Assembly: GCA_015062445.1 (NCBI GenBank) | Contig: SUUQ01000008.1 | Location: 1 to 52,772 of the forward strand | Reading direction: 5' to 3' | Length of the DNA stretch: 52,772 bases | From: Alphaproteobacteria bacterium | Lineage (GTDB): Bacteria > Pseudomonadota > Alphaproteobacteria > Rs-D84 | In this document: positions 1 through 52,772 of the stretch, piece after piece | Numbering within the stretch: position 1 is the first letter of the stretch | How the letters are laid out: every line of letters begins with the position of its first letter | The notes under the pieces: model-generated | What the model saw: only the letters and a program-made list of their open reading frames with translations | Told to the model about the DNA's origin: nothing | Databases searched by the model: none | Position numbers and translations under genes: made by a program

Positions 1-26
1 CAACAAATTGGGGTAAATATATCACA

Positions 27-1223
27 ATGAAAATACTGTCTGTTCTAAATATTTCTAATAAAGAAAATATAACCTGTGATTCTGGTTATATTTTTCAAGC
101 TATACTTGCAGAAGAGTTTAACAAAAATGGGCACGAATATATTGTTGCAGGCTCTAATTGTAAGCAATTTAGAAATGCAAAAATTCCACACACCAAAAAG
201 GTCTATTTACCATTGGGGACAAATAAATATAGCGCCAGATTTGATTTTGATTCTAGGTATTTTTATAAACTGCTATACAAAATAAAACCGGATATTATTT
301 TTAATACCCAAGCAGAATTGACACCCGCTATAAAATCTGTACTGGCATGGAATAAATTAAATATACCTGTGGTAACCTATTGTCATTATCCCGCATTATG
401 GGCCAATAAACCGAATTCATCAATCCCGGAGTTGGACCAAAGTTTAAATTCCGAAAATTTGTGTACGCCTATTTTAATGAACATACTAAGCGCCCTACAA
501 ATATCTGATGCTTTTATAATACAAAGCAAATTTGCCAAAGAATTATTAGAAAAGGCAGCAAAATTTCACAATATAAAATATAGTAGAAGTAGATTTTTTG
601 TCATAGCACCACCGGCAGACGAAAAGTTCTTGGAATATATATATACAAATGATCCTGATAGAAATTTTGTATACAACCACAGATTGTATAAGACATACGG
701 AACAGAAAAATTTATAACTACATTCAAAAAGCTGAACAAGAAATATGGTGTTAATTGCTCTGTTCTAGACCCTATGCAAAAACGTTCTAAACAACGTTCC
801 GCACACAACAACACCCCGGCTGAATATTTACAACAAATGGCTCAAACGCAGGGATTCATTGTTGAGAGAAAAAATAGGAACAGAAATGAATACAAGCGAA
901 TTTTATCAAAATCTCTTGCAGGTTTTGCTCCATTAAGACCGGCCTGCGTTTGGTCTATGGCTGCAATGGATTGTATGGGACTGGGAATTCCTGTAATTGC
1001 ACCAAATCTGGCCGCATTTCCTGAATTTATACCACAAAAACTGCTGTATAAAAATCAATCTGAATTAGAAAATATTGTTAAAAACATAATCGAAGACAGC
1101 TCTTTCAGACAATCAATGTCTAGACAATGCTTTGATATAGCAAAGAAATATTCTGCTAAAAACATTGCAGGCAAATTAGAAAGTGTTTTCAAACAAGTAT
1201 TGGATAAAACATGTATGGAATAA
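27..1223 (+). CDS. Glycosyltransferase, GT4-like (GT-B fold)
   Basis: A 398-residue cytosolic protein with the look of a retaining GT-B glycosyltransferase, which would transfer a sugar from a nucleotide-sugar donor to a growing surface glycan. The N-terminus (MKILSVLNI...) is a Rossmann strand followed by a Gly-containing loop. Around residues 315-335 there is a donor-site-like stretch, MGLGIPVIAPNLAAFPEF, matching the G-x-P-V-I-A...PE pattern of GT4 enzymes, although the first Glu of the usual EX7E motif is not obvious. Its last 13 bases overlap the next gene, so the two are probably translated together. Base composition is AT-rich compared with the core genes further right, as is common for polysaccharide loci. 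Donor and acceptor cannot be read from the sequence. Confidence 0.75.
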   Translation: MKILSVLNISNKENITCDSGYIFQAILAEEFNKNGHEYIVAGSNCKQFRNAKIPHTKKVYLPLGTNKYSARFDFDSRYFYKLLYKIKPDIIFNTQAELTPAIKSVLAWNKLNIPVVTYCHYPALWANKPNSSIPELDQSLNSENLCTPILMNILSALQISDAFIIQSKFAKELLEKAAKFHNIKYSRSRFFVIAPPADEKFLEYIYTNDPDRNFVYNHRLYKTYGTEKFITTFKKLNKKYGVNCSVLDPMQKRSKQRSAHNNTPAEYLQQMAQTQGFIVERKNRNRNEYKRILSKSLAGFAPLRPACVWSMAAMDCMGLGIPVIAPNLAAFPEFIPQKLLYKNQSELENIVKNIIEDSSFRQSMSRQCFDIAKKYSAKNIAGKLESVFKQVLDKTCME

Positions 1224-2845
1224 CAGGAATTGTCGGAAACGATAAAAAATATTTAATAAAATCTATAAAGAAAATTTCCGGGCGGGGGCGCGCTTATGTT
1301 GTTCAGAATTTATCAGCAGATAAATATATAGCTTTATCCTTTACCAAAACGAACAAAAACCCACGACCTGTTCATTTCTTTATAGATGAGTGTTCTGGGG
1401 ATTTTTGCCTGTTTTACGGTATATTATACGATAAAAGTACAATTTATAAGCTGTTGGGAACAAGCGCAATATCAGATGATGCCGAACTTATTATGAAATT
1501 GTACAAAAAAATAGGGGCTAAATTTATAAAATATCTTGACGGTAGTTTTGTTATTGTTTTTGGCACAAAAGGCAAGTTATCGCTAATTTCAGATTATTTT
1601 GGCACTAAAACCCTATATTATTCCGAAACACCCAATGATTACTTCGTTTTTTCTTCTTCGTTACAATCAATATTACGCTATGTAAAAAAAGCCAAGATTT
1701 CAGAACGTGCTTTGGCCAGTTATTTACAATACCGTTTTGTTGCTCATCCTCTAACAATATTTGAAAATATATATAAGATATCGCCAAAACAAATAATCCA
1801 AATTGGCGACAAAATAATAAAAAAGCAATACACAAAGGATGTTGTGTCATCAAAATCTTTGAAAGATTGGGCACAGATTGTAGCAGACTGTCATTCTGAT
1901 AAAACTGGATTGTTGTTAAGTGGTGGATTGGATTCAAGTATATTGGCATCGTTAATAGAACCAGTAAAAGCTTTTACTATCTCATACGAAACGCAGCATT
2001 CAGATACCGATTTATCTTGTGCAAAACTGGTTGCAGCAAAATTTAACCATAAACATAACGTTGTTAAAATGAAATGTCGTGATATTTTGTCTGCTTTGAA
2101 TAGTTCTATCTGTCAACTTGAAGAACCAATATATTCCACTATTTCTGCCAGTAGCAACTTTTTAGCAAATAAAGCAAAAAAATCAGTAAGCACAATGATT
2201 ACCGGCGATGGTGCGGATGAGCTGTTCATAGGATACAACTATATAAGAACAGCCCTAAACAGTAAAAATAACGAGATAGAAGAGTATAAAAAGCAAATTT
2301 CATGGTGTGACGAAAAGATATACCAAACCCTTTTTGTGAAAAATATTCAGCAGATTGATTTGATTAAGAAAACAAATACTGCACTGGACACAATAATGAA
2401 CTTTGAACAAAATTATCGCCTGCCAAATTATCACTTGTTTAGATTGGAAAAGATAATGGCTGCCAATAATATCATTGCGTGTACACCTTTTTTGTCCGAC
2501 AAAATGATGAATTATGTGTCTGCTTTTACAAATAAAATATTGTATACAACTCCCCCCAAAAAACACCTTAGCCAACCATTTGCTAACGCTTTGCCTATGG
2601 ATGTTATTACCAGACAAAAACAGCCGTTTCCAGCTCCCTTTATTACATGGATAGATACCTACCTGCACAAAGATATAATCAAAACTTTTTCTACTAAAAA
2701 ACTAACCCGTAACCTAGGGATAAATTGTGGTAATCTACTGAATTTAGCACACGAACAAGAAAAACAATATCATGACTACACAACAATTTGGGGGTTTTAT
2801 ATGTTGTTAAAATGGTTGAAACGATTTAAAAGATATATTGCATAA
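1211..2845 (+). CDS. Asparagine synthetase-like amidotransferase with degenerate glutaminase domain
   Basis: 544 residues with the two-domain layout of AsnB. The C-terminal ATP-pyrophosphatase domain is intact: the PP-loop SGGLDSS lies at residues 237-243 and GDGADELF at about 332-339. The N-terminal Ntn-hydrolase domain is recognisable (KYLDGSFVIVF..., DYFGTKTLYY) but the protein starts MYGITGIVG, so the invariant nucleophile Cys2 is Tyr, and the usual NGE substrate motif reads FYGIL. The domain should therefore not hydrolyse glutamine. Family members that have lost Cys2 include beta-lactam synthetases and lasso-peptide cyclases; polysaccharide loci also hold AsnB-like sugar amidotransferases. 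Next to a glycosyltransferase (13-base overlap), modification of a glycan sugar acid is plausible but inferred. No other start codon would restore a Cys. Confidence 0.8.
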   Translation: MYGITGIVGNDKKYLIKSIKKISGRGRAYVVQNLSADKYIALSFTKTNKNPRPVHFFIDECSGDFCLFYGILYDKSTIYKLLGTSAISDDAELIMKLYKKIGAKFIKYLDGSFVIVFGTKGKLSLISDYFGTKTLYYSETPNDYFVFSSSLQSILRYVKKAKISERALASYLQYRFVAHPLTIFENIYKISPKQIIQIGDKIIKKQYTKDVVSSKSLKDWAQIVADCHSDKTGLLLSGGLDSSILASLIEPVKAFTISYETQHSDTDLSCAKLVAAKFNHKHNVVKMKCRDILSALNSSICQLEEPIYSTISASSNFLANKAKKSVSTMITGDGADELFIGYNYIRTALNSKNNEIEEYKKQISWCDEKIYQTLFVKNIQQIDLIKKTNTALDTIMNFEQNYRLPNYHLFRLEKIMAANNIIACTPFLSDKMMNYVSAFTNKILYTTPPKKHLSQPFANALPMDVITRQKQPFPAPFITWIDTYLHKDIIKTFSTKKLTRNLGINCGNLLNLAHEQEKQYHDYTTIWGFYMLLKWLKRFKRYIA

Positions 2846-3013
2846 TAACAATTTCCTTATTTTAGCATTAAAAATACACATTTGCCCCAACACCCCAGGT
2901 TTCCTTACCATACGAGTTTTCAAGTAAAATATTTTCAATTTTGGCGATTTTTACAAAGATCACATTTGAAAAAAATTCCTTTCCCGTTATTAATTAATTA
3001 TAAGGAGTCCAAC

Positions 3014-3106
3014 ATGAAGAAAAACCGCAACTTTTTAATAATGGGAGAAATATATGAACAATTTAGAAATAAAAAATACAAATATTGGTCAAATACATGG
3101 ATATGA
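3014..3106 (+). CDS. Possible 30-codon leader ORF overlapping the methylase start
   Basis: ATG at 3014 follows a strong ribosome site (TAAGGAGTCCAAC). The reading frame (MKKNRNFLIMGEIYEQF...) runs 30 codons and overlaps the first 53 bases of the methylase gene in another frame. It could be a leader that couples translation, or a chance ORF; the good Shine-Dalgarno is the only positive evidence. The rest of 2846-3053 is AT-rich, with no other gene visible. Confidence 0.25.
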   Translation: MKKNRNFLIMGEIYEQFRNKKYKYWSNTWI

Positions 3107-4364
3107 ACGCAATGCGCGGAATCATCCTGAATCACAAATTAAACAAATAAGAAAATCTATTACCGAATTTGGTTTTAATAATCCAATCCTGATTGATGAA
3201 CATGGCGAGATTATTGCCGGCCACGGCAGATATATCGCCGCAAAACAAATGGGCCTGCCAACCGTTCCCACCATCACACTATCACACCTGAATGAAAGGC
3301 AAAAGCGCGCATATCGGCTGGCTGATAATAAAATTGCAGAAAATGGTGGTTGGAATCTGGAACTGTTGCAATTGGAAATCAAAGATTTAGAACAGATATG
3401 CGCGGGCGATCTGGACATACGTATTACCGGCTTTAACGATGCAGAATTAGATCAAATAATCAATCTGGGCGACACTGTTCCTGCAGACCCAAAAGCCAAC
3501 CACATACCGTTTATACCCGAAGATGAAATAGTGTCTGTGCTTGGCGACATTTGGCAAATTGGCCCGCACAGAATTATTTGTGGCAACAGTTTAGAAGAAT
3601 CTACTTTTAATCAACTAATGGACGGGGCGGTGGCAGATACTGTTTTGCAAGATCCGCCATACAATGTAAAAATCAATGGGCATGTCTGCGGTTCGGGCGC
3701 AATACACCATAAAGAGTTTGCCATGGCGTCTGGCGAGATGTCAGTGGAAGAATTTATCAATTTCCTGAAACAAAACTTTTTTCTGTGCAAGGCACACTCT
3801 AAGGATGGCGCCCTGCACTATAATTTTATGGACTGGCGCCACATATCGGAAATCATGACCGCAGGAAATGCCGTATTTGATGAATTTATCAATATGTGCG
3901 TATGGGTAAAAAAGACTGGTGGCATGGGTTCGCTGTATCGCAGTCAGCACGAATTATGCTTTATATTCCGCAACGGCAAGAAAAGCCATATGAATAACGT
4001 GCAATTGGGCAAACATGGCCGATATCGCACCAATGTATGGCAATATGCGGGCGCAAATTCATTTGGGCAACACAAAGGCGACCTGAAACTGCACCCAACC
4101 GTCAAACCTGTTGAGATGTTGCGTGATGCAATACTGGATTGCACGCCGCGTGGCGGAATTGTTCTGGATTCGTTCTTGGGTTCGGGCAGCACACTGATTG
4201 CCGCACAACAAGCAGGACGCGTTTGCCGCGGCATTGAATTAGAATCGATATACATAGACACGACCATCCGGCGGTTCCAAGAGTTATTTGGAATTGATGC
4301 AATACATGTGCAATCCGGCCAAACATACAATCAAAAATTGGCAGACAAAAGGGGCATTAAATGA
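3054..4364 (+). CDS. ParB-like domain plus DNA adenine/cytosine-N4 methylase, phage type
   Basis: 436 residues. Residues 10-100 form a ParB/sulfiredoxin-like domain (AGHGRYIAAKQMGL, then RAYRLADNKIAENGGW). The C-terminal half is an N6/N4 methyltransferase with the catalytic DPPY at 200-203 ahead of the AdoMet motif FLGSGST at 374-380, the order of the beta class. Such fusions are typical of prophages and gene-transfer-agent-like loci, where they methylate phage DNA or shield it from host restriction. The gene overlaps the DUF5681 gene by 4 bases (ATGA) and starts a three-gene packaging cassette. The start has GGGAGA a few bases upstream. Target sequence unknown. Confidence 0.88.
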   Translation: MNNLEIKNTNIGQIHGYERNARNHPESQIKQIRKSITEFGFNNPILIDEHGEIIAGHGRYIAAKQMGLPTVPTITLSHLNERQKRAYRLADNKIAENGGWNLELLQLEIKDLEQICAGDLDIRITGFNDAELDQIINLGDTVPADPKANHIPFIPEDEIVSVLGDIWQIGPHRIICGNSLEESTFNQLMDGAVADTVLQDPPYNVKINGHVCGSGAIHHKEFAMASGEMSVEEFINFLKQNFFLCKAHSKDGALHYNFMDWRHISEIMTAGNAVFDEFINMCVWVKKTGGMGSLYRSQHELCFIFRNGKKSHMNNVQLGKHGRYRTNVWQYAGANSFGQHKGDLKLHPTVKPVEMLRDAILDCTPRGGIVLDSFLGSGSTLIAAQQAGRVCRGIELESIYIDTTIRRFQELFGIDAIHVQSGQTYNQKLADKRGIK

Positions 4365-4735
4365 CAGACAAGAAAGACAAGGTTGGATATATGAATCCAC
4401 CGAAACATTCTAGGTTTCGCCCAGGCCAATCTGGTAATCCGCACGGGCGCAAGAAAGGCAGCATTAACACGCTGACATTGTTAGAAATGGCGTTGAACGA
4501 ACAAGTAAATGTGGATTCAGTTGCAGGCACACGACAAATTACTAAAAAACAGGCAATTATGTTGCAACTGGTTAATCAATCGGCCAAAGGCGACCTGAAA
4601 GCAACCGCCCAAATATTACCATTGATGCAACAGCTGGATTCGCGTAATGAATCACTGGACAAGCAGCACAATGCCATTTCCAGTGATGATCAGGCAATTA
4701 TTCGAGGATTTATAAATGGACGAAAGAATAAATAA
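4361..4735 (+). CDS. DUF5681 protein, probable terminase small-subunit-like
   Basis: 124 residues. The N-terminus has the DUF5681 signature (PPKHSRFRPGQSGNPHGRKKG, residues 13-33), a basic Gly-rich motif, followed by a helical region. Members are regularly encoded just before a large terminase, as here, and are presumed to recognise DNA for packaging. It overlaps the methylase by 4 bases and the large terminase by 20 bases, so the three genes form one translational unit. Confidence 0.8.
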   Translation: MTDKKDKVGYMNPPKHSRFRPGQSGNPHGRKKGSINTLTLLEMALNEQVNVDSVAGTRQITKKQAIMLQLVNQSAKGDLKATAQILPLMQQLDSRNESLDKQHNAISSDDQAIIRGFINGRKNK

Positions 4736-6161
4736 TTTAGAATTCTTGCGCGCGTTGTTGCGGTCAGACTTTAAATCCTTTGCGATTAAGATGTTTAACG
4801 AGGTGTCCGCAGGCGCACAATATATGGATAATTGGCATATAGATGTTGTATGTAACGAAATCGAACAAATGATAAGTGGCGATAACAATCGCCTGATTGT
4901 GAATATACCGCCACGAAATATGAAATCTATTATCTGTTCGGTGGCATTGCCGGCATATTTACTGGGGTTGAATCCGCAAACACAAATTATATGTGTCAGC
5001 TATGCGGACGAACTGACCAAGAAGTTTGCCAACGACTGTCGCACTGTGATGGAAACCGCCTGGTATGCGGATCTGTTTCCATGCACTAAAATTGACCACA
5101 GGCGCAGCGCAACTATGGACTTTCAAACCACACGTGGTGGTGGACGATTTTCAACAACCATAAACGGGACTTTGACCGGACGTGGTGGCGACTGGATTAT
5201 CATTGACGATCCATTAAAGGCATCTGACGGTCTGTCAGATGTTTTACGAAACAAAGTGAACGATTGGTATGCGACGACACTCTATTCGCGTCTGAACAAC
5301 AAAAATACGGGCAATATACTGGTTATTATGCAACGTCTGCATCAAAGTGATTTGACAGGGTATTTACTGGAGAAACAATCTGGCTTTCGTTATATCACGA
5401 TACCAATGATTGCGGAGACAGATGAAGATTGGTCGTATACCGACAAGTTTGGATACAGACACGATATAGTACGACGCGTGGGCGAACTGTTGCATCCAGA
5501 ACGTGAAGACATGAACTCTGTCGCACATTTGCGTCAGACGCTGGGTGAATATGCATTTGCGGGACAATATCAACAACGCCCTGTTCCAAAAGATGGTGGA
5601 TTGGTTAAACGGTCTTGGTTGCACTTTTATAACGAATTGCCCCAACGTTTCAAACACATCTTTCTGTCATGGGATACAGCGTCTAAGACCGGTATTACAA
5701 ACGCATATTCGGCATGCGCAGTATTCGGGGTCGGAATTGATAATCGTGTGTACCTGCTGGCCGTGGAACGTGGACGGATGGAATACCCTGCCCTGTTAAA
5801 GCGTGTGGCGGAATTACACACCCAAACACAACAAGTGCATGGCAACTGCCCGACAACAACACTGATTGAAGACGCGTCATCTGGCACCGCATTGATACAA
5901 CAGTTACGTGCCCAACACAGAATGAGTGTTGAACCAATCAAACCAATATCAGACAAAGAATCCCGACTAAATGCAACCACGGCCTATATCCAAAACGGGA
6001 CGATTGTGTTTCCTAATACCGCCGGCGCATGGTGGCCAGATTTTCTGGACGAATTGCTGACATTCCCGGCATCTACATTCAAAGATCAATGCTATGCATT
6101 TTCCCAAGGCATCGGCCATATTGATGGCCTGTACCTCAGCGCCCGCCGTGGATATTTTTAG
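4716..6161 (+). CDS. terL: Phage terminase large subunit
   Basis: 481 residues, ordinary length for TerL. The ATPase half has a Walker A-like PPRNMKS at residues 65-71 and a Walker B, IIIDDP, at 161-166. The nuclease half begins with LSWDTASKTG (Asp320) and includes LIEDASSG further on, the acidic residues expected of the RNase H-like headful nuclease. It would drive DNA translocation into a prohead, yet no portal, capsid or tail gene follows: the next gene has its own promoter and is unrelated. The cassette is therefore a prophage remnant, or a conserved methylase-TerS-TerL unit kept for another reason. The frame is intact with no stops. Confidence 0.9.
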   Translation: MDERINNLEFLRALLRSDFKSFAIKMFNEVSAGAQYMDNWHIDVVCNEIEQMISGDNNRLIVNIPPRNMKSIICSVALPAYLLGLNPQTQIICVSYADELTKKFANDCRTVMETAWYADLFPCTKIDHRRSATMDFQTTRGGGRFSTTINGTLTGRGGDWIIIDDPLKASDGLSDVLRNKVNDWYATTLYSRLNNKNTGNILVIMQRLHQSDLTGYLLEKQSGFRYITIPMIAETDEDWSYTDKFGYRHDIVRRVGELLHPEREDMNSVAHLRQTLGEYAFAGQYQQRPVPKDGGLVKRSWLHFYNELPQRFKHIFLSWDTASKTGITNAYSACAVFGVGIDNRVYLLAVERGRMEYPALLKRVAELHTQTQQVHGNCPTTTLIEDASSGTALIQQLRAQHRMSVEPIKPISDKESRLNATTAYIQNGTIVFPNTAGAWWPDFLDELLTFPASTFKDQCYAFSQGIGHIDGLYLSARRGYF

Positions 6162-6204
6162 TCATACACACGAAAAACATTGCTGGCGCGTAGTTTAAAG
6201 CATC

Positions 6205-6233
6205 TTGAAAACATGCCAATTTTAATGTACAAT
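6205..6233 (+). promoter_or_regulatory. Sigma-70-type promoter for the PD-(D/E)XK gene
   Basis: TTGAAA at 6205-6210 and TACAAT at 6228-6233, separated by exactly 17 bases. Transcription would start near 6240, about 20 bases before the start codon at 6262. It marks a transcription boundary after the terminase gene. Confidence 0.6.
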
Positions 6234-6261
6234 ACAAGTAATAAAAACTATGGAGAGAGTC

Positions 6262-7413
6262 ATGTCAGAACGTGCTGTAAAATCACCCGTCTTTGTAGAT
6301 AAGCATGGTAAGACAACCAGCCCAGAAATTAAACGAATTGAATCAGAAAAATGGTTACAAAAATTTTTGCCAACCTGTCCTGATATACTACCTGTATCTG
6401 ACATTGACCCAAATTATGCGGATTTAATGTACGTATGTAGCGAAGCATCCACGAAAACCAGCAAAAAAGGAACTGGACATGTTGATATAATATTTATCAG
6501 CAAATCGGGTCGATTGGTGTTAGTAGAAACAAAACTGCATCGCAATCCTGAGTCTTGTCATGAGGTTTTGGGACAAATATTAGACTATGCAGCCAATATC
6601 CGTGCATCTGGCTGGGATTATTCAACATTAAATGACTTATATGGCAAATCTGATTTATACACAGACATGAAAAAGAAATTCAAAGATTTGCCAGACAAAG
6701 AAACCTTCATAGATGCCGTACATCGCCACATTCGTCATGCAGAATTTTTGATGCTGATTGTTGGCGACACTATCCGCCCAACAGTTGAAAACATAGCCGC
6801 GTTTGTAAACAGCCCCATAGACATGAAGTATAAATTGGCACTGTGCGAAATAAAAACATATGCACTAGGTGACAAATTCTTGGTTATTCCACAGCTTACC
6901 ATGAACACCAAGCATATTGAACGAGCTGTTATTACTATCAAAAATGACAATATAGTTTGCTCAGCCCCTGATGCTGATACCGAACCAAGTGCAAAACGTA
7001 CAAACGATTACATTTCCGAGGAAGAGTTTGTAAATAAATTTGTTGCAAAAAACTCTAATATACCCGAGGCATCTGTCTACGATTTCTTTAACGACCTGCG
7101 TAATATAGGTATGTCAGTTACGACAGCAACAAAGCATGTTGGCATTGGCATCCCAAAAGTTATTTCGTTATTTGAAATTTCGGACGACAACATATGGTTC
7201 GTCCCATCCGCAATCAGCAAACGACTAAAAGGCACGAACAAATCTGCCAAACTGTCATATTTCTTGGAATCCATGAAACCATTCTTAACTTCAGGCCAAA
7301 CCCCATATGTCGAAATGAGAAAATTCTATAAATTGAACACCAACATTATGACTACAAATCGCAAATCATTTGTGAATACGATGGTAAAAATAAAAGAAAT
7401 TATTCAAGACTAA
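6262..7413 (+). CDS. PD-(D/E)XK nuclease-like protein, unknown function
   Basis: 383 residues from ATG 6262. That start is preferred over the in-frame ATG at 6250 because the ribosome site GGAGAGAG lies at 6252-6259. The region ...GHVDIIFISKSGRLVLVETKLH... (about residues 74-95) matches the D-(x)n-ExK core of PD-(D/E)XK nucleases: Asp before a strand, a turn, then E-T-K. The C-terminal half (from about 240) has no recognised domain. The gene has its own promoter and lies between phage packaging genes and a restriction-modification locus, so a DNA-cutting defence role is plausible but inferred. It converges on the NUDIX gene with a 14-base overlap. Confidence 0.6.
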   Translation: MSERAVKSPVFVDKHGKTTSPEIKRIESEKWLQKFLPTCPDILPVSDIDPNYADLMYVCSEASTKTSKKGTGHVDIIFISKSGRLVLVETKLHRNPESCHEVLGQILDYAANIRASGWDYSTLNDLYGKSDLYTDMKKKFKDLPDKETFIDAVHRHIRHAEFLMLIVGDTIRPTVENIAAFVNSPIDMKYKLALCEIKTYALGDKFLVIPQLTMNTKHIERAVITIKNDNIVCSAPDADTEPSAKRTNDYISEEEFVNKFVAKNSNIPEASVYDFFNDLRNIGMSVTTATKHVGIGIPKVISLFEISDDNIWFVPSAISKRLKGTNKSAKLSYFLESMKPFLTSGQTPYVEMRKFYKLNTNIMTTNRKSFVNTMVKIKEIIQD

Positions 7414-7789
7414 GTTGCATAAGTTCGTTCGACACGATTAAGTCTGCTGGTAATTGTGGATGCGCTGGCAGGTCCGGGATTGGCACCCAGTGCATATCGT
7501 CATGGACGCGCAATTGGATTTCGCCTGTATAGGATGTGATTTCGTATGTATGAAGTTCGATAACCTTGCCAGAATCCGTTGTGTGTTTTGCGATAGTAAT
7601 CAGGTCACCAATTTGCGCATCTATCCCCAATTCTTCGGCCAGTTCCCGGCGCAGGCATGTTGGGCCGTCTTCACCATCTTCAAACTTACCACCGGGGTAT
7701 TCCCATTCACCCGCCAAAGGCTGGTCGGCCGCCCGTCGCATCAGCAGAACTTTATCCCCATTTCTAAAAATCGCAGCAGTTACTTTCAT
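7400..7789 (-). CDS. NUDIX hydrolase, MutT-like
   Basis: 129 residues with a perfect NUDIX box, Gx5Ex7REUxEExGU, at residues 34-56 (G34, E40, R48-E49, E52-E53, G55-I56). The start MKVTAAIFRNGDKVLLMRR and the short length are typical of MutT/8-oxo-dGTP diphosphatases that clean the nucleotide pool, but NUDIX specificity cannot be assigned from the box alone. No clear ribosome site is seen before the ATG. The 3' end overlaps the convergent PD-(D/E)XK gene by 14 bases. Confidence 0.85.
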   Translation of the reverse strand: MKVTAAIFRNGDKVLLMRRAADQPLAGEWEYPGGKFEDGEDGPTCLRRELAEELGIDAQIGDLITIAKHTTDSGKVIELHTYEITSYTGEIQLRVHDDMHWVPIPDLPAHPQLPADLIVSNELMQLSLE

Positions 7790-7934
7790 AACAGCATAAG
7801 ATTAAACAAATTCTGCATATATTTCAATGAAATTGACTTGAATTGTATGGATATCGACCTATATCTATAGTGTCCGTTGGGGACAGAATTTAAAATTTCC
7901 AAACTTTATCAAACAACAGCCAAAGGAGGCGAAC

Positions 7935-8492
7935 ATGACACAAGTGTCAAGTGCGGTTGATGTGCTGTGGGATTTGTATACGGCGCACCCAGAAAAACTG
8001 AGCAAGGTTGACTGGGAATACCTGATACGAAACAAAGCAGGCGCATTAGTACGTGAAATACTGATTAAAGACATGCACAAACACATAAAGCCAGTGCATG
8101 ATAAACATGAACAACAATGGCGGATGGCCAATCAAGCTACTTTGCGACGCATTGGGCAATGTATTGGGGACGGTGGGCAGGTCGCATACATAGATCTGAT
8201 TGCGGCAATTGATGCGGGGGTGGATATAAACATCCTGAAATACCTGATATCAAAATGCGACAACATAAATGGGTGTGATGCAAATGGGCAAACAGCCCTG
8301 CATCACTGCGTATTGAATTATGTCAGTTTGGATTTAGTGAACGAACTGTTTATCGCAGGAATAAATGGTGCGATATGCGACATTCACGGCATGGATGCAT
8401 GCGATTACCTGGACAAAGACATCTGGGGCGATGATTACGGTACGGCACGCATGATGTTGCGCCCATACTGGACATATTTTTATGACGAATAA
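7935..8492 (+). CDS. Ankyrin-repeat protein
   Basis: 185 residues from an ATG with a near-perfect ribosome site (AAAGGAGGCGAAC). Residues about 90-165 contain ankyrin-type repeats: ...LIAAIDAGVDINIL..., then DANGQTALHHCV..., and a weaker third, DIHGMDACDYL. Ankyrin repeats mediate protein-protein contacts. The N-terminal 85 residues are not recognised. No signal peptide. Followed after 11 bases by a small gene and then a terminator, so a two-gene operon. Confidence 0.7.
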   Translation: MTQVSSAVDVLWDLYTAHPEKLSKVDWEYLIRNKAGALVREILIKDMHKHIKPVHDKHEQQWRMANQATLRRIGQCIGDGGQVAYIDLIAAIDAGVDINILKYLISKCDNINGCDANGQTALHHCVLNYVSLDLVNELFIAGINGAICDIHGMDACDYLDKDIWGDDYGTARMMLRPYWTYFYDE

Positions 8493-8503
8493 AGGGGTAC
8501 AAA

Positions 8504-8713
8504 ATGACATCAAAAGCACAAGAATACTTATCAGTGGCGGTTCGATTGTCAAGCACCAGTTTAACCGAGGTCGAGCGCAGTAAAATTCACGACCAATTAC
8601 GCACCATCAAGCAATCCTTTGATTCAGCAGATTGGGATGCACTGATTACATGGTCAAACAACCCAACCATACGCGCAGAATTACATAAGCAGAAACTTAT
8701 GTATATAAAATAA
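8504..8713 (+). CDS. Small hypothetical protein
   Basis: 69 residues (MTSKAQEYLSVAVRLSS...), soluble and helix-rich, with a short ribosome site (AAAGGGG) before the ATG. It lies 11 bases downstream of the ankyrin gene and ends directly at a terminator, consistent with being the second gene of that operon. No family recognised. Confidence 0.55.
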   Translation: MTSKAQEYLSVAVRLSSTSLTEVERSKIHDQLRTIKQSFDSADWDALITWSNNPTIRAELHKQKLMYIK

Positions 8714-8714
8714 A

Positions 8715-8743
8715 GCCCCAAAACTGTCACAATTTTTTGGGGC
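8715..8743. terminator. Bidirectional intrinsic terminator
   Basis: GCCCCAAAA (8715-8723) pairs with TTTTGGGGC (8735-8743). It sits between the end of the small gene at 8713 and the convergent res gene ending at 8752, and can serve both strands. Confidence 0.75.
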
Positions 8744-8751
8744 ATAGTATA

Positions 8752-11106
8752 TCAGAATTCATTAAACTGACTGAATTCTCCGTCCGGTTCTGATTTGATA
8801 TAAAATGTTTTTGGGCCACCATCAGGTCCACGAACATCTATTATGCCACCAAACAACTTTAATGTTGTACCATGTAATCCGGTACCACCATTATGTTCAT
8901 TTATATAACGATGTAATGCACGCAACTTTTCTTTGGTTTCAGGTTGATTTATGGTAAAACCTGATTTTGTATCAAATATACCAATTCGACCATCTGTGAA
9001 TTTCACAATATAGTCTGGATAAAAGCCACGTTTTTCTATCATATTGTTCTTTGCAGGATTTGGGAATTCATATGTAACACCAAAGTATTTTGGTTCACCA
9101 ACCCCATTTCTGTACCACCATTCTACGTTGGGACTAGAATTCATTATTGGTTCAAAGGCATTTTCTGTGTTGAAACCTTTTTTCTGCCGATAATATGCTT
9201 GCAAAGCATGTTTATCCATTGCTATTGGTTCGTATGCCTGGCCAAATTCTTGTTCCGAAGGAATACGGAATGTATTTTTTTGTTCCAGACGCGTTTCCCC
9301 GTCTGTTTTGCCGTATCGTTGTTTAGCACGTTCCATAACACGAGCAAAAACTACTTGGCTGCCATCAAACTGCTCGTTATTAGAACAGGTTAAAATTCGC
9401 TGTACTTCTAATTCATCATTAAAACCATTTAATCTGAACCAATAATATAATGCAGATTTTAGTACATTCATAGAGTCATGTGGAGCATATGGTGCAACTA
9501 ACCCACGCAACAACAAATCAAAATGTCGTTGAATATATACCGCATCTGCCTTGATGGCCGCATTTTTGTTCTGTTCTATTTGCGCTAGAACAGCATCTTT
9601 GTCATCCAAGCCCTGAATAACAACCTGTGATAGTATCGGAACAACCAATTCAGATGGGTCCAGTTGTAATTTAACGTCCAATTTCTCTAACCGTTGTTTT
9701 GGTGTGTCCAATGGTTTAATTCCAAATTCTTTATCCAACTCTTCTACTAGAATATGCCTGAACTCACCGCCTAAACGCTGACGATTTTGGCGCAGCAGGT
9801 GCGAATTGTCTGGCAATGCTATATTTGCAAAATCTGGTTTTAATCGGGCTATATAAGTTTTAAAGAATGCCTGGGTATCATTATCATCTGAATATTCGGG
9901 ACGAGCAATATTCGTGAAAACATACGCAGCATTTAAATCATCATCTTCATAATGTTTCAATTCTGGCATACGTAAAATACGTCCAACCGTTTGAATTTCG
10001 AATGTAACGCTTTTTATATCTCGCAACATTACCAATATCTGGGCACGTGGACAATCCCAGCCGGTTGCAATCGCTTGTTTAAATATTAGAACCTCGACTG
10101 GCGAATTAAAATCGTTAACCAGATCTTTGTTACGCTTATCATCCGAAAGCCAAATTGCTAATTTTTGATTCTGATATGTTATGCCATGGGCTGTCATAAA
10201 CGCTTCTACGCGTGCCTGCATGCTATCGGCAATATCGTCATCTTTTTTGGAATCAGGCAGTTGAATCAGTACTAATGGTTTTATATTAGAACCAACTACC
10301 TTATATTTTTGTTCCAGCAATTCTCGTTGTTTTAATGAATAATCCAGCACCAATTCGTCTGCACTGGCCGATGTTATCTCACCTGATATATTATTGTTAA
10401 TAACCGTTCTATTTTTTATCATACCGGCCGCTATAACATCATCTAGCTTCACAGAAACCATTGCGCCACGATGTTCTATGATATCTTCTGCCCCCAGAGA
10501 CATTATGGGAGTTGCAGATACTTCAATTAACATGTCCGGCTGAATGACATCGGCTACCAATTTTTGAGAGTTTTTCCCCATATAAGTCGTGTGTGCCTCA
10601 TCAACTATCAATACAATCTTTCGACCTGCATCACGTGTTTTTGCAAGCACTTCCTGTAAATTACGACCAGTTTCACCGATACGAACGTATTTGTTATCGT
10701 AAACCTCTACCTCATTCCCGCTATCATCAATAACTTTCTTGATACGGAACATACTTTGCCAATTGCAAAACAGGACTGTATTTGCAGGCAAATCATCACT
10801 GCCCATGTTTTCCAACAACATCATATTTAATGCTGAATCAGGTAAATATTGTGTGCTCAGTTTTTCATAACTTTGTATGTGTAATTCATTTAATGAAGCC
10901 CAGACATATACAAACTCATCCGTCAGGTCTGCACTTTTTGATAATTCATCCAACACTGCTGACATCATAACTGTTTTTCCGCTGCCTGTTGGGGATTTGA
11001 AAATAATAGTCGCACCTTTGTGACCAAAGGCATTTAATTCCTTGAACGACTTGACCAGTTTTTCAACTGCATCATATTGGTAATCACCACGCATACTAAT
11101 TTTCAT
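8752..11106 (-). CDS. res: Type III restriction endonuclease, Res subunit
   Basis: 784 residues from the ATG at 11106, which lies one base after the mod stop codon; the frame stays open upstream but that part overlaps mod. An SF2 translocase comes first: Walker A SPTGSGKTVM, the DEAH box LIVDEAHTTYMG, motif III EVSATP, and a C-terminal RecA-like part with TGWDCPRAQILVML and QTVGRILRMPE. A C-terminal PD-(D/E)XK nuclease follows: YPDYIVKFTDGRIGIFDTKSG-like, with the catalytic D...DxK. Together with Mod it would hydrolyse ATP and cut DNA between inversely oriented unmethylated sites. It is somewhat shorter than classic EcoP1I/EcoP15I Res (about 970 residues). All motifs look intact. Confidence 0.92.
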   Translation of the reverse strand: MKISMRGDYQYDAVEKLVKSFKELNAFGHKGATIIFKSPTGSGKTVMMSAVLDELSKSADLTDEFVYVWASLNELHIQSYEKLSTQYLPDSALNMMLLENMGSDDLPANTVLFCNWQSMFRIKKVIDDSGNEVEVYDNKYVRIGETGRNLQEVLAKTRDAGRKIVLIVDEAHTTYMGKNSQKLVADVIQPDMLIEVSATPIMSLGAEDIIEHRGAMVSVKLDDVIAAGMIKNRTVINNNISGEITSASADELVLDYSLKQRELLEQKYKVVGSNIKPLVLIQLPDSKKDDDIADSMQARVEAFMTAHGITYQNQKLAIWLSDDKRNKDLVNDFNSPVEVLIFKQAIATGWDCPRAQILVMLRDIKSVTFEIQTVGRILRMPELKHYEDDDLNAAYVFTNIARPEYSDDNDTQAFFKTYIARLKPDFANIALPDNSHLLRQNRQRLGGEFRHILVEELDKEFGIKPLDTPKQRLEKLDVKLQLDPSELVVPILSQVVIQGLDDKDAVLAQIEQNKNAAIKADAVYIQRHFDLLLRGLVAPYAPHDSMNVLKSALYYWFRLNGFNDELEVQRILTCSNNEQFDGSQVVFARVMERAKQRYGKTDGETRLEQKNTFRIPSEQEFGQAYEPIAMDKHALQAYYRQKKGFNTENAFEPIMNSSPNVEWWYRNGVGEPKYFGVTYEFPNPAKNNMIEKRGFYPDYIVKFTDGRIGIFDTKSGFTINQPETKEKLRALHRYINEHNGGTGLHGTTLKLFGGIIDVRGPDGGPKTFYIKSEPDGEFSQFNEF

Positions 11107-11107
11107 T

Positions 11108-12781
11108 TTACTTGTCCTTTGGTTGAAAGATACGACGATAAACAGACAAAACACCCTCTGGAATTGGCTGACTGATATATTCATGTGACGCATCATCAGG
11201 AATTTCATAATGCCGATTGTCGCTGTTATAGCTAAACACGTATAAATATACCGGTGCATCTGTTGGGATGGCATCTATTTGGCAAATATAATTCCCCAAG
11301 TCCCCATCATCGAATACCAGCGCAACCAAGCCACGGTTATTTCGCAAAACCTTTAATTGTTCTGTATCAATGACAGATTCAAAGCAATTTTCACGAATTT
11401 TTATCATATCTGTACACAGTGGGGCAATTTCGCGACGCAAACGGTCGCTTGTTTTATTCTTAGACACAAAATCAGTCTTAAAATAACGCACATTCGATGG
11501 TATGCCATCACTATACTTTGTGCCATCTGGCCGAGTACCGGTAATGACAGTTTTTATACGAGGATACGTAACGTCTTCGGCAATCTGATTTTCATTGTTT
11601 GTACACAATATAAATTGACGCCTTCCGCCATCTGCCTTATTTAATTCCAACACCGCCTGCCCTGTCGTTCCAGAACCTGCGAAGAAGTCAAGAACTGTGG
11701 AGTTTGTGGAAGAAGAAAATAATAAAATCTGGCGCAATAATTCAACTGGTTTAACTGTTGTAAACGCTTCATCTCTTCCTAGTAGTTTCTCTAAATCTTC
11801 TTTTGCCGCTTCGGCAGTGCCTGTATCTTGTCGATGACTCCAAAAAGGCTCTAAAGACTCTGCTGTTTCTTCATCTTCTTTGTAAACCTTTTTATATAAT
11901 TTGCCATTTTTCACAAACAAACGATTACGTTCTAATAGTTCATCTCTTTCCTTTGGGGACATTTGCCATCTATAATTTTCTTTCGGTGCAACACCAAGCA
12001 CACTATATACCATACTAGGTCTAATCATAGAGCCTATATTTTTTCTCTGATCCACACTTTCTACTCTATAAAAATTCCCACATTCGTCTTGATTGGGGTA
12101 CGTTTTTTGTTCCAATTTAGGTAAAAGGTAGTTGTGTCTATCTTGGCTTTTATGTCCATAAACTAGCACATACTCTACATTTGACTGAAGAGAATATTTT
12201 GCTCCACCCATATTTGTTGGTTTGGTTCTCTTTATCCAGGTCAATGTCCCATGAAACTTATTTTCATCAAAAATCTCATCACATAAGACTTTTAGTCTGG
12301 CATGCTCTTTGTCGTCTATACTTATAAAAACAACCCCGTTTTCCGACAATAACCCTTTGGCTAGTTTTAGACGTTTTTCCATAAATGACAGCCACTTTGA
12401 GTGCCTGTACTCATCATTTTCATCCACCCACCTATCGTTATATTTCCATTCGTCTTTTTTTCCCGTATTGTATGGAGGGTCTATGTAAATGACATCTATT
12501 TTGCCTGCGTGAGTGTAATTTAGCACAGATAAAGCATGATAATTATCGCCCTCTATAATGATATTTGTTGGTTGTTCATTGTCCAAGGTCAATGCCTTGG
12601 TCTTATCTTCTCTTAAAATGGGCAATTTCTCTTGACAATCTTTGGCGACCTGCTCTGGCTTATCCTCCCAAACAAGTCCAAATTTTTTGCACTCTTTCAG
12701 ATGGCACACCATCTGAATCAACTCTTCTTTTGTGTGTTCGTTTAATGCCTTGCCCGCATTTTTGCCTTTCCCTTGGAACAT
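11108..12781 (-). CDS. mod: Type III restriction-modification DNA methyltransferase, Mod subunit
   Basis: 557 residues from ATG 12781; an in-frame TTG at 12790 is an alternative, and neither has a clear ribosome site. It is a beta-class adenine-N6 methyltransferase: DPPYNTGKKDEW (DPPY at about 101-104) precedes the AdoMet motif FAGSGTTGQAV (about 367). The target-recognition region between them, about 170-330, is the variable part. Mod alone methylates one strand and also supplies sequence recognition for the Res complex. mod and res form a tight pair (1-base gap). No simple-sequence repeats of the kind used for mod phase variation are visible. Confidence 0.92.
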   Translation of the reverse strand: MFQGKGKNAGKALNEHTKEELIQMVCHLKECKKFGLVWEDKPEQVAKDCQEKLPILREDKTKALTLDNEQPTNIIIEGDNYHALSVLNYTHAGKIDVIYIDPPYNTGKKDEWKYNDRWVDENDEYRHSKWLSFMEKRLKLAKGLLSENGVVFISIDDKEHARLKVLCDEIFDENKFHGTLTWIKRTKPTNMGGAKYSLQSNVEYVLVYGHKSQDRHNYLLPKLEQKTYPNQDECGNFYRVESVDQRKNIGSMIRPSMVYSVLGVAPKENYRWQMSPKERDELLERNRLFVKNGKLYKKVYKEDEETAESLEPFWSHRQDTGTAEAAKEDLEKLLGRDEAFTTVKPVELLRQILLFSSSTNSTVLDFFAGSGTTGQAVLELNKADGGRRQFILCTNNENQIAEDVTYPRIKTVITGTRPDGTKYSDGIPSNVRYFKTDFVSKNKTSDRLRREIAPLCTDMIKIRENCFESVIDTEQLKVLRNNRGLVALVFDDGDLGNYICQIDAIPTDAPVYLYVFSYNSDNRHYEIPDDASHEYISQPIPEGVLSVYRRIFQPKDK

Positions 12782-12886
12782 AGATACCAAGAGATTTTTG
12801 TAAGATATTTCCCAATTAAACCTGTTGCAAAACCGGCCTTTCTTTTGCTAGGATTTGGAACATATGATCAAACAACAAGAGGTTGG

Positions 12887-13480
12887 TTATCTAGATGCGA
12901 GAAAACGCGTAATTGTAGGCGGACTGACCTTTAACTTTCTGGCAATTTGTCGCTTTGGAATTCCGGCTGCATACATGTCGATTATTTGCTGTTCACGACC
13001 ATCTATTATGTGTGTTGGGTTCTTTTTCCCTGGCGCTCGCCCTAATTTTATACCACGGGCACGCAAGTTCGCTAACGCTTCACGTGTGCGCTGACTTATT
13101 AACTCTCGTTCGATTTCCGCCGACAAACCAAACGCAAAGGCCAAAACTTTGGACTGAATATTATCACCTAATTCATATCCGTCCTTAACCGTGTACAATT
13201 TTGCGCCAATCTGCATACATTGTTCCAGAATACGCATAATCATAAACAGTTTACGACCCAGGCGGGAAAGTTCGCTGCAGATTATAACATCCCCTGAACG
13301 CAATTGTCGTAAACAACCGCCCAAGGCACGCTCGTCCGGTTCCTTGGTGCCGGACACACCTGCATCCTCTATATATTTATCGATTTTTAACCCCAAAATT
13401 GCGGCTTTGGTTTCTATCCCAAGTTTTTGATTTTTGCAGTCTTGATGGTCTGTACTGACCCTTATATATCCATATACCAT
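12887..13480 (-). CDS. Small serine recombinase, resolvase/invertase family
   Basis: 197 residues. The catalytic domain begins MVYGYIRVSTDHQ with Ser9 as nucleophile, followed by the conserved SELSRLGR region (about residues 69-76) and the long E helix; a C-terminal helix-turn-helix (IPKRQIARKLKVSPPTITRF) binds DNA. Length and layout match Hin/Mpi-type invertases and Tn3-type resolvases. It is encoded about 100 bases upstream of mod in the same orientation, so it could belong to the mobility of this locus or invert nearby DNA. No pair of inverted recombination sites was seen. Confidence 0.88.
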   Translation of the reverse strand: MVYGYIRVSTDHQDCKNQKLGIETKAAILGLKIDKYIEDAGVSGTKEPDERALGGCLRQLRSGDVIICSELSRLGRKLFMIMRILEQCMQIGAKLYTVKDGYELGDNIQSKVLAFAFGLSAEIERELISQRTREALANLRARGIKLGRAPGKKNPTHIIDGREQQIIDMYAAGIPKRQIARKLKVSPPTITRFLASR

Positions 13481-13553
13481 TAAATACCCCTTTGTTTGTC
13501 CTGATACATGGATTACATTCCCCCAACAATCCAGTTATTTCAATCAACAAAAT

Positions 13554-13578
13554 AAAAAGTGGCAAACTGCCACTTTTT
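13554..13578 (-). terminator. Intrinsic terminator after the GIY-YIG/RAMA gene
   Basis: An 11-bp perfect stem (AAAAAGTGGCA with TGCCACTTTTT) and a 3-base loop, immediately after the stop codon at 13587. The A/T ends provide a U-tract on either strand. Confidence 0.8.
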
Positions 13579-13586
13579 ATCAATCT

Positions 13587-14279
13587 TTACTCGATTGAAC
13601 AATTACACATATTTTGTTCTAGACGCATACGCCGATTCCATAAACGTTCGCCTTCATATAAAAATTCGAACCACCCGTTCACGCCTGTATTATCAGACAC
13701 GTTTAATAATGAGGTAGCCAGATTACTAATTGAATATTCTTTTCCCTGATACTCTACAACATTTACATCATTTACTACACGACAGGTTATGCTTTTATCC
13801 CGCGCAAACACCAGTTCTGTACCGACAGGAATTCCTAACATTTTAAATGTCGAGCGAGTTCGTTTTTCACGTTGCGACACTTCTTCCACAATATTTTCTA
13901 TTTCCTGTTGTTCTGCGGTTGTTTCCGGACGAACCAATTCGTACTTTTCTGGTGCCAGGTTAACAATTGACTCCATTACTTCATAAGCCTTGTCCGGGGC
14001 AATTTGGAAAAACTCTTTTTTTCTAAACTTCCCATTGCTACGTGCTTCTATAGCGTGTATTTCAGGGTTAATAGCATCAAACAGCTTGTGAATGTTCTGC
14101 TCCGCTTTGTGTGCATCTTCACAATACAATAACGCATACACTCTAAAATCTAGGGGGATTGCTTCTGAATTATTCAAATCCATCAGTCGTTGATGGATGT
14201 CATCTTTAGCGGTAAAGCCAATCTTTAACCATCCCTGCAGACTCGGATTTGTCAAAATATAAACTATCTGTTTTGCCAT
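13587..14279 (-). CDS. GIY-YIG (T5orf172-type) nuclease with C-terminal RAMA-like domain
   Basis: 230 residues. Residues 1-100 carry a T5orf172 GIY-YIG fold: VYILTNPSLQGWLKIGFTAKDDIHQRLMDLN, with the tandem Tyr/Ile-Gly motifs and a conserved Arg. Residues about 140-220 (TFKMLGIPVGTELVFARDKS...VEYQGKEYSISNLATSLL...GWFEFLYEGERL) resemble the RAMA domain, predicted to recognise modified DNA in restriction systems. It is therefore a candidate modification-dependent endonuclease. The ribosome site is good (AGGAGAAATGT). It lies next to a serine recombinase and the type III genes. GIY-YIG assignment is fairly firm; RAMA is by pattern only. Confidence 0.7.
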   Translation of the reverse strand: MAKQIVYILTNPSLQGWLKIGFTAKDDIHQRLMDLNNSEAIPLDFRVYALLYCEDAHKAEQNIHKLFDAINPEIHAIEARSNGKFRKKEFFQIAPDKAYEVMESIVNLAPEKYELVRPETTAEQQEIENIVEEVSQREKRTRSTFKMLGIPVGTELVFARDKSITCRVVNDVNVVEYQGKEYSISNLATSLLNVSDNTGVNGWFEFLYEGERLWNRRMRLEQNMCNCSIE

Positions 14280-14344
14280 ACATTTCTCCTATTGATCATG
14301 AATCTATTCTAATATCAAAAGTTTTAATTGTAAATCCTTTATTT

Positions 14345-14378
14345 TCTTGACTTACGCCGCTTTGTAAGCAGTAATTGC
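14345..14378 (+). promoter_or_regulatory. Duplicated promoter/operator module, copy 1
   Basis: TTGACT (14347-14352) and, 17 bases later, AGTAAT (14370-14375) form a plausible promoter for the gene at 14401. CTTAC...GTAAG is a small inverted repeat between the two boxes. 32 of 34 positions match the second copy at 15764-15797. Confidence 0.55.
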
Positions 14379-14400
14379 ACAGCTTTAAAAGGAGGCTATT

Positions 14401-14613
14401 ATGAATATATGGTTCTATGACGAAATACAACCAAACAACAAAGCAAATGCTGCGATGGCTTACAATGCGGCTCGACGTGCATTATTGCGTTTAGAACGTC
14501 GTTTACACAAGACTTTTGGTACACACATCCCGTTCCCGATTTTGAAGGAACTGCTTAAAATCCGCCAAAAGTTAAATCAAATGGCCGCCACAAATAAGCA
14601 CACCGAGAATTAA
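14401..14613 (+). CDS. Small hypothetical protein of the mobile region
   Basis: 70 residues, basic and helical (AARRALLRLERRLHKTFG, then LKELLKIRQKLNQM), with a strong ribosome site (AAAAGGAGGCTATT). It is expressed from the same promoter module as the DUF2924-recombinase operon at 15823, which suggests joint regulation. The 3' end overlaps the convergent membrane-protein gene by 4 bases. No family recognised. Confidence 0.6.
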   Translation: MNIWFYDEIQPNNKANAAMAYNAARRALLRLERRLHKTFGTHIPFPILKELLKIRQKLNQMAATNKHTEN

Positions 14614-15698
14614 TCGATTACCCCTTTTGCTTTGCCAACTAAATCAAGTGCTCTATCTGCTCGATCCAAGCCCTTCTTTGACATTTTTAGCATACTTCTT
14701 ACAGGATTATCCGCGTCATTATGACCACCGATACAATCAGCCGGATTTCGTGCAATGGTATCAAGAGTCATTTTTAGCAACATTATTCTTAAATCTTTCG
14801 CAGTTTCTCCTTCTGTATTCTTATCAATCTGATCCGACAATCCTACGAAGGTTTTTGTTACTATTTCTTTGTGCCAGTACTCTTCAGCAAGTTTTTTTGA
14901 TAAATTCATTTTCTTGTTTAAAACAATAGCAAGCCAAACCAGCGGACCAGAAAGCGATAGTTTTGCTAACACTTTTGCGATATTCTGCACAACTAAATCG
15001 CCCGTTTTAAAATCTATATTCAGTATATGAGCTGCTACACGATCCCCAAATGCTAGAGTCATAGCTAGTAAAACTAGAACCACGATAAAAGCCACGGTGT
15101 CTTTTTTGTATGTTCCCCATGTTTTTCGAGAACAAAGTCCAAAAAAACATTTCTTATCAACACCCCCCATTTCTTCTTTTCTTTTTCTTTCGAATTCTTG
15201 TGATAACAAACCTGTTGTTGCATCAGATAATAACTGCATACTCTTGTCATTGACAGCGTCTGCTTTATCAAGTATTCCTTTTTGTTTTTGCTCCAAATCC
15301 TCCAAAGCCTGAATATTTATATCTCTTGCTTTTTTGCAATCTGCTATCAATCGCTTTAATTCCATCTGATTAAAAGTATCCATCGGTATCGCATTAAGCG
15401 CCGATTTTAATGACACGATTTGATTAAGCATATTGTTAAGATAGCCTGTGTTTTTGGTTTGCTTATAGTTTAACAGGTTTGAATTCATTGTGTTAAAGTA
15501 ATTGGTGATACTGTCTATTTCATTTTGACTTAGCAAACATTTATAATCACTTTGCAGTTTATTATCACCCAGCTCTAAAACTGCCATAATTTTTTCTTTA
15601 TACCCGCTGTTATCTGCAGGGAATAATGCTACAATCTCTTCAAAATTACTTTTAAATTCATTTATCTTATTGTTTAATAGTTCAAAATTACTGTTCAT
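14610..15698 (-). CDS. Membrane-anchored coiled-coil protein, unknown function
   Basis: 362 residues with a good ribosome site (AAGGATAATATA). The N-terminal 185 residues are helical and charged with a likely coiled coil (LEDLEQKQKGILDKADAV). Two hydrophobic segments follow: about 205-225 (TVAFIVVLVLLAMTLAFG) and about 245-262 (LSLSGPLVWLAIVL), separated by a short loop. The C-terminal 100 residues are again soluble. No signal peptide or catalytic motif is visible. It lies between mobile-element genes, so a role in defence, exclusion or maintenance is possible but not shown. Confidence 0.6.
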   Translation of the reverse strand: MNSNFELLNNKINEFKSNFEEIVALFPADNSGYKEKIMAVLELGDNKLQSDYKCLLSQNEIDSITNYFNTMNSNLLNYKQTKNTGYLNNMLNQIVSLKSALNAIPMDTFNQMELKRLIADCKKARDINIQALEDLEQKQKGILDKADAVNDKSMQLLSDATTGLLSQEFERKRKEEMGGVDKKCFFGLCSRKTWGTYKKDTVAFIVVLVLLAMTLAFGDRVAAHILNIDFKTGDLVVQNIAKVLAKLSLSGPLVWLAIVLNKKMNLSKKLAEEYWHKEIVTKTFVGLSDQIDKNTEGETAKDLRIMLLKMTLDTIARNPADCIGGHNDADNPVRSMLKMSKKGLDRADRALDLVGKAKGVID

Positions 15699-15763
15699 TA
15701 TATTATCCTTTTATTTTAATCCTAATATAGGTTTTTCCTTTCTTTTTTCAACCCAAGGATTCC

Positions 15764-15797
15764 TCTTGACTTATGCCACTTTGTAAGCAGTAATTGC
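15764..15797 (+). promoter_or_regulatory. Duplicated promoter/operator module, copy 2
   Basis: TTGACT at 15766-15771 with AGTAAT 17 bases downstream (15789-15794), nearly identical to the module at 14345-14378. It drives the DUF2924-recombinase operon starting at 15823. The two copies differ in two bases, one of them inside the internal CTTAC/GTAAG repeat. Confidence 0.55.
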
Positions 15798-15822
15798 GTG
15801 ATGTTAAGCAAAGGAGTTAAAC

Positions 15823-16020
15823 ATGCCAAAACATCCTGAAATTACTATTAAAATCACTCAACCGACTGACAATACCCGCTTGGTTTTACAGTGTCTTGAT
15901 ATGTTCTGGAAATACGAAATTCAGGCCGAGGCCGAAGACTTTATAAACGATATCGCACAGATGGGTTTAGTGCCGGCTGTGCAGGCTTGGTTTAATGTTG
16001 AAATAGAGGAACAAAAATGA
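15823..16020 (+). CDS. Small hypothetical protein, first gene of recombinase operon
   Basis: 65 residues, acidic (MPKHPEITIKITQPTDN...), with a good ribosome site (AAAGGAGTTAAAC). It overlaps the DUF2924 gene by 4 bases (ATGA). Small genes in this place often accompany DUF2924-recombinase pairs; the function is unknown. Confidence 0.65.
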   Translation: MPKHPEITIKITQPTDNTRLVLQCLDMFWKYEIQAEAEDFINDIAQMGLVPAVQAWFNVEIEEQK

Positions 16021-16454
16021 GAAAAAGGGAATTACCCAAAACCATTGATGTATTAAAGGCATTACCGTATTCAGAACGGGCAAAGTTATGGGCGAAGTAT
16101 TCGCCCCATCCGTTTAAACGACAAAACCGTTCGTTGTGGTACTATATTCAATGCGACCGATTGGGATTGAGAATAGAGAAAAAGCACTTGGTCAAAATCA
16201 AGCGGTATAAAGATAATCCATCAGAGTGCGTGACGCGTGCGGCACGGACTAAATATAACCTGACACCGGGGGCAATTATACGCAAAGAGTTCCGTGGAAT
16301 CGTTCATGAAATCATTGTAAATGACGACAATACGTTCACGTATAATGGCGAAAAATATCGCACTTTATCCGCAATAGCCAAAGATATATCAGGCATCAAG
16401 ATTTCGGGACCGGATTTCTTTGGTCTGAGCCAAAGGAAATGCCATGACAATTAA
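16017..16454 (+). CDS. DUF2924 protein
   Basis: 145 residues. The C-terminal half has the DUF2924 signature: PGAIIRKEFRGIVHEIIVNDD, FTYNGEKYRTLSAIAKDISG, then GPDFFGL. DUF2924 genes are nearly always found directly before large serine recombinases in alphaproteobacterial prophages and islands, as here, and are thought to assist or regulate the recombinase. It overlaps the gene before by 4 bases and the recombinase by 11 bases. Confidence 0.85.
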   Translation: MRKRELPKTIDVLKALPYSERAKLWAKYSPHPFKRQNRSLWYYIQCDRLGLRIEKKHLVKIKRYKDNPSECVTRAARTKYNLTPGAIIRKEFRGIVHEIIVNDDNTFTYNGEKYRTLSAIAKDISGIKISGPDFFGLSQRKCHDN

Positions 16455-18036
16455 ATGTGCGATTTACACACGCAAGTCAACCGAGCATGGACTTGATATG
16501 GAGTTCAATTCCCTGCAGAACCAAGAAGAGGCATGCAAGGCATATATTGCGTCCCAATCATTCAATGGGTGGCAATATTGTAAAACATACAGCGATGCGG
16601 CGATTTCTGGTGGGACGATGGAACGACCAGCATTAAAGCAAATGTTGGACGATATGGCACGTGGCTTGGTTAATACCGTGGTGGTTTATAAGGTTGACCG
16701 GTTATCACGTTCCATATTGGATTTTCATAAGATGATGCAGTATTTCAACAAGTATAACGCGAACTTTGTGTCCACAACCCAATCGTTTGACACCAGTACA
16801 TCTATGGGTAAATTGACGCTGAATATGCTGTTATCATTCGCCCAATTTGAACGCGAAGTTTCCAGCGAACGAGTACGGGATAAAATACGCGCCAGTAAAG
16901 CCAAAGGCATATGGATGGGTGGCATGCCACGTTTGGGATATGATGTCGTGGACAAGAAGCTGATTGTAAATCCAGCCGAAGCAGAGCAAGTGCGACAGTT
17001 GTTTGAAAAATACTTGGAACTGCAATCTGTGAATGATTTAACCCAATGGGCCGAAAGCAATGGGATTCGTGCCAAAGCATGGACAACCGCCAAAGGGGTG
17101 CAACGTGGTGGCAAACCCATTACCCCAAACAGCATGCACAAGATTTTACGAGATAAAATCTATATCGGGATGATTGAAAACAAGGTCAGCAATAATGTTG
17201 CCCGTGGCGAACATCAGGCGATCGTATCGCCGGAAGTATTTCAACGGGTACAGGATGCATTGAGGGCGAATTCTAATAATACCAGTCATCGCAGGCGGTC
17301 GCCAAACCTGCTGTCACGAAAGCTGTATAACGACAAGGGTGTGCGTTTTACCAATCAGCACGCATGCCCCAAGGACAAGGTGGGGCCATATTACTATGCG
17401 ACACGGGGATTCTATCTGCCGGCGGCACAGGTGGACGAAATAGCCATGTCTGTTGTGGCCGAATTTCTGGACAGCGATATGAGGGTCCTGCCCCAAAATG
17501 TGGTCATGGCATTGAAACGGATTGTGTGGGAAGACCTGTCATACCTGCAAAGGCGGGAATTGGTTCGCGTTATGATTGAACGAGCAACGTACTCGCAAGG
17601 ACAACTGATATTCTATATCAACATCAATCCACAGTTGTATAACTCATTTTTATCTACATACCATATCAATCATAATAATAGTCCAATGGAATATACGGCA
17701 AATGGCGACAATGTGACGATTGTGCGACCGGTTGTGTTGCGCCGATATGCCAACACCAGATTTGGCGGTGGACGCAATGGGACGCTGAGCATTACAGAAA
17801 ACAACCACCTGATATTGAAGGCTTTCGCGACGGCGTGGAGATATAGGGAATTATACGAACGAGATGGGGATATCCACAGAATATTCCAGGAAGAACACAC
17901 TTCGCCACGCCAGTTTTACCGACACCTAGATATCGCGTATATGAATCCGGACAAGGTTAATGAAATCCTGTCCGGTAAAGCACATATCAATGTTAATGAT
18001 TTGTTTCAGATTGCGAGAGATAATCAACTATATTAA
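16444..18036 (+). CDS. Large serine recombinase, probable integrase of the island
   Basis: 530 residues. The resolvase catalytic domain starts CAIYTRKSTEHG with Ser12 as nucleophile, followed by YKVDRLSRS (about 78-86) and the FAQFEREVSSERVRDK helix. The recombinase domain follows (about 160-260: GYDVVDKKLIVNPAEAEQVRQLF...). The C-terminal 200 residues are of the type coupled to DUF2924. This enzyme would integrate or excise the element by cutting and rotating both strands at short attachment sites. It is the best candidate integrase for the accessory region 3-19 kb. Attachment sites were not found. Confidence 0.9.
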   Translation: MTIKCAIYTRKSTEHGLDMEFNSLQNQEEACKAYIASQSFNGWQYCKTYSDAAISGGTMERPALKQMLDDMARGLVNTVVVYKVDRLSRSILDFHKMMQYFNKYNANFVSTTQSFDTSTSMGKLTLNMLLSFAQFEREVSSERVRDKIRASKAKGIWMGGMPRLGYDVVDKKLIVNPAEAEQVRQLFEKYLELQSVNDLTQWAESNGIRAKAWTTAKGVQRGGKPITPNSMHKILRDKIYIGMIENKVSNNVARGEHQAIVSPEVFQRVQDALRANSNNTSHRRRSPNLLSRKLYNDKGVRFTNQHACPKDKVGPYYYATRGFYLPAAQVDEIAMSVVAEFLDSDMRVLPQNVVMALKRIVWEDLSYLQRRELVRVMIERATYSQGQLIFYININPQLYNSFLSTYHINHNNSPMEYTANGDNVTIVRPVVLRRYANTRFGGGRNGTLSITENNHLILKAFATAWRYRELYERDGDIHRIFQEEHTSPRQFYRHLDIAYMNPDKVNEILSGKAHINVNDLFQIARDNQLY

Positions 18037-18038
18037 GT

Positions 18039-19049
18039 TTATGACGTTTTAATATCTAGTGTCTCCAAACAAGCATTAGTATAATCTACGATTGATTTAT
18101 TTTGCCAACTTTCTGGATAAATAATTTTGTCGCCTTGGGCAATAACAAAATTCGTATCAACATTTCTATCTGACACAAGTGTAACAATATTCCCTTTAAA
18201 CTTCTTGGACAACCTCCAGCTTTTTGAAGCTAAAGTCAAACTATTTTTTAGCATATCAAAATTAACATCTACGTTATCACGAGCTATTATATTTCGAATT
18301 TCTGCCCCAGATATAGATAAAGAAAATTTTGGGTTTGGAGGTGCAATAGCAAAGCCCGATCTACACACAACTGTATATTGGCCAAAGCTTAAAATAATAT
18401 TATTAGATGGGTGTTCTGGCCTTATTTCAGTACTTCTTTGTGCAATAAAACCATAATCTTCAATTCTGCTTAAATCATACACATCGATTTCGTAAGTAGC
18501 AAAAAAGTAACCATCAGCACAATATGGAAATATTTTCTTTTCCAAAATTTCTGCGACTTGTCTATCTATGACTTTACACAATTCGACCGTCTTTTTGCTT
18601 ATCGTATTCGGATTACAAACCTCTTCTGTATACAAGCGTGCCCAAAACTCTAAAAAATCTTTATCAGTAGTTTCTGTCGCTGCATTTTGGATAGCAAACA
18701 AAGTATCAGTATCAACGATTTCTTTCGGGACTTCTTGACCTGCTTGCTGTTTTGCCGCAAGATTTTGTGCAACATTAATTGCTAATTGGAACTGACTCAA
18801 TTCTTTACGAATATTTTGCGATTCCACAAAACTCCGTGCCTCCATAATAGCAGCCCTTCCATTTAAATAAGCCGCCAATGGCCTAAACAGTGTAGCCCCT
18901 GATTTGGTCACTATATCAAATATCTTTTCCGGTAGTTTACACAAGGAAGCAACACCTTCGGATAAAACTTTGACAGAACAACCGATGTTACTATCTACTT
19001 TTTCGGGCAGCACCAATTTTGCTTCCGCTTTAAAATTTGTTTCAACCAT
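18039..19049 (-). CDS. DUF2806-like protein
   Basis: 336 residues, soluble. The central part, KDFLEFWARLYTEEVCNPNTISKKTVELCKVIDRQVAEIL (about residues 130-170), resembles the DUF2806 core, in which a W-A-R-I-L-x-E-E and SxxT-L pattern is conserved. Such proteins occur in accessory loci of Proteobacteria; the function is unknown. The stop lies 2 bases from the end of the convergent recombinase gene. The family call is by pattern and moderate. Confidence 0.5.
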   Translation of the reverse strand: MVETNFKAEAKLVLPEKVDSNIGCSVKVLSEGVASLCKLPEKIFDIVTKSGATLFRPLAAYLNGRAAIMEARSFVESQNIRKELSQFQLAINVAQNLAAKQQAGQEVPKEIVDTDTLFAIQNAATETTDKDFLEFWARLYTEEVCNPNTISKKTVELCKVIDRQVAEILEKKIFPYCADGYFFATYEIDVYDLSRIEDYGFIAQRSTEIRPEHPSNNIILSFGQYTVVCRSGFAIAPPNPKFSLSISGAEIRNIIARDNVDVNFDMLKNSLTLASKSWRLSKKFKGNIVTLVSDRNVDTNFVIAQGDKIIYPESWQNKSIVDYTNACLETLDIKTS

Positions 19050-19050
19050 A

Positions 19051-19221
19051 CAACACCCTATTTTTGGTTATGATATTAACAAAAAAGCGTGTTTATTCAA
19101 GGCAAAAGTAGCATCGGGATTTTGGGCGGTGTATGTAAGCGGGGTGAAATTAGGGTTATTGGCTGACTTAGCTGTACATACTGGTAACTTCGTGGCGAAA
19201 AAGTGGCTGGAATCCGCCTAA
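19051..19221 (+). other. Orphan 3' coding fragment beside tRNA-Ser
   Basis: The frame ending TAA at 19219-19221 reads protein-like in its last 35 codons (SGFWAVYVSGVKLGLLADL, ending VAKKWLESA) and is followed at once by a terminator, as a real 3' end would be. Upstream it runs into the DUF2806-like gene on the other strand with no start. It may be the tail of a gene cut off when the island arrived. Identity unknown. Confidence 0.3.
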
Positions 19222-19229
19222 AAACAAAG

Positions 19230-19254
19230 CCCCGACAGATTTTGTCGGGGTTTT
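19230..19254. terminator. Intrinsic terminator between fragment and tRNA-Ser
   Basis: CCCCGACA (19230-19237) pairs with TGTCGGGG (19243-19250), followed by TTTT. On the minus strand it lies 14 bases after the tRNA 3' end and can terminate that transcript. Confidence 0.8.
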
Positions 19255-19263
19255 GATTATTCC

Positions 19264-19354
19264 TGGCGGAGATGAAGGGATTCGAACCCTTGATACCCTT
19301 GCGGGTATACCACATTTCCAATGTGGCGCACTAGACCAACTATGCGACATCTCC
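19264..19354 (-). tRNA. tRNA-Ser (anticodon GGA)
   Basis: Read on the minus strand: acceptor GGAGATG paired with CATCTCC, discriminator G, and encoded CCA (19264-19266). The anticodon arm has a CCACA/TGTGG stem and a TTGGAAA loop, giving anticodon GGA for UCC/UCU codons. A long variable arm (TATACCC...GGGTATC), characteristic of class II tRNASer, and a T-arm AAGGG-TTCGAAT-CCCTT complete it. Its 3' end faces the accessory region, the usual side for integration next to a tRNA gene, but no repeat of the tRNA end was seen at the far side. Confidence 0.95.
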
Positions 19355-19362
19355 GGATTTTC

Positions 19363-19743
19363 TTAGTCCTGCTCTACGTCTGTATCGCCAGATAATTCTG
19401 CATCCAGGTCAGACATGTCTGTACCAGACACAATCGGTGCCCCCAATTCTTCATCAAATGCACGCAATTCTGGATTTTCACTGCCAACTTCCAGTGATTC
19501 TTCGGCCTCTTCAACAGATGGGGTGTCTTTGTATGACTGAATAAATTCGTTACGAACACCATCAACATCCAGTTTACCACTGGCAATTTCACGCAAGGCA
19601 ACAACTGTCAATTTGTCTTTGCCAGGTTCAACCACAGGTTCTGCACCACCGTTCAAATCACGAACACGCTGGGATGCCAACATCCCAAGTTCATAACGGC
19701 TTTCTACGTATGGTAATGTATCAGAGTTTGTTGTACGTGCCAT
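19363..19743 (-). CDS. rpoZ: RNA polymerase omega subunit
   Basis: 126 residues from ATG 19743, which has AAGGAATTAATAAA upstream; the frame stays open further upstream but does not look coding. The N-terminal 70 residues match omega: ESRYELGMLASQRVRDL, then the hallmark VVALREIASGKL. An acidic tail of about 55 residues (VEEAEESLEVGSENPELRAFDEEL...) follows, as in many alphaproteobacterial omegas. It supports RNA polymerase assembly by clamping the beta-prime subunit. Divergent from mtaB with a 62-base shared intergenic region, and followed by tRNA-Ser on the same strand. Confidence 0.88.
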   Translation of the reverse strand: MARTTNSDTLPYVESRYELGMLASQRVRDLNGGAEPVVEPGKDKLTVVALREIASGKLDVDGVRNEFIQSYKDTPSVEEAEESLEVGSENPELRAFDEELGAPIVSGTDMSDLDAELSGDTDVEQD

Positions 19744-19759
19744 TTTATTAATTCCTTTG

Positions 19760-19787
19760 TTGAAATCGTTTTTAACCACGTTATAAT
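19760..19787 (+). promoter_or_regulatory. Promoter of the mtaB operon
   Basis: TTGAAA (19760-19765), 16-base spacer, TATAAT (19782-19787). The predicted start of transcription near 19794 leaves about a dozen bases of leader before mtaB at 19806. The boxes lie inside the divergent rpoZ-mtaB gap. Confidence 0.6.
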
Positions 19788-19805
19788 GCCCTATGGATAC
19801 TGAAA

Positions 19806-21053
19806 ATGCAAGCAGAAAATAAAAAAAATACAATTAAAACACTATCTTTTGGATGCCGGCTGAATGCGTTAGAGGCGGAAAAAATTCAAAATATGCTGAA
19901 ACCGTATGTAAATGCGGCAATTGTCGTTAACACCTGTGCCGTTACAGCCGAAGCTGAAAGACAATCTGGGCAGGCAGTTCGTAAACTGGTTCGTGAAAAT
20001 CCAAACGTACCCGTCTGGGTCACAGGATGCGCCGCAACACGCAATCGGGAACTGTTTCACGTGCTGGAAAATACAATCGTTATTCATAATCGGGATAAAA
20101 TGAATTTGTCGGCATATTTGGATGGACTGAATAATTTGCCGTGCAGTATAAAAAATCCAACAATCACAAAATTTTCACACCAAGAACAAAAACTGTCCAA
20201 GCAATTTGTACAGATTCAAAACGGATGCAATCATAACTGTGCGTACTGTATAACACGTCAATTGCGGGGACCAGCCGTGTCATTTGATTACGAAACGATT
20301 TTGGCAGATGTTCAGGTGGCGATGGAAAATGGATTTGGCGAAATCGTGCTGACAGGTATCGATATCGCATCATATGTACATAAAAAAGACGGCAAGCTGT
20401 TCCAGTTGTCTGACCTGTGCCACCATTTATTAACCGATGTTCCACAAATAAAGCGATTGCGACTGTCATCAATCGATCCAGCCGTTCCAGATGTTGAAAA
20501 AATTATCGATTTAATTCACAGAGAACCACGCATGATGCCCCACCTGCACTGTTCTATGCAATCTGGGTCTGACACAATACTGCGGGCGATGGGACGGCGA
20601 CATAGTGCACAGCAGGTACGAAAACTGGTTATGCAGGCGGCAGGTAAAATTACGTTCAGTTGGGATATAATCTGTGGTTTTCCAGGTGAAACAGATAAAC
20701 TGTTTAACGAAACGATTGCGTTGGCACAAGAAACAAAGCCAATCAAAATTCATGCATTTCCGTTTTCACCACGTCCAGGCACACCTGCGGCAGATATGCC
20801 GGAACAGGTTGACAGGTCTGTATCAAAAAAACGTGTAAAAATTATTGATGATTTGGCACATAAAAACCGATCTGATTTTATGGATTCGCAAATTGGCAAG
20901 ACGGTTCAAGTACTGGTCGAGGCCAACAATATTGCAAGATGTCCGCACGATATCGGAATAAAAATCACAGGTGCAACAATCGCACCACGAACAATCTGTG
21001 ATGTAAAAATTATCGGGGTGGATGGCGATTATTTTATTGGCAATATGATTTAG
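19806..21053 (+). CDS. mtaB: tRNA threonylcarbamoyladenosine methylthiotransferase MtaB
   Basis: 415 residues. The N-terminal UPF0004 domain has the three cluster cysteines in FGCRLN (about 16), NTCAVT (about 41) and VTGCAATR (about 74). The radical-SAM motif CNHNCAYC (CxxxCxxC, about 139-146) follows, and a TRAM-like C-terminal part ends the protein. The SFGCRLN motif and lack of a long N-terminal extension point to MtaB rather than MiaB or RimO. It would add a methylthio group to t6A37 of ANN-decoding tRNAs, using two 4Fe-4S clusters. First gene of an operon with dacA, holB, tatD and smpB. Confidence 0.88.
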   Translation: MQAENKKNTIKTLSFGCRLNALEAEKIQNMLKPYVNAAIVVNTCAVTAEAERQSGQAVRKLVRENPNVPVWVTGCAATRNRELFHVLENTIVIHNRDKMNLSAYLDGLNNLPCSIKNPTITKFSHQEQKLSKQFVQIQNGCNHNCAYCITRQLRGPAVSFDYETILADVQVAMENGFGEIVLTGIDIASYVHKKDGKLFQLSDLCHHLLTDVPQIKRLRLSSIDPAVPDVEKIIDLIHREPRMMPHLHCSMQSGSDTILRAMGRRHSAQQVRKLVMQAAGKITFSWDIICGFPGETDKLFNETIALAQETKPIKIHAFPFSPRPGTPAADMPEQVDRSVSKKRVKIIDDLAHKNRSDFMDSQIGKTVQVLVEANNIARCPHDIGIKITGATIAPRTICDVKIIGVDGDYFIGNMI

Positions 21054-21072
21054 AACTGATAATATCCAGAAC

Positions 21073-22251
21073 ATGAAAAAGAAATTAATATTATCCCTGC
21101 TGTTATTAACAACCACGGTCGCAAATGCGGACGAGTTCAAAACCAAGGCAAAGTCTGCCTTTTTAATCGACTTTGATTCAGGCGCAGAAATTGTCACAAA
21201 AAATGCAGATATGCTGATGCCGCCATCTTCTATGATTAAACTGATGACACTGGCGGTGCTGTTCGATGAACTGAAGGCCGGAAATATCACAATGGATACC
21301 AGGTTCCCTGTCGGCGAAAATGCAGACTATAGACGGCCAGAATGGTACCCGGCCAGTAAAATATGCCTGGTCACAGGACAGACAATTACTGTGCGGGATT
21401 TGATTTTAGGACTGATTGTGCTGTCAGGTGGCGATGCATCAATGGTCGTGGCAGAAAAACTGGGCGGAACAGAAGAAGCATTTACTGTCAAAATGACTGA
21501 AAAAGCACGCAGTATCGGCATGGAACAATCAACGTTTGGCAATGCCAGCGGACTGCCCAATCCAAATAATTTGATGACCAGTCGTGAACTGGCAATACTG
21601 GGGCAGCACCTGATTTCGGACTATCCAGATATTTACCCCTTGTTCGCAACAAAACGATTTGAATTCACAGAACATCATACAGACTGGTGCAAAGAGTGGG
21701 GACGAACACATACCGTAAACTATAACAAACTGTTGTTCAAAATGCGGGGGGCAGATGGCATGAAGACAGGACATACAACAGACGGTGGATACGGTATGGT
21801 CGCCAGTGCAAAAGTCGGTGGACGCAGACTGATTGGCGTTATAAATGGTTTTAACGGCAAAGGACACGATGCGTTGGCAAACGAAATGAAAAAACTGCTG
21901 GAACACGGGTTTACAACAACAACAAATAAAACCTTTTTCCAGCCAGGCGATAAAATCGCAGATGTACCCGTCTGGTATGGCAAACAAAAAACAGTTGTCG
22001 CAACCGTTGAAAAACCATTTACCGCCACACTGGATAAAGATACGGGATTGGATGGTGTACGAGTACTGGTCAGATACAATGAACCGATTGCCGCACCGGT
22101 CAAAGAAGGCGACAAAATCGGTGAAATTATCGCAGAAAAAAATGGCGATGTCATTGTGCGGGCGCCTGTGGTCGCAAAAGACACCGTTAAAAAAATACAA
22201 TTCTTGGGACGAGTGTTCCAGAATATTAAGGTAATCTTTGGTTGGGAATAA
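21073..22251 (+). CDS. dacA: D-alanyl-D-alanine carboxypeptidase (peptidase S11)
   Basis: 392 residues. A signal peptide (MKKKLILSLLLLTTTVANA, cut near residue 19) sends it to the periplasm. The S11 motifs are SMIK (Ser53-Lys56), S118-G119-G120 in place of the usual SxN, and KTG at 230-232. A C-terminal beta domain, typical of PBP5, follows from about 290. It would trim the terminal D-Ala from peptidoglycan pentapeptides. The Asn-to-Gly change in the second motif is unusual. The 3' end lies just before holB; same operon as mtaB. Confidence 0.88.
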   Translation: MKKKLILSLLLLTTTVANADEFKTKAKSAFLIDFDSGAEIVTKNADMLMPPSSMIKLMTLAVLFDELKAGNITMDTRFPVGENADYRRPEWYPASKICLVTGQTITVRDLILGLIVLSGGDASMVVAEKLGGTEEAFTVKMTEKARSIGMEQSTFGNASGLPNPNNLMTSRELAILGQHLISDYPDIYPLFATKRFEFTEHHTDWCKEWGRTHTVNYNKLLFKMRGADGMKTGHTTDGGYGMVASAKVGGRRLIGVINGFNGKGHDALANEMKKLLEHGFTTTTNKTFFQPGDKIADVPVWYGKQKTVVATVEKPFTATLDKDTGLDGVRVLVRYNEPIAAPVKEGDKIGEIIAEKNGDVIVRAPVVAKDTVKKIQFLGRVFQNIKVIFGWE

Positions 22252-22253
22252 AA

Positions 22254-23159
22254 ATGGCACCACGAAAAAAACAAGTTTTAGAATACAACTTTCCACACCC
22301 AATGGAAAATGAATCACTGGTCGGGCACAGGGATACATTGGGGCGTTTCATTGACGCATGGGACAAGCGGGATGTACATCCAATTCATCCAGTATGGATG
22401 CTGACCGGGCCAAAAGGAATCGGCAAGGCAACGTTGGCATATAAAATCGCCAAGATGGTATACGGAAATGTTGGGGACTTTTTCATTATCGACCAAGACA
22501 GAAATATTGATAAAGACGGCAAACCAAAGCCAGATGGCAAAGTGATTTCAGTATACACTGTGCGTGCGATGATTGATAAAATGCAAATGTCATCAATGTC
22601 TGGCGATTGGCGGGTGGTGCTGATTGATTCTGTTGACCAGTTAAATACAGCGGCATCAAACGCAATACTGAAACTGCTGGAAGAACCGCCGGCAAAAACC
22701 TTGTTCCTGTTGGTAGTGCATCAGTTGGCAAATGTTCTGCCGACTGTGCGGTCACGGGCCCGTGTTGAAAAGATGCGCCCGCTGACGATTTCGCAACTGC
22801 GGGAACTGTGTGTACGGTTTATCCCAGATGATGAAATCAGTACAGGAACACTGAAACTGTGTAATGGCAGTTTTGGTAAAATCGCAAACTTGAAAACATC
22901 AGGCGGGGATGTTATATATGAAGAACTGATGGAACTGCTGAACAGTAAACGGACAAACAGTGCGGATGTCATGGTGCTGGCAAAGAAAATCGCACCATTT
23001 CCAGAACTGCACGGAATATTGCTGGATGCGGTGGCATCATTTGGACTGGCGGATTTATATCCAAAGATAACAATGGATATCGCCAATATAAAAAATGTTA
23101 ACCTGGAGGCAGAAACAGGTATATTCAAAATAATAACGGAAATAAAAAAATGTTTATAG
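22254..23159 (+). CDS. holB: DNA polymerase III subunit delta-prime
   Basis: 301 residues from ATG 22254, 2 bases after the dacA stop; a TTG in frame at 22242 lies inside dacA and is less likely. AAA+ features are present: Walker A GPKGIGKATLA at about 45-55, a DEAD-like position occupied by VVLIDSVDQLN, and the clamp-loader segment NAILKLLEEPP, very characteristic of DnaX/HolB. It is a stator subunit of the clamp loader that loads the beta ring. The end overlaps tatD by 10 bases. Confidence 0.88.
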   Translation: MAPRKKQVLEYNFPHPMENESLVGHRDTLGRFIDAWDKRDVHPIHPVWMLTGPKGIGKATLAYKIAKMVYGNVGDFFIIDQDRNIDKDGKPKPDGKVISVYTVRAMIDKMQMSSMSGDWRVVLIDSVDQLNTAASNAILKLLEEPPAKTLFLLVVHQLANVLPTVRSRARVEKMRPLTISQLRELCVRFIPDDEISTGTLKLCNGSFGKIANLKTSGGDVIYEELMELLNSKRTNSADVMVLAKKIAPFPELHGILLDAVASFGLADLYPKITMDIANIKNVNLEAETGIFKIITEIKKCL

Positions 23160-23908
23160 ATACACACTGTCACCTGACCGATGGATACTGTAACGGGGGC
23201 GACAACAGCGAAATAATCAAACGTGCCATGGATGCAGGGGTCGAAACAATAATTTGCCCGACAGCAGACCCAATGGATATCCCAGGGGCATTAAAACTGG
23301 CCGATACATATGATAACATTTACTGTACAATTGGTATTCACCCAGAATATGCACCAATGGATGCATCGCAATATCTGACCGATGAAGTGTTGCAACATCC
23401 ACGTGTGGTGGGGGTTGGCGAAATTGGGCTGGACTATCACCAGGGGGCAGAAACACGTCGTGAACAAATTCAACTGTTCGAGCAACAGTTAGATATTGCA
23501 AAAAAACATGCCCTGCCCGTGGCAATACATACACGTGATGCCGAAGAAGACACCGCTGCAATTTTAACCGGTGACATCAAAGGTGTTATGCACTGTTTTA
23601 CCAGTTCGTGGAACTTGGCAAAAACGATGCTGGATCGTGGGTTCTTTTTTTCAGCCAGCGGAATTTTGACATTCAAGAATGCACCAGAACTGCGTGAAAC
23701 ATTTGAAAAGATTCCAATCGACCGCATCATTATCGAAACAGATGCACCATACTGTGCGCCTGTACCATATCGGGGCAAAGTTTGCGAGCCAGCCATGGTA
23801 ATCGAAACGGCAAAAATGCTGGCGACGATTAAGAACTTGCCTTTGTGCGAATTGGAACATATACTGATGGAAAATGTACAGCGACTGTACCCAAAGATAA
23901 AACTGTAA
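23150..23908 (+). CDS. tatD: TatD family metal-dependent deoxyribonuclease
   Basis: 252 residues. It begins MFIDTHCHLTDG with the metal-binding HxH at residues 6 and 8; GEIGLDYH (about 92-99) supplies the bridging Glu, AIHTRDA and MHCFTSS the further His ligands, and ETDAPYCAP the catalytic Asp. It is a TIM-barrel 3'-5' DNase/RNase. It overlaps holB by 10 bases; the holB-tatD order is conserved in many alphaproteobacteria. Confidence 0.9.
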   Translation: MFIDTHCHLTDGYCNGGDNSEIIKRAMDAGVETIICPTADPMDIPGALKLADTYDNIYCTIGIHPEYAPMDASQYLTDEVLQHPRVVGVGEIGLDYHQGAETRREQIQLFEQQLDIAKKHALPVAIHTRDAEEDTAAILTGDIKGVMHCFTSSWNLAKTMLDRGFFFSASGILTFKNAPELRETFEKIPIDRIIIETDAPYCAPVPYRGKVCEPAMVIETAKMLATIKNLPLCELEHILMENVQRLYPKIKL

Positions 23909-23913
23909 AAACA

Positions 23914-24384
23914 ATGGCAAGACAGATTATAAAATCAGGACAGGTGTCCGAAAATCGCAAGGCACGGTTTAATTACTCTATCGAAGACACGATAGAGGCA
24001 GGTATTTCATTAACCGGGGCAGAAATTAAGTCAATTCGATATGGGCTGGTGACGATTGTGGATGGATTTGTTCAGCGGCGGGATGATGATTTATGGCTGG
24101 CGGGTGTTGAAATTCAAAAACTGCCCACGGCGGCACGGATTGTAAACTTTGACGAACGGCGCAGCCGGCAGTTGTTGCTGCACCGCAGTCAGATAAATCG
24201 ACTGATTGGGAAATTACAGGAAAAAGGCGCAACAATTGTACCGTTGAAGTTCTATTTCAATAATCGTGGCAAGTTAAAGGTTCTGTTGGGGGTTGGATAT
24301 GGTAAAAACAAAGTCGACAAACGACAAACCATAAAACAACGTGAATGGGATAAAAACAAAGCAAGAATATTAAAAGGCAATTAA
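23914..24384 (+). CDS. smpB: SsrA-binding protein
   Basis: 156 residues from ATG 23914, 5 bases after the tatD stop; the open frame further upstream lies within tatD. Family motifs: NRKARFNYSIEDTIEAGISLTG, EIKSIRYGLV, then NNRGKLKVLLGVGYGKNKVDKRQTIKQREW near the C-terminus. SmpB binds tmRNA and brings it to stalled ribosomes for trans-translation. Last gene of the operon, followed by a terminator. Confidence 0.93.
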   Translation: MARQIIKSGQVSENRKARFNYSIEDTIEAGISLTGAEIKSIRYGLVTIVDGFVQRRDDDLWLAGVEIQKLPTAARIVNFDERRSRQLLLHRSQINRLIGKLQEKGATIVPLKFYFNNRGKLKVLLGVGYGKNKVDKRQTIKQREWDKNKARILKGN

Positions 24385-24387
24385 AAG

Positions 24388-24410
24388 CCCCCCAGTGCGG
24401 GGGATTTTTT
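24388..24410 (+). terminator. Intrinsic terminator of the mtaB-smpB operon
   Basis: CCCCC (24388-24392) pairs with GGGGG (24399-24403), followed by ATTTTTT. It touches the stop codon of the convergent outer-membrane protein gene. Confidence 0.85.
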
Positions 24411-25386
24411 AAAACTCGAACCGGATACCCAGTAATGCATTTATGTATATCATATTTTCTGCACTGAAAAATTCACGATGACGGGTATTGTCTATGTTTG
24501 TCAACCCCCAGACTACCTTGGGTAAATAGGCAACACGTATGCCAAAATCAAAAAACATTTTTTCACTGATACCATATGACATACCAACAGATGCCATACC
24601 TGCAACGTTCGAGGTGCTGCGTTCTGAACGATAAAACTCAATCATATCATAGCCGTCAACATCAAAAATTTCACCATATTGCCCCAGGTCCAACTGGAAC
24701 GCAATATCACCATACGGATCAGACAGATTCAATATCGTTTTTGTGTCGGCATAGCCAATACCAAAACCAACGTATGGTATAAACTGGCGGGTCGGTTTTT
24801 GGATGCCATCAAAGAAATCATAAAATGCCATAATGCTGATTATGTCTGTTGAAATCTGCGAATTGACAGACGCGCTTTCAACATAGGCAGTCAACCCAAC
24901 CACTTCGCCACCGACCAATGGAATTTCGCCAGCGAACATGGGCGATGAATTATAATCACTTTCTGATATCAAATCCCAACCCGCTTCGATACGCCATTGC
25001 GGACGATCTGGAATCGTCCAACCAATACTGGCCCCGGCGGCAAATGAAAAACTTTCAAAATCTTTGGTTGGTGGAACTTGCTTTAATTCGCCATAGCCAG
25101 CATTTAACCAGCCACCACATGCGCCAGAGATTTCGCACTGCATTTCAGTTGCAACAACACTGTAATCTGGACTGACCAAATAGTTGGTAACAATCGCACC
25201 AACCTTATTTTTTATCGTCCCCATGCCAAATGCACCGCCACCACGGGCAGATATCACAAACCGCGAACCGTCATCTGTGTACCAACCATCACCAACGTAT
25301 GTCCCAGGATACTGCCAATCCGCAAAGGCAGATGCAGAAAACAAACACGATAAAACCGATAAAATATAAATGTTTCTTTTTCTCAT
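24409..25386 (-). CDS. Outer-membrane beta-barrel protein
   Basis: 325 residues with a signal peptide (MRKRNIYILSVLSCLFSASAFA, about 22 residues). The mature part shows alternating polar/hydrophobic strands with aromatic ends (for example RFVISARGGGAFGMG, FIPYVGFGIGYADT, INALLGIRFEF) and ends in Phe, the C-terminal signature for BAM-mediated insertion. The pattern is like small porin/surface-antigen barrels (OmpA/OprF-type or Msp4-like). Two cysteines in the EMQCEISGACGG loop could form a disulfide. Specific function unknown. Confidence 0.75.
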   Translation of the reverse strand: MRKRNIYILSVLSCLFSASAFADWQYPGTYVGDGWYTDDGSRFVISARGGGAFGMGTIKNKVGAIVTNYLVSPDYSVVATEMQCEISGACGGWLNAGYGELKQVPPTKDFESFSFAAGASIGWTIPDRPQWRIEAGWDLISESDYNSSPMFAGEIPLVGGEVVGLTAYVESASVNSQISTDIISIMAFYDFFDGIQKPTRQFIPYVGFGIGYADTKTILNLSDPYGDIAFQLDLGQYGEIFDVDGYDMIEFYRSERSTSNVAGMASVGMSYGISEKMFFDFGIRVAYLPKVVWGLTNIDNTRHREFFSAENMIYINALLGIRFEF

Positions 25387-25510
25387 GCCTAATATTATAT
25401 CATAAATTTAGACGTGATAAAAATACATTTTATAAAAACCACACTTTTTTAGTGGGGATTTTTTTCATTCCTGGATAAAGCCACCTGACTGCGTCCGCCA
25501 ACGTTATCTG

Positions 25511-27292
25511 TTACTTTGCAACAATGTCACGGAAAATCTCCGCCGGGATGGTGCCGCCTGTGACCTTGGAATCCATAGGCGAAAAATCATCGTTGCCCAT
25601 CCATACACCAACCACCAATTTATCGGTTGCACCAATAAACCAGGCATCACGATTGTCGTTGCTGGTCCCGGTTTTGCCGCCCAAAACCCCCGCCACACGG
25701 GCACGACCACCTGTACCACCGGGTGCAATCACGTCGGACAATAACTGGGTCATTGATTCAACCGTATGTGATGACAAAATCTGAATTGGTTCGGACGGAT
25801 TGCGTTCGTACAATGTATTGCCATGCATGTCTGTGACACGTGTTATTGAATATGGTCGCACAGAATACCCGTCGTTCCATATCACGGCATAAATGTTCGT
25901 TAAATCCAGCAATGTCATTTCGGATGCACCCAAAACAGTTGAATATTCACGTCGCAACTTGGTCCCAACCCCCAGACGTCCCGCCATATCCAACACCGTG
26001 TCAATGCCATAGGTTTCTGTTAACTTTAACGGGACGGAATTTACACTTTTTGCAAAGGCGGTCGCCAATGTGATATCGCCATAATAACGACCGTTATAAT
26101 TGCGGGGATTATAATCACCAATCGCAAATGGAGAATCGTTCACATAACTGTCAGGTAACATCCCATTTTCCAGTGCAACCAGGTATACAACGGGCTTGAA
26201 CGCACTGCCCGGTTGGCGGGGGGCGGTTGTGCGGTTGAACTGGCTGGCCTGATAATCAGAACCGCCCGACATGGCACGCAATGCACCATCACGTTCCATC
26301 GCAACCACAGCCGCCTGGGATTCACCGATATACCCCGGTAAAATCCGGGCAATGTGTCCCTGGACATGTATATCCAATGTGGTATAAACGTACATATCTG
26401 TTTCAAACGCACCCAATGTCGATTTCAATTCGTCCATTACATAATCTGTCCAATAACGATACATGTTTGTGTCAGGTGTCGGGGTGGCGGGCTGTAACGA
26501 CTGGGCCGCCAGACGCGCCGAGTCCAAAGAAATATATCCCTGGCGCACCATTTCAGTCAGAACAACACGGGCACGGGCAATGTTTTTGTCCGGGTTACGC
26601 AACGGACTGTATGTGGTTGGGGCCTTTAACATTGCGGCAATCTGGGCCGCCTGGGCAATCGATAATTTTGTCGCAGGCACACCGAACATCGTTCGTGATG
26701 CAGCATCAATGCCACGCAAACCACCAACCAGTGACACACGGTTCATATACAAATCCAATATCTGGTTTTTAGAAAAACGATTTTCCAACCAATACGATAA
26801 AATCAATTCTTGGACCTTGCGGGAAATCTTTTTTTCACGGGACAAAAATATATTCTTGGCCGTCTGTTGGGTAATGGTCGAACCGCCCGATGCCATGCGC
26901 CCATGCGCCAAATTCGAAAATACTGCACGGGTAATCCCACGAATATCAATGGGACCATGATTAAAAAATCGTTTGTCTTCGATTGCAACAATCGCCTGCC
27001 ATACATGGGGCGGCAATGTGTCAACGGAAACGGGTGCCCCCATTATGCGATTGGCACTGCGGATTTCATTTCCGTCACAATCCAAAAATACAATCGCAGC
27101 AGGACGGGTTTCATGCAAAATATAATCCAATGATGGCATACGCATATATATAAACCCAACATATACCAAAATACCAATGCCACACAACATACACAAATTA
27201 AAACACCAGACCAACATACGCCGCCGCAACGATGGCTGCGGGGTGTCGGATGCTGATTTTCTTGGCAATGATTTTGGTTTCCGTTCCTGCAT
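25511..27292 (-). CDS. Class A penicillin-binding protein (glycosyltransferase/transpeptidase)
   Basis: 593 residues from ATG 27292; the frame is open far upstream but overlaps the divergent gene and is not coding-like. There is a cytoplasmic basic N-terminus, then a membrane segment (about 28-48). The GT51 glycosyltransferase has EDKRFFNHGPIDIRGITRA, GGSTITQQTAKNIFL and RKVQELILSYWLE. The transpeptidase has SAFK, SVN and KTGT (GGKTGTSNDNRDAWF). It polymerises and cross-links peptidoglycan in the periplasm. It is short for PBP1a (usually 750 or more) and lacks the insert domains, closer to PbpC or minimal 1A forms. Confidence 0.9.
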   Translation of the reverse strand: MQERKPKSLPRKSASDTPQPSLRRRMLVWCFNLCMLCGIGILVYVGFIYMRMPSLDYILHETRPAAIVFLDCDGNEIRSANRIMGAPVSVDTLPPHVWQAIVAIEDKRFFNHGPIDIRGITRAVFSNLAHGRMASGGSTITQQTAKNIFLSREKKISRKVQELILSYWLENRFSKNQILDLYMNRVSLVGGLRGIDAASRTMFGVPATKLSIAQAAQIAAMLKAPTTYSPLRNPDKNIARARVVLTEMVRQGYISLDSARLAAQSLQPATPTPDTNMYRYWTDYVMDELKSTLGAFETDMYVYTTLDIHVQGHIARILPGYIGESQAAVVAMERDGALRAMSGGSDYQASQFNRTTAPRQPGSAFKPVVYLVALENGMLPDSYVNDSPFAIGDYNPRNYNGRYYGDITLATAFAKSVNSVPLKLTETYGIDTVLDMAGRLGVGTKLRREYSTVLGASEMTLLDLTNIYAVIWNDGYSVRPYSITRVTDMHGNTLYERNPSEPIQILSSHTVESMTQLLSDVIAPGGTGGRARVAGVLGGKTGTSNDNRDAWFIGATDKLVVGVWMGNDDFSPMDSKVTGGTIPAEIFRDIVAK

Positions 27293-27319
27293 GTTGATGG
27301 TTATTTTATCATAAATGAC

Positions 27320-27349
27320 TTGCCTTTTGCAAAGTTTTATATTTATAAT
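27320..27349 (+). promoter_or_regulatory. Promoter of the small outer-membrane protein gene
   Basis: TTGCCT (27320-27325), 18-base spacer, TATAAT (27344-27349). The start of transcription would be near 27356, leaving about 20 bases of leader. Confidence 0.5.
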
Positions 27350-27376
27350 TCTTTCCATACAAACAGGGGGATGGAT

Positions 27377-28027
27377 ATGAAAAAATTTTGGTTTATTTTG
27401 GCACTGATGGCGGCGACACCTGCAATGGCAAACGAATATGACACATATGCAGAGTACGAGTATCGGAATGTAAATGCAGCCGAAAAACGTGATAACTATG
27501 TCGGATTGCGTATTCATAAAAATGAAAATATCGCATTCAAGTATCATATTCACGACGGTGGACACGCAACAATACGCAAAGACAACTGGGGACTGGGCGG
27601 GGTAATCGGAAATAAGCTTAGCGATTTTGCAAAAATCGAATTCGAAACAATGTACACTGGTGCCCAACAAACCAGGCACGGTGCAGAATATGACTTTGAT
27701 GTGTGGGCAAATATGCTGAATTTCTATCTGTTCCAGGAATACGCAGGGGCAATCGCACCATATGTCGGACTGGGTATCGGATTCGCCACAATCTGGGGCG
27801 ACATTGATGCGCCATATGGACACATGTCCGATTCTGTGTTTGACCTGTCGTACAGCGCCATGATTGGGGTGAACTTTGCACTGAATGACCGGGTGGATTT
27901 GAATCTGGGGATAAAGTATCAGTACTATGGCGAAGTTGAACACGAACGCAGCGGCAATGAATACGGTGTAACAGATGTCGATGCAACAGAATTTTATTTC
28001 GGGGCGGTGTATAAATTTGGACTGTAG
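27377..28027 (+). CDS. Small outer-membrane beta-barrel protein
   Basis: 216 residues from ATG 27377; the ATG at 27371 is in frame but too close to the ribosome site GGGGG. The signal peptide is MKKFWFILALMAATPAMA. The mature protein has an eight-stranded-barrel pattern typical of OmpW/OmpX/opacity proteins (YVGLGIGFATIWG, DRVDLNLGIKYQYYG) and a C-terminal strand, FYFGAVYKFGL. Probably a small surface barrel; ligand unknown. Divergent from the penicillin-binding protein gene. Confidence 0.72.
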   Translation: MKKFWFILALMAATPAMANEYDTYAEYEYRNVNAAEKRDNYVGLRIHKNENIAFKYHIHDGGHATIRKDNWGLGGVIGNKLSDFAKIEFETMYTGAQQTRHGAEYDFDVWANMLNFYLFQEYAGAIAPYVGLGIGFATIWGDIDAPYGHMSDSVFDLSYSAMIGVNFALNDRVDLNLGIKYQYYGEVEHERSGNEYGVTDVDATEFYFGAVYKFGL

Positions 28028-28043
28028 ACGGATTCTTTTTCCG

Positions 28044-30073
<2,030 letters not shown>

Positions 30074-30173
30074 CCCCGTGGGGGTGGTGCTTTTTGCCAC
30101 CGGCAAGAGGGGAATTTTTTGAACGGCTCTTTTTTTGTGGGAGGTGGGTGGCTTGCAATGGATACCGGCCTGC

Positions 30174-30250
30174 GCCGGTATGACGAGAGTGTGAGTGGCC
30201 CGATGCCGGTATGACGAGAGTGTGAGTGGCCCGATGCCGGTATGACGAAA
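30174..30250. repeat. 31-bp tandem repeat with palindromic core
   Basis: Two full copies and one partial copy with a 31-base period, starting at 30174, 30205 and 30236; each begins GCCGGTATGACG. The first is preceded by GATACCGGCCTGC, giving a CCGG-centred hairpin. The same family recurs at 32846-32885. It lies between ligA and the terminator at 30266. Confidence 0.8.
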
Positions 30251-30265
30251 CTAGGATTGAGACCA

Positions 30266-30288
30266 CCCCGCCCGCAGGGGATTTTTTT
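30266..30288 (+). terminator. Intrinsic terminator downstream of ligA
   Basis: CCCC (30266-30269) with GGGG (30277-30280), then A and seven T. A weaker stem-loop (GGTGG...CCACC) lies just after ligA at about 30084-30102. Confidence 0.65.
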
Positions 30289-30314
30289 GTACCAGGTGGC
30301 AACAGATAAAAAAA

Positions 30315-30332
30315 CGCCCCGGTTTTGGGGCG
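30315..30332 (-). terminator. Intrinsic terminator of the DUF378 gene
   Basis: CGCCCC (30315-30320) pairs with GGGGCG (30327-30332); on the minus strand it is followed by a run of seven T. It lies 28 bases after the stop codon at 30360. Confidence 0.8.
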
Positions 30333-30359
30333 CAGACATGAAACTGTATCAAAACGCAG

Positions 30360-30572
30360 TTAACGGTCGCGTGAAACCGGACGGTCAATAAACATCCATA
30401 TCAACCATACCAATGCCGCAATACCAATAATCGCATAGACGATATTGCTGGCCAAGGTTGCAGGTCCAAACAAAAACGCAACCAAATCAAAACCAAAGAT
30501 ACCAATCAATCCCCAGTTCAGGGCACCGATAAAGGTCAATGGTATCAGAACATAGTTTGTAAGTCCTCTCAT
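30360..30572 (-). CDS. DUF378 membrane protein
   Basis: 70 residues from ATG 30572, with a ribosome site GGGAGAAAAAACAG; an upstream in-frame extension is not coding-like. Two membrane segments: about 7-27 (LIPLTFIGALNWGLIGIFGF) and about 38-60 (ASNIVYAIIGIAALVWLIWMF). The NWGLIG motif is diagnostic of DUF378 (YuzA-like). A small inner-membrane protein of unknown function with its own terminator. Confidence 0.85.
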   Translation of the reverse strand: MRGLTNYVLIPLTFIGALNWGLIGIFGFDLVAFLFGPATLASNIVYAIIGIAALVWLIWMFIDRPVSRDR

Positions 30573-30727
30573 CTGTTTTTTCTCCCTTGATTTCAGGTTT
30601 ACAATTGTCTTGTGATAAGACAGTATTATTATAAACATTTTGTGGAACCGTTGCAATCCCAATAAGCCAAATGGGAAAACGTACCCAGCCCAGGATTTCC
30701 GTCATATTGCGGGTGTGGATTGCCGAA

Positions 30728-31480
30728 TTATTCCGCCATGGCCCCCGCAAACACGGACGCCCGATACTTGCGACCAATGACATAGTCGAAGTGGACGCCG
30801 TAGCCACAGTAGCTCGCGCAATTAGATGCACAATAGGACGCATTCATGAGTTCGCCGTTGAACACCCACGGGGACGCGGCAATATATGGTTCGGTCATCT
30901 TGCAATAACAATATTGACCATCCGCCGTGGCATTTTCAATCGCAGATTGGTCAGTCGCAATCAAACAGGAATCACCCCCAGACGCCGTATTTTCAGGTTT
31001 AATTGTTGTACATTTTGATACACCAGATACCGCACCATACCAAAAATATGCCGTCCATGTCCCAGATGCAGCATTGGTGTATGTATATGTGCGACCACCG
31101 TCATATATATTCGCAATCATGGTCGCAGGTTCCGCAATCGGTACCCAATGCGGGCCAATTTCTATGTCCGTTGTATAATAATAGGTAAACGAACCGCCAC
31201 TGGTACTGCTGTAATATGCAACCGTTTCACCATCAATAATTATCGCCTGACCACCATATGCATAGCCAGATGGTGGCGTACACATGCTTTCTGTAATTGC
31301 CGTGGGACTGAAACTGGTGCCGTATGTCGCAGTGGTGGACGATGGCAATGTGCCGGACACTGTTCCACCATTGCAACCGTACGTCACATTAAATGTTGTT
31401 TTTATGCATGTTTCTGCGTTCGCCACACCAACAACAGATGCAATCGCAATGCACAATGTTGTTATTTTTATTCCATTCAT
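30728..31480 (-). CDS. Secreted Cys-rich protein of the giant-protein family
   Basis: 250 residues from ATG 31480 (ribosome site GGAACAGGAA). Signal peptide MNGIKITTLCIAIASVVGVANA. The mature part begins with a Listeria/Bacteroides-type beta-grasp-like stretch (TFNVTYGCNGGTVSGTLPSS) and contains about 13 cysteines, including CYCK, CASNCASYCGYG. It resembles short relatives of the large protein at 45859. Probably surface or periplasmic and disulfide-bonded; function unknown. It follows the gene at 31605 on the same strand across a large palindrome. Confidence 0.65.
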   Translation of the reverse strand: MNGIKITTLCIAIASVVGVANAETCIKTTFNVTYGCNGGTVSGTLPSSTTATYGTSFSPTAITESMCTPPSGYAYGGQAIIIDGETVAYYSSTSGGSFTYYYTTDIEIGPHWVPIAEPATMIANIYDGGRTYTYTNAASGTWTAYFWYGAVSGVSKCTTIKPENTASGGDSCLIATDQSAIENATADGQYCYCKMTEPYIAASPWVFNGELMNASYCASNCASYCGYGVHFDYVIGRKYRASVFAGAMAE

Positions 31481-31530
31481 TTCCTGTTCCTTTTTGTTCT
31501 GTTTTTTTATTCTTTGACCCATCTGTTATC

Positions 31531-31594
31531 AACTGGGGTGCCACGCCGGGGCAATGAAAGTGGGAAATATGCCCCACAACGTGGCACCCCAGTT
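31531..31594. repeat. Large perfect palindrome between two secreted-protein genes
   Basis: A 15-bp perfect inverted repeat, AACTGGGGTGCCACG (31531-31545) and its complement (31580-31594), encloses a second stem, GGGGCA/TGCCCC (31548-31553, 31570-31575). No T-run follows on either strand, so it is not a usual terminator; it may act as an RNA-stability or processing element, or be a repeat-family member. Confidence 0.8.
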
Positions 31595-31604
31595 AATCCC
31601 CCAC

Positions 31605-32429
31605 TTATTCCCACAGGGCAACCAAACGTAAGTTCCCAGGTACCGTCCATGTCCATGACGAACCCGGCGAAATAACAATACCCGTGTCATTACCCAATGC
31701 ATCCAACACGCGATACCCCGCAAATGTCGCACCATCCGCCGCGGTGCATACCGTGCTTCTGGGGGTGATACTGTTGCCAAAGGTGGTACTAACATAACGG
31801 TTGTTTGTTGCACCGTTATTACACAAATACGGTGCAACATATGTGTTTGCCGTCCATCGCGCAACCATCGTTTTATCGGTGGTATAATTGTATGAATAAT
31901 ATTGCCCCTTGGTTAATGACGTGGAATCTATCTTCCAGCCACTAAGGGAATAGCCCGGCTTACGGCATGTACCAACATCGTATGGTGGGGTATACATATC
32001 CCCCCACCCCATTTCACGGGATTCGGGCGGCGTGCCGGTCGCACCATCACCACATGAATATGACAGTGTGTATGTCGTGGGACACAGTTGCCCCGAATTT
32101 GGGTTTGCATGATATATTGCATCATTATAACTGACATTCAATGTGCCATCTGATTGGCCACTTATCAAATCCGCATAGCAAACTGTGTCGCCGTTTTTAA
32201 TGTGAATGGCTGGAAATGTTCCCTGGGTCGCAAACAGGTCAAATCTATATCCGTTGGATGTATGTAAACCGGTCATGCCACCGCCGCACAACTCAACGCA
32301 GTCCCCGTTGAAATTGCGAACCAAATTTACCGCCGGCCCCAAATATGCCGTGGTACCATCTGGACATACCGAATATGCCGACAACGGCATTAATACAGGT
32401 ATAACAATATAAACATTTCTGCAATTCAT
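31605..32429 (-). CDS. Secreted Cys-rich protein with Listeria/Bacteroides-type repeat
   Basis: 274 residues from ATG 32429. Signal-like N-terminus MNCRNVYIVIPVLMPLSAYS. A repeat-like region at about 130-215 (TYTLSYSCGDGATGTPP...GYSLSGWKI...TTDKTMVARWTANTY) matches the Y-x-Y-x-C-x-G...GY-x-x-x-GW...W pattern of InlB/Flg_new repeats. It ends GNLRLVALWE, again the LxALW close of such repeats. Probably a surface protein in the same family as the gene at 30728. It lies directly downstream of the candidate ncRNA terminator. Confidence 0.65.
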   Translation of the reverse strand: MNCRNVYIVIPVLMPLSAYSVCPDGTTAYLGPAVNLVRNFNGDCVELCGGGMTGLHTSNGYRFDLFATQGTFPAIHIKNGDTVCYADLISGQSDGTLNVSYNDAIYHANPNSGQLCPTTYTLSYSCGDGATGTPPESREMGWGDMYTPPYDVGTCRKPGYSLSGWKIDSTSLTKGQYYSYNYTTDKTMVARWTANTYVAPYLCNNGATNNRYVSTTFGNSITPRSTVCTAADGATFAGYRVLDALGNDTGIVISPGSSWTWTVPGNLRLVALWE

Positions 32430-32445
32430 CCCCACATCCCCAATC

Positions 32446-32671
32446 AAAAAACCGCCCATAAATAACGGCGGTCGGGGAGTTAGCAAATCATCATACCAGT
32501 GATTCCAATGGCCTTTCGGTGAAACCGTGTTTTATAACCAATGGCCCCCCGACATTTCGAATCGGGGGCATAACGGTGCGATGGCACCGAAACACCATAT
32601 TTTTTGACGATGCAATATCGCACCGGGTATAATGGGCTTGCTACAGCCCCGAACGCAGTCATTAACGTTCG
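32446..32671 (-). ncRNA. Candidate structured RNA of about 225 nt, unidentified
   Basis: Read on the minus strand: a consensus promoter (32678-32706), predicted start near 32671, and an intrinsic terminator (32451-32472 with a T-run to 32446). Internal pairing is dense: a closing stem TCGGGG/CCCCGA (32648-32653 with 32473-32478), GGTGCGAT/ATCGCACC enclosing a stem-loop, GCCCCCGA/TCGGGGGGC, and GGTTTCACC. No convincing ORF. Hallmarks of RNase P RNA, SRP RNA or a tmRNA T-arm were not found. It may be an unrecognised 6S-like or lineage-specific RNA, or a regulatory leader for the gene at 32429. Confidence 0.5.
32451..32472 (-). terminator. Terminator of the candidate ncRNA
   Basis: CCGCC with GGCGG plus a closing A-T pair; on the minus strand a run of six T follows. 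It lies 22 bases before the start codon at 32429. Confidence 0.7.
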
Positions 32672-32677
32672 TATACC

Positions 32678-32706
32678 ATTATATCGAATTTTGTGATTTT
32701 ATACAA
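32678..32706 (-). promoter_or_regulatory. Promoter of the candidate ncRNA
   Basis: On the minus strand: TTGTAT (32706-32701), exactly 17 bases, TATAAT (32683-32678). Confidence 0.6.
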
Positions 32707-32845
32707 GATAAATTGCCCCATGTGTACAGTTATTTAATGTCGGCACAGAAAGTTGACACGACATGTATTGCCACCATCCCACCCGGTGATGGGGGAAATC
32801 TGGGGATTGTGCCACCATGATGAGGTTGGCTGAATTGCAGTGGAT

Positions 32846-32972
32846 ACCGGCCGCCGCCGGTATGACGGGGGTGTGTGGCCCGCGTGGGTATGGCAGGGGT
32901 GTGTGGATAAAAATTATGTTTTATAAAATGTCTTAAGTGTTTTGTCATTCCGTGACCAATCCACGGGATGAC
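32846..32972. repeat. Intergenic palindromic repeats (two families)
   Basis: 32846-32872 holds a GATACCGGCC/GCCGGTATGACG hairpin of the same family as 30174-30250. 32944-32972 is a palindrome GTCATTCCGTG...CACGGGATGAC. The stretch 32905-32950 is repeated with few changes at 33304-33350. No gene is visible in 32707-33374 apart from these repeats and the array at 32978. Confidence 0.75.
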
Positions 32973-32977
32973 ATGAG

Positions 32978-33243
32978 TTTTTTACATTTGTTATTTTCGT
33001 GTTTGGTGCTGAGGTAAGAAAAAGGCATACACCTGGGTCCCGTGGTCCAGCCACGGGATGACAATTTTTTTATGTTTGTTGTTTTTTTTGTTTGGTGTTG
33101 AGGTAAGAAAAAAAGGTATACACCTGGGTCCCGTGGGCAAGCCACGGGATGACAATTTTTTTATGTTTGTTGTTTTGGTGGTTGATGCTGAAGTAAGAAA
33201 AAGGTATACACCTGGGTCCCGTGGTCCAGCCACGGGATGACAT
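32978..33243. repeat. Tandem array of about three 90-bp repeats
   Basis: The palindromic core (ACCTGGGTCCCGTGG...CCACGGGATGACA) recurs at 33030-33063, 33120-33153 and 33210-33243, exactly 90 bases apart. The intervening arms (T-rich, then TGAGGTAAGAAAAA-GG) are also repeated. The core loop alternates between TCCAG and GCAAG. Because 90 is a multiple of three, long false ORFs appear on the minus strand. Confidence 0.88.
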
Positions 33244-33341
33244 GAGTGGGTGGGTGGCCCGCGTGGGTATGACGGTGGAGGTCTTGGTATGACGGGGGGT
33301 CTGGGGGAAAATTATGTTTTATAAAATGTGTTAAGTTTTTT

Positions 33342-33372
33342 GTCATTCCGTGGCTTGACCACGGAACCCAGG
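33342..33372. repeat. Palindromic core, inverted copy, left of GIY-YIG gene
   Basis: GTCATTCCGTGGCTTGACCA continuing to CCCAGG: the core of the 90-bp repeat in the opposite orientation. It ends 3 bases before the ATG at 33375. Confidence 0.85.
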
Positions 33373-33374
33373 TA

Positions 33375-33698
33375 ATGTATCATTGTTTTATGAGATTTGA
33401 ACAAAAATATTATTATGTGTATATTATGGCCAGTTCTAGAAACGGGACACTGTATATTGGGTTTACCAGTAATTTGCCTCAACGTATTTTCGAGCATAAA
33501 AATCATTTGTTGCCGGGGTTTACGGATAGATATAATGTGGATAAATTGGTTTATTTTGAACGACATGATAGTGCGAATGATGCAATTCGTCGTGAGAAAA
33601 GGTTGAAGGATTGGAAAAGAAACTGGAAAAAAGATTTAATTGAAAAATATAATCCATTATGGCGGGATTTGTACGAAGATTTGAATAATTTGTTATAA
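33375..33698 (+). CDS. Small GIY-YIG nuclease-family protein (UPF0213-like)
   Basis: 107 residues; ATG 33390 (102 residues) is an equally likely start since family members begin close to the YYVYI motif. The GIY-YIG core is YYYVYIMASSRNGTLYIGFTSNLPQRIFEHKN, with both Tyr motifs and the catalytic Arg; the second half has the usual basic EKRLKDWKRNWK. No ribosome site is evident. The gene is enclosed by palindromic cores in opposite orientation (33342-33372 and 33704-33737) and by 90-bp arrays, suggesting a link between nuclease and repeat. Function in cells unknown. Confidence 0.8.
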   Translation: MYHCFMRFEQKYYYVYIMASSRNGTLYIGFTSNLPQRIFEHKNHLLPGFTDRYNVDKLVYFERHDSANDAIRREKRLKDWKRNWKKDLIEKYNPLWRDLYEDLNNLL

Positions 33699-33703
33699 GA
33701 TAA

Positions 33704-33829
33704 CACCTGGGTCCCGTGGGCAAGCCACGGGATGACAATTTTTTTATGTTTGTTGTTTTTTTTGTTTGGTGCTGAAGTAAGAAAAAAGGCATACACCTGG
33801 GTCCCGTGGTCCAGCCACGGGATGACATG
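33704..33829. repeat. 90-bp repeats right of the GIY-YIG gene
   Basis: Palindromic cores at 33704-33737 and 33794-33829, again 90 bases apart and in the same orientation as the array at 32978-33243. The first starts 5 bases after the GIY-YIG stop codon. Confidence 0.88.
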
Positions 33830-33859
33830 AGTGGGTGGGGAAAAAGTGTGATGCAGCGA

Positions 33860-34606
33860 CTATTTCAAATAAAATGTTATTGTTGATACAACACGGACCT
33901 TTTTATTTATCGCCTGGCGTTCGTTGGACGACCAACTGTCAGTCGGATCACGGGATTCAATGCTGAACACCCCCTGGGACGCAGTCTTTATCCGACCCAA
34001 TTTCGCATGGGCATCACGGGCAAACTGTTCGCCGGCCGCTGTGGCATTTTGGGTCGCCTGCTCTATCATCGATATCTTGATATCGTTCAGACCATTAAAT
34101 ATATATATTGGGCCTGCATAATCTTCGGTTATTGTAATTCCACGGCGCACCAATTCGCCCATGCGGCGGGAAACACTGTCAACCAAGGCAACATCGCCAG
34201 AGCGCACCATAACACCAGTTTCAATCACATAACGGCCATCGTTTTTTTGACCACGCAATTCTGTGTCGGAATAACCTGCATATTTGTCACGAACCTGGAC
34301 ACGTAAATTCTGAATATCAGCCGCAGCAAAGCCAGAACCCATTAAAAATCTGTATATTTCGGTAATATCGTTATCAATGCGTTTCTGCAATTCAGACAAA
34401 TCACCGCCGACACCGTTTATCTTGATGTTCCAGACCGCAGTGTCCGCAACAACATCACGTTCGGCCAACCCCTTGACCGTGACGGTGCGAATGGTCGATG
34501 CACGGTATATTCCATTGCCAACAAAGTAACCACCCATAGCAATGCCAATCGCCAAAATCGCAACCCAAAAACCAGATATTGTTCTGAATTTTTCTGAAAC
34601 TTTCAT
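33860..34606 (-). CDS. SIMPL (DUF541) domain protein, copy 1
   Basis: 248 residues. An N-terminal membrane anchor or signal (about 10-32, ISGFWVAILAIGIAMGGYFVG) is followed by a SIMPL domain: TVTVKGLAERDVVADTAVWNIKI at the start and KVRVVSTITFYLK at the end. SIMPL proteins are periplasmic or outer-membrane-associated in Gram-negatives; the function is poorly known. A paralogue is at 44066. Confidence 0.85.
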   Translation of the reverse strand: MKVSEKFRTISGFWVAILAIGIAMGGYFVGNGIYRASTIRTVTVKGLAERDVVADTAVWNIKINGVGGDLSELQKRIDNDITEIYRFLMGSGFAAADIQNLRVQVRDKYAGYSDTELRGQKNDGRYVIETGVMVRSGDVALVDSVSRRMGELVRRGITITEDYAGPIYIFNGLNDIKISMIEQATQNATAAGEQFARDAHAKLGRIKTASQGVFSIESRDPTDSWSSNERQAINKKVRVVSTITFYLK

Positions 34607-34669
34607 ATGCCCCCCACATATATTTTTATGTCCTGTATGATACTATAAAAGTGTATGGTGTGTCAAAAG

Positions 34670-35350
34670 CTAAATATTGTGAACAATTTCACCGATTACC
34701 CAATTCGCCAAAATCAAGCCAAACGAACCAGTAACTGTAATTGTCGACCCCAGATTCTTGGCATGACCAGTCACAGGGGTGGGATGCTGGACAGAATACA
34801 CAACCGGAAAATCAGGCAACCCAGAATCACGTATCAGTTTGCGAATACGGGATGCCAATGGACACACACTGGTTCGTGATATCGTTGACAGACGTATCTG
34901 GGTCGGGTCTGTCTTGGATGCGGCGCCCATAGACGATATAAATGGCACACCATGTGCAGATGCCCAGCGATACAGGGCCACCTTGGATTCAACGGTATCA
35001 ATCGCATCAATTATATAGTCTGGCGCAATATCCAGGTCGAAAGCAGAATCAAAAAACATATTTAATGCATCAACATGGATATCTGGGTTTATGTCATGAA
35101 TACGTGATGACGCAACGTCAACCTTGGGCAGGCCAATGGTCGAATCCAAGGCATACAACTGGCGATTTATATTTGATTCTTCGACACAATCAAAGTCGAC
35201 CAAAACCAGGTGGCCAACACCTGTGCGAGCCAAGGCCTCGGTCGCAAAAGAACCAACGGCACCACAGCCAACGACCATAACTGTTGTATCTTGAATCTTT
35301 TTTGTGGCGGCATCACCAAATAACAAACGTGTGCGATTTAATCGTGACAT
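34670..35350 (-). CDS. tcdA: tRNA t6A37 cyclase (TcdA, E1-like)
   Basis: 226 residues. The E1/ThiF fold is clear: MVVGCGAVGSFATEALARTGVG (ATP-binding Gly-rich loop, about 26-47), DFDCVEESNINRQLYA (Arg/Asn for adenylation), DAIDTVESK. The start SRLNRTRLLFG and the segment HPTPVTG match TcdA/CsdL rather than MoeB or ThiF. It dehydrates t6A37 to cyclic t6A in ANN-decoding tRNAs, using ATP and sulfur carriers. It overlaps the TatD-like gene by 13 bases on the same strand. MtaB, which also acts on t6A37, is encoded at 19806. Confidence 0.88.
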   Translation of the reverse strand: MSRLNRTRLLFGDAATKKIQDTTVMVVGCGAVGSFATEALARTGVGHLVLVDFDCVEESNINRQLYALDSTIGLPKVDVASSRIHDINPDIHVDALNMFFDSAFDLDIAPDYIIDAIDTVESKVALYRWASAHGVPFISSMGAASKTDPTQIRLSTISRTSVCPLASRIRKLIRDSGLPDFPVVYSVQHPTPVTGHAKNLGSTITVTGSFGLILANWVIGEIVHNI

Positions 35351-36012
35351 TTTTTCACCATTTCTTGGGCATTGTTAACAAAAATTGCAGGCGACAGACC
35401 TGATACTGCAGACAGGCCAGAAACAACATCAATAATACTGGCCCCGGGTGCAGAATCTGTTTCTGATAATATCCGTGTCGCAGGGGTCGCAATGATGCGT
35501 TTTGGACCATGCGAACCAGAATAAGAAAAATACGCATTGTACGTCGCCGCCAGACCTGCAATGTCTGAGACAGCACCAGAATATCTGTGAAATAAAATAA
35601 ATGGTGGCAATTGTGCCGCATGACGTTTTAATACCGTAAACATTTTATCCCAGGCACCAACACAATGAACATGGATGCCACGGTGTAAATCACACGCAAT
35701 TTCAAACTGACGTTCAAAAATATGCAGCTGCGCCCCAATATTCGGACGATGCGAATCCAGCCCAACTTCGCCAACCATCAAATCAGGACGTGCAATCAGA
35801 CGATTGTATAGTTGGCTGTCCCAATCAGTTGGAATCTGATGAATATACCATGGATGGATGCCAATCGCACCGTATACATTCTGATTCGCAGCAGATATTT
35901 CAGACACCGAATCAAATTCTGAAAATTTAGCCGAATTGACAATCATGCCAATCTGGGAATCTGGAACCAGGGCAACAGGTAAATGACAATGAGCATCAAA
36001 ATATTCAACCAT
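35338..36012 (-). CDS. TatD-like metal-dependent hydrolase, second copy
   Basis: 224 residues. HxH at 8 and 10 (YFDAHCHL), GEVGLDS (about 80), HVHCVGAW, LFHRYSG and SETDSAPG give the TatD metal and catalytic positions, though the last is degenerate compared with ETDAPY. The helices between are shorter than in the copy at 23150, so it is a divergent paralogue. It shares an operon with tcdA (13-base overlap). Confidence 0.8.
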   Translation of the reverse strand: MVEYFDAHCHLPVALVPDSQIGMIVNSAKFSEFDSVSEISAANQNVYGAIGIHPWYIHQIPTDWDSQLYNRLIARPDLMVGEVGLDSHRPNIGAQLHIFERQFEIACDLHRGIHVHCVGAWDKMFTVLKRHAAQLPPFILFHRYSGAVSDIAGLAATYNAYFSYSGSHGPKRIIATPATRILSETDSAPGASIIDVVSGLSAVSGLSPAIFVNNAQEMVKKCHD

Positions 36013-36050
36013 AAATCAATAATAATACCAGCATGCAATAAAGTCAAAAA

Positions 36051-36070
36051 AATCCCCCAGATGGGGGATT
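36051..36070 (-). terminator. Intrinsic terminator after the EF-hand protein gene
   Basis: AATCCCCC/GGGGGATT perfect stem with a 4-base loop; on the minus strand it is followed by T residues. It lies 21 bases after the stop at 36091. Confidence 0.8.
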
Positions 36071-36090
36071 GAATCAATATTCCTGAAAAA

Positions 36091-36648
36091 TTATTCCGCA
36101 ACAACTGGTGCAGTTTCAACAGGTGCGGGTGTTTCTGGTGCTGGAACTGGGGCAGCAGGTTCTGCAGATGGACGTGGTCCATGACGCATTTCCTTTTTAG
36201 CGGCCTTGAATTCTGCACGTGTGATGCAACCATTGTGGTCTGTGTCCATCATTGGTGCCATTTGTGCCAATTTTTCACACTTAATCACCATGCAGCCAGC
36301 ATCATCAAATTCTGGACGTGGGCCAAACTTGCCCTTGCCACAGCAACACATCTTTGCCGCCGCAAATCCCATGGCAAAAATAATCAAAATCAAGATTAAT
36401 TTTTTGAAGAAACCGCCACGACGACATTTGCAATGTGCGTGTTCCATACAGTTTCCACCGCATGCACAATTTTTATCACAGCCGCATGGATGTTTTTCAA
36501 CAACAGGGGCTGCAACCTTTTTGACATCTGCCACTTTTTTAGCAGGTGTTTTTTTTGCAACAACTTTTTTTGCCGCAACAGGTTTAGAAACAGTTTTTTT
36601 TGCAGGTGCTTTTTTTGCAACTGGTTTTTTTACAGATTTTTCTGCCAT
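36091..36648 (-). CDS. Membrane protein with H1-like tail, Cys cluster and EF-hand
   Basis: 185 residues, ribosome site AAGGAAGG. Four parts are visible. Residues 1-52 are Lys/Ala/Pro repeats like histone H1 or AlgP (AKKAPAKKTV...). Residues 53-77 carry seven cysteines (HPCGCDKNCACGGNC..HCKC). A membrane helix spans about 82-100, followed by CCC. A canonical EF-hand loop occupies 135-146 (D135, D137, N139, I142, E146), and a Pro/Ala-rich tail closes the protein. By the positive-inside rule the basic tail is cytoplasmic and the EF-hand periplasmic. It might tether DNA or metals at the membrane; this is inference. Confidence 0.7.
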   Translation of the reverse strand: MAEKSVKKPVAKKAPAKKTVSKPVAAKKVVAKKTPAKKVADVKKVAAPVVEKHPCGCDKNCACGGNCMEHAHCKCRRGGFFKKLILILIIFAMGFAAAKMCCCGKGKFGPRPEFDDAGCMVIKCEKLAQMAPMMDTDHNGCITRAEFKAAKKEMRHGPRPSAEPAAPVPAPETPAPVETAPVVAE

Positions 36649-36721
36649 TTGTCCTTCCTTTTTTGTTTGACACTTGGATTGTATTCAAATAAAAAAAACT
36701 TGTAAAGTAAAAAATAAAAAA

Positions 36722-36749
36722 AACGTCCCGTTTGGGACGTTTTTTTTCA
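36722..36749. terminator. Bidirectional terminator after hup
   Basis: AACGTCCCG (36722-36730) with the complementary CGGGACGTT-like arm ending at 36742, flanked by A- and T-runs on both sides. It lies 12 bases after the HU stop codon. Confidence 0.85.
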
Positions 36750-36760
36750 TTGAAACTGTA

Positions 36761-37033
36761 TTAGTTCAATTCTTCTTTCAAGGCCTTGCCAGGTTTGAAC
36801 TTTGGCTGAATAGATGCAGGGATTTTGATTGCTTCGCCTGTCTGTGGATTGCGACCTGTTGTTGCCTTGCGTTTTGCAGTAGCAAATGTACCAAAGCCAA
36901 CCAAACGTACTTCGCCCTTCTTTTTCAAAACTTTTGTAACTGTTTGAATGAATGCATCCAGGCATGCAGCAGCTGTTGCCTTGGTTACGTCAACTTCGTT
37001 GGCGATTGCTTCGATTAATTGCTGTTTGTTCAT
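36761..37033 (-). CDS. hup: HU-type DNA-binding protein
   Basis: 90 residues, standard HU size. MNKQQLIEAIANEVDVTKATAAACLDAF, then GEVRLVGFGTFATAKRKATTGRNPQTGE, the last being the HU signature with the Pro tip in the DNA-binding arm. It is a homodimeric nucleoid protein that bends DNA. Monocistronic, with a strong promoter and its own terminator, as expected for an abundant protein. Confidence 0.95.
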   Translation of the reverse strand: MNKQQLIEAIANEVDVTKATAAACLDAFIQTVTKVLKKKGEVRLVGFGTFATAKRKATTGRNPQTGEAIKIPASIQPKFKPGKALKEELN

Positions 37034-37105
37034 GTGTTTCTCCTTTCATAAATTTATTAAGGTGTCCCGCAGTTCCAATGGACATTCCTTGTACTGCTTG
37101 TCCGA

Positions 37106-37134
37106 ATCGTAAAGAATTCTGCACTTTATGTCAA
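37106..37134 (-). promoter_or_regulatory. Promoter of the HU gene
   Basis: On the minus strand: TTGACA (37134-37129), exactly 17 bases, TACGAT (37111-37106). Start of transcription near 37099, giving a leader of about 65 bases. Confidence 0.7.
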
Positions 37135-37179
37135 GTCAATAATTAAAAACATCCCGTTTTTCGCAACTTTAATTAAATC

Positions 37180-37662
37180 TTAGTGACCTGTATGCACAGA
37201 TTCGGCAGGCACAGCACGGGCCCCAGGGCTGTTCGATTCACATAAAATCTGGGGGGCATTCATGCCATCAACACGTACACTGCGGAAATAATTCGGTGTC
37301 AATATCAGCATTAATACAATCACAATGCCCCAAAAATATAACTTGGTTAATCCCCATGAGGTCTTGAACGCATCGCGCATAAATTTATCTTTTAACAAGT
37401 TTTGGTATAGCGCCCAACACCATGAAAATACCAATAACATTAACACAAATATAAATCCAATTATTATCGGACGGGTAAACTGACCCAAACCGTTCGCCAA
37501 TGTATCCCACACAGAACTGGCCGCAGGACATACGTACAATGTATTCGGAGCAGCCGCCGCAGACACAGCAATCGGCTCAGTCGGTGACAGTGTTATCCCA
37601 AACGACGTCATCAAAACAATCGCCACCAACATAATAACTGCATATAACATGGTCGGTTTCAT
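37180..37662 (-). CDS. Hypothetical inner-membrane protein
   Basis: 160 residues from ATG 37662; a longer frame upstream overlaps the divergent gene and is not coding-like. Three hydrophobic segments: about 5-25 (MLYAVIMLVAIVLMTSFGI), about 66-87 (PIIIGFIFVLMLLVFSWCWAL) and about 107-125 (LYFWGIVIVLMLILTPNYF). The stretch between segments 1 and 2 is Ala/Pro-rich and the tail is short. No family recognised. No clear terminator follows. Confidence 0.6.
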   Translation of the reverse strand: MKPTMLYAVIMLVAIVLMTSFGITLSPTEPIAVSAAAAPNTLYVCPAASSVWDTLANGLGQFTRPIIIGFIFVLMLLVFSWCWALYQNLLKDKFMRDAFKTSWGLTKLYFWGIVIVLMLILTPNYFRSVRVDGMNAPQILCESNSPGARAVPAESVHTGH

Positions 37663-37755
37663 TTCGGTATTCCTTTTGCCCTGTTCGTTTTGGCATATTA
37701 TAACATAAAAAACATAGCAATTGCAATTTATCAAACTTTTATTTAATATTTGAAT

Positions 37756-38586
37756 ATGTTCAATGTGAAAACTGATTATGTATTGGGTCTGACAACGTTT
37801 TGCAATGAATACCTGAACATTTCTGTGTCGGGGCTGGCAAAGCTGGATGCAGATTTTGTTCTGATTATCTATAATGACAATCCAAACACAAAACTGACCA
37901 AGAAACATGTGCGAAATCTGGGATATAACGGGCCGCTGTATATAATTAACACTGAACATAACGTCGGTGTACGACAGGCCAGATTGAATATTGTCAAATT
38001 TATAACAAAGAAAAAGATAAATGCACAGTGGGGAATTTTCTTGGACGATGACGACGTTCTGATTAACCTGAACATTCCAAATGTTAGTGATAACAACTGG
38101 GCGATTGTGCAAAATATGGCGATTGTTAATAATGGTATGATTGATGTACTGCGTATTATAAATAATCCGAATTACGAACTGAATATTGATGGAAAAAATA
38201 TCGAATTGGTGCGACCACATTTGGGACTGGTGGGTACCCCCGTCAGAATATCACTGTTAAAACAGATGGCGGTGCTGATGGAAAATATCAAAGAGCAGAT
38301 TTCAGATATTGATGAATCTGTTAATTGCAGACCACCGGTGGATGAAATGATGTGGGCGGCCCTGAACATAATCGCACGACACAACGATGATGCGGCATGT
38401 CCAATTTTTATGGACACAACAAACTATCTTAAAATAGATATTGACAGTGCGGCAATTAAATACGGCACATCAATTCGCCCAAACAAATGCACGACCGCAC
38501 AGGCAGAACGAATAATTGAACGACACAACAAGGCAATTGTCGCCGCATTAGATGCCGCCCCGGCGGGGCAAAATTCTGAACAATAA
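37756..38586 (+). CDS. GT-A-like glycosyltransferase domain protein
   Basis: 276 residues from ATG 37756; a TTG two codons upstream is in frame. The first 100 residues form a family-2-like Rossmann pattern: LGLTTFCNEY, VLIIYNDNP, NTEHNVGVRQARL and the metal-binding acidic cluster FLDDDDVLI (about residues 95-103). This suggests a nucleotide-sugar-dependent transferase, but the acceptor half is not recognised. No membrane segments. It stands alone between a divergent membrane-protein gene and alaS. Confidence 0.55.
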   Translation: MFNVKTDYVLGLTTFCNEYLNISVSGLAKLDADFVLIIYNDNPNTKLTKKHVRNLGYNGPLYIINTEHNVGVRQARLNIVKFITKKKINAQWGIFLDDDDVLINLNIPNVSDNNWAIVQNMAIVNNGMIDVLRIINNPNYELNIDGKNIELVRPHLGLVGTPVRISLLKQMAVLMENIKEQISDIDESVNCRPPVDEMMWAALNIIARHNDDAACPIFMDTTNYLKIDIDSAAIKYGTSIRPNKCTTAQAERIIERHNKAIVAALDAAPAGQNSEQ

Positions 38587-38668
38587 AAAATTCCAAAAAC
38601 GTAAATTATATGATTGAAACAACGGGGCATAATCTTTACAATGCCCATAGAAATAAAGGATAAACCAA

Positions 38669-40747
38669 ATGACATACAATGAAATAAGAAAAGCTTTCTT
38701 GGATTACTTTGAATCACACGGACACAAAATCGTACCGTCAGCATCGTTGATTCCAAATGACCCGACACTGTTGTTTACCGTGGCAGGTATGGTGCCATGG
38801 AAAGGCATCTTGCAGGGGACAGAACCTGCGTTCGCACCACGGGTTGCGGATGTGCAAAAATGTATTCGGGCGGGCGGCAAGCATAATGACCTGGAAGATG
38901 TGGGATTTGATGGTCGACATCATACGTTCTTTGAAATGATGGGGAATTGGTCGTTTGGTGACTATTTCAAAGAAGGCGCAATTGAAATGTCGTGGGAACT
39001 GCTGACCCGGGTATTTGGACTGGACCCCAATCGTATTGTCGTCACAACACACTATTCCGATGAAGAGGCAATTAAAATCTGGAAAAAGGTCGCAGGCAAG
39101 GATGCAATTTTACTGGGTGACAAAGATAACTGGTGGTCGGCCGGTGATACAGGCCCATGTGGACCATGCACAGAAATGCACTATGACATGGGGGAACATT
39201 TGCCCGGTGGAATGCCAGGAACACCAAACGAAGACGGCGGTCGTTGGGTCGAAATCTGGAACGATGTTTTCATGCAATATGACCGTGATGCAAATGGAAA
39301 TTTAACACCACTGCCGAAACAAAATGTCGATACAGGGGCGGGACTGGAACGATTTGCATCCATTATGCAGGGAAAAACCGATAACTATGATACAGATTTG
39401 TTCGTAAACCTGAAACGGGCAGTATCCGACATCACAGGTGTGGCAGAAACAGATGAAAATGTCGCCAGTTTCAAGGTTATTACAGACCACCTGCGGTCGG
39501 TCGGATTCGCAATCGCAGATGGGGTAATTCCTGCGAACACAGACCGTGGATATGTCATTCGCAGAATTCTGCGCCGTGCAATGCGCCATGGTCAAATACT
39601 GGGGCATCGGGGGGCGCTGCTGTCAAAACTGTACCCTGCCCTGATTACAGAAATGGGTGATGCGTACCCGGAACTGGCACGTGAACAGGAACGTGTAGTC
39701 GAAATTATTCAAAATGAAGAAAATGCGTTCACAGATATGCTGCAAAATGGCATGAAGTTGCTGGAAAATGAAATTCCAAAGTTGAATAATGCAGTCCTGC
39801 CGGGGGATGTAGCATTCAAACTGTTTGATACATATGGATTCCCACTGGACCTGACACAGATGATTCTGCGGGACAGAAATATTGATGTCGATGTGCCTGG
39901 CTTTGAAAAAGCAATGGCGGAACAAAAAGAACGCAGTCGTGCAAACACCAAGGGAACACGTATTTTCTGGGAATCACAGACAGAATTGGCCAATACAGAC
40001 GACAGTGCAAAATATAATCCCACAGACATGAAATCAAAGGTTTTGTCAATTCTGAAAAATGGCGAATTTGTACAATCGGCAAATGCCGGCGATGAAGTTG
40101 AAATTGCACTGGACAAAACCGTTTTCTATGGCACCCAGGGCGGTCAGGTTGGTGACAGTGGCGAACTGAAAATCAATGGCAACACCGTTATGAACGTGAC
40201 CGAGGCCGCACGTGTCGATAACGTTGTTATTCACAAAGGGACACTGGTCGGCACAATCAGTGTTGGCGATACAGTAGAGCCAATTATCAATGCGGCAATA
40301 CGTCAACAGACTGCACGGGCACATACGGCGACCCACCTGCTGCAGGCGGCACTGCGACACGTCCTGAACGAAGACGTGGAACAACGTGGGTCCAAGGTCA
40401 GCCCGGATTCTGTGCGTTTTGACTTTCGCTTTGGTCGTGCAATGACACCGGAAGAAAAACAAGCGGTCGAAGACCTGGTAAACAAGTGGATTGCCGAAGA
40501 TATGACCGTTACACACGAAGAAATGACACTGGATGCTGCAAAAGAAAAAGGGGCAATGGCGCTGTTCGGCGAAAAGTACGGCGATATGGTCAAGGTTATT
40601 ACTGCGGGTGATGTGTCGTGCGAACTGTGTGGCGGAACACATATTCATCATACAGGCGAAATAATCAAAGCACGGATAAATAAAGAAAAATCCATCAGCA
40701 GTGGCATCAGACGTATTACTATGTCGGTCGGCACATTGGCAGAATAA
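38669..40747 (+). CDS. alaS: Alanyl-tRNA synthetase without C-Ala domain
   Basis: 692 residues against about 875 for typical bacterial AlaRS. The class II catalytic domain is complete (motif 1 in FLDYFESHGHKIVPSASLIP; motif 2 RHHTFFEMMGNWSFGDYF; motif 3 GAGLERFASIMQG). The tRNA-recognition helices and the editing domain are present, with HTATH (about 552) and CELCGGTH (about 650) supplying the zinc-binding H/H/C/H. The protein stops right after the editing domain (RRITMSVGTLAE), so the C-terminal DHHA1/C-Ala domain is missing. A terminator follows 4 bases later, which excludes a recent frameshift. Confidence 0.93.
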   Translation: MTYNEIRKAFLDYFESHGHKIVPSASLIPNDPTLLFTVAGMVPWKGILQGTEPAFAPRVADVQKCIRAGGKHNDLEDVGFDGRHHTFFEMMGNWSFGDYFKEGAIEMSWELLTRVFGLDPNRIVVTTHYSDEEAIKIWKKVAGKDAILLGDKDNWWSAGDTGPCGPCTEMHYDMGEHLPGGMPGTPNEDGGRWVEIWNDVFMQYDRDANGNLTPLPKQNVDTGAGLERFASIMQGKTDNYDTDLFVNLKRAVSDITGVAETDENVASFKVITDHLRSVGFAIADGVIPANTDRGYVIRRILRRAMRHGQILGHRGALLSKLYPALITEMGDAYPELAREQERVVEIIQNEENAFTDMLQNGMKLLENEIPKLNNAVLPGDVAFKLFDTYGFPLDLTQMILRDRNIDVDVPGFEKAMAEQKERSRANTKGTRIFWESQTELANTDDSAKYNPTDMKSKVLSILKNGEFVQSANAGDEVEIALDKTVFYGTQGGQVGDSGELKINGNTVMNVTEAARVDNVVIHKGTLVGTISVGDTVEPIINAAIRQQTARAHTATHLLQAALRHVLNEDVEQRGSKVSPDSVRFDFRFGRAMTPEEKQAVEDLVNKWIAEDMTVTHEEMTLDAAKEKGAMALFGEKYGDMVKVITAGDVSCELCGGTHIHHTGEIIKARINKEKSISSGIRRITMSVGTLAE

Positions 40748-40751
40748 TCAA

Positions 40752-40780
40752 AATCGCCCAACAACTGGGCGATTGTTTTT
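40752..40780 (+). terminator. Intrinsic terminator of alaS
   Basis: AATCGCCCA (40752-40760) pairs with TGGGCGATT (40766-40774), followed by GTTTTTATTT. Confidence 0.88.
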
Positions 40781-40786
40781 ATTTAC

Positions 40787-40814
40787 TTGATTTTAGGTAA
40801 ATTTGCACTATCAT
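40787..40814 (+). promoter_or_regulatory. Promoter of the RNase J gene with long leader
   Basis: TTGATT (40787-40792), 16 bases, TATCAT (40809-40814). The leader to the start codon at 41025 would be about 200 bases; it contains TGTACAAAGTACA-like and CACAG...CTGTG inverted repeats. No gene is seen in 40781-41024. Confidence 0.4.
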
Positions 40815-41024
40815 TATAACCATACATCCGAGAGAATGTACAAAGTACAACATTAGTACTGGTGTACGGATTTTATCCCTGTGTCTTTATTTTTAATAAT
40901 AAAATACCATAGGGTATTAAACAAGGCCGCATAACCACAGATTCACTGTGTATAAAGAAGTCTTTCTTTATCGATAATGAATTTAGTGGTTGTGCAAATA
41001 TATAACCATAAAAAAGGATTACAA

Positions 41025-42821
41025 ATGGTGAAAGTAAAAGAAAAAAAAACTGCACCAAAAAAAGGTGCTGAACCAAAAACACCAAAGCCAATCAAAGGCA
41101 TGAATAAGCACGAAACAGATGCAAATGATGATAAAGTCTACTTTATGGCGTTGGGCGGACTGGAACACATCGGTCAGAATATGTACCTGTATAAATACAA
41201 AGGCAAATATCTGGTGGTGGATTGCGGTCTGGGATTCCTGGAAGAAGAAATCGGTGCTGGCGATGTTCAATACTGTGATACAACATGGCTGGAAAAACGC
41301 AAAAAAGACGTAGTTGGATTTGTCATCACGCACGGACACGAAGATCATATCGGGGCACTGAAATACATTTGGCCAAAATTCAGAAAACCAATTTACTGTA
41401 CACGATTCCCAGCAGAAATTTTGCGCCGCACGTTTACAGGTATCGAAATGGACTTTGACCCACGTAAAGATATTGTGGAATTTGACCATAATGGGGCAAC
41501 GTTAGACATCGCACCGTTCGAAATCGAAACCTTTCACGTCACGCACAGTGTTCCAGAAGCACAAATGTTAATCATCAAAACTGGGGCAGGAAAAATTCTG
41601 CATACAGGCGACTGGACATTCAATGACGATAACCCAATCGAACCCACAACGGACTTTGCACGGTTGGCAGAAATTGGTTCAGATCCAAAATTGCTGGCAT
41701 GTATGTGCGATTCAACAAATTCATCAAAACAGACCAAGCAAACAACAGAAACACAGGTTCGGGATACGTTAATCGAAATTATGAAAAATGCACCAGGCCG
41801 TGTTCTGGTGACCGGATATTCACGCAGTTTGGCACGTATGAAAATGTTCGCCCAGGCCGCACGTGCCGCTGGCAGAATCGCCGCAATCAAAGAACGCAGC
41901 AATCCAAATCCTGTACCCTATGTCGGATTGCCAGAATTCCGTGAAATGGGTATCAAGTTCGGATACCTGGACAAAGACGATGTTTATCTGCACAGCGAAA
42001 TAAAAGACCTGCCGGCGGAAAAACAGGCAATATTCTTGACCGGTTCACAGGGGGAAAAATTCGCAATGCTGACCCGTCTGTGCCATGGGCAGGTAAAAGA
42101 ATTAAAACTGATGCCAACAGACACCGTTGTGTTCAGTGCAATTATTATCCCGGGACGTGAACAGGATGTGTCATACCTGTATAACAAACTGGCACGAATG
42201 GGTGTGAAAACGCACACTATTTTCGATACGGATAATCTGCATGCCAGTGGACACGCAGGACGACCAGAATTGGAAAAATTCTATGATATGGTTCATCCAC
42301 AGGTGGCTGTGCCAATGCATGGTGACTATATCAACGAAATGCTGAACGGTAAAATGGCAATGGAACGTGGCGGGGCCAAGCATATGATGGTCGTACATAA
42401 CGGCGAAATGATTGCGTTCGCAGACGGGGCAGAACCGTATGTCGCAGAAACAATCGATACAAACTATGTCGTTATGGAAGGCGAAACAGAACGCAGCGCA
42501 AATGACCAAGTGTATAAAAATCGCAAGAAAATCGCATCAAATGGCGCAGTGTTTGTAACGCTGCCAGTTGACAAGCGGGGATTCTTGAAAGGTGTGCCCG
42601 AAGTTTCCAGTGCAGGTATCTTTGAAACAGATACAACCGGATTCATGAAACGGCAAATCCAAATCGAAATCACCAAGGCAATCGATGCGTTAAGCAAGAC
42701 AGAACGCAAAGATCGTAACAACCTGGTGCGGGCGGTACAAATCGCATCAAACAAGGTTGTGCGGGCGGCACTGGGGGCGGATAAAAAACCACAGTACAGT
42801 GTGCACTTTGTACAAAAGTAA
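41025..42821 (+). CDS. rnj: Ribonuclease J
   Basis: 598 residues from ATG 41025, with AAAAAGGA as ribosome site. A Lys-rich N-terminal extension of about 35 residues precedes a metallo-beta-lactamase domain with HGHEDHIG (about 103-110) and the beta-CASP region (DSTNSS, VTGYSRSLARMKMF, HASGHAG). The C-terminal domain is shorter. Acts as 5'-3' exo- and endoribonuclease in RNA maturation and decay; RNase J is usual in alphaproteobacteria. Monocistronic with its own terminator. The long leader may be a site of self-regulation (inference). Confidence 0.92.
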   Translation: MVKVKEKKTAPKKGAEPKTPKPIKGMNKHETDANDDKVYFMALGGLEHIGQNMYLYKYKGKYLVVDCGLGFLEEEIGAGDVQYCDTTWLEKRKKDVVGFVITHGHEDHIGALKYIWPKFRKPIYCTRFPAEILRRTFTGIEMDFDPRKDIVEFDHNGATLDIAPFEIETFHVTHSVPEAQMLIIKTGAGKILHTGDWTFNDDNPIEPTTDFARLAEIGSDPKLLACMCDSTNSSKQTKQTTETQVRDTLIEIMKNAPGRVLVTGYSRSLARMKMFAQAARAAGRIAAIKERSNPNPVPYVGLPEFREMGIKFGYLDKDDVYLHSEIKDLPAEKQAIFLTGSQGEKFAMLTRLCHGQVKELKLMPTDTVVFSAIIIPGREQDVSYLYNKLARMGVKTHTIFDTDNLHASGHAGRPELEKFYDMVHPQVAVPMHGDYINEMLNGKMAMERGGAKHMMVVHNGEMIAFADGAEPYVAETIDTNYVVMEGETERSANDQVYKNRKKIASNGAVFVTLPVDKRGFLKGVPEVSSAGIFETDTTGFMKRQIQIEITKAIDALSKTERKDRNNLVRAVQIASNKVVRAALGADKKPQYSVHFVQK

Positions 42822-42823
42822 AC

Positions 42824-42848
42824 AAAGCCCCGGTTTTGGGGCTTTTTT
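42824..42848 (+). terminator. Intrinsic terminator of rnj
   Basis: AAAGCCCC pairs with GGGGCTTT around a 6-base loop; six T follow the GGGGC. Confidence 0.9.
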
Positions 42849-42850
42849 AG

Positions 42851-42879
42851 TTGATTTTACACAAACTATGATTTATCAT
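42851..42879 (+). promoter_or_regulatory. Promoter of trpS with structured leader
   Basis: TTGATT (42851-42856), 17 bases, TATCAT (42874-42879). The roughly 160-base leader contains the stem GGCGTGAAGACGCC (about 42931-42944) and a second GTGCC...GGCA pair. No T-box signature (AGGGTGGNACCGCG) is present. Confidence 0.45.
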
Positions 42880-43044
42880 ACGTGGTATGTGTAAGATTAT
42901 TTTTATCTTTGGTATCAATAAATGCTGGCGTGAAGACGCCTGAACTGTTTTACGTGCCGATGGCCCAGGCAATAAAAATTTAGGGCTTTCTTTTCATAAA
43001 CAAAATTACTAGAATCATATTAAGAAAGTAAAAAGGTATTTATT

Positions 43045-44043
43045 ATGTCAAATACAGATAATGTCGTTCTGACGGGGATTAAACCAACCGGTATGCCACA
43101 CTTGGGAAACTATATCGGGGCATTAAAGCCAATAATCGAACAGTCGAAAACAAATAAAACATTTATGTTTATCGCTGATCTGCATGCGCTGAATACAATT
43201 CATGATGCAAAACAAATTAAACAGCATACATATGAAATCGCAGCGATGATGATTGCGTTGGGACTGGATATGAATAACACAGTGCTGTTCCGACAGTCTG
43301 ATATCAATGAAATATATCAGCTGAACACAATGCTGATGAATGTCACACCCAAAGGACTGATGAACCGGGCACATTCGTACAAGGCCGCAATGGATAAAAA
43401 CATCGCAAATGGCGACGATGTTGATGCCGGTGTCAATATGGGACTGTACACCTATCCAATCTTGATGAGTGCAGACATCCTGCTGTATAATGCAGATATC
43501 GTCCCAGTTGGGGCAGATCAGAAACAGCATGTGGAATTCGCACGTGATATCGCAGGATACTTTAACCACACATACGGCAATACGTTCAAGTTGCCAGAAC
43601 CGGTTATTGGACAGGACACGGGTTTAATCCCCGGACTGGACGGACGTAAAATGAGCAAGTCGTACGACAACACAATCGCACTGTTCGCACCAGAAAAGGA
43701 ACTGAAAAAGAAAATTATGCGTATCATCACGGATTCTAAGTTGCCAGAAGAAGCAAAGAATCCGGATGAGTCAACAATATTTCTGCTGTATAAACATTTT
43801 GCATCGGAATCTGAAATCGCAGAATTTGCAGAAATGTTCCGCCGGGGCGGTTTGGGGTATGGAACCGCAAAAACAATACTGTTTGAAAAAATCAATTCTG
43901 TTCTGGCAGAACCACGGGCAGAATATGAACGGCTGATGGCAAATACAGATGAACTGGATGCCATATTGCAAAATGGTGCCAAAATGGCGGCCATGGTCGC
44001 AGAAAAAACAATGCAGCGTGTAAAAAAAGCAATGCTGGGATAA
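43045..44043 (+). CDS. trpS: Tryptophanyl-tRNA synthetase
   Basis: 332 residues, normal length. The class I signature HIGH appears as PHLGNYIGA (about 18-21) and KMSKS as GRKMSKSYDN (about 203-207). GVNMGLYTYPILMSADILLY and VGADQKQHVEFARD are characteristic TrpRS motifs. It charges tRNATrp. 22 bases separate it from the following SIMPL gene, which has its own ribosome site. Confidence 0.95.
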   Translation: MSNTDNVVLTGIKPTGMPHLGNYIGALKPIIEQSKTNKTFMFIADLHALNTIHDAKQIKQHTYEIAAMMIALGLDMNNTVLFRQSDINEIYQLNTMLMNVTPKGLMNRAHSYKAAMDKNIANGDDVDAGVNMGLYTYPILMSADILLYNADIVPVGADQKQHVEFARDIAGYFNHTYGNTFKLPEPVIGQDTGLIPGLDGRKMSKSYDNTIALFAPEKELKKKIMRIITDSKLPEEAKNPDESTIFLLYKHFASESEIAEFAEMFRRGGLGYGTAKTILFEKINSVLAEPRAEYERLMANTDELDAILQNGAKMAAMVAEKTMQRVKKAMLG

Positions 44044-44065
44044 TCTGACAAAGGAGAGAGCAAAA

Positions 44066-44797
44066 ATGAAAAAAACACTTGTTTGGTTTGGGTCTGTTAT
44101 CGGGGCTGGTGCCGTTTTGGCATTGTTGTTCGGGGCAATTGAAAAACGCAGTGAACCACGTATAATCAGCGTCACTGGGGAATGTCTGACAACAGCACCA
44201 AAGGATAAAACCGCAATCACACTGCGGGTGTCAGTGCTGGCACCAACGGCGGTCGAATCTGTAAAGTCTGCAACTGAACAAATTGCACAGATTACAGATT
44301 TCTTGAAAAGTCAACCCGTGGAAATGCAGACTACACAATTTAACTCGTACGAAAAGACCGAATGGAATCGGGATGAACAAAAATCGGTCGTGCTGGGCAT
44401 TGAAACAACAATCGCAGTCGAAGTGTCTGCAAACAGTATCGAACAAATAGAAAAAATACTGGGGCAATTCGCAGGTATGAAAAATGTGTTCTCGGACAAT
44501 TTACGTATGTATTCCAGTCCAGAAGTCGTTCAACCAATTATGGAAAAGTGCCTGGGGGTGGCAGTTGAAAACGCACGTGTGCGGGCAAACGCACTGGCCG
44601 CAGGGGATAACAAACAGGCGGGCAAAATGATTTCTGTGGCATACGGAACAAATACATCCGATGCAGTAATGCCGATATCCAATCTGATGCGGGGAAAGGT
44701 AATGATGGCAACAGCCAATGATTCTGCCGCAGGGACAATCGTTGCAAAAGATACAGAAATAACTGTGTCTGTACATGCAGTGTTCGAAATAAAATAA
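44066..44797 (+). CDS. SIMPL (DUF541) domain protein, copy 2
   Basis: 243 residues, strong ribosome site (AAAGGAGAGAGC). An N-terminal membrane or signal segment (about 5-25) precedes a SIMPL domain starting PRIISVTGECLTTAPKDKTAITLRVSV and ending DTEITVSVHAVFEIK. Envelope-located, function unknown. Only distantly similar to the copy at 33860. Probably co-transcribed with trpS and followed after 10 bases by xerC. Confidence 0.85.
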   Translation: MKKTLVWFGSVIGAGAVLALLFGAIEKRSEPRIISVTGECLTTAPKDKTAITLRVSVLAPTAVESVKSATEQIAQITDFLKSQPVEMQTTQFNSYEKTEWNRDEQKSVVLGIETTIAVEVSANSIEQIEKILGQFAGMKNVFSDNLRMYSSPEVVQPIMEKCLGVAVENARVRANALAAGDNKQAGKMISVAYGTNTSDAVMPISNLMRGKVMMATANDSAAGTIVAKDTEITVSVHAVFEIK

Positions 44798-44807
44798 ATG
44801 GATAGTT

Positions 44808-45722
44808 ATGAATGATGTCATCGCCGAATTTATCAAATACTTGGGCGGGGTAAAAAAATACTCGGCCCATACGGTGGTGGCATATGAAACAGATATTCAT
44901 GATTTTATTACCTTCTTGGAAAACTTTAATGGCAGTGCCCCCCTGCCCCGCGACTTGGAAAATGTCGACACAATCGCATTTCGATCATTCTTGGCAGACC
45001 GACAAAGACGGGGATTAACATACAAATCAACTGCACGAACACTGTCTGCAGTGCGGGGCTTTTACAGATTTCTGGGACAATGCCATGGCATAAAAAACGA
45101 TGCGATTGGATTGATTTCTGCACCACGGGTGCCACGAAAATTGTCCAAGGCAATCGATCCGATTGATGTTGAAAAAATGCACGATGCAACCCGGTTAATT
45201 GACCATGCAGAACCGTGGATTGCCGCACGAAACTGGGCATTGGTGGTGGTACTGTTTGGGTGTGGATTGCGAATATCCGAAGCGCTGAACATAAAAAATC
45301 GTGATGTAATGGGGCACCCACAGGTTTTGCGTATCGTTGGCAAGGGAAATAAAGAACGACTGATTCCAGTTTTAGCGGCAGTATGGGATGCAGTTGATAA
45401 ATATATTCAGGTGCGACCATTCGGAAATGAACCAGACGACAACCTGTTTCGCAGTGTGCGGGGATTGCCAATGACTGCACGGATGGCAGAAAAAGTTATT
45501 GAAAATTTGCGGCATTATCTGCAACTGCCAGACTATGTGACACCGCACGCATTGCGACACACATTTGCAACAGCACTGTTGGCAGGCGGGGCCGATTTGC
45601 GCAGTTTACAAGAGTTATTGGGGCATTCTTCGTTGGCAACAACACAGTTGTATACAAAAATTAACATGGCGGAAATCTCGAACATCTATGCCACGGCGCA
45701 TCCACGCGCAAAAGATAAATAA
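44808..45722 (+). CDS. xerC: Tyrosine recombinase XerC/XerD
   Basis: 304 residues. SAM-like N-terminal domain (residues 1-90) and a catalytic domain with Arg in GCGLRISEAL (about 145), Lys in IVGKGNKERL, HALRHTFATAL (His and Arg), LGHSSLATTQLYT (His and the Tyr nucleophile). Size and motifs fit the chromosomal dimer-resolution recombinases acting at dif. C versus D cannot be decided with certainty here; the short terminal part favours XerC. Last gene of the trpS-SIMPL-xerC run. Confidence 0.9.
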   Translation: MNDVIAEFIKYLGGVKKYSAHTVVAYETDIHDFITFLENFNGSAPLPRDLENVDTIAFRSFLADRQRRGLTYKSTARTLSAVRGFYRFLGQCHGIKNDAIGLISAPRVPRKLSKAIDPIDVEKMHDATRLIDHAEPWIAARNWALVVVLFGCGLRISEALNIKNRDVMGHPQVLRIVGKGNKERLIPVLAAVWDAVDKYIQVRPFGNEPDDNLFRSVRGLPMTARMAEKVIENLRHYLQLPDYVTPHALRHTFATALLAGGADLRSLQELLGHSSLATTQLYTKINMAEISNIYATAHPRAKDK

Positions 45723-45806
45723 CCATATCGGGGGAAAACGCAATATAACTGTGTGGTGCACGACATGTCACAACCATTGGGTGGGCAAAATTTTTGTATT
45801 TCCTGC

Positions 45807-45836
45807 TTGCATAACTGGTGGTAAATTTTCTATCCT
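45807..45836 (+). promoter_or_regulatory. Possible promoter of the giant Cys-rich gene
   Basis: TTGCAT (45807-45812), 18 bases, TATCCT (45831-45836), 23 bases before the start codon at 45859. The ribosome site is GAGAGGAAG. Confidence 0.4.
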
Positions 45837-45858
45837 GTGTGGCATAAGAGAGGAAGTG

Positions 45859-48800
45859 ATGAATATATTTCGCAAAATAATGCGGTTTTTTGCGATTTTT
45901 GTTCTTGTATGTAGTATATCACCGGCATCCGCATTTGTTGGCACATCCTGTACAAGCGACACCCAATGTGCAGCTGATGAGGTTTGTGATTTAAACCTTA
46001 TGACGTGCCAGAAAAACATAACATCATCGGAATGTATTGGATGTACGTCCGATCTTGATTGCATAGGTGGCAAGGTATGTAATAGCATGGGATGTTGCGT
46101 AACATCATCAGATTTAGACGATCCGCAATGTCTGTCATGCCTGGAGGATAATTATTGCCCAGATGGTTACATATGTAATTCAAGTACGGGATGTTGCGAA
46201 GAGGGGCTGGTGGAATTATGTAATTGTGCATCGGTTGGATACGATGGTGTTTGTTTTGGCAAGGATTACAGTACATGTTATAATTCGTGTACCCGTGCAT
46301 GTACGCAAAGCGGGTGCCCCAATGGATACAGTTGCACATATAATTCATCATCTACATCTGGGACACAATATTATGGCGGGTCGTGCGATGCCGCCGCCAG
46401 TACATGTACAATCGCATCACAGACATGTACAACACATTGTAATACCAAATCAAACACAGCTGTTCAAAATTCATCAACAGAAACAGAAAGTGGTCTGTCC
46501 TGCAGCCAGGGATGCAGTACATCGTGCAGCACATCATGCAGCGAAACATGTAGCACATCGTGTTCGCAAACATGCAGTTCTTCATGTTCTTATGCCTGTA
46601 ACGTAAATGAAACGTGCCCAACAGGATATAACTGTACGTGGGATACCACAAAAACATACCCGGGCACAATGTATGGAATACAGTACGGTACACAATACGG
46701 AACCAAATACGGCACAAAAACTGGCACAAAATATGGTACCCAGTATGGCACATATTCCCGCAGTCGCACAAAGTATACAGTCTGTAATGGGGTGTATACC
46801 GATGGATGCTATTCTGCGGACAGTACATCTTGTTCAGGATGTTCCAGAACAACAACAACGTACAGCGATTGGTCAAATGGCGCATGCGGCAGTTATGGTG
46901 CGTGTACAGATTTTGGCGCATGTGGTAGTTATGGTGCATGTGGCAATTTTGGTGCATGCGGCAGTTATGGTTCTTGTACAAACTTTGGTTCCTGTGGTAG
47001 TTATGGTTCATGCCAATACAGCGGCACAGCAACCTGTCCAATCAAGACACAAACATGTAAAGAAGCATGTACATCGGTCGCAAATCGCGAAACACGCAGC
47101 GGGACAGAATCGTGTACCCGTTCGTGCAGCATTTCAAATGGCACATGTTCATACAGCGGTTCAACCCGTACATATACCGATACATGTGCCAGCAATTATA
47201 CCACTGGTGGTTGTAAATCGGCGGGTGCGTCATGTTCGGGATGTAATTCATGGTCACGCACCAGTACTGGCACCTGTTCTGGTGGAACAATCAGCATCAC
47301 ATGCAGTACAGGTTTTCATCTGGACACAAATTCGTGCGTTATTAATACATATACTGTTGCGTATAACGCAAATGGCGGTTCAGGAACGACCGCTGGAACT
47401 GCACATGAATACAATAAAAAATCAAACCTGCGGGCAAATGGATTTACGCGTACAGACCATGCATTCGTTGGCTGGGCAACATCGTCAACGGGAAATGCAG
47501 TGTATTCTGACCAAGCAGAAATACTGAATTTAACTGCCACACATGGCGCAACTGTTACGCTGTACGCAGTATGGCAAAAATGTACTGCATGTGCCGCAGG
47601 TACAGGGGCAACATGTGTACTGGGGGTGAAAAATGGCGAATGTTCGTATACAACATCGTGCCTGCCAGGATATAATACCATTACAAATAACGGAAAACCA
47701 AATCCGTCTTGTAAAGCGAATACATACACTGTGGCATACAACAGCAATAAACCCAGCAACGCATCTGGCACAATCAGTGGCAGTACCGCAGACAGTAATC
47801 ATACTTACGATGTGGCAAAAAAACTGACAAAAAATGGATACGGATTGACCGGGTGGACGTTCGCAGGTTGGAATTTGCAACCAAATGGAACAGGAACATC
47901 ATACAGCAATGAACAAAGTGTATCTAACCTGACAACAACAGACGGCGGAACTGTCACACTGTATTCAATGTGGACCGCAAATAAATTTACAGTGACGTTT
48001 AATGCCAATGGCGCAACCAGTGGCGCTGCAAATCCAGCCACTGTACAATGTACCTATGATTCTGCATGCGCGGCAGCTGACCAGGGGACAATGCTGAAAA
48101 CCAACAGCGTGCTTACAGGATGGAATACAAATACTGGGGGAACAGGTACAAATTATGCCGCAGGGGCCAGTATCAAAAATATCAGCACGGCAGCAAATGT
48201 GACACTGTATGCAAAATGGAGTGCATGCACCGCATGCGCACCAGGAACAGGGGCGACATGTTCGTTAAGTGTGTCCAATAATAAATGTACGTATGCAACA
48301 TCCTGTAAAACCGGGTACAATACAATTGTAAACAATGGTAAATATAACCCATCGTGCAGCGCAAACAACTATACTGTGGCATATAATGCAAATGGCGGGG
48401 TCGGCAAAACTGCATCCAGCAGCCATGCGTATAATGCTGCAAAAGCACTGACTGCAAATGGTTTTTCACGCACAGGATACACCTTTACAGGGTGGGCGAC
48501 ATCGGCAACAGGTAATGCAGTGTACTCTGACACGGAAAATGTCACTAATCTGACCACGACAAATGGGGGGACATTTACACTGTATGCGGTTTGGTCTGTT
48601 AATTCGTATTCGTGTTCGGCGGGCTCATATCTGGATGGTGTAAACTGTGTGGAATGCGAAACAGGTCACTGGTGCCCAGGTGGTACATGGGTATATAATG
48701 CCGATATCCAAGGACGAAATTCGTGCCCAGCAAACTCGACCAGTGCGGCTGGGTCTGATGCACGGGCGGATTGTTCGTGCAATGCAGGATATGGCGGTGA

Positions 48801-48933
48801 TGCCGCAACAGGTGAATGCTTGATATGCGTGCCAGGAACGTACAAGACAGATGTTGCCAACACGGCATGTTCAATATGTACAGATGACCATTACTGTACA
48901 GGTGGAACAAATGGGAACTATATACAATGCTAA
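45859..48933 (+). CDS. Giant Cys-rich secreted repeat protein, 5' part, interrupted by transposon
   Basis: 1024 codons are left; the last seven (GNYIQC and stop) come from the transposon end. A signal peptide (MNIFRKIMRFFAIFVLVCSISPASA) is followed by several Cys-rich modules: C-x-S-D-x-x-C-type knots (residues 30-130), a 4-residue Cys-Ser repeat (46501-46599), YGT repeats (46672-46752), 6-residue GACGSY-type repeats (46879-47013), then four Listeria/Bacteroides-type repeats starting near 47349, 47725, 47987 and 48370 (AYNANGG...FTGWAT...LYAVW), and the first 198-bp tandem unit. Probably a surface or secreted protein. The gene continues at 52454. Confidence 0.85.
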   Translation: MNIFRKIMRFFAIFVLVCSISPASAFVGTSCTSDTQCAADEVCDLNLMTCQKNITSSECIGCTSDLDCIGGKVCNSMGCCVTSSDLDDPQCLSCLEDNYCPDGYICNSSTGCCEEGLVELCNCASVGYDGVCFGKDYSTCYNSCTRACTQSGCPNGYSCTYNSSSTSGTQYYGGSCDAAASTCTIASQTCTTHCNTKSNTAVQNSSTETESGLSCSQGCSTSCSTSCSETCSTSCSQTCSSSCSYACNVNETCPTGYNCTWDTTKTYPGTMYGIQYGTQYGTKYGTKTGTKYGTQYGTYSRSRTKYTVCNGVYTDGCYSADSTSCSGCSRTTTTYSDWSNGACGSYGACTDFGACGSYGACGNFGACGSYGSCTNFGSCGSYGSCQYSGTATCPIKTQTCKEACTSVANRETRSGTESCTRSCSISNGTCSYSGSTRTYTDTCASNYTTGGCKSAGASCSGCNSWSRTSTGTCSGGTISITCSTGFHLDTNSCVINTYTVAYNANGGSGTTAGTAHEYNKKSNLRANGFTRTDHAFVGWATSSTGNAVYSDQAEILNLTATHGATVTLYAVWQKCTACAAGTGATCVLGVKNGECSYTTSCLPGYNTITNNGKPNPSCKANTYTVAYNSNKPSNASGTISGSTADSNHTYDVAKKLTKNGYGLTGWTFAGWNLQPNGTGTSYSNEQSVSNLTTTDGGTVTLYSMWTANKFTVTFNANGATSGAANPATVQCTYDSACAAADQGTMLKTNSVLTGWNTNTGGTGTNYAAGASIKNISTAANVTLYAKWSACTACAPGTGATCSLSVSNNKCTYATSCKTGYNTIVNNGKYNPSCSANNYTVAYNANGGVGKTASSSHAYNAAKALTANGFSRTGYTFTGWATSATGNAVYSDTENVTNLTTTNGGTFTLYAVWSVNSYSCSAGSYLDGVNCVECETGHWCPGGTWVYNADIQGRNSCPANSTSAAGSDARADCSCNAGYGGDAATGECLICVPGTYKTDVANTACSICTDDHYCTGGTNGNYIQC
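46501..47013. repeat. Three in-frame coding microrepeat arrays
   Basis: 46501-46599: 12-bp units encoding Cys-Ser-x-Ser/Thr. 46672-46752: 12-bp units encoding Tyr-Gly-Thr-x. 46879-47013: 18-bp units encoding Gly-Ala-Cys-Gly-Ser-Tyr and variants with Thr-Asp-Phe or Asn-Phe. All stay in frame, so length variation would not break the protein. Confidence 0.85.
48905..48912. repeat. Target-site duplication, left copy
   Basis: GAACAAAT directly before the left terminal inverted repeat; identical to 52446-52453. Eight bases is the size expected for the IS1595 family. Confidence 0.95.
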
Positions 48934-48936
48934 CCA
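48913..48936 (+). repeat. Left terminal inverted repeat
   Basis: 24 bp, perfect complement of 52422-52445. It contains a TGC-TAA that ends the interrupted host ORF. Confidence 0.95.
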
Positions 48937-49183
48937 GAAAGAATCAAACAAATAGTTTAGATGAATTTATGCGGATGGCGGATGACATGTGCCCAATAAA
49001 TCCAATTATAAAATATAAAAATATACTGATTAACAAATTGAAAAAAATTATCAGCATATTCTTTTTTTCGTTATATTATTGGATTTGCTTGTCAAAAAAA
49101 GACCGTCTAACACTCAAAAAAGGCGACGGAATACGTATCGTATCACCTGTTTATTTTGTAAAACAAACAGTTGTCCAAGATGT

Positions 49184-49417
49184 TTATTTAGAAACACGAG
49201 AGCCATAAATTCGTCCCAATTTTTGAACCTCTTCATCATCTGTTTTTGCACACAACCCCATCCAGTCCATAACTTTTACGCGAAAAATTTTTAGTTTTCG
49301 TCCGTCGGTTATATGAACAATAATAGTTCCGTGTTTATCATCGTCATAATTGCTTATGTATTCCGCATAGGTAAATGAGCGGGACTTTATAAATTTGATT
49401 GTTCTAAAAGCGACCAT
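49184..49417 (-). CDS. Small hypothetical cargo protein
   Basis: 77 residues from ATG 49417, chosen because GGAAG lies 4-8 bases upstream (AAAGGAAGCACA); the longer frame to 49477 lacks a ribosome site. Sequence MVAFRTIKFIKSRSFTYAEYISNY... with a beta-rich centre (GTIIVHITDGRKLKIFRVKVMDW). Basic, soluble, no family recognised. Opposite in orientation to the other cargo genes. Confidence 0.5.
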   Translation of the reverse strand: MVAFRTIKFIKSRSFTYAEYISNYDDDKHGTIIVHITDGRKLKIFRVKVMDWMGLCAKTDDEEVQKLGRIYGSRVSK

Positions 49418-49521
49418 TGTGCTTCCTTTGTTTATTACATTACAAATACCCCCATCAAAAATGATTTGACAGGGCAACCAACGCAGAGTAATATGGCCGA
49501 CGTGGGTGGCGCACTATACAA

Positions 49522-49546
49522 TGCGTTTCAGGCGTGATTTTTCACG
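49522..49546 (+). terminator. Intrinsic terminator-like hairpin upstream of the transposase
   Basis: AGGCGTGA and TCACGCCT around a T-rich loop, followed by TTTTTTG. It could insulate the transposase from transcription entering from the host gene. The rest of 49418-49626 shows nothing else identifiable. Confidence 0.7.
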
Positions 49547-49626
49547 CCTTTTTTGTTTATAGGCGATTTATATTTTGAAAACAACCGATTCCTTGCGGGA
49601 ATTGTTAAATAATTTAATAAAAATAC

Positions 49627-49654
49627 TTGACTAACCACAAATGTTTACTATAAT
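49627..49654 (+). promoter_or_regulatory. Transposase promoter
   Basis: TTGACT (49627-49632), 16 bases, TATAAT (49649-49654). A leader of about 20 bases reaches the ribosome site AAAGGA and the TTG start at 49681. Confidence 0.65.
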
Positions 49655-49680
49655 TCATACAAATAACAAAGGAATAATAG

Positions 49681-50607
49681 TTGTCTGATAATTTTAGTTT
49701 GATTAAATTTTTCAAAGAATACCCAGACGAAGAATCCGCGGTACGGTACTTTGAACGCATGCGTTGGGGGGACGAGGTTGTTTGTCCATTTTGCGGCAAA
49801 ACCCACATTTCAGAAATGAAAAATCACACCCCCATGAAATACCGCTGTCGGGATTGTCGCAAGTTTTTCAGCGTTCGCACCGGCACAGTATTAACCGAAT
49901 CCAAATTGCCATTACAGAAATGGTTGCTGGCAATTTACATCCTGACAAACACAACCAAGGGCGTAAGTTCAATCCAGTTGGCAAAATATCTGGACACAAC
50001 ACAAAAGACCGCGTGGTTTTTGGGGCATCGCATCCGCGAAACATGGTCGCAGGGTTCGCATAAATTGTATGGCGTGGTTGAGGTAGACGAAACCTATATC
50101 GGGGGCAAGGAAACCAATAAACACAATTCCAAGAAAAGAAAAGCGGGCCGCGGTGCGGTTGGTAAAACACCCGTTGTTGGCGCAGTATCACGCGACGGTG
50201 GGGTCAAGGCATTTGTGGTACAGGAAACAAACGCCCGAACACTGGAAACCGTTATTGCTGACAACGTTGATCCAACCGCCACACTGTACACAGACCAACA
50301 TGGTGGCTATCAGAAAATGGGACGCATGTATGACCACCATATTGTCAATCATTCGGTGCGAGAATTTGTAAAAGGCGCGGTTTATACCAACGGCATTGAA
50401 TCATTTTGGGCGATTTTGAAACGCGGCTATTATGGTATTTATCATTCATGGTCGGTTAAACACCTGCAAAGATACGTCAATGAGTTCGCAATTCGTGCGA
50501 ATATGAAAAACGTTTCACAAACGCAAAAAATCATGATAACATTTGCACGTGGATTAAATACCCGCCTGTCGTACAAGGAGTTAATCAATGCCAAGAAAAA
50601 TGACTAG
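49681..50607 (+). CDS. IS1595-family (ISXO2-like) transposase
   Basis: 308 residues from a TTG start with AAAGGAATAATAG upstream; the rare start may limit expression. An N-terminal zinc ribbon (CPFCGKTHISEMKN...CRDC, about residues 38-62) binds the ends. The DDE/N catalytic core has VEVDETYIGGK (Asp about 135), TLYTDQHGGY (Asp about 203) and YTNGIESFWAILKRGYYGIYH, matching the third acidic/Asn position of this family. No frameshift; complete. Its 3' end overlaps the next small ORF. Confidence 0.95.
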   Translation: MSDNFSLIKFFKEYPDEESAVRYFERMRWGDEVVCPFCGKTHISEMKNHTPMKYRCRDCRKFFSVRTGTVLTESKLPLQKWLLAIYILTNTTKGVSSIQLAKYLDTTQKTAWFLGHRIRETWSQGSHKLYGVVEVDETYIGGKETNKHNSKKRKAGRGAVGKTPVVGAVSRDGGVKAFVVQETNARTLETVIADNVDPTATLYTDQHGGYQKMGRMYDHHIVNHSVREFVKGAVYTNGIESFWAILKRGYYGIYHSWSVKHLQRYVNEFAIRANMKNVSQTQKIMITFARGLNTRLSYKELINAKKND

Positions 50608-50710
50608 GATTATTCAACCTATATCCGCATCCATGGCGGACGTGGCCCGAATGTTGGTGCAACCACAACAGCAACAAAAACAATGTACAAAAAACAAAAA
50701 AACCGCCTGA
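50588..50710 (+). CDS. 40-codon ORF overlapping the transposase stop
   Basis: Begins ATG 50588 inside the transposase gene (20-base overlap, different frame), behind a consensus ribosome site AAGGAGTTAATCA. Sequence MPRKMTRIIQPISASMADVARM..., ending in a Gln/Lys-rich tail. Its stop lies inside a terminator stem. Overlap and good ribosome site suggest coupled translation; it might modulate transposition. No relatives recognised. Confidence 0.45.
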   Translation: MPRKMTRIIQPISASMADVARMLVQPQQQQKQCTKNKKTA

Positions 50711-50727
50711 TATTTGGGCGGTTTTTA
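50699..50727 (+). terminator. Intrinsic terminator of the transposase operon
   Basis: CCGCC (50703-50707) with GGCGG (50717-50721 region), preceded by A-rich and followed by T-rich sequence. Confidence 0.85.
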
Positions 50728-50772
50728 TATTTTTGTATTGATTTTTTTGTCCAAATTGTCTATACATGCAAA

Positions 50773-50872
50773 CAGGGTCGGATAGTCCGACCCTGCAATG
50801 TACAATATAACTAATAAAGCGTTAGTTATTGTACATTGCCCCGTTTAACTTGTCAAGCGTTTTCCGCTTGAC
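50773..50872. repeat. Three consecutive hairpins in the transposon cargo region
   Basis: Hairpin A: CAGGGTCGGA/TCCGACCCTG, 10-bp perfect, 3-base loop (50773-50795). Hairpin B: 18 paired bases (GCAATGTACAATA..., 50795-50839) with a 2-base bulge and 7-base loop. Hairpin C: GTCAAGCG/CGCTTGAC (50852-50872), flanked by CCCCG and CGGGG that can extend it, then a T-run to 50886 giving a terminator form. Together they precede the micro-ORF at 50916. Confidence 0.85.
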
Positions 50873-50915
50873 GGGGGTGTTTTTTGCACCCTAAAAGAGA
50901 GTAAAGGAGGGTAAT

Positions 50916-50966
50916 ATGAGACGGATTAAAATTCGTATCCGTGGCAAAATCAAAGTATTAAGATAA
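50916..50966 (+). CDS. 16-residue basic micro-ORF
   Basis: MRRIKIRIRGKIKVLR, eight of sixteen residues Arg or Lys, alternating with Ile/Val/Leu. The ribosome site AAAGGAGGGTAAT is as strong as any in the window. It lies after a terminator-type hairpin and 17 bases before another (50984-51001). This arrangement resembles a leader peptide/attenuator, but the peptide itself could be a cationic effector or toxin. Too short for family assignment. Confidence 0.45.
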   Translation: MRRIKIRIRGKIKVLR

Positions 50967-50983
50967 TACGCCGCGAATACAGA

Positions 50984-51005
50984 CCGCCCCGATTGGGGCG
51001 GTTTT
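50984..51005 (+). terminator. Terminator between micro-ORF and methylase
   Basis: CCGCCCC (50984-50990) pairs with GGGGCGG (50995-51001) around GATT, followed by TTTTC. Confidence 0.8.
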
Positions 51006-51020
51006 CTGATTAAAAATAAA

Positions 51021-51049
51021 TTGGAAATGTGAATAAAATGATTTATAAT
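51021..51049 (+). promoter_or_regulatory. Promoter of the GIY-YIG-methylase gene
   Basis: TTGGAA (51021-51026), exactly 17 bases, TATAAT (51044-51049). Transcription start near 51056; the leader is only about 23 bases, with AAAGG upstream of ATG 51079. Confidence 0.7.
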
Positions 51050-51078
51050 ATCCGCGTGTAAAAAACAAAGGCAAAACG

Positions 51079-52404
51079 ATGTCTGATTTGACAAATTCAG
51101 AATTTTGTACCCCCGCCGCCACGGGTACGCGGCGGCAGTACCTGTACATTGTACAATCATCGCTTGAACCCGCAAAATGCAAGATTGGCATAACCGATAA
51201 TCTGGACCGCCGATTGCGTGAATACAACGCCACAACTGGACAATCCAAAGACAACATTTATTCATATCTATTTACCTGCGAAGTTAAAAACATGCGGGAA
51301 ATAGAAAATGATATAAAGCATAATTTTCCCCACCTGCGTGAACAGGCAAGTCGTGAAATCTATTTTTACAATGCTGCACTGTTTGACATGTATATCAGTT
51401 TTATAAAGTCCCATCCGCATTTTCGGCGTGAAATCTTTATGAAACCTGACGAGAAAAAACAGGTGATCAAGATTGTAAAAAAGACCACGCCCACCCTGCG
51501 GGAACGCGGTCTGTCCCGTAAAGACGTTATGCAACGGGCGAAAAATATCAACAATGACGAATTTTACACCCGATATGCGGACGTGGAAAAAGAAATTGAA
51601 ATGTATCCGGTGGAAATCTGGCGGGACAAGTGCGTGTTCTGTAATTGCGATGATGCGGTTGGTGAAACCCGCACAGAAAAAGATTCATCGGCATTTGCCC
51701 TGTATTTTATCAAGAACTTTGTGCGCCTGGGGCTGCGTAAGTTGATATGCACACATTACAGCGGGCAAATGGACTTATTTCAGGCGGGGGCAAAGGGGTA
51801 TATATTCACCAAAGAGGGCGTGCGGGAAATGACCACCGCGCCCAAAGGGTACACCGGATGTTTTGAGGACCCGCTGTCGTTAAAGATTTTGAACGAGGAA
51901 GCGGATATAGTCTGCACCAACCCGCCGTTTTCACGTGCGCGGGATTATTGGCGTGTTGTGATAAACAGCGGTAAAAAGTTTTTGATTATTTCAAATGAAT
52001 CAAATTGTGTGAACACGGCATTTATACCGTATTTTATGAACGGCCAAGTATGGGCAGGCTACAATCGTGTTTATACATATTTGAATCCCAAACGTGAAAT
52101 CGTGCGTGCGGCGGGGCGTTGGTACACCAATTTGCCCGTTAAAGACCGTCCAACAAGCCGGAATTTGAAATTTGTGCCGTTGGATGAAATCCCAGAGCGG
52201 TTCAAGAAATATGACGATGCTGGGACATTGTGTACGGACAACTGTTATATCCCCGCGGATTATGATGGACCATTTGCGGTATCGGCAGCCCCGATATTAA
52301 ACGGAATATTGGAAAAGGGGTATAAGATAGTTCAGGACAAGAAATACGTGCCGTATTTTAACGGACGTGAAGCATTTGCCCGCATCCTTGTCCAGAAAGT
52401 GTAA
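51079..52404 (+). CDS. GIY-YIG nuclease fused to EcoRI-type adenine-N6 methylase
   Basis: 441 residues. Residues 19-115 form a T5orf172/GIY-YIG domain: QYLYIVQSS, then CKIGITDNLDRRLREYN with the catalytic-type Arg, and a downstream Glu/Tyr region (REQASREIYFYN). Residues about 150-440 match the M.EcoRI family: NNDEFYTRYADVEKEIEMYP, FIKNFVRLGLRKLICTHY and the catalytic ADIVCTNPPFSRARDYW (NPPF at 281-284). M.EcoRI itself is about 326 residues and has no such N-terminus. The fusion could be a one-protein restriction-modification or a methylase with a DNA-targeting module. It ends 18 bases before the right transposon end and has its own promoter. Confidence 0.85.
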   Translation: MSDLTNSEFCTPAATGTRRQYLYIVQSSLEPAKCKIGITDNLDRRLREYNATTGQSKDNIYSYLFTCEVKNMREIENDIKHNFPHLREQASREIYFYNAALFDMYISFIKSHPHFRREIFMKPDEKKQVIKIVKKTTPTLRERGLSRKDVMQRAKNINNDEFYTRYADVEKEIEMYPVEIWRDKCVFCNCDDAVGETRTEKDSSAFALYFIKNFVRLGLRKLICTHYSGQMDLFQAGAKGYIFTKEGVREMTTAPKGYTGCFEDPLSLKILNEEADIVCTNPPFSRARDYWRVVINSGKKFLIISNESNCVNTAFIPYFMNGQVWAGYNRVYTYLNPKREIVRAAGRWYTNLPVKDRPTSRNLKFVPLDEIPERFKKYDDAGTLCTDNCYIPADYDGPFAVSAAPILNGILEKGYKIVQDKKYVPYFNGREAFARILVQKV

Positions 52405-52421
52405 CCACGGGGACTATTCAA

Positions 52422-52445
52422 TGGTTAGCATTGTATATAGTTCCC
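52422..52445 (-). repeat. Right terminal inverted repeat
   Basis: 24 bp, perfect complement of the left end at 48913-48936. Confidence 0.95.
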
Positions 52446-52453
52446 GAACAAAT
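52446..52453. repeat. Target-site duplication, right copy
   Basis: GAACAAAT, identical to 48905-48912, directly after the right inverted repeat. Confidence 0.95.
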
Positions 52454-52772
52454 CGTACTGCGTGTCCAGCAAACTCCACCAGTGCGGCTGGGTCTGATGC
52501 ACGGGCGGATTGTTCGTGCAATGCAGGATATGGTGGCGATGCCGCAACAGGTGAATGCTTGATATGTGTGCCAGGTACATACAAGACAGATGTTGCCAAC
52601 ACGGCATGTTCAATATGTACAGATGACCATTACTGTACAGGTGGAACAAATCGTACTGCGTGTCCAGCAAACTCGACCAGTGCGGCTGGGTCTGATGCAC
52701 GGGCGGATTGTTCGTGCAATGCAGGATATGGCGGTGATGCGGCAACAGGTGAATGCTTGATATGCGTGCCAG
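52454..52772 (+). pseudogene. Giant Cys-rich secreted protein, 3' part cut off by the transposon
   Basis: The frame reads RTACPANSTSAAGSDARADC... and is open to the end of the window, so the true stop lies outside. It continues codon 1018 of the gene at 45859 exactly when the transposon and one target copy are removed. It encodes Cys-rich 66-residue repeats (CNAGYGGDAATGECLICVPG, then TDDHYCTGGTN). Detached from its signal peptide and start, it should not be expressed as a secreted protein unless the element excises. Confidence 0.9.
52454..52772. repeat. 198-bp coding tandem repeats
   Basis: Units start at 52454 and 52652 (198 bases, 66 codons), nearly identical. An earlier unit with its first Cys codon at 48724 falls in the same phase once the transposon is removed (48724, then 52463, then 52661). 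The array continues past the window end. Confidence 0.92.

Follow-up and report, generated by a model that had tools for sequence, protein, structure and literature searches.

Which kind of RNA is encoded on the minus strand between positions 32446 and 32706 of the 52,772-nucleotide stretch of DNA analyzed here (the window), and what is its relation to the gene that follows it? A preliminary description had proposed a promoter, about 225 bases of structured RNA and an intrinsic terminator, and had considered either a diverged 6S RNA or a lineage-specific RNA tied to the following secreted-protein gene.

Structure of the element

The minus strand carries, as had been claimed, the boxes TTGTAT and TATAAT separated by 17 nt (32706–32678), which are followed by a structured leader of 225 nt and an intrinsic terminator. 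The predicted folding energy of this RNA (−95.4 kcal/mol, z = −4.5) was not matched by any of 200 shuffled sequences, and its inner stems are backed by covariation in relatives, confirming the structured RNA of about 225 bases. The accompanying statement that the RNA contains no ORF was nearly correct, the exception being a mechanically called 60-aa ATG ORF inside the leader (32480–32662, minus strand). Scans of the region for single promoters and terminators gave chance-level results, i.e., one promoter-like sequence against 1.2 expected, located on the plus strand, and one terminator-like sequence against 0.7 expected, which is the terminator at 32469–32451. Both signals are nevertheless credible in this leader, because they are conserved across copies of the element: a TANNNT box ends 4–10 nt 5' of the first hairpin in 24 of 26 aligned copies (displaced windows: 7.0), and a terminator-like hairpin lies between the domain and the gene in 125 of 131 copies (shuffles: 4.0). 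The parts of the element are as follows.

32701–32706, minus strand: −35 box TTGTAT, read from the sequence
32678–32683, minus strand: −10 box TATAAT behind a 17-nt spacer; a TANNNT box is found here in 24 of 26 aligned copies
32651–32670, minus strand: 5' hairpin P1, beginning at about the predicted transcription start; covarying in the alignment of copies and analogous to the 5' hairpin of phage P1 c4-a1b1
32634–32649, minus strand: hairpin P2 (GGGCU-loop-AGCCC) with a1 in its loop; 96% of cells paired, two-sided changes in 3 of 5 pairs
32637–32643, minus strand: target segment a1 (UAGCAAG), complementary to a'; triplet covariation, 95.5% paired in alignment A6
32626–32632 (counted by hand), minus strand: target segment b1 (UUAUACC), complementary to b' over 7 pairs, one of them G-U; covariation
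32574–32625, minus strand: stem P3 (CGGUGC...GCACCG) with a variable interior; 99% paired, changes mostly one-sided
32546–32568, minus strand: hairpin P4 (CCCCCGA...UCGGGGG); 98.9% paired, no two-sided changes
32470–32553, minus strand: three-way junction resembling C4 and sRNA-Xcc1 (closing stem P5, P6 and P8); model R1, and RF02221 match at 32463–32553
within 32470–32553, minus strand: internal loop of P6, UAUAAAACA/GAAAG; model R1 and alignment
32491–32497, minus strand: b' in the loop of P8, antisense to b1; covariation
32481–32487, minus strand: a' in the strand joining P8 to P5, antisense to a1; covariation
32446–32471, minus strand: intrinsic terminator; terminator scan and conservation in copies
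31605–32429, minus strand: downstream gene, encoding a 274-aa protein with a signal-peptide-like start; its ATG lies 40 nt past the C4-like domain

Upstream of the leader, at 32900–33300, a run of near-identical repeats was recognized by eye, with units containing GTCATCCCGTGG...CCACGGGACCCAGGTGTATACC.

At gathering thresholds, Rfam returned nothing in the whole window besides a tRNA (tRNA-Ser), so that identity with 6S, RNase P, SRP or tmRNA was ruled out, the last three in agreement with the preliminary description. In the relatives' loci, Rfam matches to plastid-ycf2 proved to be the opposite strand of tRNAs.

Copies across relatives and their position before genes

The set of relatives searched comprises 99 genomes, namely metagenome-assembled genomes of Alphaproteobacteria, mostly from animal guts. 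A DNA search with the RNA matched 43 of them, many with several copies each, at approximately 66–85% identity to the window copy, and many of these matches start at query position 138, equivalent to 32553, which is also the edge of the sRNA-Xcc1 match described below. A covariance model of the 3' domain built from 28 copies (R1) matched 65 of the 99 genomes at E <= 0.01, of which 51 are among the 59 of the genus, 11 among the 18 others of the order and three among the 22 others of the class; the RNA is hence, as had been suggested, mainly specific to one lineage. The window's genome holds 15 R1 copies, which rules out a single-copy gene, and one relative of about 1 Mb holds 49. A second model, R2, describes the full leader and lacks the a1:a' and b1:b' pairs discussed below; counting short partial matches, it found 19 in the window's genome and 54 and 51 in two relatives. 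All 100 loci supplied to R2 were matched, and 99 of 104 matches span nearly the whole model. The stems, whose conservation in relatives had been named as the check on the RNA, are kept there.

The counts that follow refer, unless indicated otherwise, to 131 copies, 116 from relatives and 15 from the window's own genome; related copies among them are not independent, and weak copies are under-represented since copies were picked by score. In 113 of the 131, an ORF of 60 aa or more that has a Shine-Dalgarno-like stretch begins 35–157 nt past the domain, and in 111 of these it does so within 75 nt. This constant distance, together with the TANNNT box and the terminator-like hairpin, identifies the element as a 5' leader with its own promoter and terminator. 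The proposed tie to the following secreted-protein gene is accordingly upheld as regards position, while actual control of that gene would follow from the mechanism considered below.

The proteins encoded downstream mostly lack a Pfam family (107 scanned), and many start, as judged by eye, with lipoprotein or signal peptides. Among the families found are glycosyltransferase family 2 (three proteins), EcoRI-type adenine methylase (two), outer-membrane barrel (two) and the YadA anchor (two), in addition to single occurrences of cytosine methylase, Stealth, PLD-like, sulfatase, autotransporter, superinfection-immunity-like and other domains. Since the EcoRI-type adenine methylases, at loci L055 and L167 (recognized by eye from their KNDEFYT/KDDEFYT start), carry the same leader, genes of restriction-modification type are to be counted among the leader-borne genes. 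In genome G014 (about 1 Mb, at least 49 copies, loci among L063–L172), many leaders precede paralogous proteins of a large surface-protein family, which share ASI(V/I)SRGFFDE or IASIPSSAFMREQ after the signal peptide.

The window gene itself has a paralog with its own leader (G000:C4). The two genes are 88% identical over 676 nt, whereas blastn detected no comparable similarity between their leaders over most of their length, which suggests that turnover is faster in the leaders, or at any rate in their codes, than in the genes that they precede.

Viral contigs were searched with patterns derived from the domain: the conserved 5' half gave no match and the 3' half gave one. A full leader copy precedes a secreted-protein gene on this contig called viral (IMGVR_UViG_3300029904_000303, locus L221, about 4880–5140), where neighboring ORFs resemble, by eye, a serine recombinase, an XRE regulator and possibly a reverse transcriptase.

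Pairing of a1 with a' and of b1 with b'

RNAalifold analysis of 26 full-length copies revealed two long-range helices with many compensatory changes, in which a1 pairs with a' and b1 with b'. The resulting pseudoknotted structure is 96.3% paired, compared to 86.8% in shuffled alignments, with a covariation of 0.379 versus 0.190 in shuffles and at most 0.082 when the helices are slid; two-sided changes occur in all seven b1:b' pairs and in four of the five a1:a' pairs. In the alignment of 104 matches fitted to R2, which holds no information on these pairs, the nine a/b pairs are 90.0% paired against 48.7% in shuffles, and their covariation amounts to 0.848, compared to 0.185 in shuffles and no more than 0.130 in slid versions. 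Each of the four Watson-Crick pairs is represented among them. Measures that count pairs and pair types were not separable from shuffles in this alignment (472 and 231 of 500), because nearly all types are already present at every pair. When 55 x 65 column pairs were scanned blindly, with more than 70% pairing and at least three Watson-Crick types demanded, a1:a' and b1:b' were the sole helices to pass, in addition to one stray pair.

Complementarity to the upstream segments is likewise evident at the level of individual copies, as the longest run averages 8.03 with a copy's own upstream sequence versus 5.81 in permutations, none of 2000 of which reached the own value (129 genus copies). Downstream of the domain, where a2 and b2 would be expected by comparison with C4, the longest run is 5.55 versus 5.33 in the same 129 copies, with 7 of 2000 permutations reaching the own value; a2/b2 sites are mostly absent in the genus copies, which display at most a slight excess.

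The pairing segments differ between copies. Parsing of both b' and b1 succeeded in 122 of the 131 copies, 102 of which reach a pairing score of 7 or more, and all 13 parsed b codes of the window's genome are different, as are 27 of 31 in G014. Within genomes (84 copies, 10 genomes), the fit of an RNA to its own a1/b1 exceeds that to the other copies by run length (8.02 versus 5.67), by the share of runs of at least 7 (88% versus 14%) and by duplex energy (−18.2 versus −12.5 kcal/mol). The codes are thus nearly private rather than exclusive, as 48 of 210 cross pairs in the window's genome also reach 7. A separation of addresses within genomes beyond drift was considered and set aside: cross-complementarity is slightly lower within than between genomes (5.678 versus 5.788), a difference for which no significance is claimed.

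Relation to C4 and sRNA-Xcc1

The order of these parts is that of the C4 immunity RNA. In the record of phage P1, the annotated order is promoter, a1, b1, C4, a2, b2 and icd, and the Rfam C4 alignment displays a 5' hairpin and, after it, a1 in a hairpin loop, while C4 itself consists of a closing stem and two hairpins. Placing a' and b' of P1 C4 from their annotated targets puts b' into the loop of the second hairpin and a' immediately behind it. The layout of the window RNA agrees with this: its closing stem encloses two hairpins, the last of which carries b' in its loop, the joining strand that follows holds a', and a1 followed by b1 lies upstream; promoter, 5' hairpin, a1, b1, junction, b', a' and gene therefore succeed one another in the same order and places as in P1/P7 C4 (RF01695, and c4-a1b1, RF03163). 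The models RF01695, c4-2 and c4-a1b1 gave no match in the window up to E = 10, nor at the C4-like domain in 20 relatives' loci, while P1 itself scores 68.8 bits in the C4 model search. Kinship with C4 proper consequently rests on architecture.

Differences are also apparent. Between b1 and C4, P1 carries an isrK-like stretch that closes with a terminator-like hairpin, whereas the terminator follows the domain in the genus copies; P1 C4 acts on a2/b2 before icd, for which the genus copies have no clear counterpart; and the genus copies, unlike P1/P7 C4, occur many times per genome on accessory genes. C4 arises by cleavage of a longer RNA, and specificity is determined by its loops (excerpt of PMC5320573). 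By description, the CI RNA of satellite phage P4 is similar, being an antisense RNA cut from a leader that pairs with an upstream segment, seqA, and causes transcription termination, although it also pairs with a downstream site, seqC (excerpt of PMC4825925). Group 1 C4-like sRNAs of Acinetobacter baumannii resemble the genus copies in being C4-type RNAs with variable a', many of which are present in one genome; they are thought to act on phage or bacterial RNAs, while the genus copies are gene leaders with matching a1/b1 and a terminator (excerpt of PMC5320573).

The Rfam search suggested in the preliminary description yielded no family at its cut-off for this RNA; its nearest kind was nevertheless indicated by sRNA-Xcc1 (RF02221), which at a lowered threshold matches 32553–32463 over the full length of its model (positions 1–87) with 25.2 bits (E = 0.032; cut-off 53 bits). 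The match thus covers all 87 nt of the model, three-way junction included, at a score below the curated cut-off. RF02221 also matches 6 of 20 relatives' loci over model positions 1–87, always at the 3' domain (best 42 bits, E = 5e-4), and 49 of the 99 relatives' genomes at E <= 1, two of them above cut-off (57.8 and 55.5 bits), compared to one weak match and none above cut-off in 14 control genomes. In a search of 398 genomes of the phylum, 58 had a match at E <= 0.001 and 39 had one above cut-off, versus none of the 14 controls. Judged from these model matches, the 3' domain (32470–32553) is a divergent relative of sRNA-Xcc1, sharing its three-way junction.

sRNA-Xcc1 is a northern-verified RNA of 88 nt (excerpt of PMC2996969) and is found upstream of symE in Xanthomonas integrons (excerpt of PMC12444791). 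Its classical copies are complementary to the sequence on both sides, with longest runs of 8.72 versus 6.01 upstream (29 loci) and 6.93 versus 5.21 downstream (30 loci), reached by 0 of 2000 permutations in either case, and 20 of 30 precede a Shine-Dalgarno ORF at 23–45 nt. Of 29 proteins encoded downstream, five carry Bro-N, three Phage_pRha, two SymE, one P22_AR_N and one KilA-N, and one copy above cut-off among the relatives (L031) precedes, by eye, a Rha-like gene. As the classical loci possess both target sites and often precede phage antirepressor genes or symE, RF02221 itself looks like a C4-type RNA. Classical and genus copies differ in that the former have a downstream a2/b2 over the ribosome-binding site, which the latter mostly lack; in the terminator-like hairpin, which is upstream in 20 and downstream in one of 30 classical loci, compared to 39 and 125 of 131 genus copies; and in the genes, which, where a family was found, encode Bro-N, Rha, KilA-N, P22_AR_N or SymE rather than surface proteins.

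In the literature on sRNA-Xcc1 and C4 antisense RNA, no statement was found that RF02221 is of C4 type, and one paper naming both lists them as separate annotations. Literature searches for sRNA-Xcc1 together with antirepressors returned nothing; those for C4 antisense RNA returned, judged by title among the papers listed, nothing on such gene leaders, and a broader search was likewise empty. At locus L183, a sub-threshold c4-2 RNA (34.8 bits, 2890–2958) lies 1.3 kb from a classical sRNA-Xcc1 copy. Five sRNA-Xcc1 copies about 381 bp apart are listed for Xylella fastidiosa Temecula1 at 1,313,466–1,315,082 (excerpt of PMC12189769), a spacing which looks like that of a tandem array of leader-plus-small-gene units.

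Competing folds and alternative explanations

The hairpin P4 and the closing stem P5 are mutually exclusive, and a single fold was ruled out, as the alignment is paired to about the same extent under two folds that exclude each other. For the same reason pair counts do not separate P4 from P5; P5 is preferred on account of the RF02221 match and one covarying pair, while the absence of two-sided changes lends P4 little support. For 85 of 89 copies, the closed fold (a1:a', b1:b') is predicted to be more stable than the C4-like one, and the a/b pairs are part of the minimum free energy structure in 87 of 89. The last bases of the three-way junction overlap the terminator, which was shorter in 86 of 89 copies when the whole closing stem was forced. 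This appeared at first to be a clean terminator switch, an idea weakened under a fairer constraint: with the inner closing stem alone forced, the terminator was shorter in 36 of 89 copies, equal in 51 and changed the other way in 2, and strict Watson-Crick overlap with the terminator extends through the last four bases in 6 of 131 copies and through two or more in 49. On this modelling, a switch at the terminator is possible.

Because self-pairing in cis is so much more stable than the C4-like fold, a1 and b1 may serve cis folding alone. The element would then be a cis-only attenuator or riboswitch, in which a1/b1 and a'/b' merely fold the leader. Antisense action in trans would be absent, and the choice between the closed fold and the three-way junction would fall to a ligand, a protein or the speed of transcription. 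A predicted minimum that holds the a/b pairs in 87 of 89 copies, the conserved internal loop UAUAMAACA/GAAAG, the invariable position directly upstream of a gene and the scarcity of a2/b2 would all suit such a device. We nonetheless regard it as rather unlikely, since the architecture is that of P1 c4, a known antisense RNA, since the downstream genes are diverse and follow no common pathway, which is unusual for a riboswitch, and since its kin sRNA-Xcc1 is northern-verified as an 88-nt RNA (excerpt of PMC2996969).

It is improbable that the copies are free-standing trans-acting sRNAs which end at the terminator and act on distant mRNAs, the gene behind them being incidental. The terminator-like hairpin of 125 of the 131 copies fits this explanation, as does sRNA-Xcc1, which Chen 2011 reportedly describes as trans-acting, but a gene starts at a nearly constant distance in 113 of the 131, and the leader that an RNA fits best is in most cases its own. 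Quite improbable, too, is a dispersed repeat that spreads with a gene or alone and keeps its structure for its own mobility only; up to 49 copies (R1) or 54 matches (R2) per genome and the copy on a contig called viral are set against codes that differ, an identity to the window copy of about 66–85%, and constant orientation and distance to genes. Finally, a diverged 6S or other housekeeping RNA, which promoter, size and terminator had brought to mind, can practically be dismissed, given that no such Rfam family matches up to E = 10 and that 15 dispersed copies (R1; 19 matches with R2) and their context contradict it. The preliminary interpretation as a whole is partly supported.

Proposed function

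The element is probably a C4-type antisense leader, i.e., an attenuator of the phage-immunity type placed over accessory genes, with a nearly private code for each. We infer transcription, processing and direction of control as follows. Most transcripts would end at the terminator, and the terminated leader would perhaps be cut at the start of the three-way junction, as RNase P cuts P1 C4, to release a small RNA. The a' and b' of this small RNA would pair with a1 and b1 of their own locus, either in cis or on newly made transcripts. This pairing would set the share of transcription that continues beyond the terminator into the gene. With P1 C4 and P4 CI RNA taken as models, self-limiting repression is the likeliest sign of control, and the outcome would be a private off-switch, derived from a phage-immunity module, for each of many surface and other accessory genes.

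More tentatively, and with rather less expectation that it is correct, a phage immunity RNA may have been turned into a genome-wide control, in which C4-type leaders with nearly private codes switch surface genes on or off locus by locus, in a self-sustaining manner and with the DNA unchanged. As the sole target is upstream and the terminator lies after the domain, a second RNA molecule on a1/b1 would free the three-way junction and could favor readthrough. If this were true, tens of accessory genes, mostly of the envelope, would be addressed in a gut alphaproteobacterium of about 1 Mb, the address consisting of a 3-nt a and a 6–8-nt b.

In phages, antisense immunity RNAs are known to occur as single switches; in this lineage the same design is found before tens of host accessory genes, with leader addresses that change together with their targets. 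Such leaders would offer natural sets of nearly orthogonal RNA regulators. For sRNA-Xcc1, which has been discussed as virulence-linked in Xanthomonas and Xylella, the comparison suggests a C4-type RNA of phage antirepressor and symE leaders, on which reading its targets should be sought next door first. For this uncultured gut lineage, the leaders may constitute a route by which its surface is varied.

Follow-up and report, generated by a model that had tools for sequence, protein, structure and literature searches.

We found in the window a transposon of the IS1595 family that carries a passenger (a "tIS"), a gene in which a GIY-YIG (T5orf172) domain is fused to an adenine methyltransferase of the EcoRI type; by the window we mean the whole 52,772-nucleotide stretch of contig SUUQ01000008.1 analyzed here (Alphaproteobacteria bacterium, assembly GCA_015062445.1). 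The reading that we favor, with a probability of roughly 60%, is that the gene encodes a transposon-borne, single-chain restriction-modification (RM) enzyme of a Type IIC/IIG-like kind, whose relatives phase-vary.

A transposon with a fused passenger gene

The complete element (48913–52445) has terminal inverted repeats (TIRs) that enclose the transposase and the fused gene (Table 1). It thus shows the marks of a tIS: an IS1595 transposase, TIRs, an 8-bp target duplication, and a passenger between the ends. Its insertion target was the gene of a long Cys-rich repeat protein with List_Bact_rpt repeats, and when the flanks are joined and one copy of the target-site duplication is removed, the result is an intact repeat unit at 52643. 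The interrupted gene is very long and spans 45565–48930 and 52446–52772, and nearly identical repeats of 147 nt (93%) flank the element on either side. In the window's genome the TIR pattern occurs only at these two ends and the transposase has one copy, so the element is single-copy there.

Table 1. Features of the transposon and its cargo gene in the window
Feature	Coordinates	Strand	Details
Target-site duplication, left copy, 8 bp, GAACAAAT	48905..48912	.	Read directly
Left TIR, GGGAACTATATACAATGCTAACCA	48913..48936	+	24/24 complementary to right end
IS1595-family DDE transposase, 308 aa	49681..50607	+	PF12762 2.5e-42, PF12760 6e-13, NF033547 204.9 bits
Cargo gene, GIY-YIG (T5orf172)–EcoRI-type adenine methyltransferase fusion	51079..52404	+	441 aa, ATG start
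C5 run at relatives' tract site	51110..51114	+	C5 or C8 in frame; C4, C6, C7 not
GIY-YIG domain, residues 20–118	51136..51432	+	T5orf172 match, model, fold matches, residue conservation
EcoRI-type adenine methyltransferase domain, residues 151–403	51529..52287	+	PF13651 135.7 bits
Right TIR	52422..52445	-	Perfect 24-bp pair with left end
Target-site duplication, right copy, GAACAAAT	52446..52453	.	Read directly

Several smaller features lie within the element. At its left, about 740 bp (48937–49680) are absent from the shorter elements L019 and L020 described below; this part has two small ORFs, of 93 and 97 aa, for which Pfam gave no match. Between the transposase and the methylase gene are a perfect 13-bp inverted repeat (50795–50839), a 16-codon Arg/Lys-rich ORF (MRRIKIRIRGKIKVLR, 50916–50966) behind a strong Shine–Dalgarno-like AAAGGAGGG, and a terminator-like hairpin (about 50980–51010). 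A search of the element against Rfam gave no match.

Two elements of the same type carry the fused gene elsewhere. The one in an Opitutales genome (L019; 2864 bp) has the same TIR, imperfect at the right end, and an 8-bp target-site duplication, AATTATAA; the one in a Fibrobacteraceae genome (L020; 2841 bp) has the same TIR and no target duplication. Their transposases are 59%–62% identical to that of the window. When the window-type TIR was sought around the other relatives, in 22 genomes, it turned up only in these two and in a further element that shares the L019 genome, and no IS1595 transposase lay close to the remaining relatives. The domain order was found beside other transposases in L019 and L020, most relatives lacking such a neighbor.

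The second element of that Opitutales genome (G060), L166:1169–4687, is an IS1595 element whose TIR starts in the same way and which has a target-site duplication, ATAAATTT. Its cargo genes are an EcoRI-type methylase that is not fused (447 bits), preceded by a G10 tract whose frame would be restored at G8 or G11, and a GmrSD_N-HNH endonuclease; together they look like a two-gene RM system that is probably phase-variable. Its methylase has no GIY-YIG domain, and a separate nuclease gene is accordingly supplied in that element. This one genome thus holds a natural matched pair, one element with fused cargo and one with two-gene cargo. Two viral contigs also have same-TIR IS1595 elements: L165:1422–4004, with a P63C-domain protein, a PemK-type toxin, and the target-site duplication TATTTAAT, and L164:1823–3892, whose 356-aa protein had no Pfam match. 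Since elements with the same TIR carry different cargo, this transposon type swaps its cargo.

Two domains in one conserved chain

The ORF at 51079–52404 was confirmed exactly. An earlier note on this DNA had placed a T5orf172 domain and an M.EcoRI-like half with an NPPF motif in one 441-residue protein, and both domains scored well above the curated Pfam cut-offs (EcoRI_methylase, PF13651, 3e-39, cut-off 26.4 bits; T5orf172, residues 20–90, 5.1e-9, 37 bits, cut-off 20). PADLOC also called the 441-aa protein a Type II methyltransferase (MTase_II, 4.8e-38). The NPPF motif (residues 281–284, at 51919–51930) and a CNCDD motif are invariant across 16 sequences. The fusion is not a chance join, because 15 homologs (63%–80% identity) share the domain order from end to end and a wider set fills a 30-row tree. 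With nuclease-type and methylase domains in one polypeptide, the protein has the arrangement that defines Type IIC/IIG enzymes.

Unfused EcoRI-type relatives are only about 30% identical to the methylase half, and EcoRI specificity is therefore not to be assumed for the putative target sequence. The window's genome holds a second, unfused EcoRI-type methylase (L002, G000:C5:104422–105204), 34% identical to the methylase half. Sequence searches with the whole protein and with the GIY-YIG domain alone found no solved structure.

The full-length fusion was modeled with only moderate confidence (pLDDT 72); the isolated N-terminal domain, modeled from 25 sequences, reached 87.8. Its best match among solved structures was Slx1 (Z 7.5, rmsd 2.9, 93 aligned residues), with At-HIGLE at Z 6.7 and UPF0213 proteins and UvrC below; unrelated structures formed a background at Z about 3–4, below the GIY-YIG nuclease matches. 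The catalytic Tyr/Arg/Glu that the earlier note had wished to see checked are present as candidates: Y23 and E76 are kept in 25/25 sequences and R45, which we take to be the catalytic arginine by its spacing relative to I-TevI and UvrC, in 24/25, the exception being R45H in L026. Y49 and N98 are further GIY-YIG positions that we noted. In place of YIG stands K35-I36-G37, with Lys replacing the tyrosine in all 25 sequences and KIS for KIG in L029 (G37S). Profile match, fold, and retained Tyr/Arg/Glu together place the domain in the GIY-YIG superfamily (T5orf172 branch).

Mean pairwise identity is 71.6% for the GIY-YIG half, 74.6% for the methylase core, and 64.1% for the C-terminal part. With Y23 and E76 unvarying, R45 almost so, and identity close to that of the methylase core, the alignment argues for selection acting on the GIY-YIG fold and its candidate catalytic positions, conservation in itself being no proof of cleavage.

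Distribution among gut bacteria

The fused protein was found at 18 loci in genomes from seven phyla; the names of several of these genomes point to rumen, cecum, or rectum. Full-length relatives (61%–81% identity) come from Pseudomonadota, Verrucomicrobiota, Fibrobacterota, Spirochaetota, Elusimicrobiota, Planctomycetota, and Bacteroidota, and more fused copies were seen in further Brachyspira genomes, in the orders of L033 and L027, and in the class of L023. The window's own order has two more members with the fused gene, one of which is L028 again; the genomes searched from its genus held no other fused copy. A spread over seven phyla, yet a single copy among the genus genomes searched, points to horizontal transfer. 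One IMG/VR contig carries a full-length relative (59% identity), phage and plasmid records had only unfused EcoRI-type methylases, and peptides of the N-terminal domain itself found no match in viral contigs.

In the 30-row tree, the window's copy groups with those of L018, L019, and L020 (support 97/94) in an inner order that is not resolved, so the tree is compatible with one capture by the transposon or with several.

We clustered all ORFs of at least 80 aa over 34 loci and found no conserved neighbor gene or nuclease, no cluster being common to more than a few of the loci; as far as adjacent genes show, the fused protein therefore seems self-sufficient. The sole synteny was between two Brachyspira species (L136 and L137), which share M23 peptidases, a TPR protein, and one unassigned protein. 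There the gene lies between M23-peptidase genes at one and the same chromosomal site and can thus become a resident gene. Elsewhere we noted degraded fused copies (L033, with the frame broken in the methylase part, and L138 on G093:C5, with stops and a broken frame) and genomes with three full-length paralogs each (G970, with L144, L145, L146, and additional fragments, and G073).

Repeat tracts that set the reading frame

Simple-sequence tracts implying phase variation in relatives had escaped the earlier note. In six of the 12 members of the window's clade, and in none of the 18 rows outside it, the stretch separating the upstream ATG from the first GIY-YIG strand holds a hypermutable tract immediately ahead of the domain. 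Long C/G or 4–7-mer tracts numbered only eight in 363,485 bases of loci and window, and six of these are the ones directly before the domain. The repeat units differ between members of this one clade: homopolymers C8 (L018), C14 (L019), G9 (L020), and G11 (L028), and the pentamers AGGAC×11 (L021, with no ordinary in-frame start codon upstream) and GGACA×4 (L023, at a contig edge that cuts the locus off within the tract).

At the assembled lengths, the only upstream ATG is out of frame in L018, L019, L020, and L028, and a one-base change restores a protein of 436–444 aa in each; the in-frame lengths are C6/C9, C12/C15, G8/G11, and G10/G13, respectively. A frame-setting tract in the 5' coding region, the hallmark of a phase-variable gene, is thus present in these four and in the L166 methylase. 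All five homopolymer tracts are OFF as assembled, which would happen by chance in about 13% of cases if frames were random and is not significant. The lengths were read from draft, mostly metagenomic assemblies, among which we found no pair of near-identical copies with differing tract lengths. Among unfused EcoRI-type methylases, some 40–50 were checked for such a tract, and the only one that had it was the IS1595-borne L166.

The window copy has no hypermutable tract, only C5 with the frame open, and on this pattern it is probably fixed ON, switching being a likely property of its lineage. Met72 is invariant in A1, and one may guess that, when the gene is OFF, translation could begin there and yield the methylase alone; the sequence ahead of it shows no clear ribosome-binding site.

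A proposed mechanism and its rivals

How might such an enzyme work? The EcoRI-type domain would place a methyl mark on adenine in target DNA, and DNA without that mark would be cut or nicked by the GIY-YIG domain at the N-terminus, with no partner gene needed. The gene would move among gut bacteria of different phyla, by this transposon or in other contexts, and slippage in the tract would turn the whole enzyme on or off. Switching should be safe for a one-chain enzyme, in which neither activity would be gained or lost without the other, an argument rather than an observation.

RM genes can harm a new, unmethylated host, and their establishment after transfer is an old question. We tentatively suggest, at somewhat less than even odds, that the cargo enters a naive genome OFF and later comes ON with balanced activities, since a single frameshift would silence both nuclease and methylase, and that the related IS1595 element uses the same device in two-gene form (methylase plus GmrSD-HNH). 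If true, a minimal transposon (about 2.8–3.5 kb) whose only clear cargo is a frame-switched nuclease-methylase would offer a simple answer, to arrive silent and switch later, and would link gut phasevarions to ordinary insertion-sequence traffic. Against the favored reading as a whole stand the many relatives without a tract, among them 18/18 sister-clade rows, the lack of a nearby transposase in most relatives, the short C5 of the window copy, the draft state of the assemblies behind the tracts, the pentamer loci L021 and L023, and the departures at GIY-YIG motif positions (R45H, G37S, and Lys for the YIG tyrosine).

The protein could instead be a solitary epigenetic methyltransferase, its GIY-YIG domain a non-cutting module for DNA binding or target recognition and its tracts a phasevarion-type regulator of expression. 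Phase-variable regulatory methylases are well documented (PMC7394358, PMC4525171), no partner nuclease is conserved at the loci, and the Lys in place of the YIG tyrosine, with R45H and G37S in single members, would suit a domain that does not cut. Against it, Y23 and E76 do not vary even among sequences with identities as low as about 58%, R45 hardly does, and the domain approaches the methylase core in conservation; the sister element, moreover, pairs its unfused methylase with a separate endonuclease. We regard this explanation as rather unlikely, though it deserves to be taken seriously. The recurring architecture, the (near) invariance of Y23, R45, and E76, and the lack of a conserved partner nuclease make a one-chain RM enzyme the best-supported reading. 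The compact RM enzyme of the earlier note has held up in this sense, as has its link to a transposon, the gene being IS1595 cargo.

An anti-restriction or DNA-protection methylase of mobile elements and prophages, hiding sites from the host's restriction enzymes and with a vestigial N-terminal domain, would fit the phage-like surroundings of two Brachyspira copies and one IMG/VR contig (L021, near a terminase; L036), and EcoRI-type methylases without the fusion are frequent on phages and plasmids. Against this, the GIY-YIG domain shows no decay in otherwise intact copies, and it is doubtful what an element in need of protection on entry would gain from random switching; we consider this role improbable. 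Lower still we place an accessory function in transposition, whether methylating transposon ends or hemimethylated DNA for timing, as had been proposed, or protecting the element. The gene does lie inside an element with a transposase, but most of its relatives are outside any such element, and same-TIR elements carry other cargo (P63C plus PemK-type in L165, a different protein in L164). GAATTC is also absent from the three elements, a weak point given that about three sites are expected at the window's rate. Nothing we found supports the proposal on transposon ends or timing, which we hold to be very improbable.

Comparison with known systems

A limited literature search found no description of IS1595 elements with methylase passengers or of the present combination. 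Among one-chain enzymes, the phase-variable Type IIG Cj0031c of Campylobacter jejuni (PMC4889913) likewise has endonuclease and adenine methylase in one gene whose expression is switched by simple-sequence tracts, as the tracts in relatives suggest here. The present protein differs in pairing GIY-YIG with an EcoRI-type methylase in 441 aa, in being small-transposon cargo, and in occurring in several phyla. One precedent in domain content is RM.Eco29kI (PMC3039593), made in the laboratory by fusing a GIY-YIG endonuclease to its methylase; its authors classed it as Type IIC and showed both activities. It too joins a GIY-YIG nuclease-type domain and a methylase in one chain; that fusion is artificial and uses the Eco29kI methylase, whereas ours is natural and has an EcoRI-type adenine methylase. 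With M.EcoRI-type methyltransferases (PF13651) the protein shares the methylase core and NPPF motif, differing in its extra N-terminal domain and its low identity to unfused members. The T5orf172/GIY-YIG protein YeeC is genetically linked to an adenine methylase in the DnmA-YeeB-YeeC system of Bacillus subtilis and relatives (PMC9973331), which consists of separate genes and includes a helicase, unlike the single chain with a different methylase described here.

Wandering methylases have been reported in gut Bacteroides (PMC10333322). Among transposons, the IS1595 tIS elements MTnSag1/tISSag10 and tISCpe8 carry passengers, that of tISCpe8 being a lincomycin-resistance gene (PMC5704250). The window's element resembles them in its IS1595-family transposase, TIRs of about 25 bp, target duplication, and passenger gene, and differs from the tIS elements named in that work in that its passenger is a DNA-modification gene.
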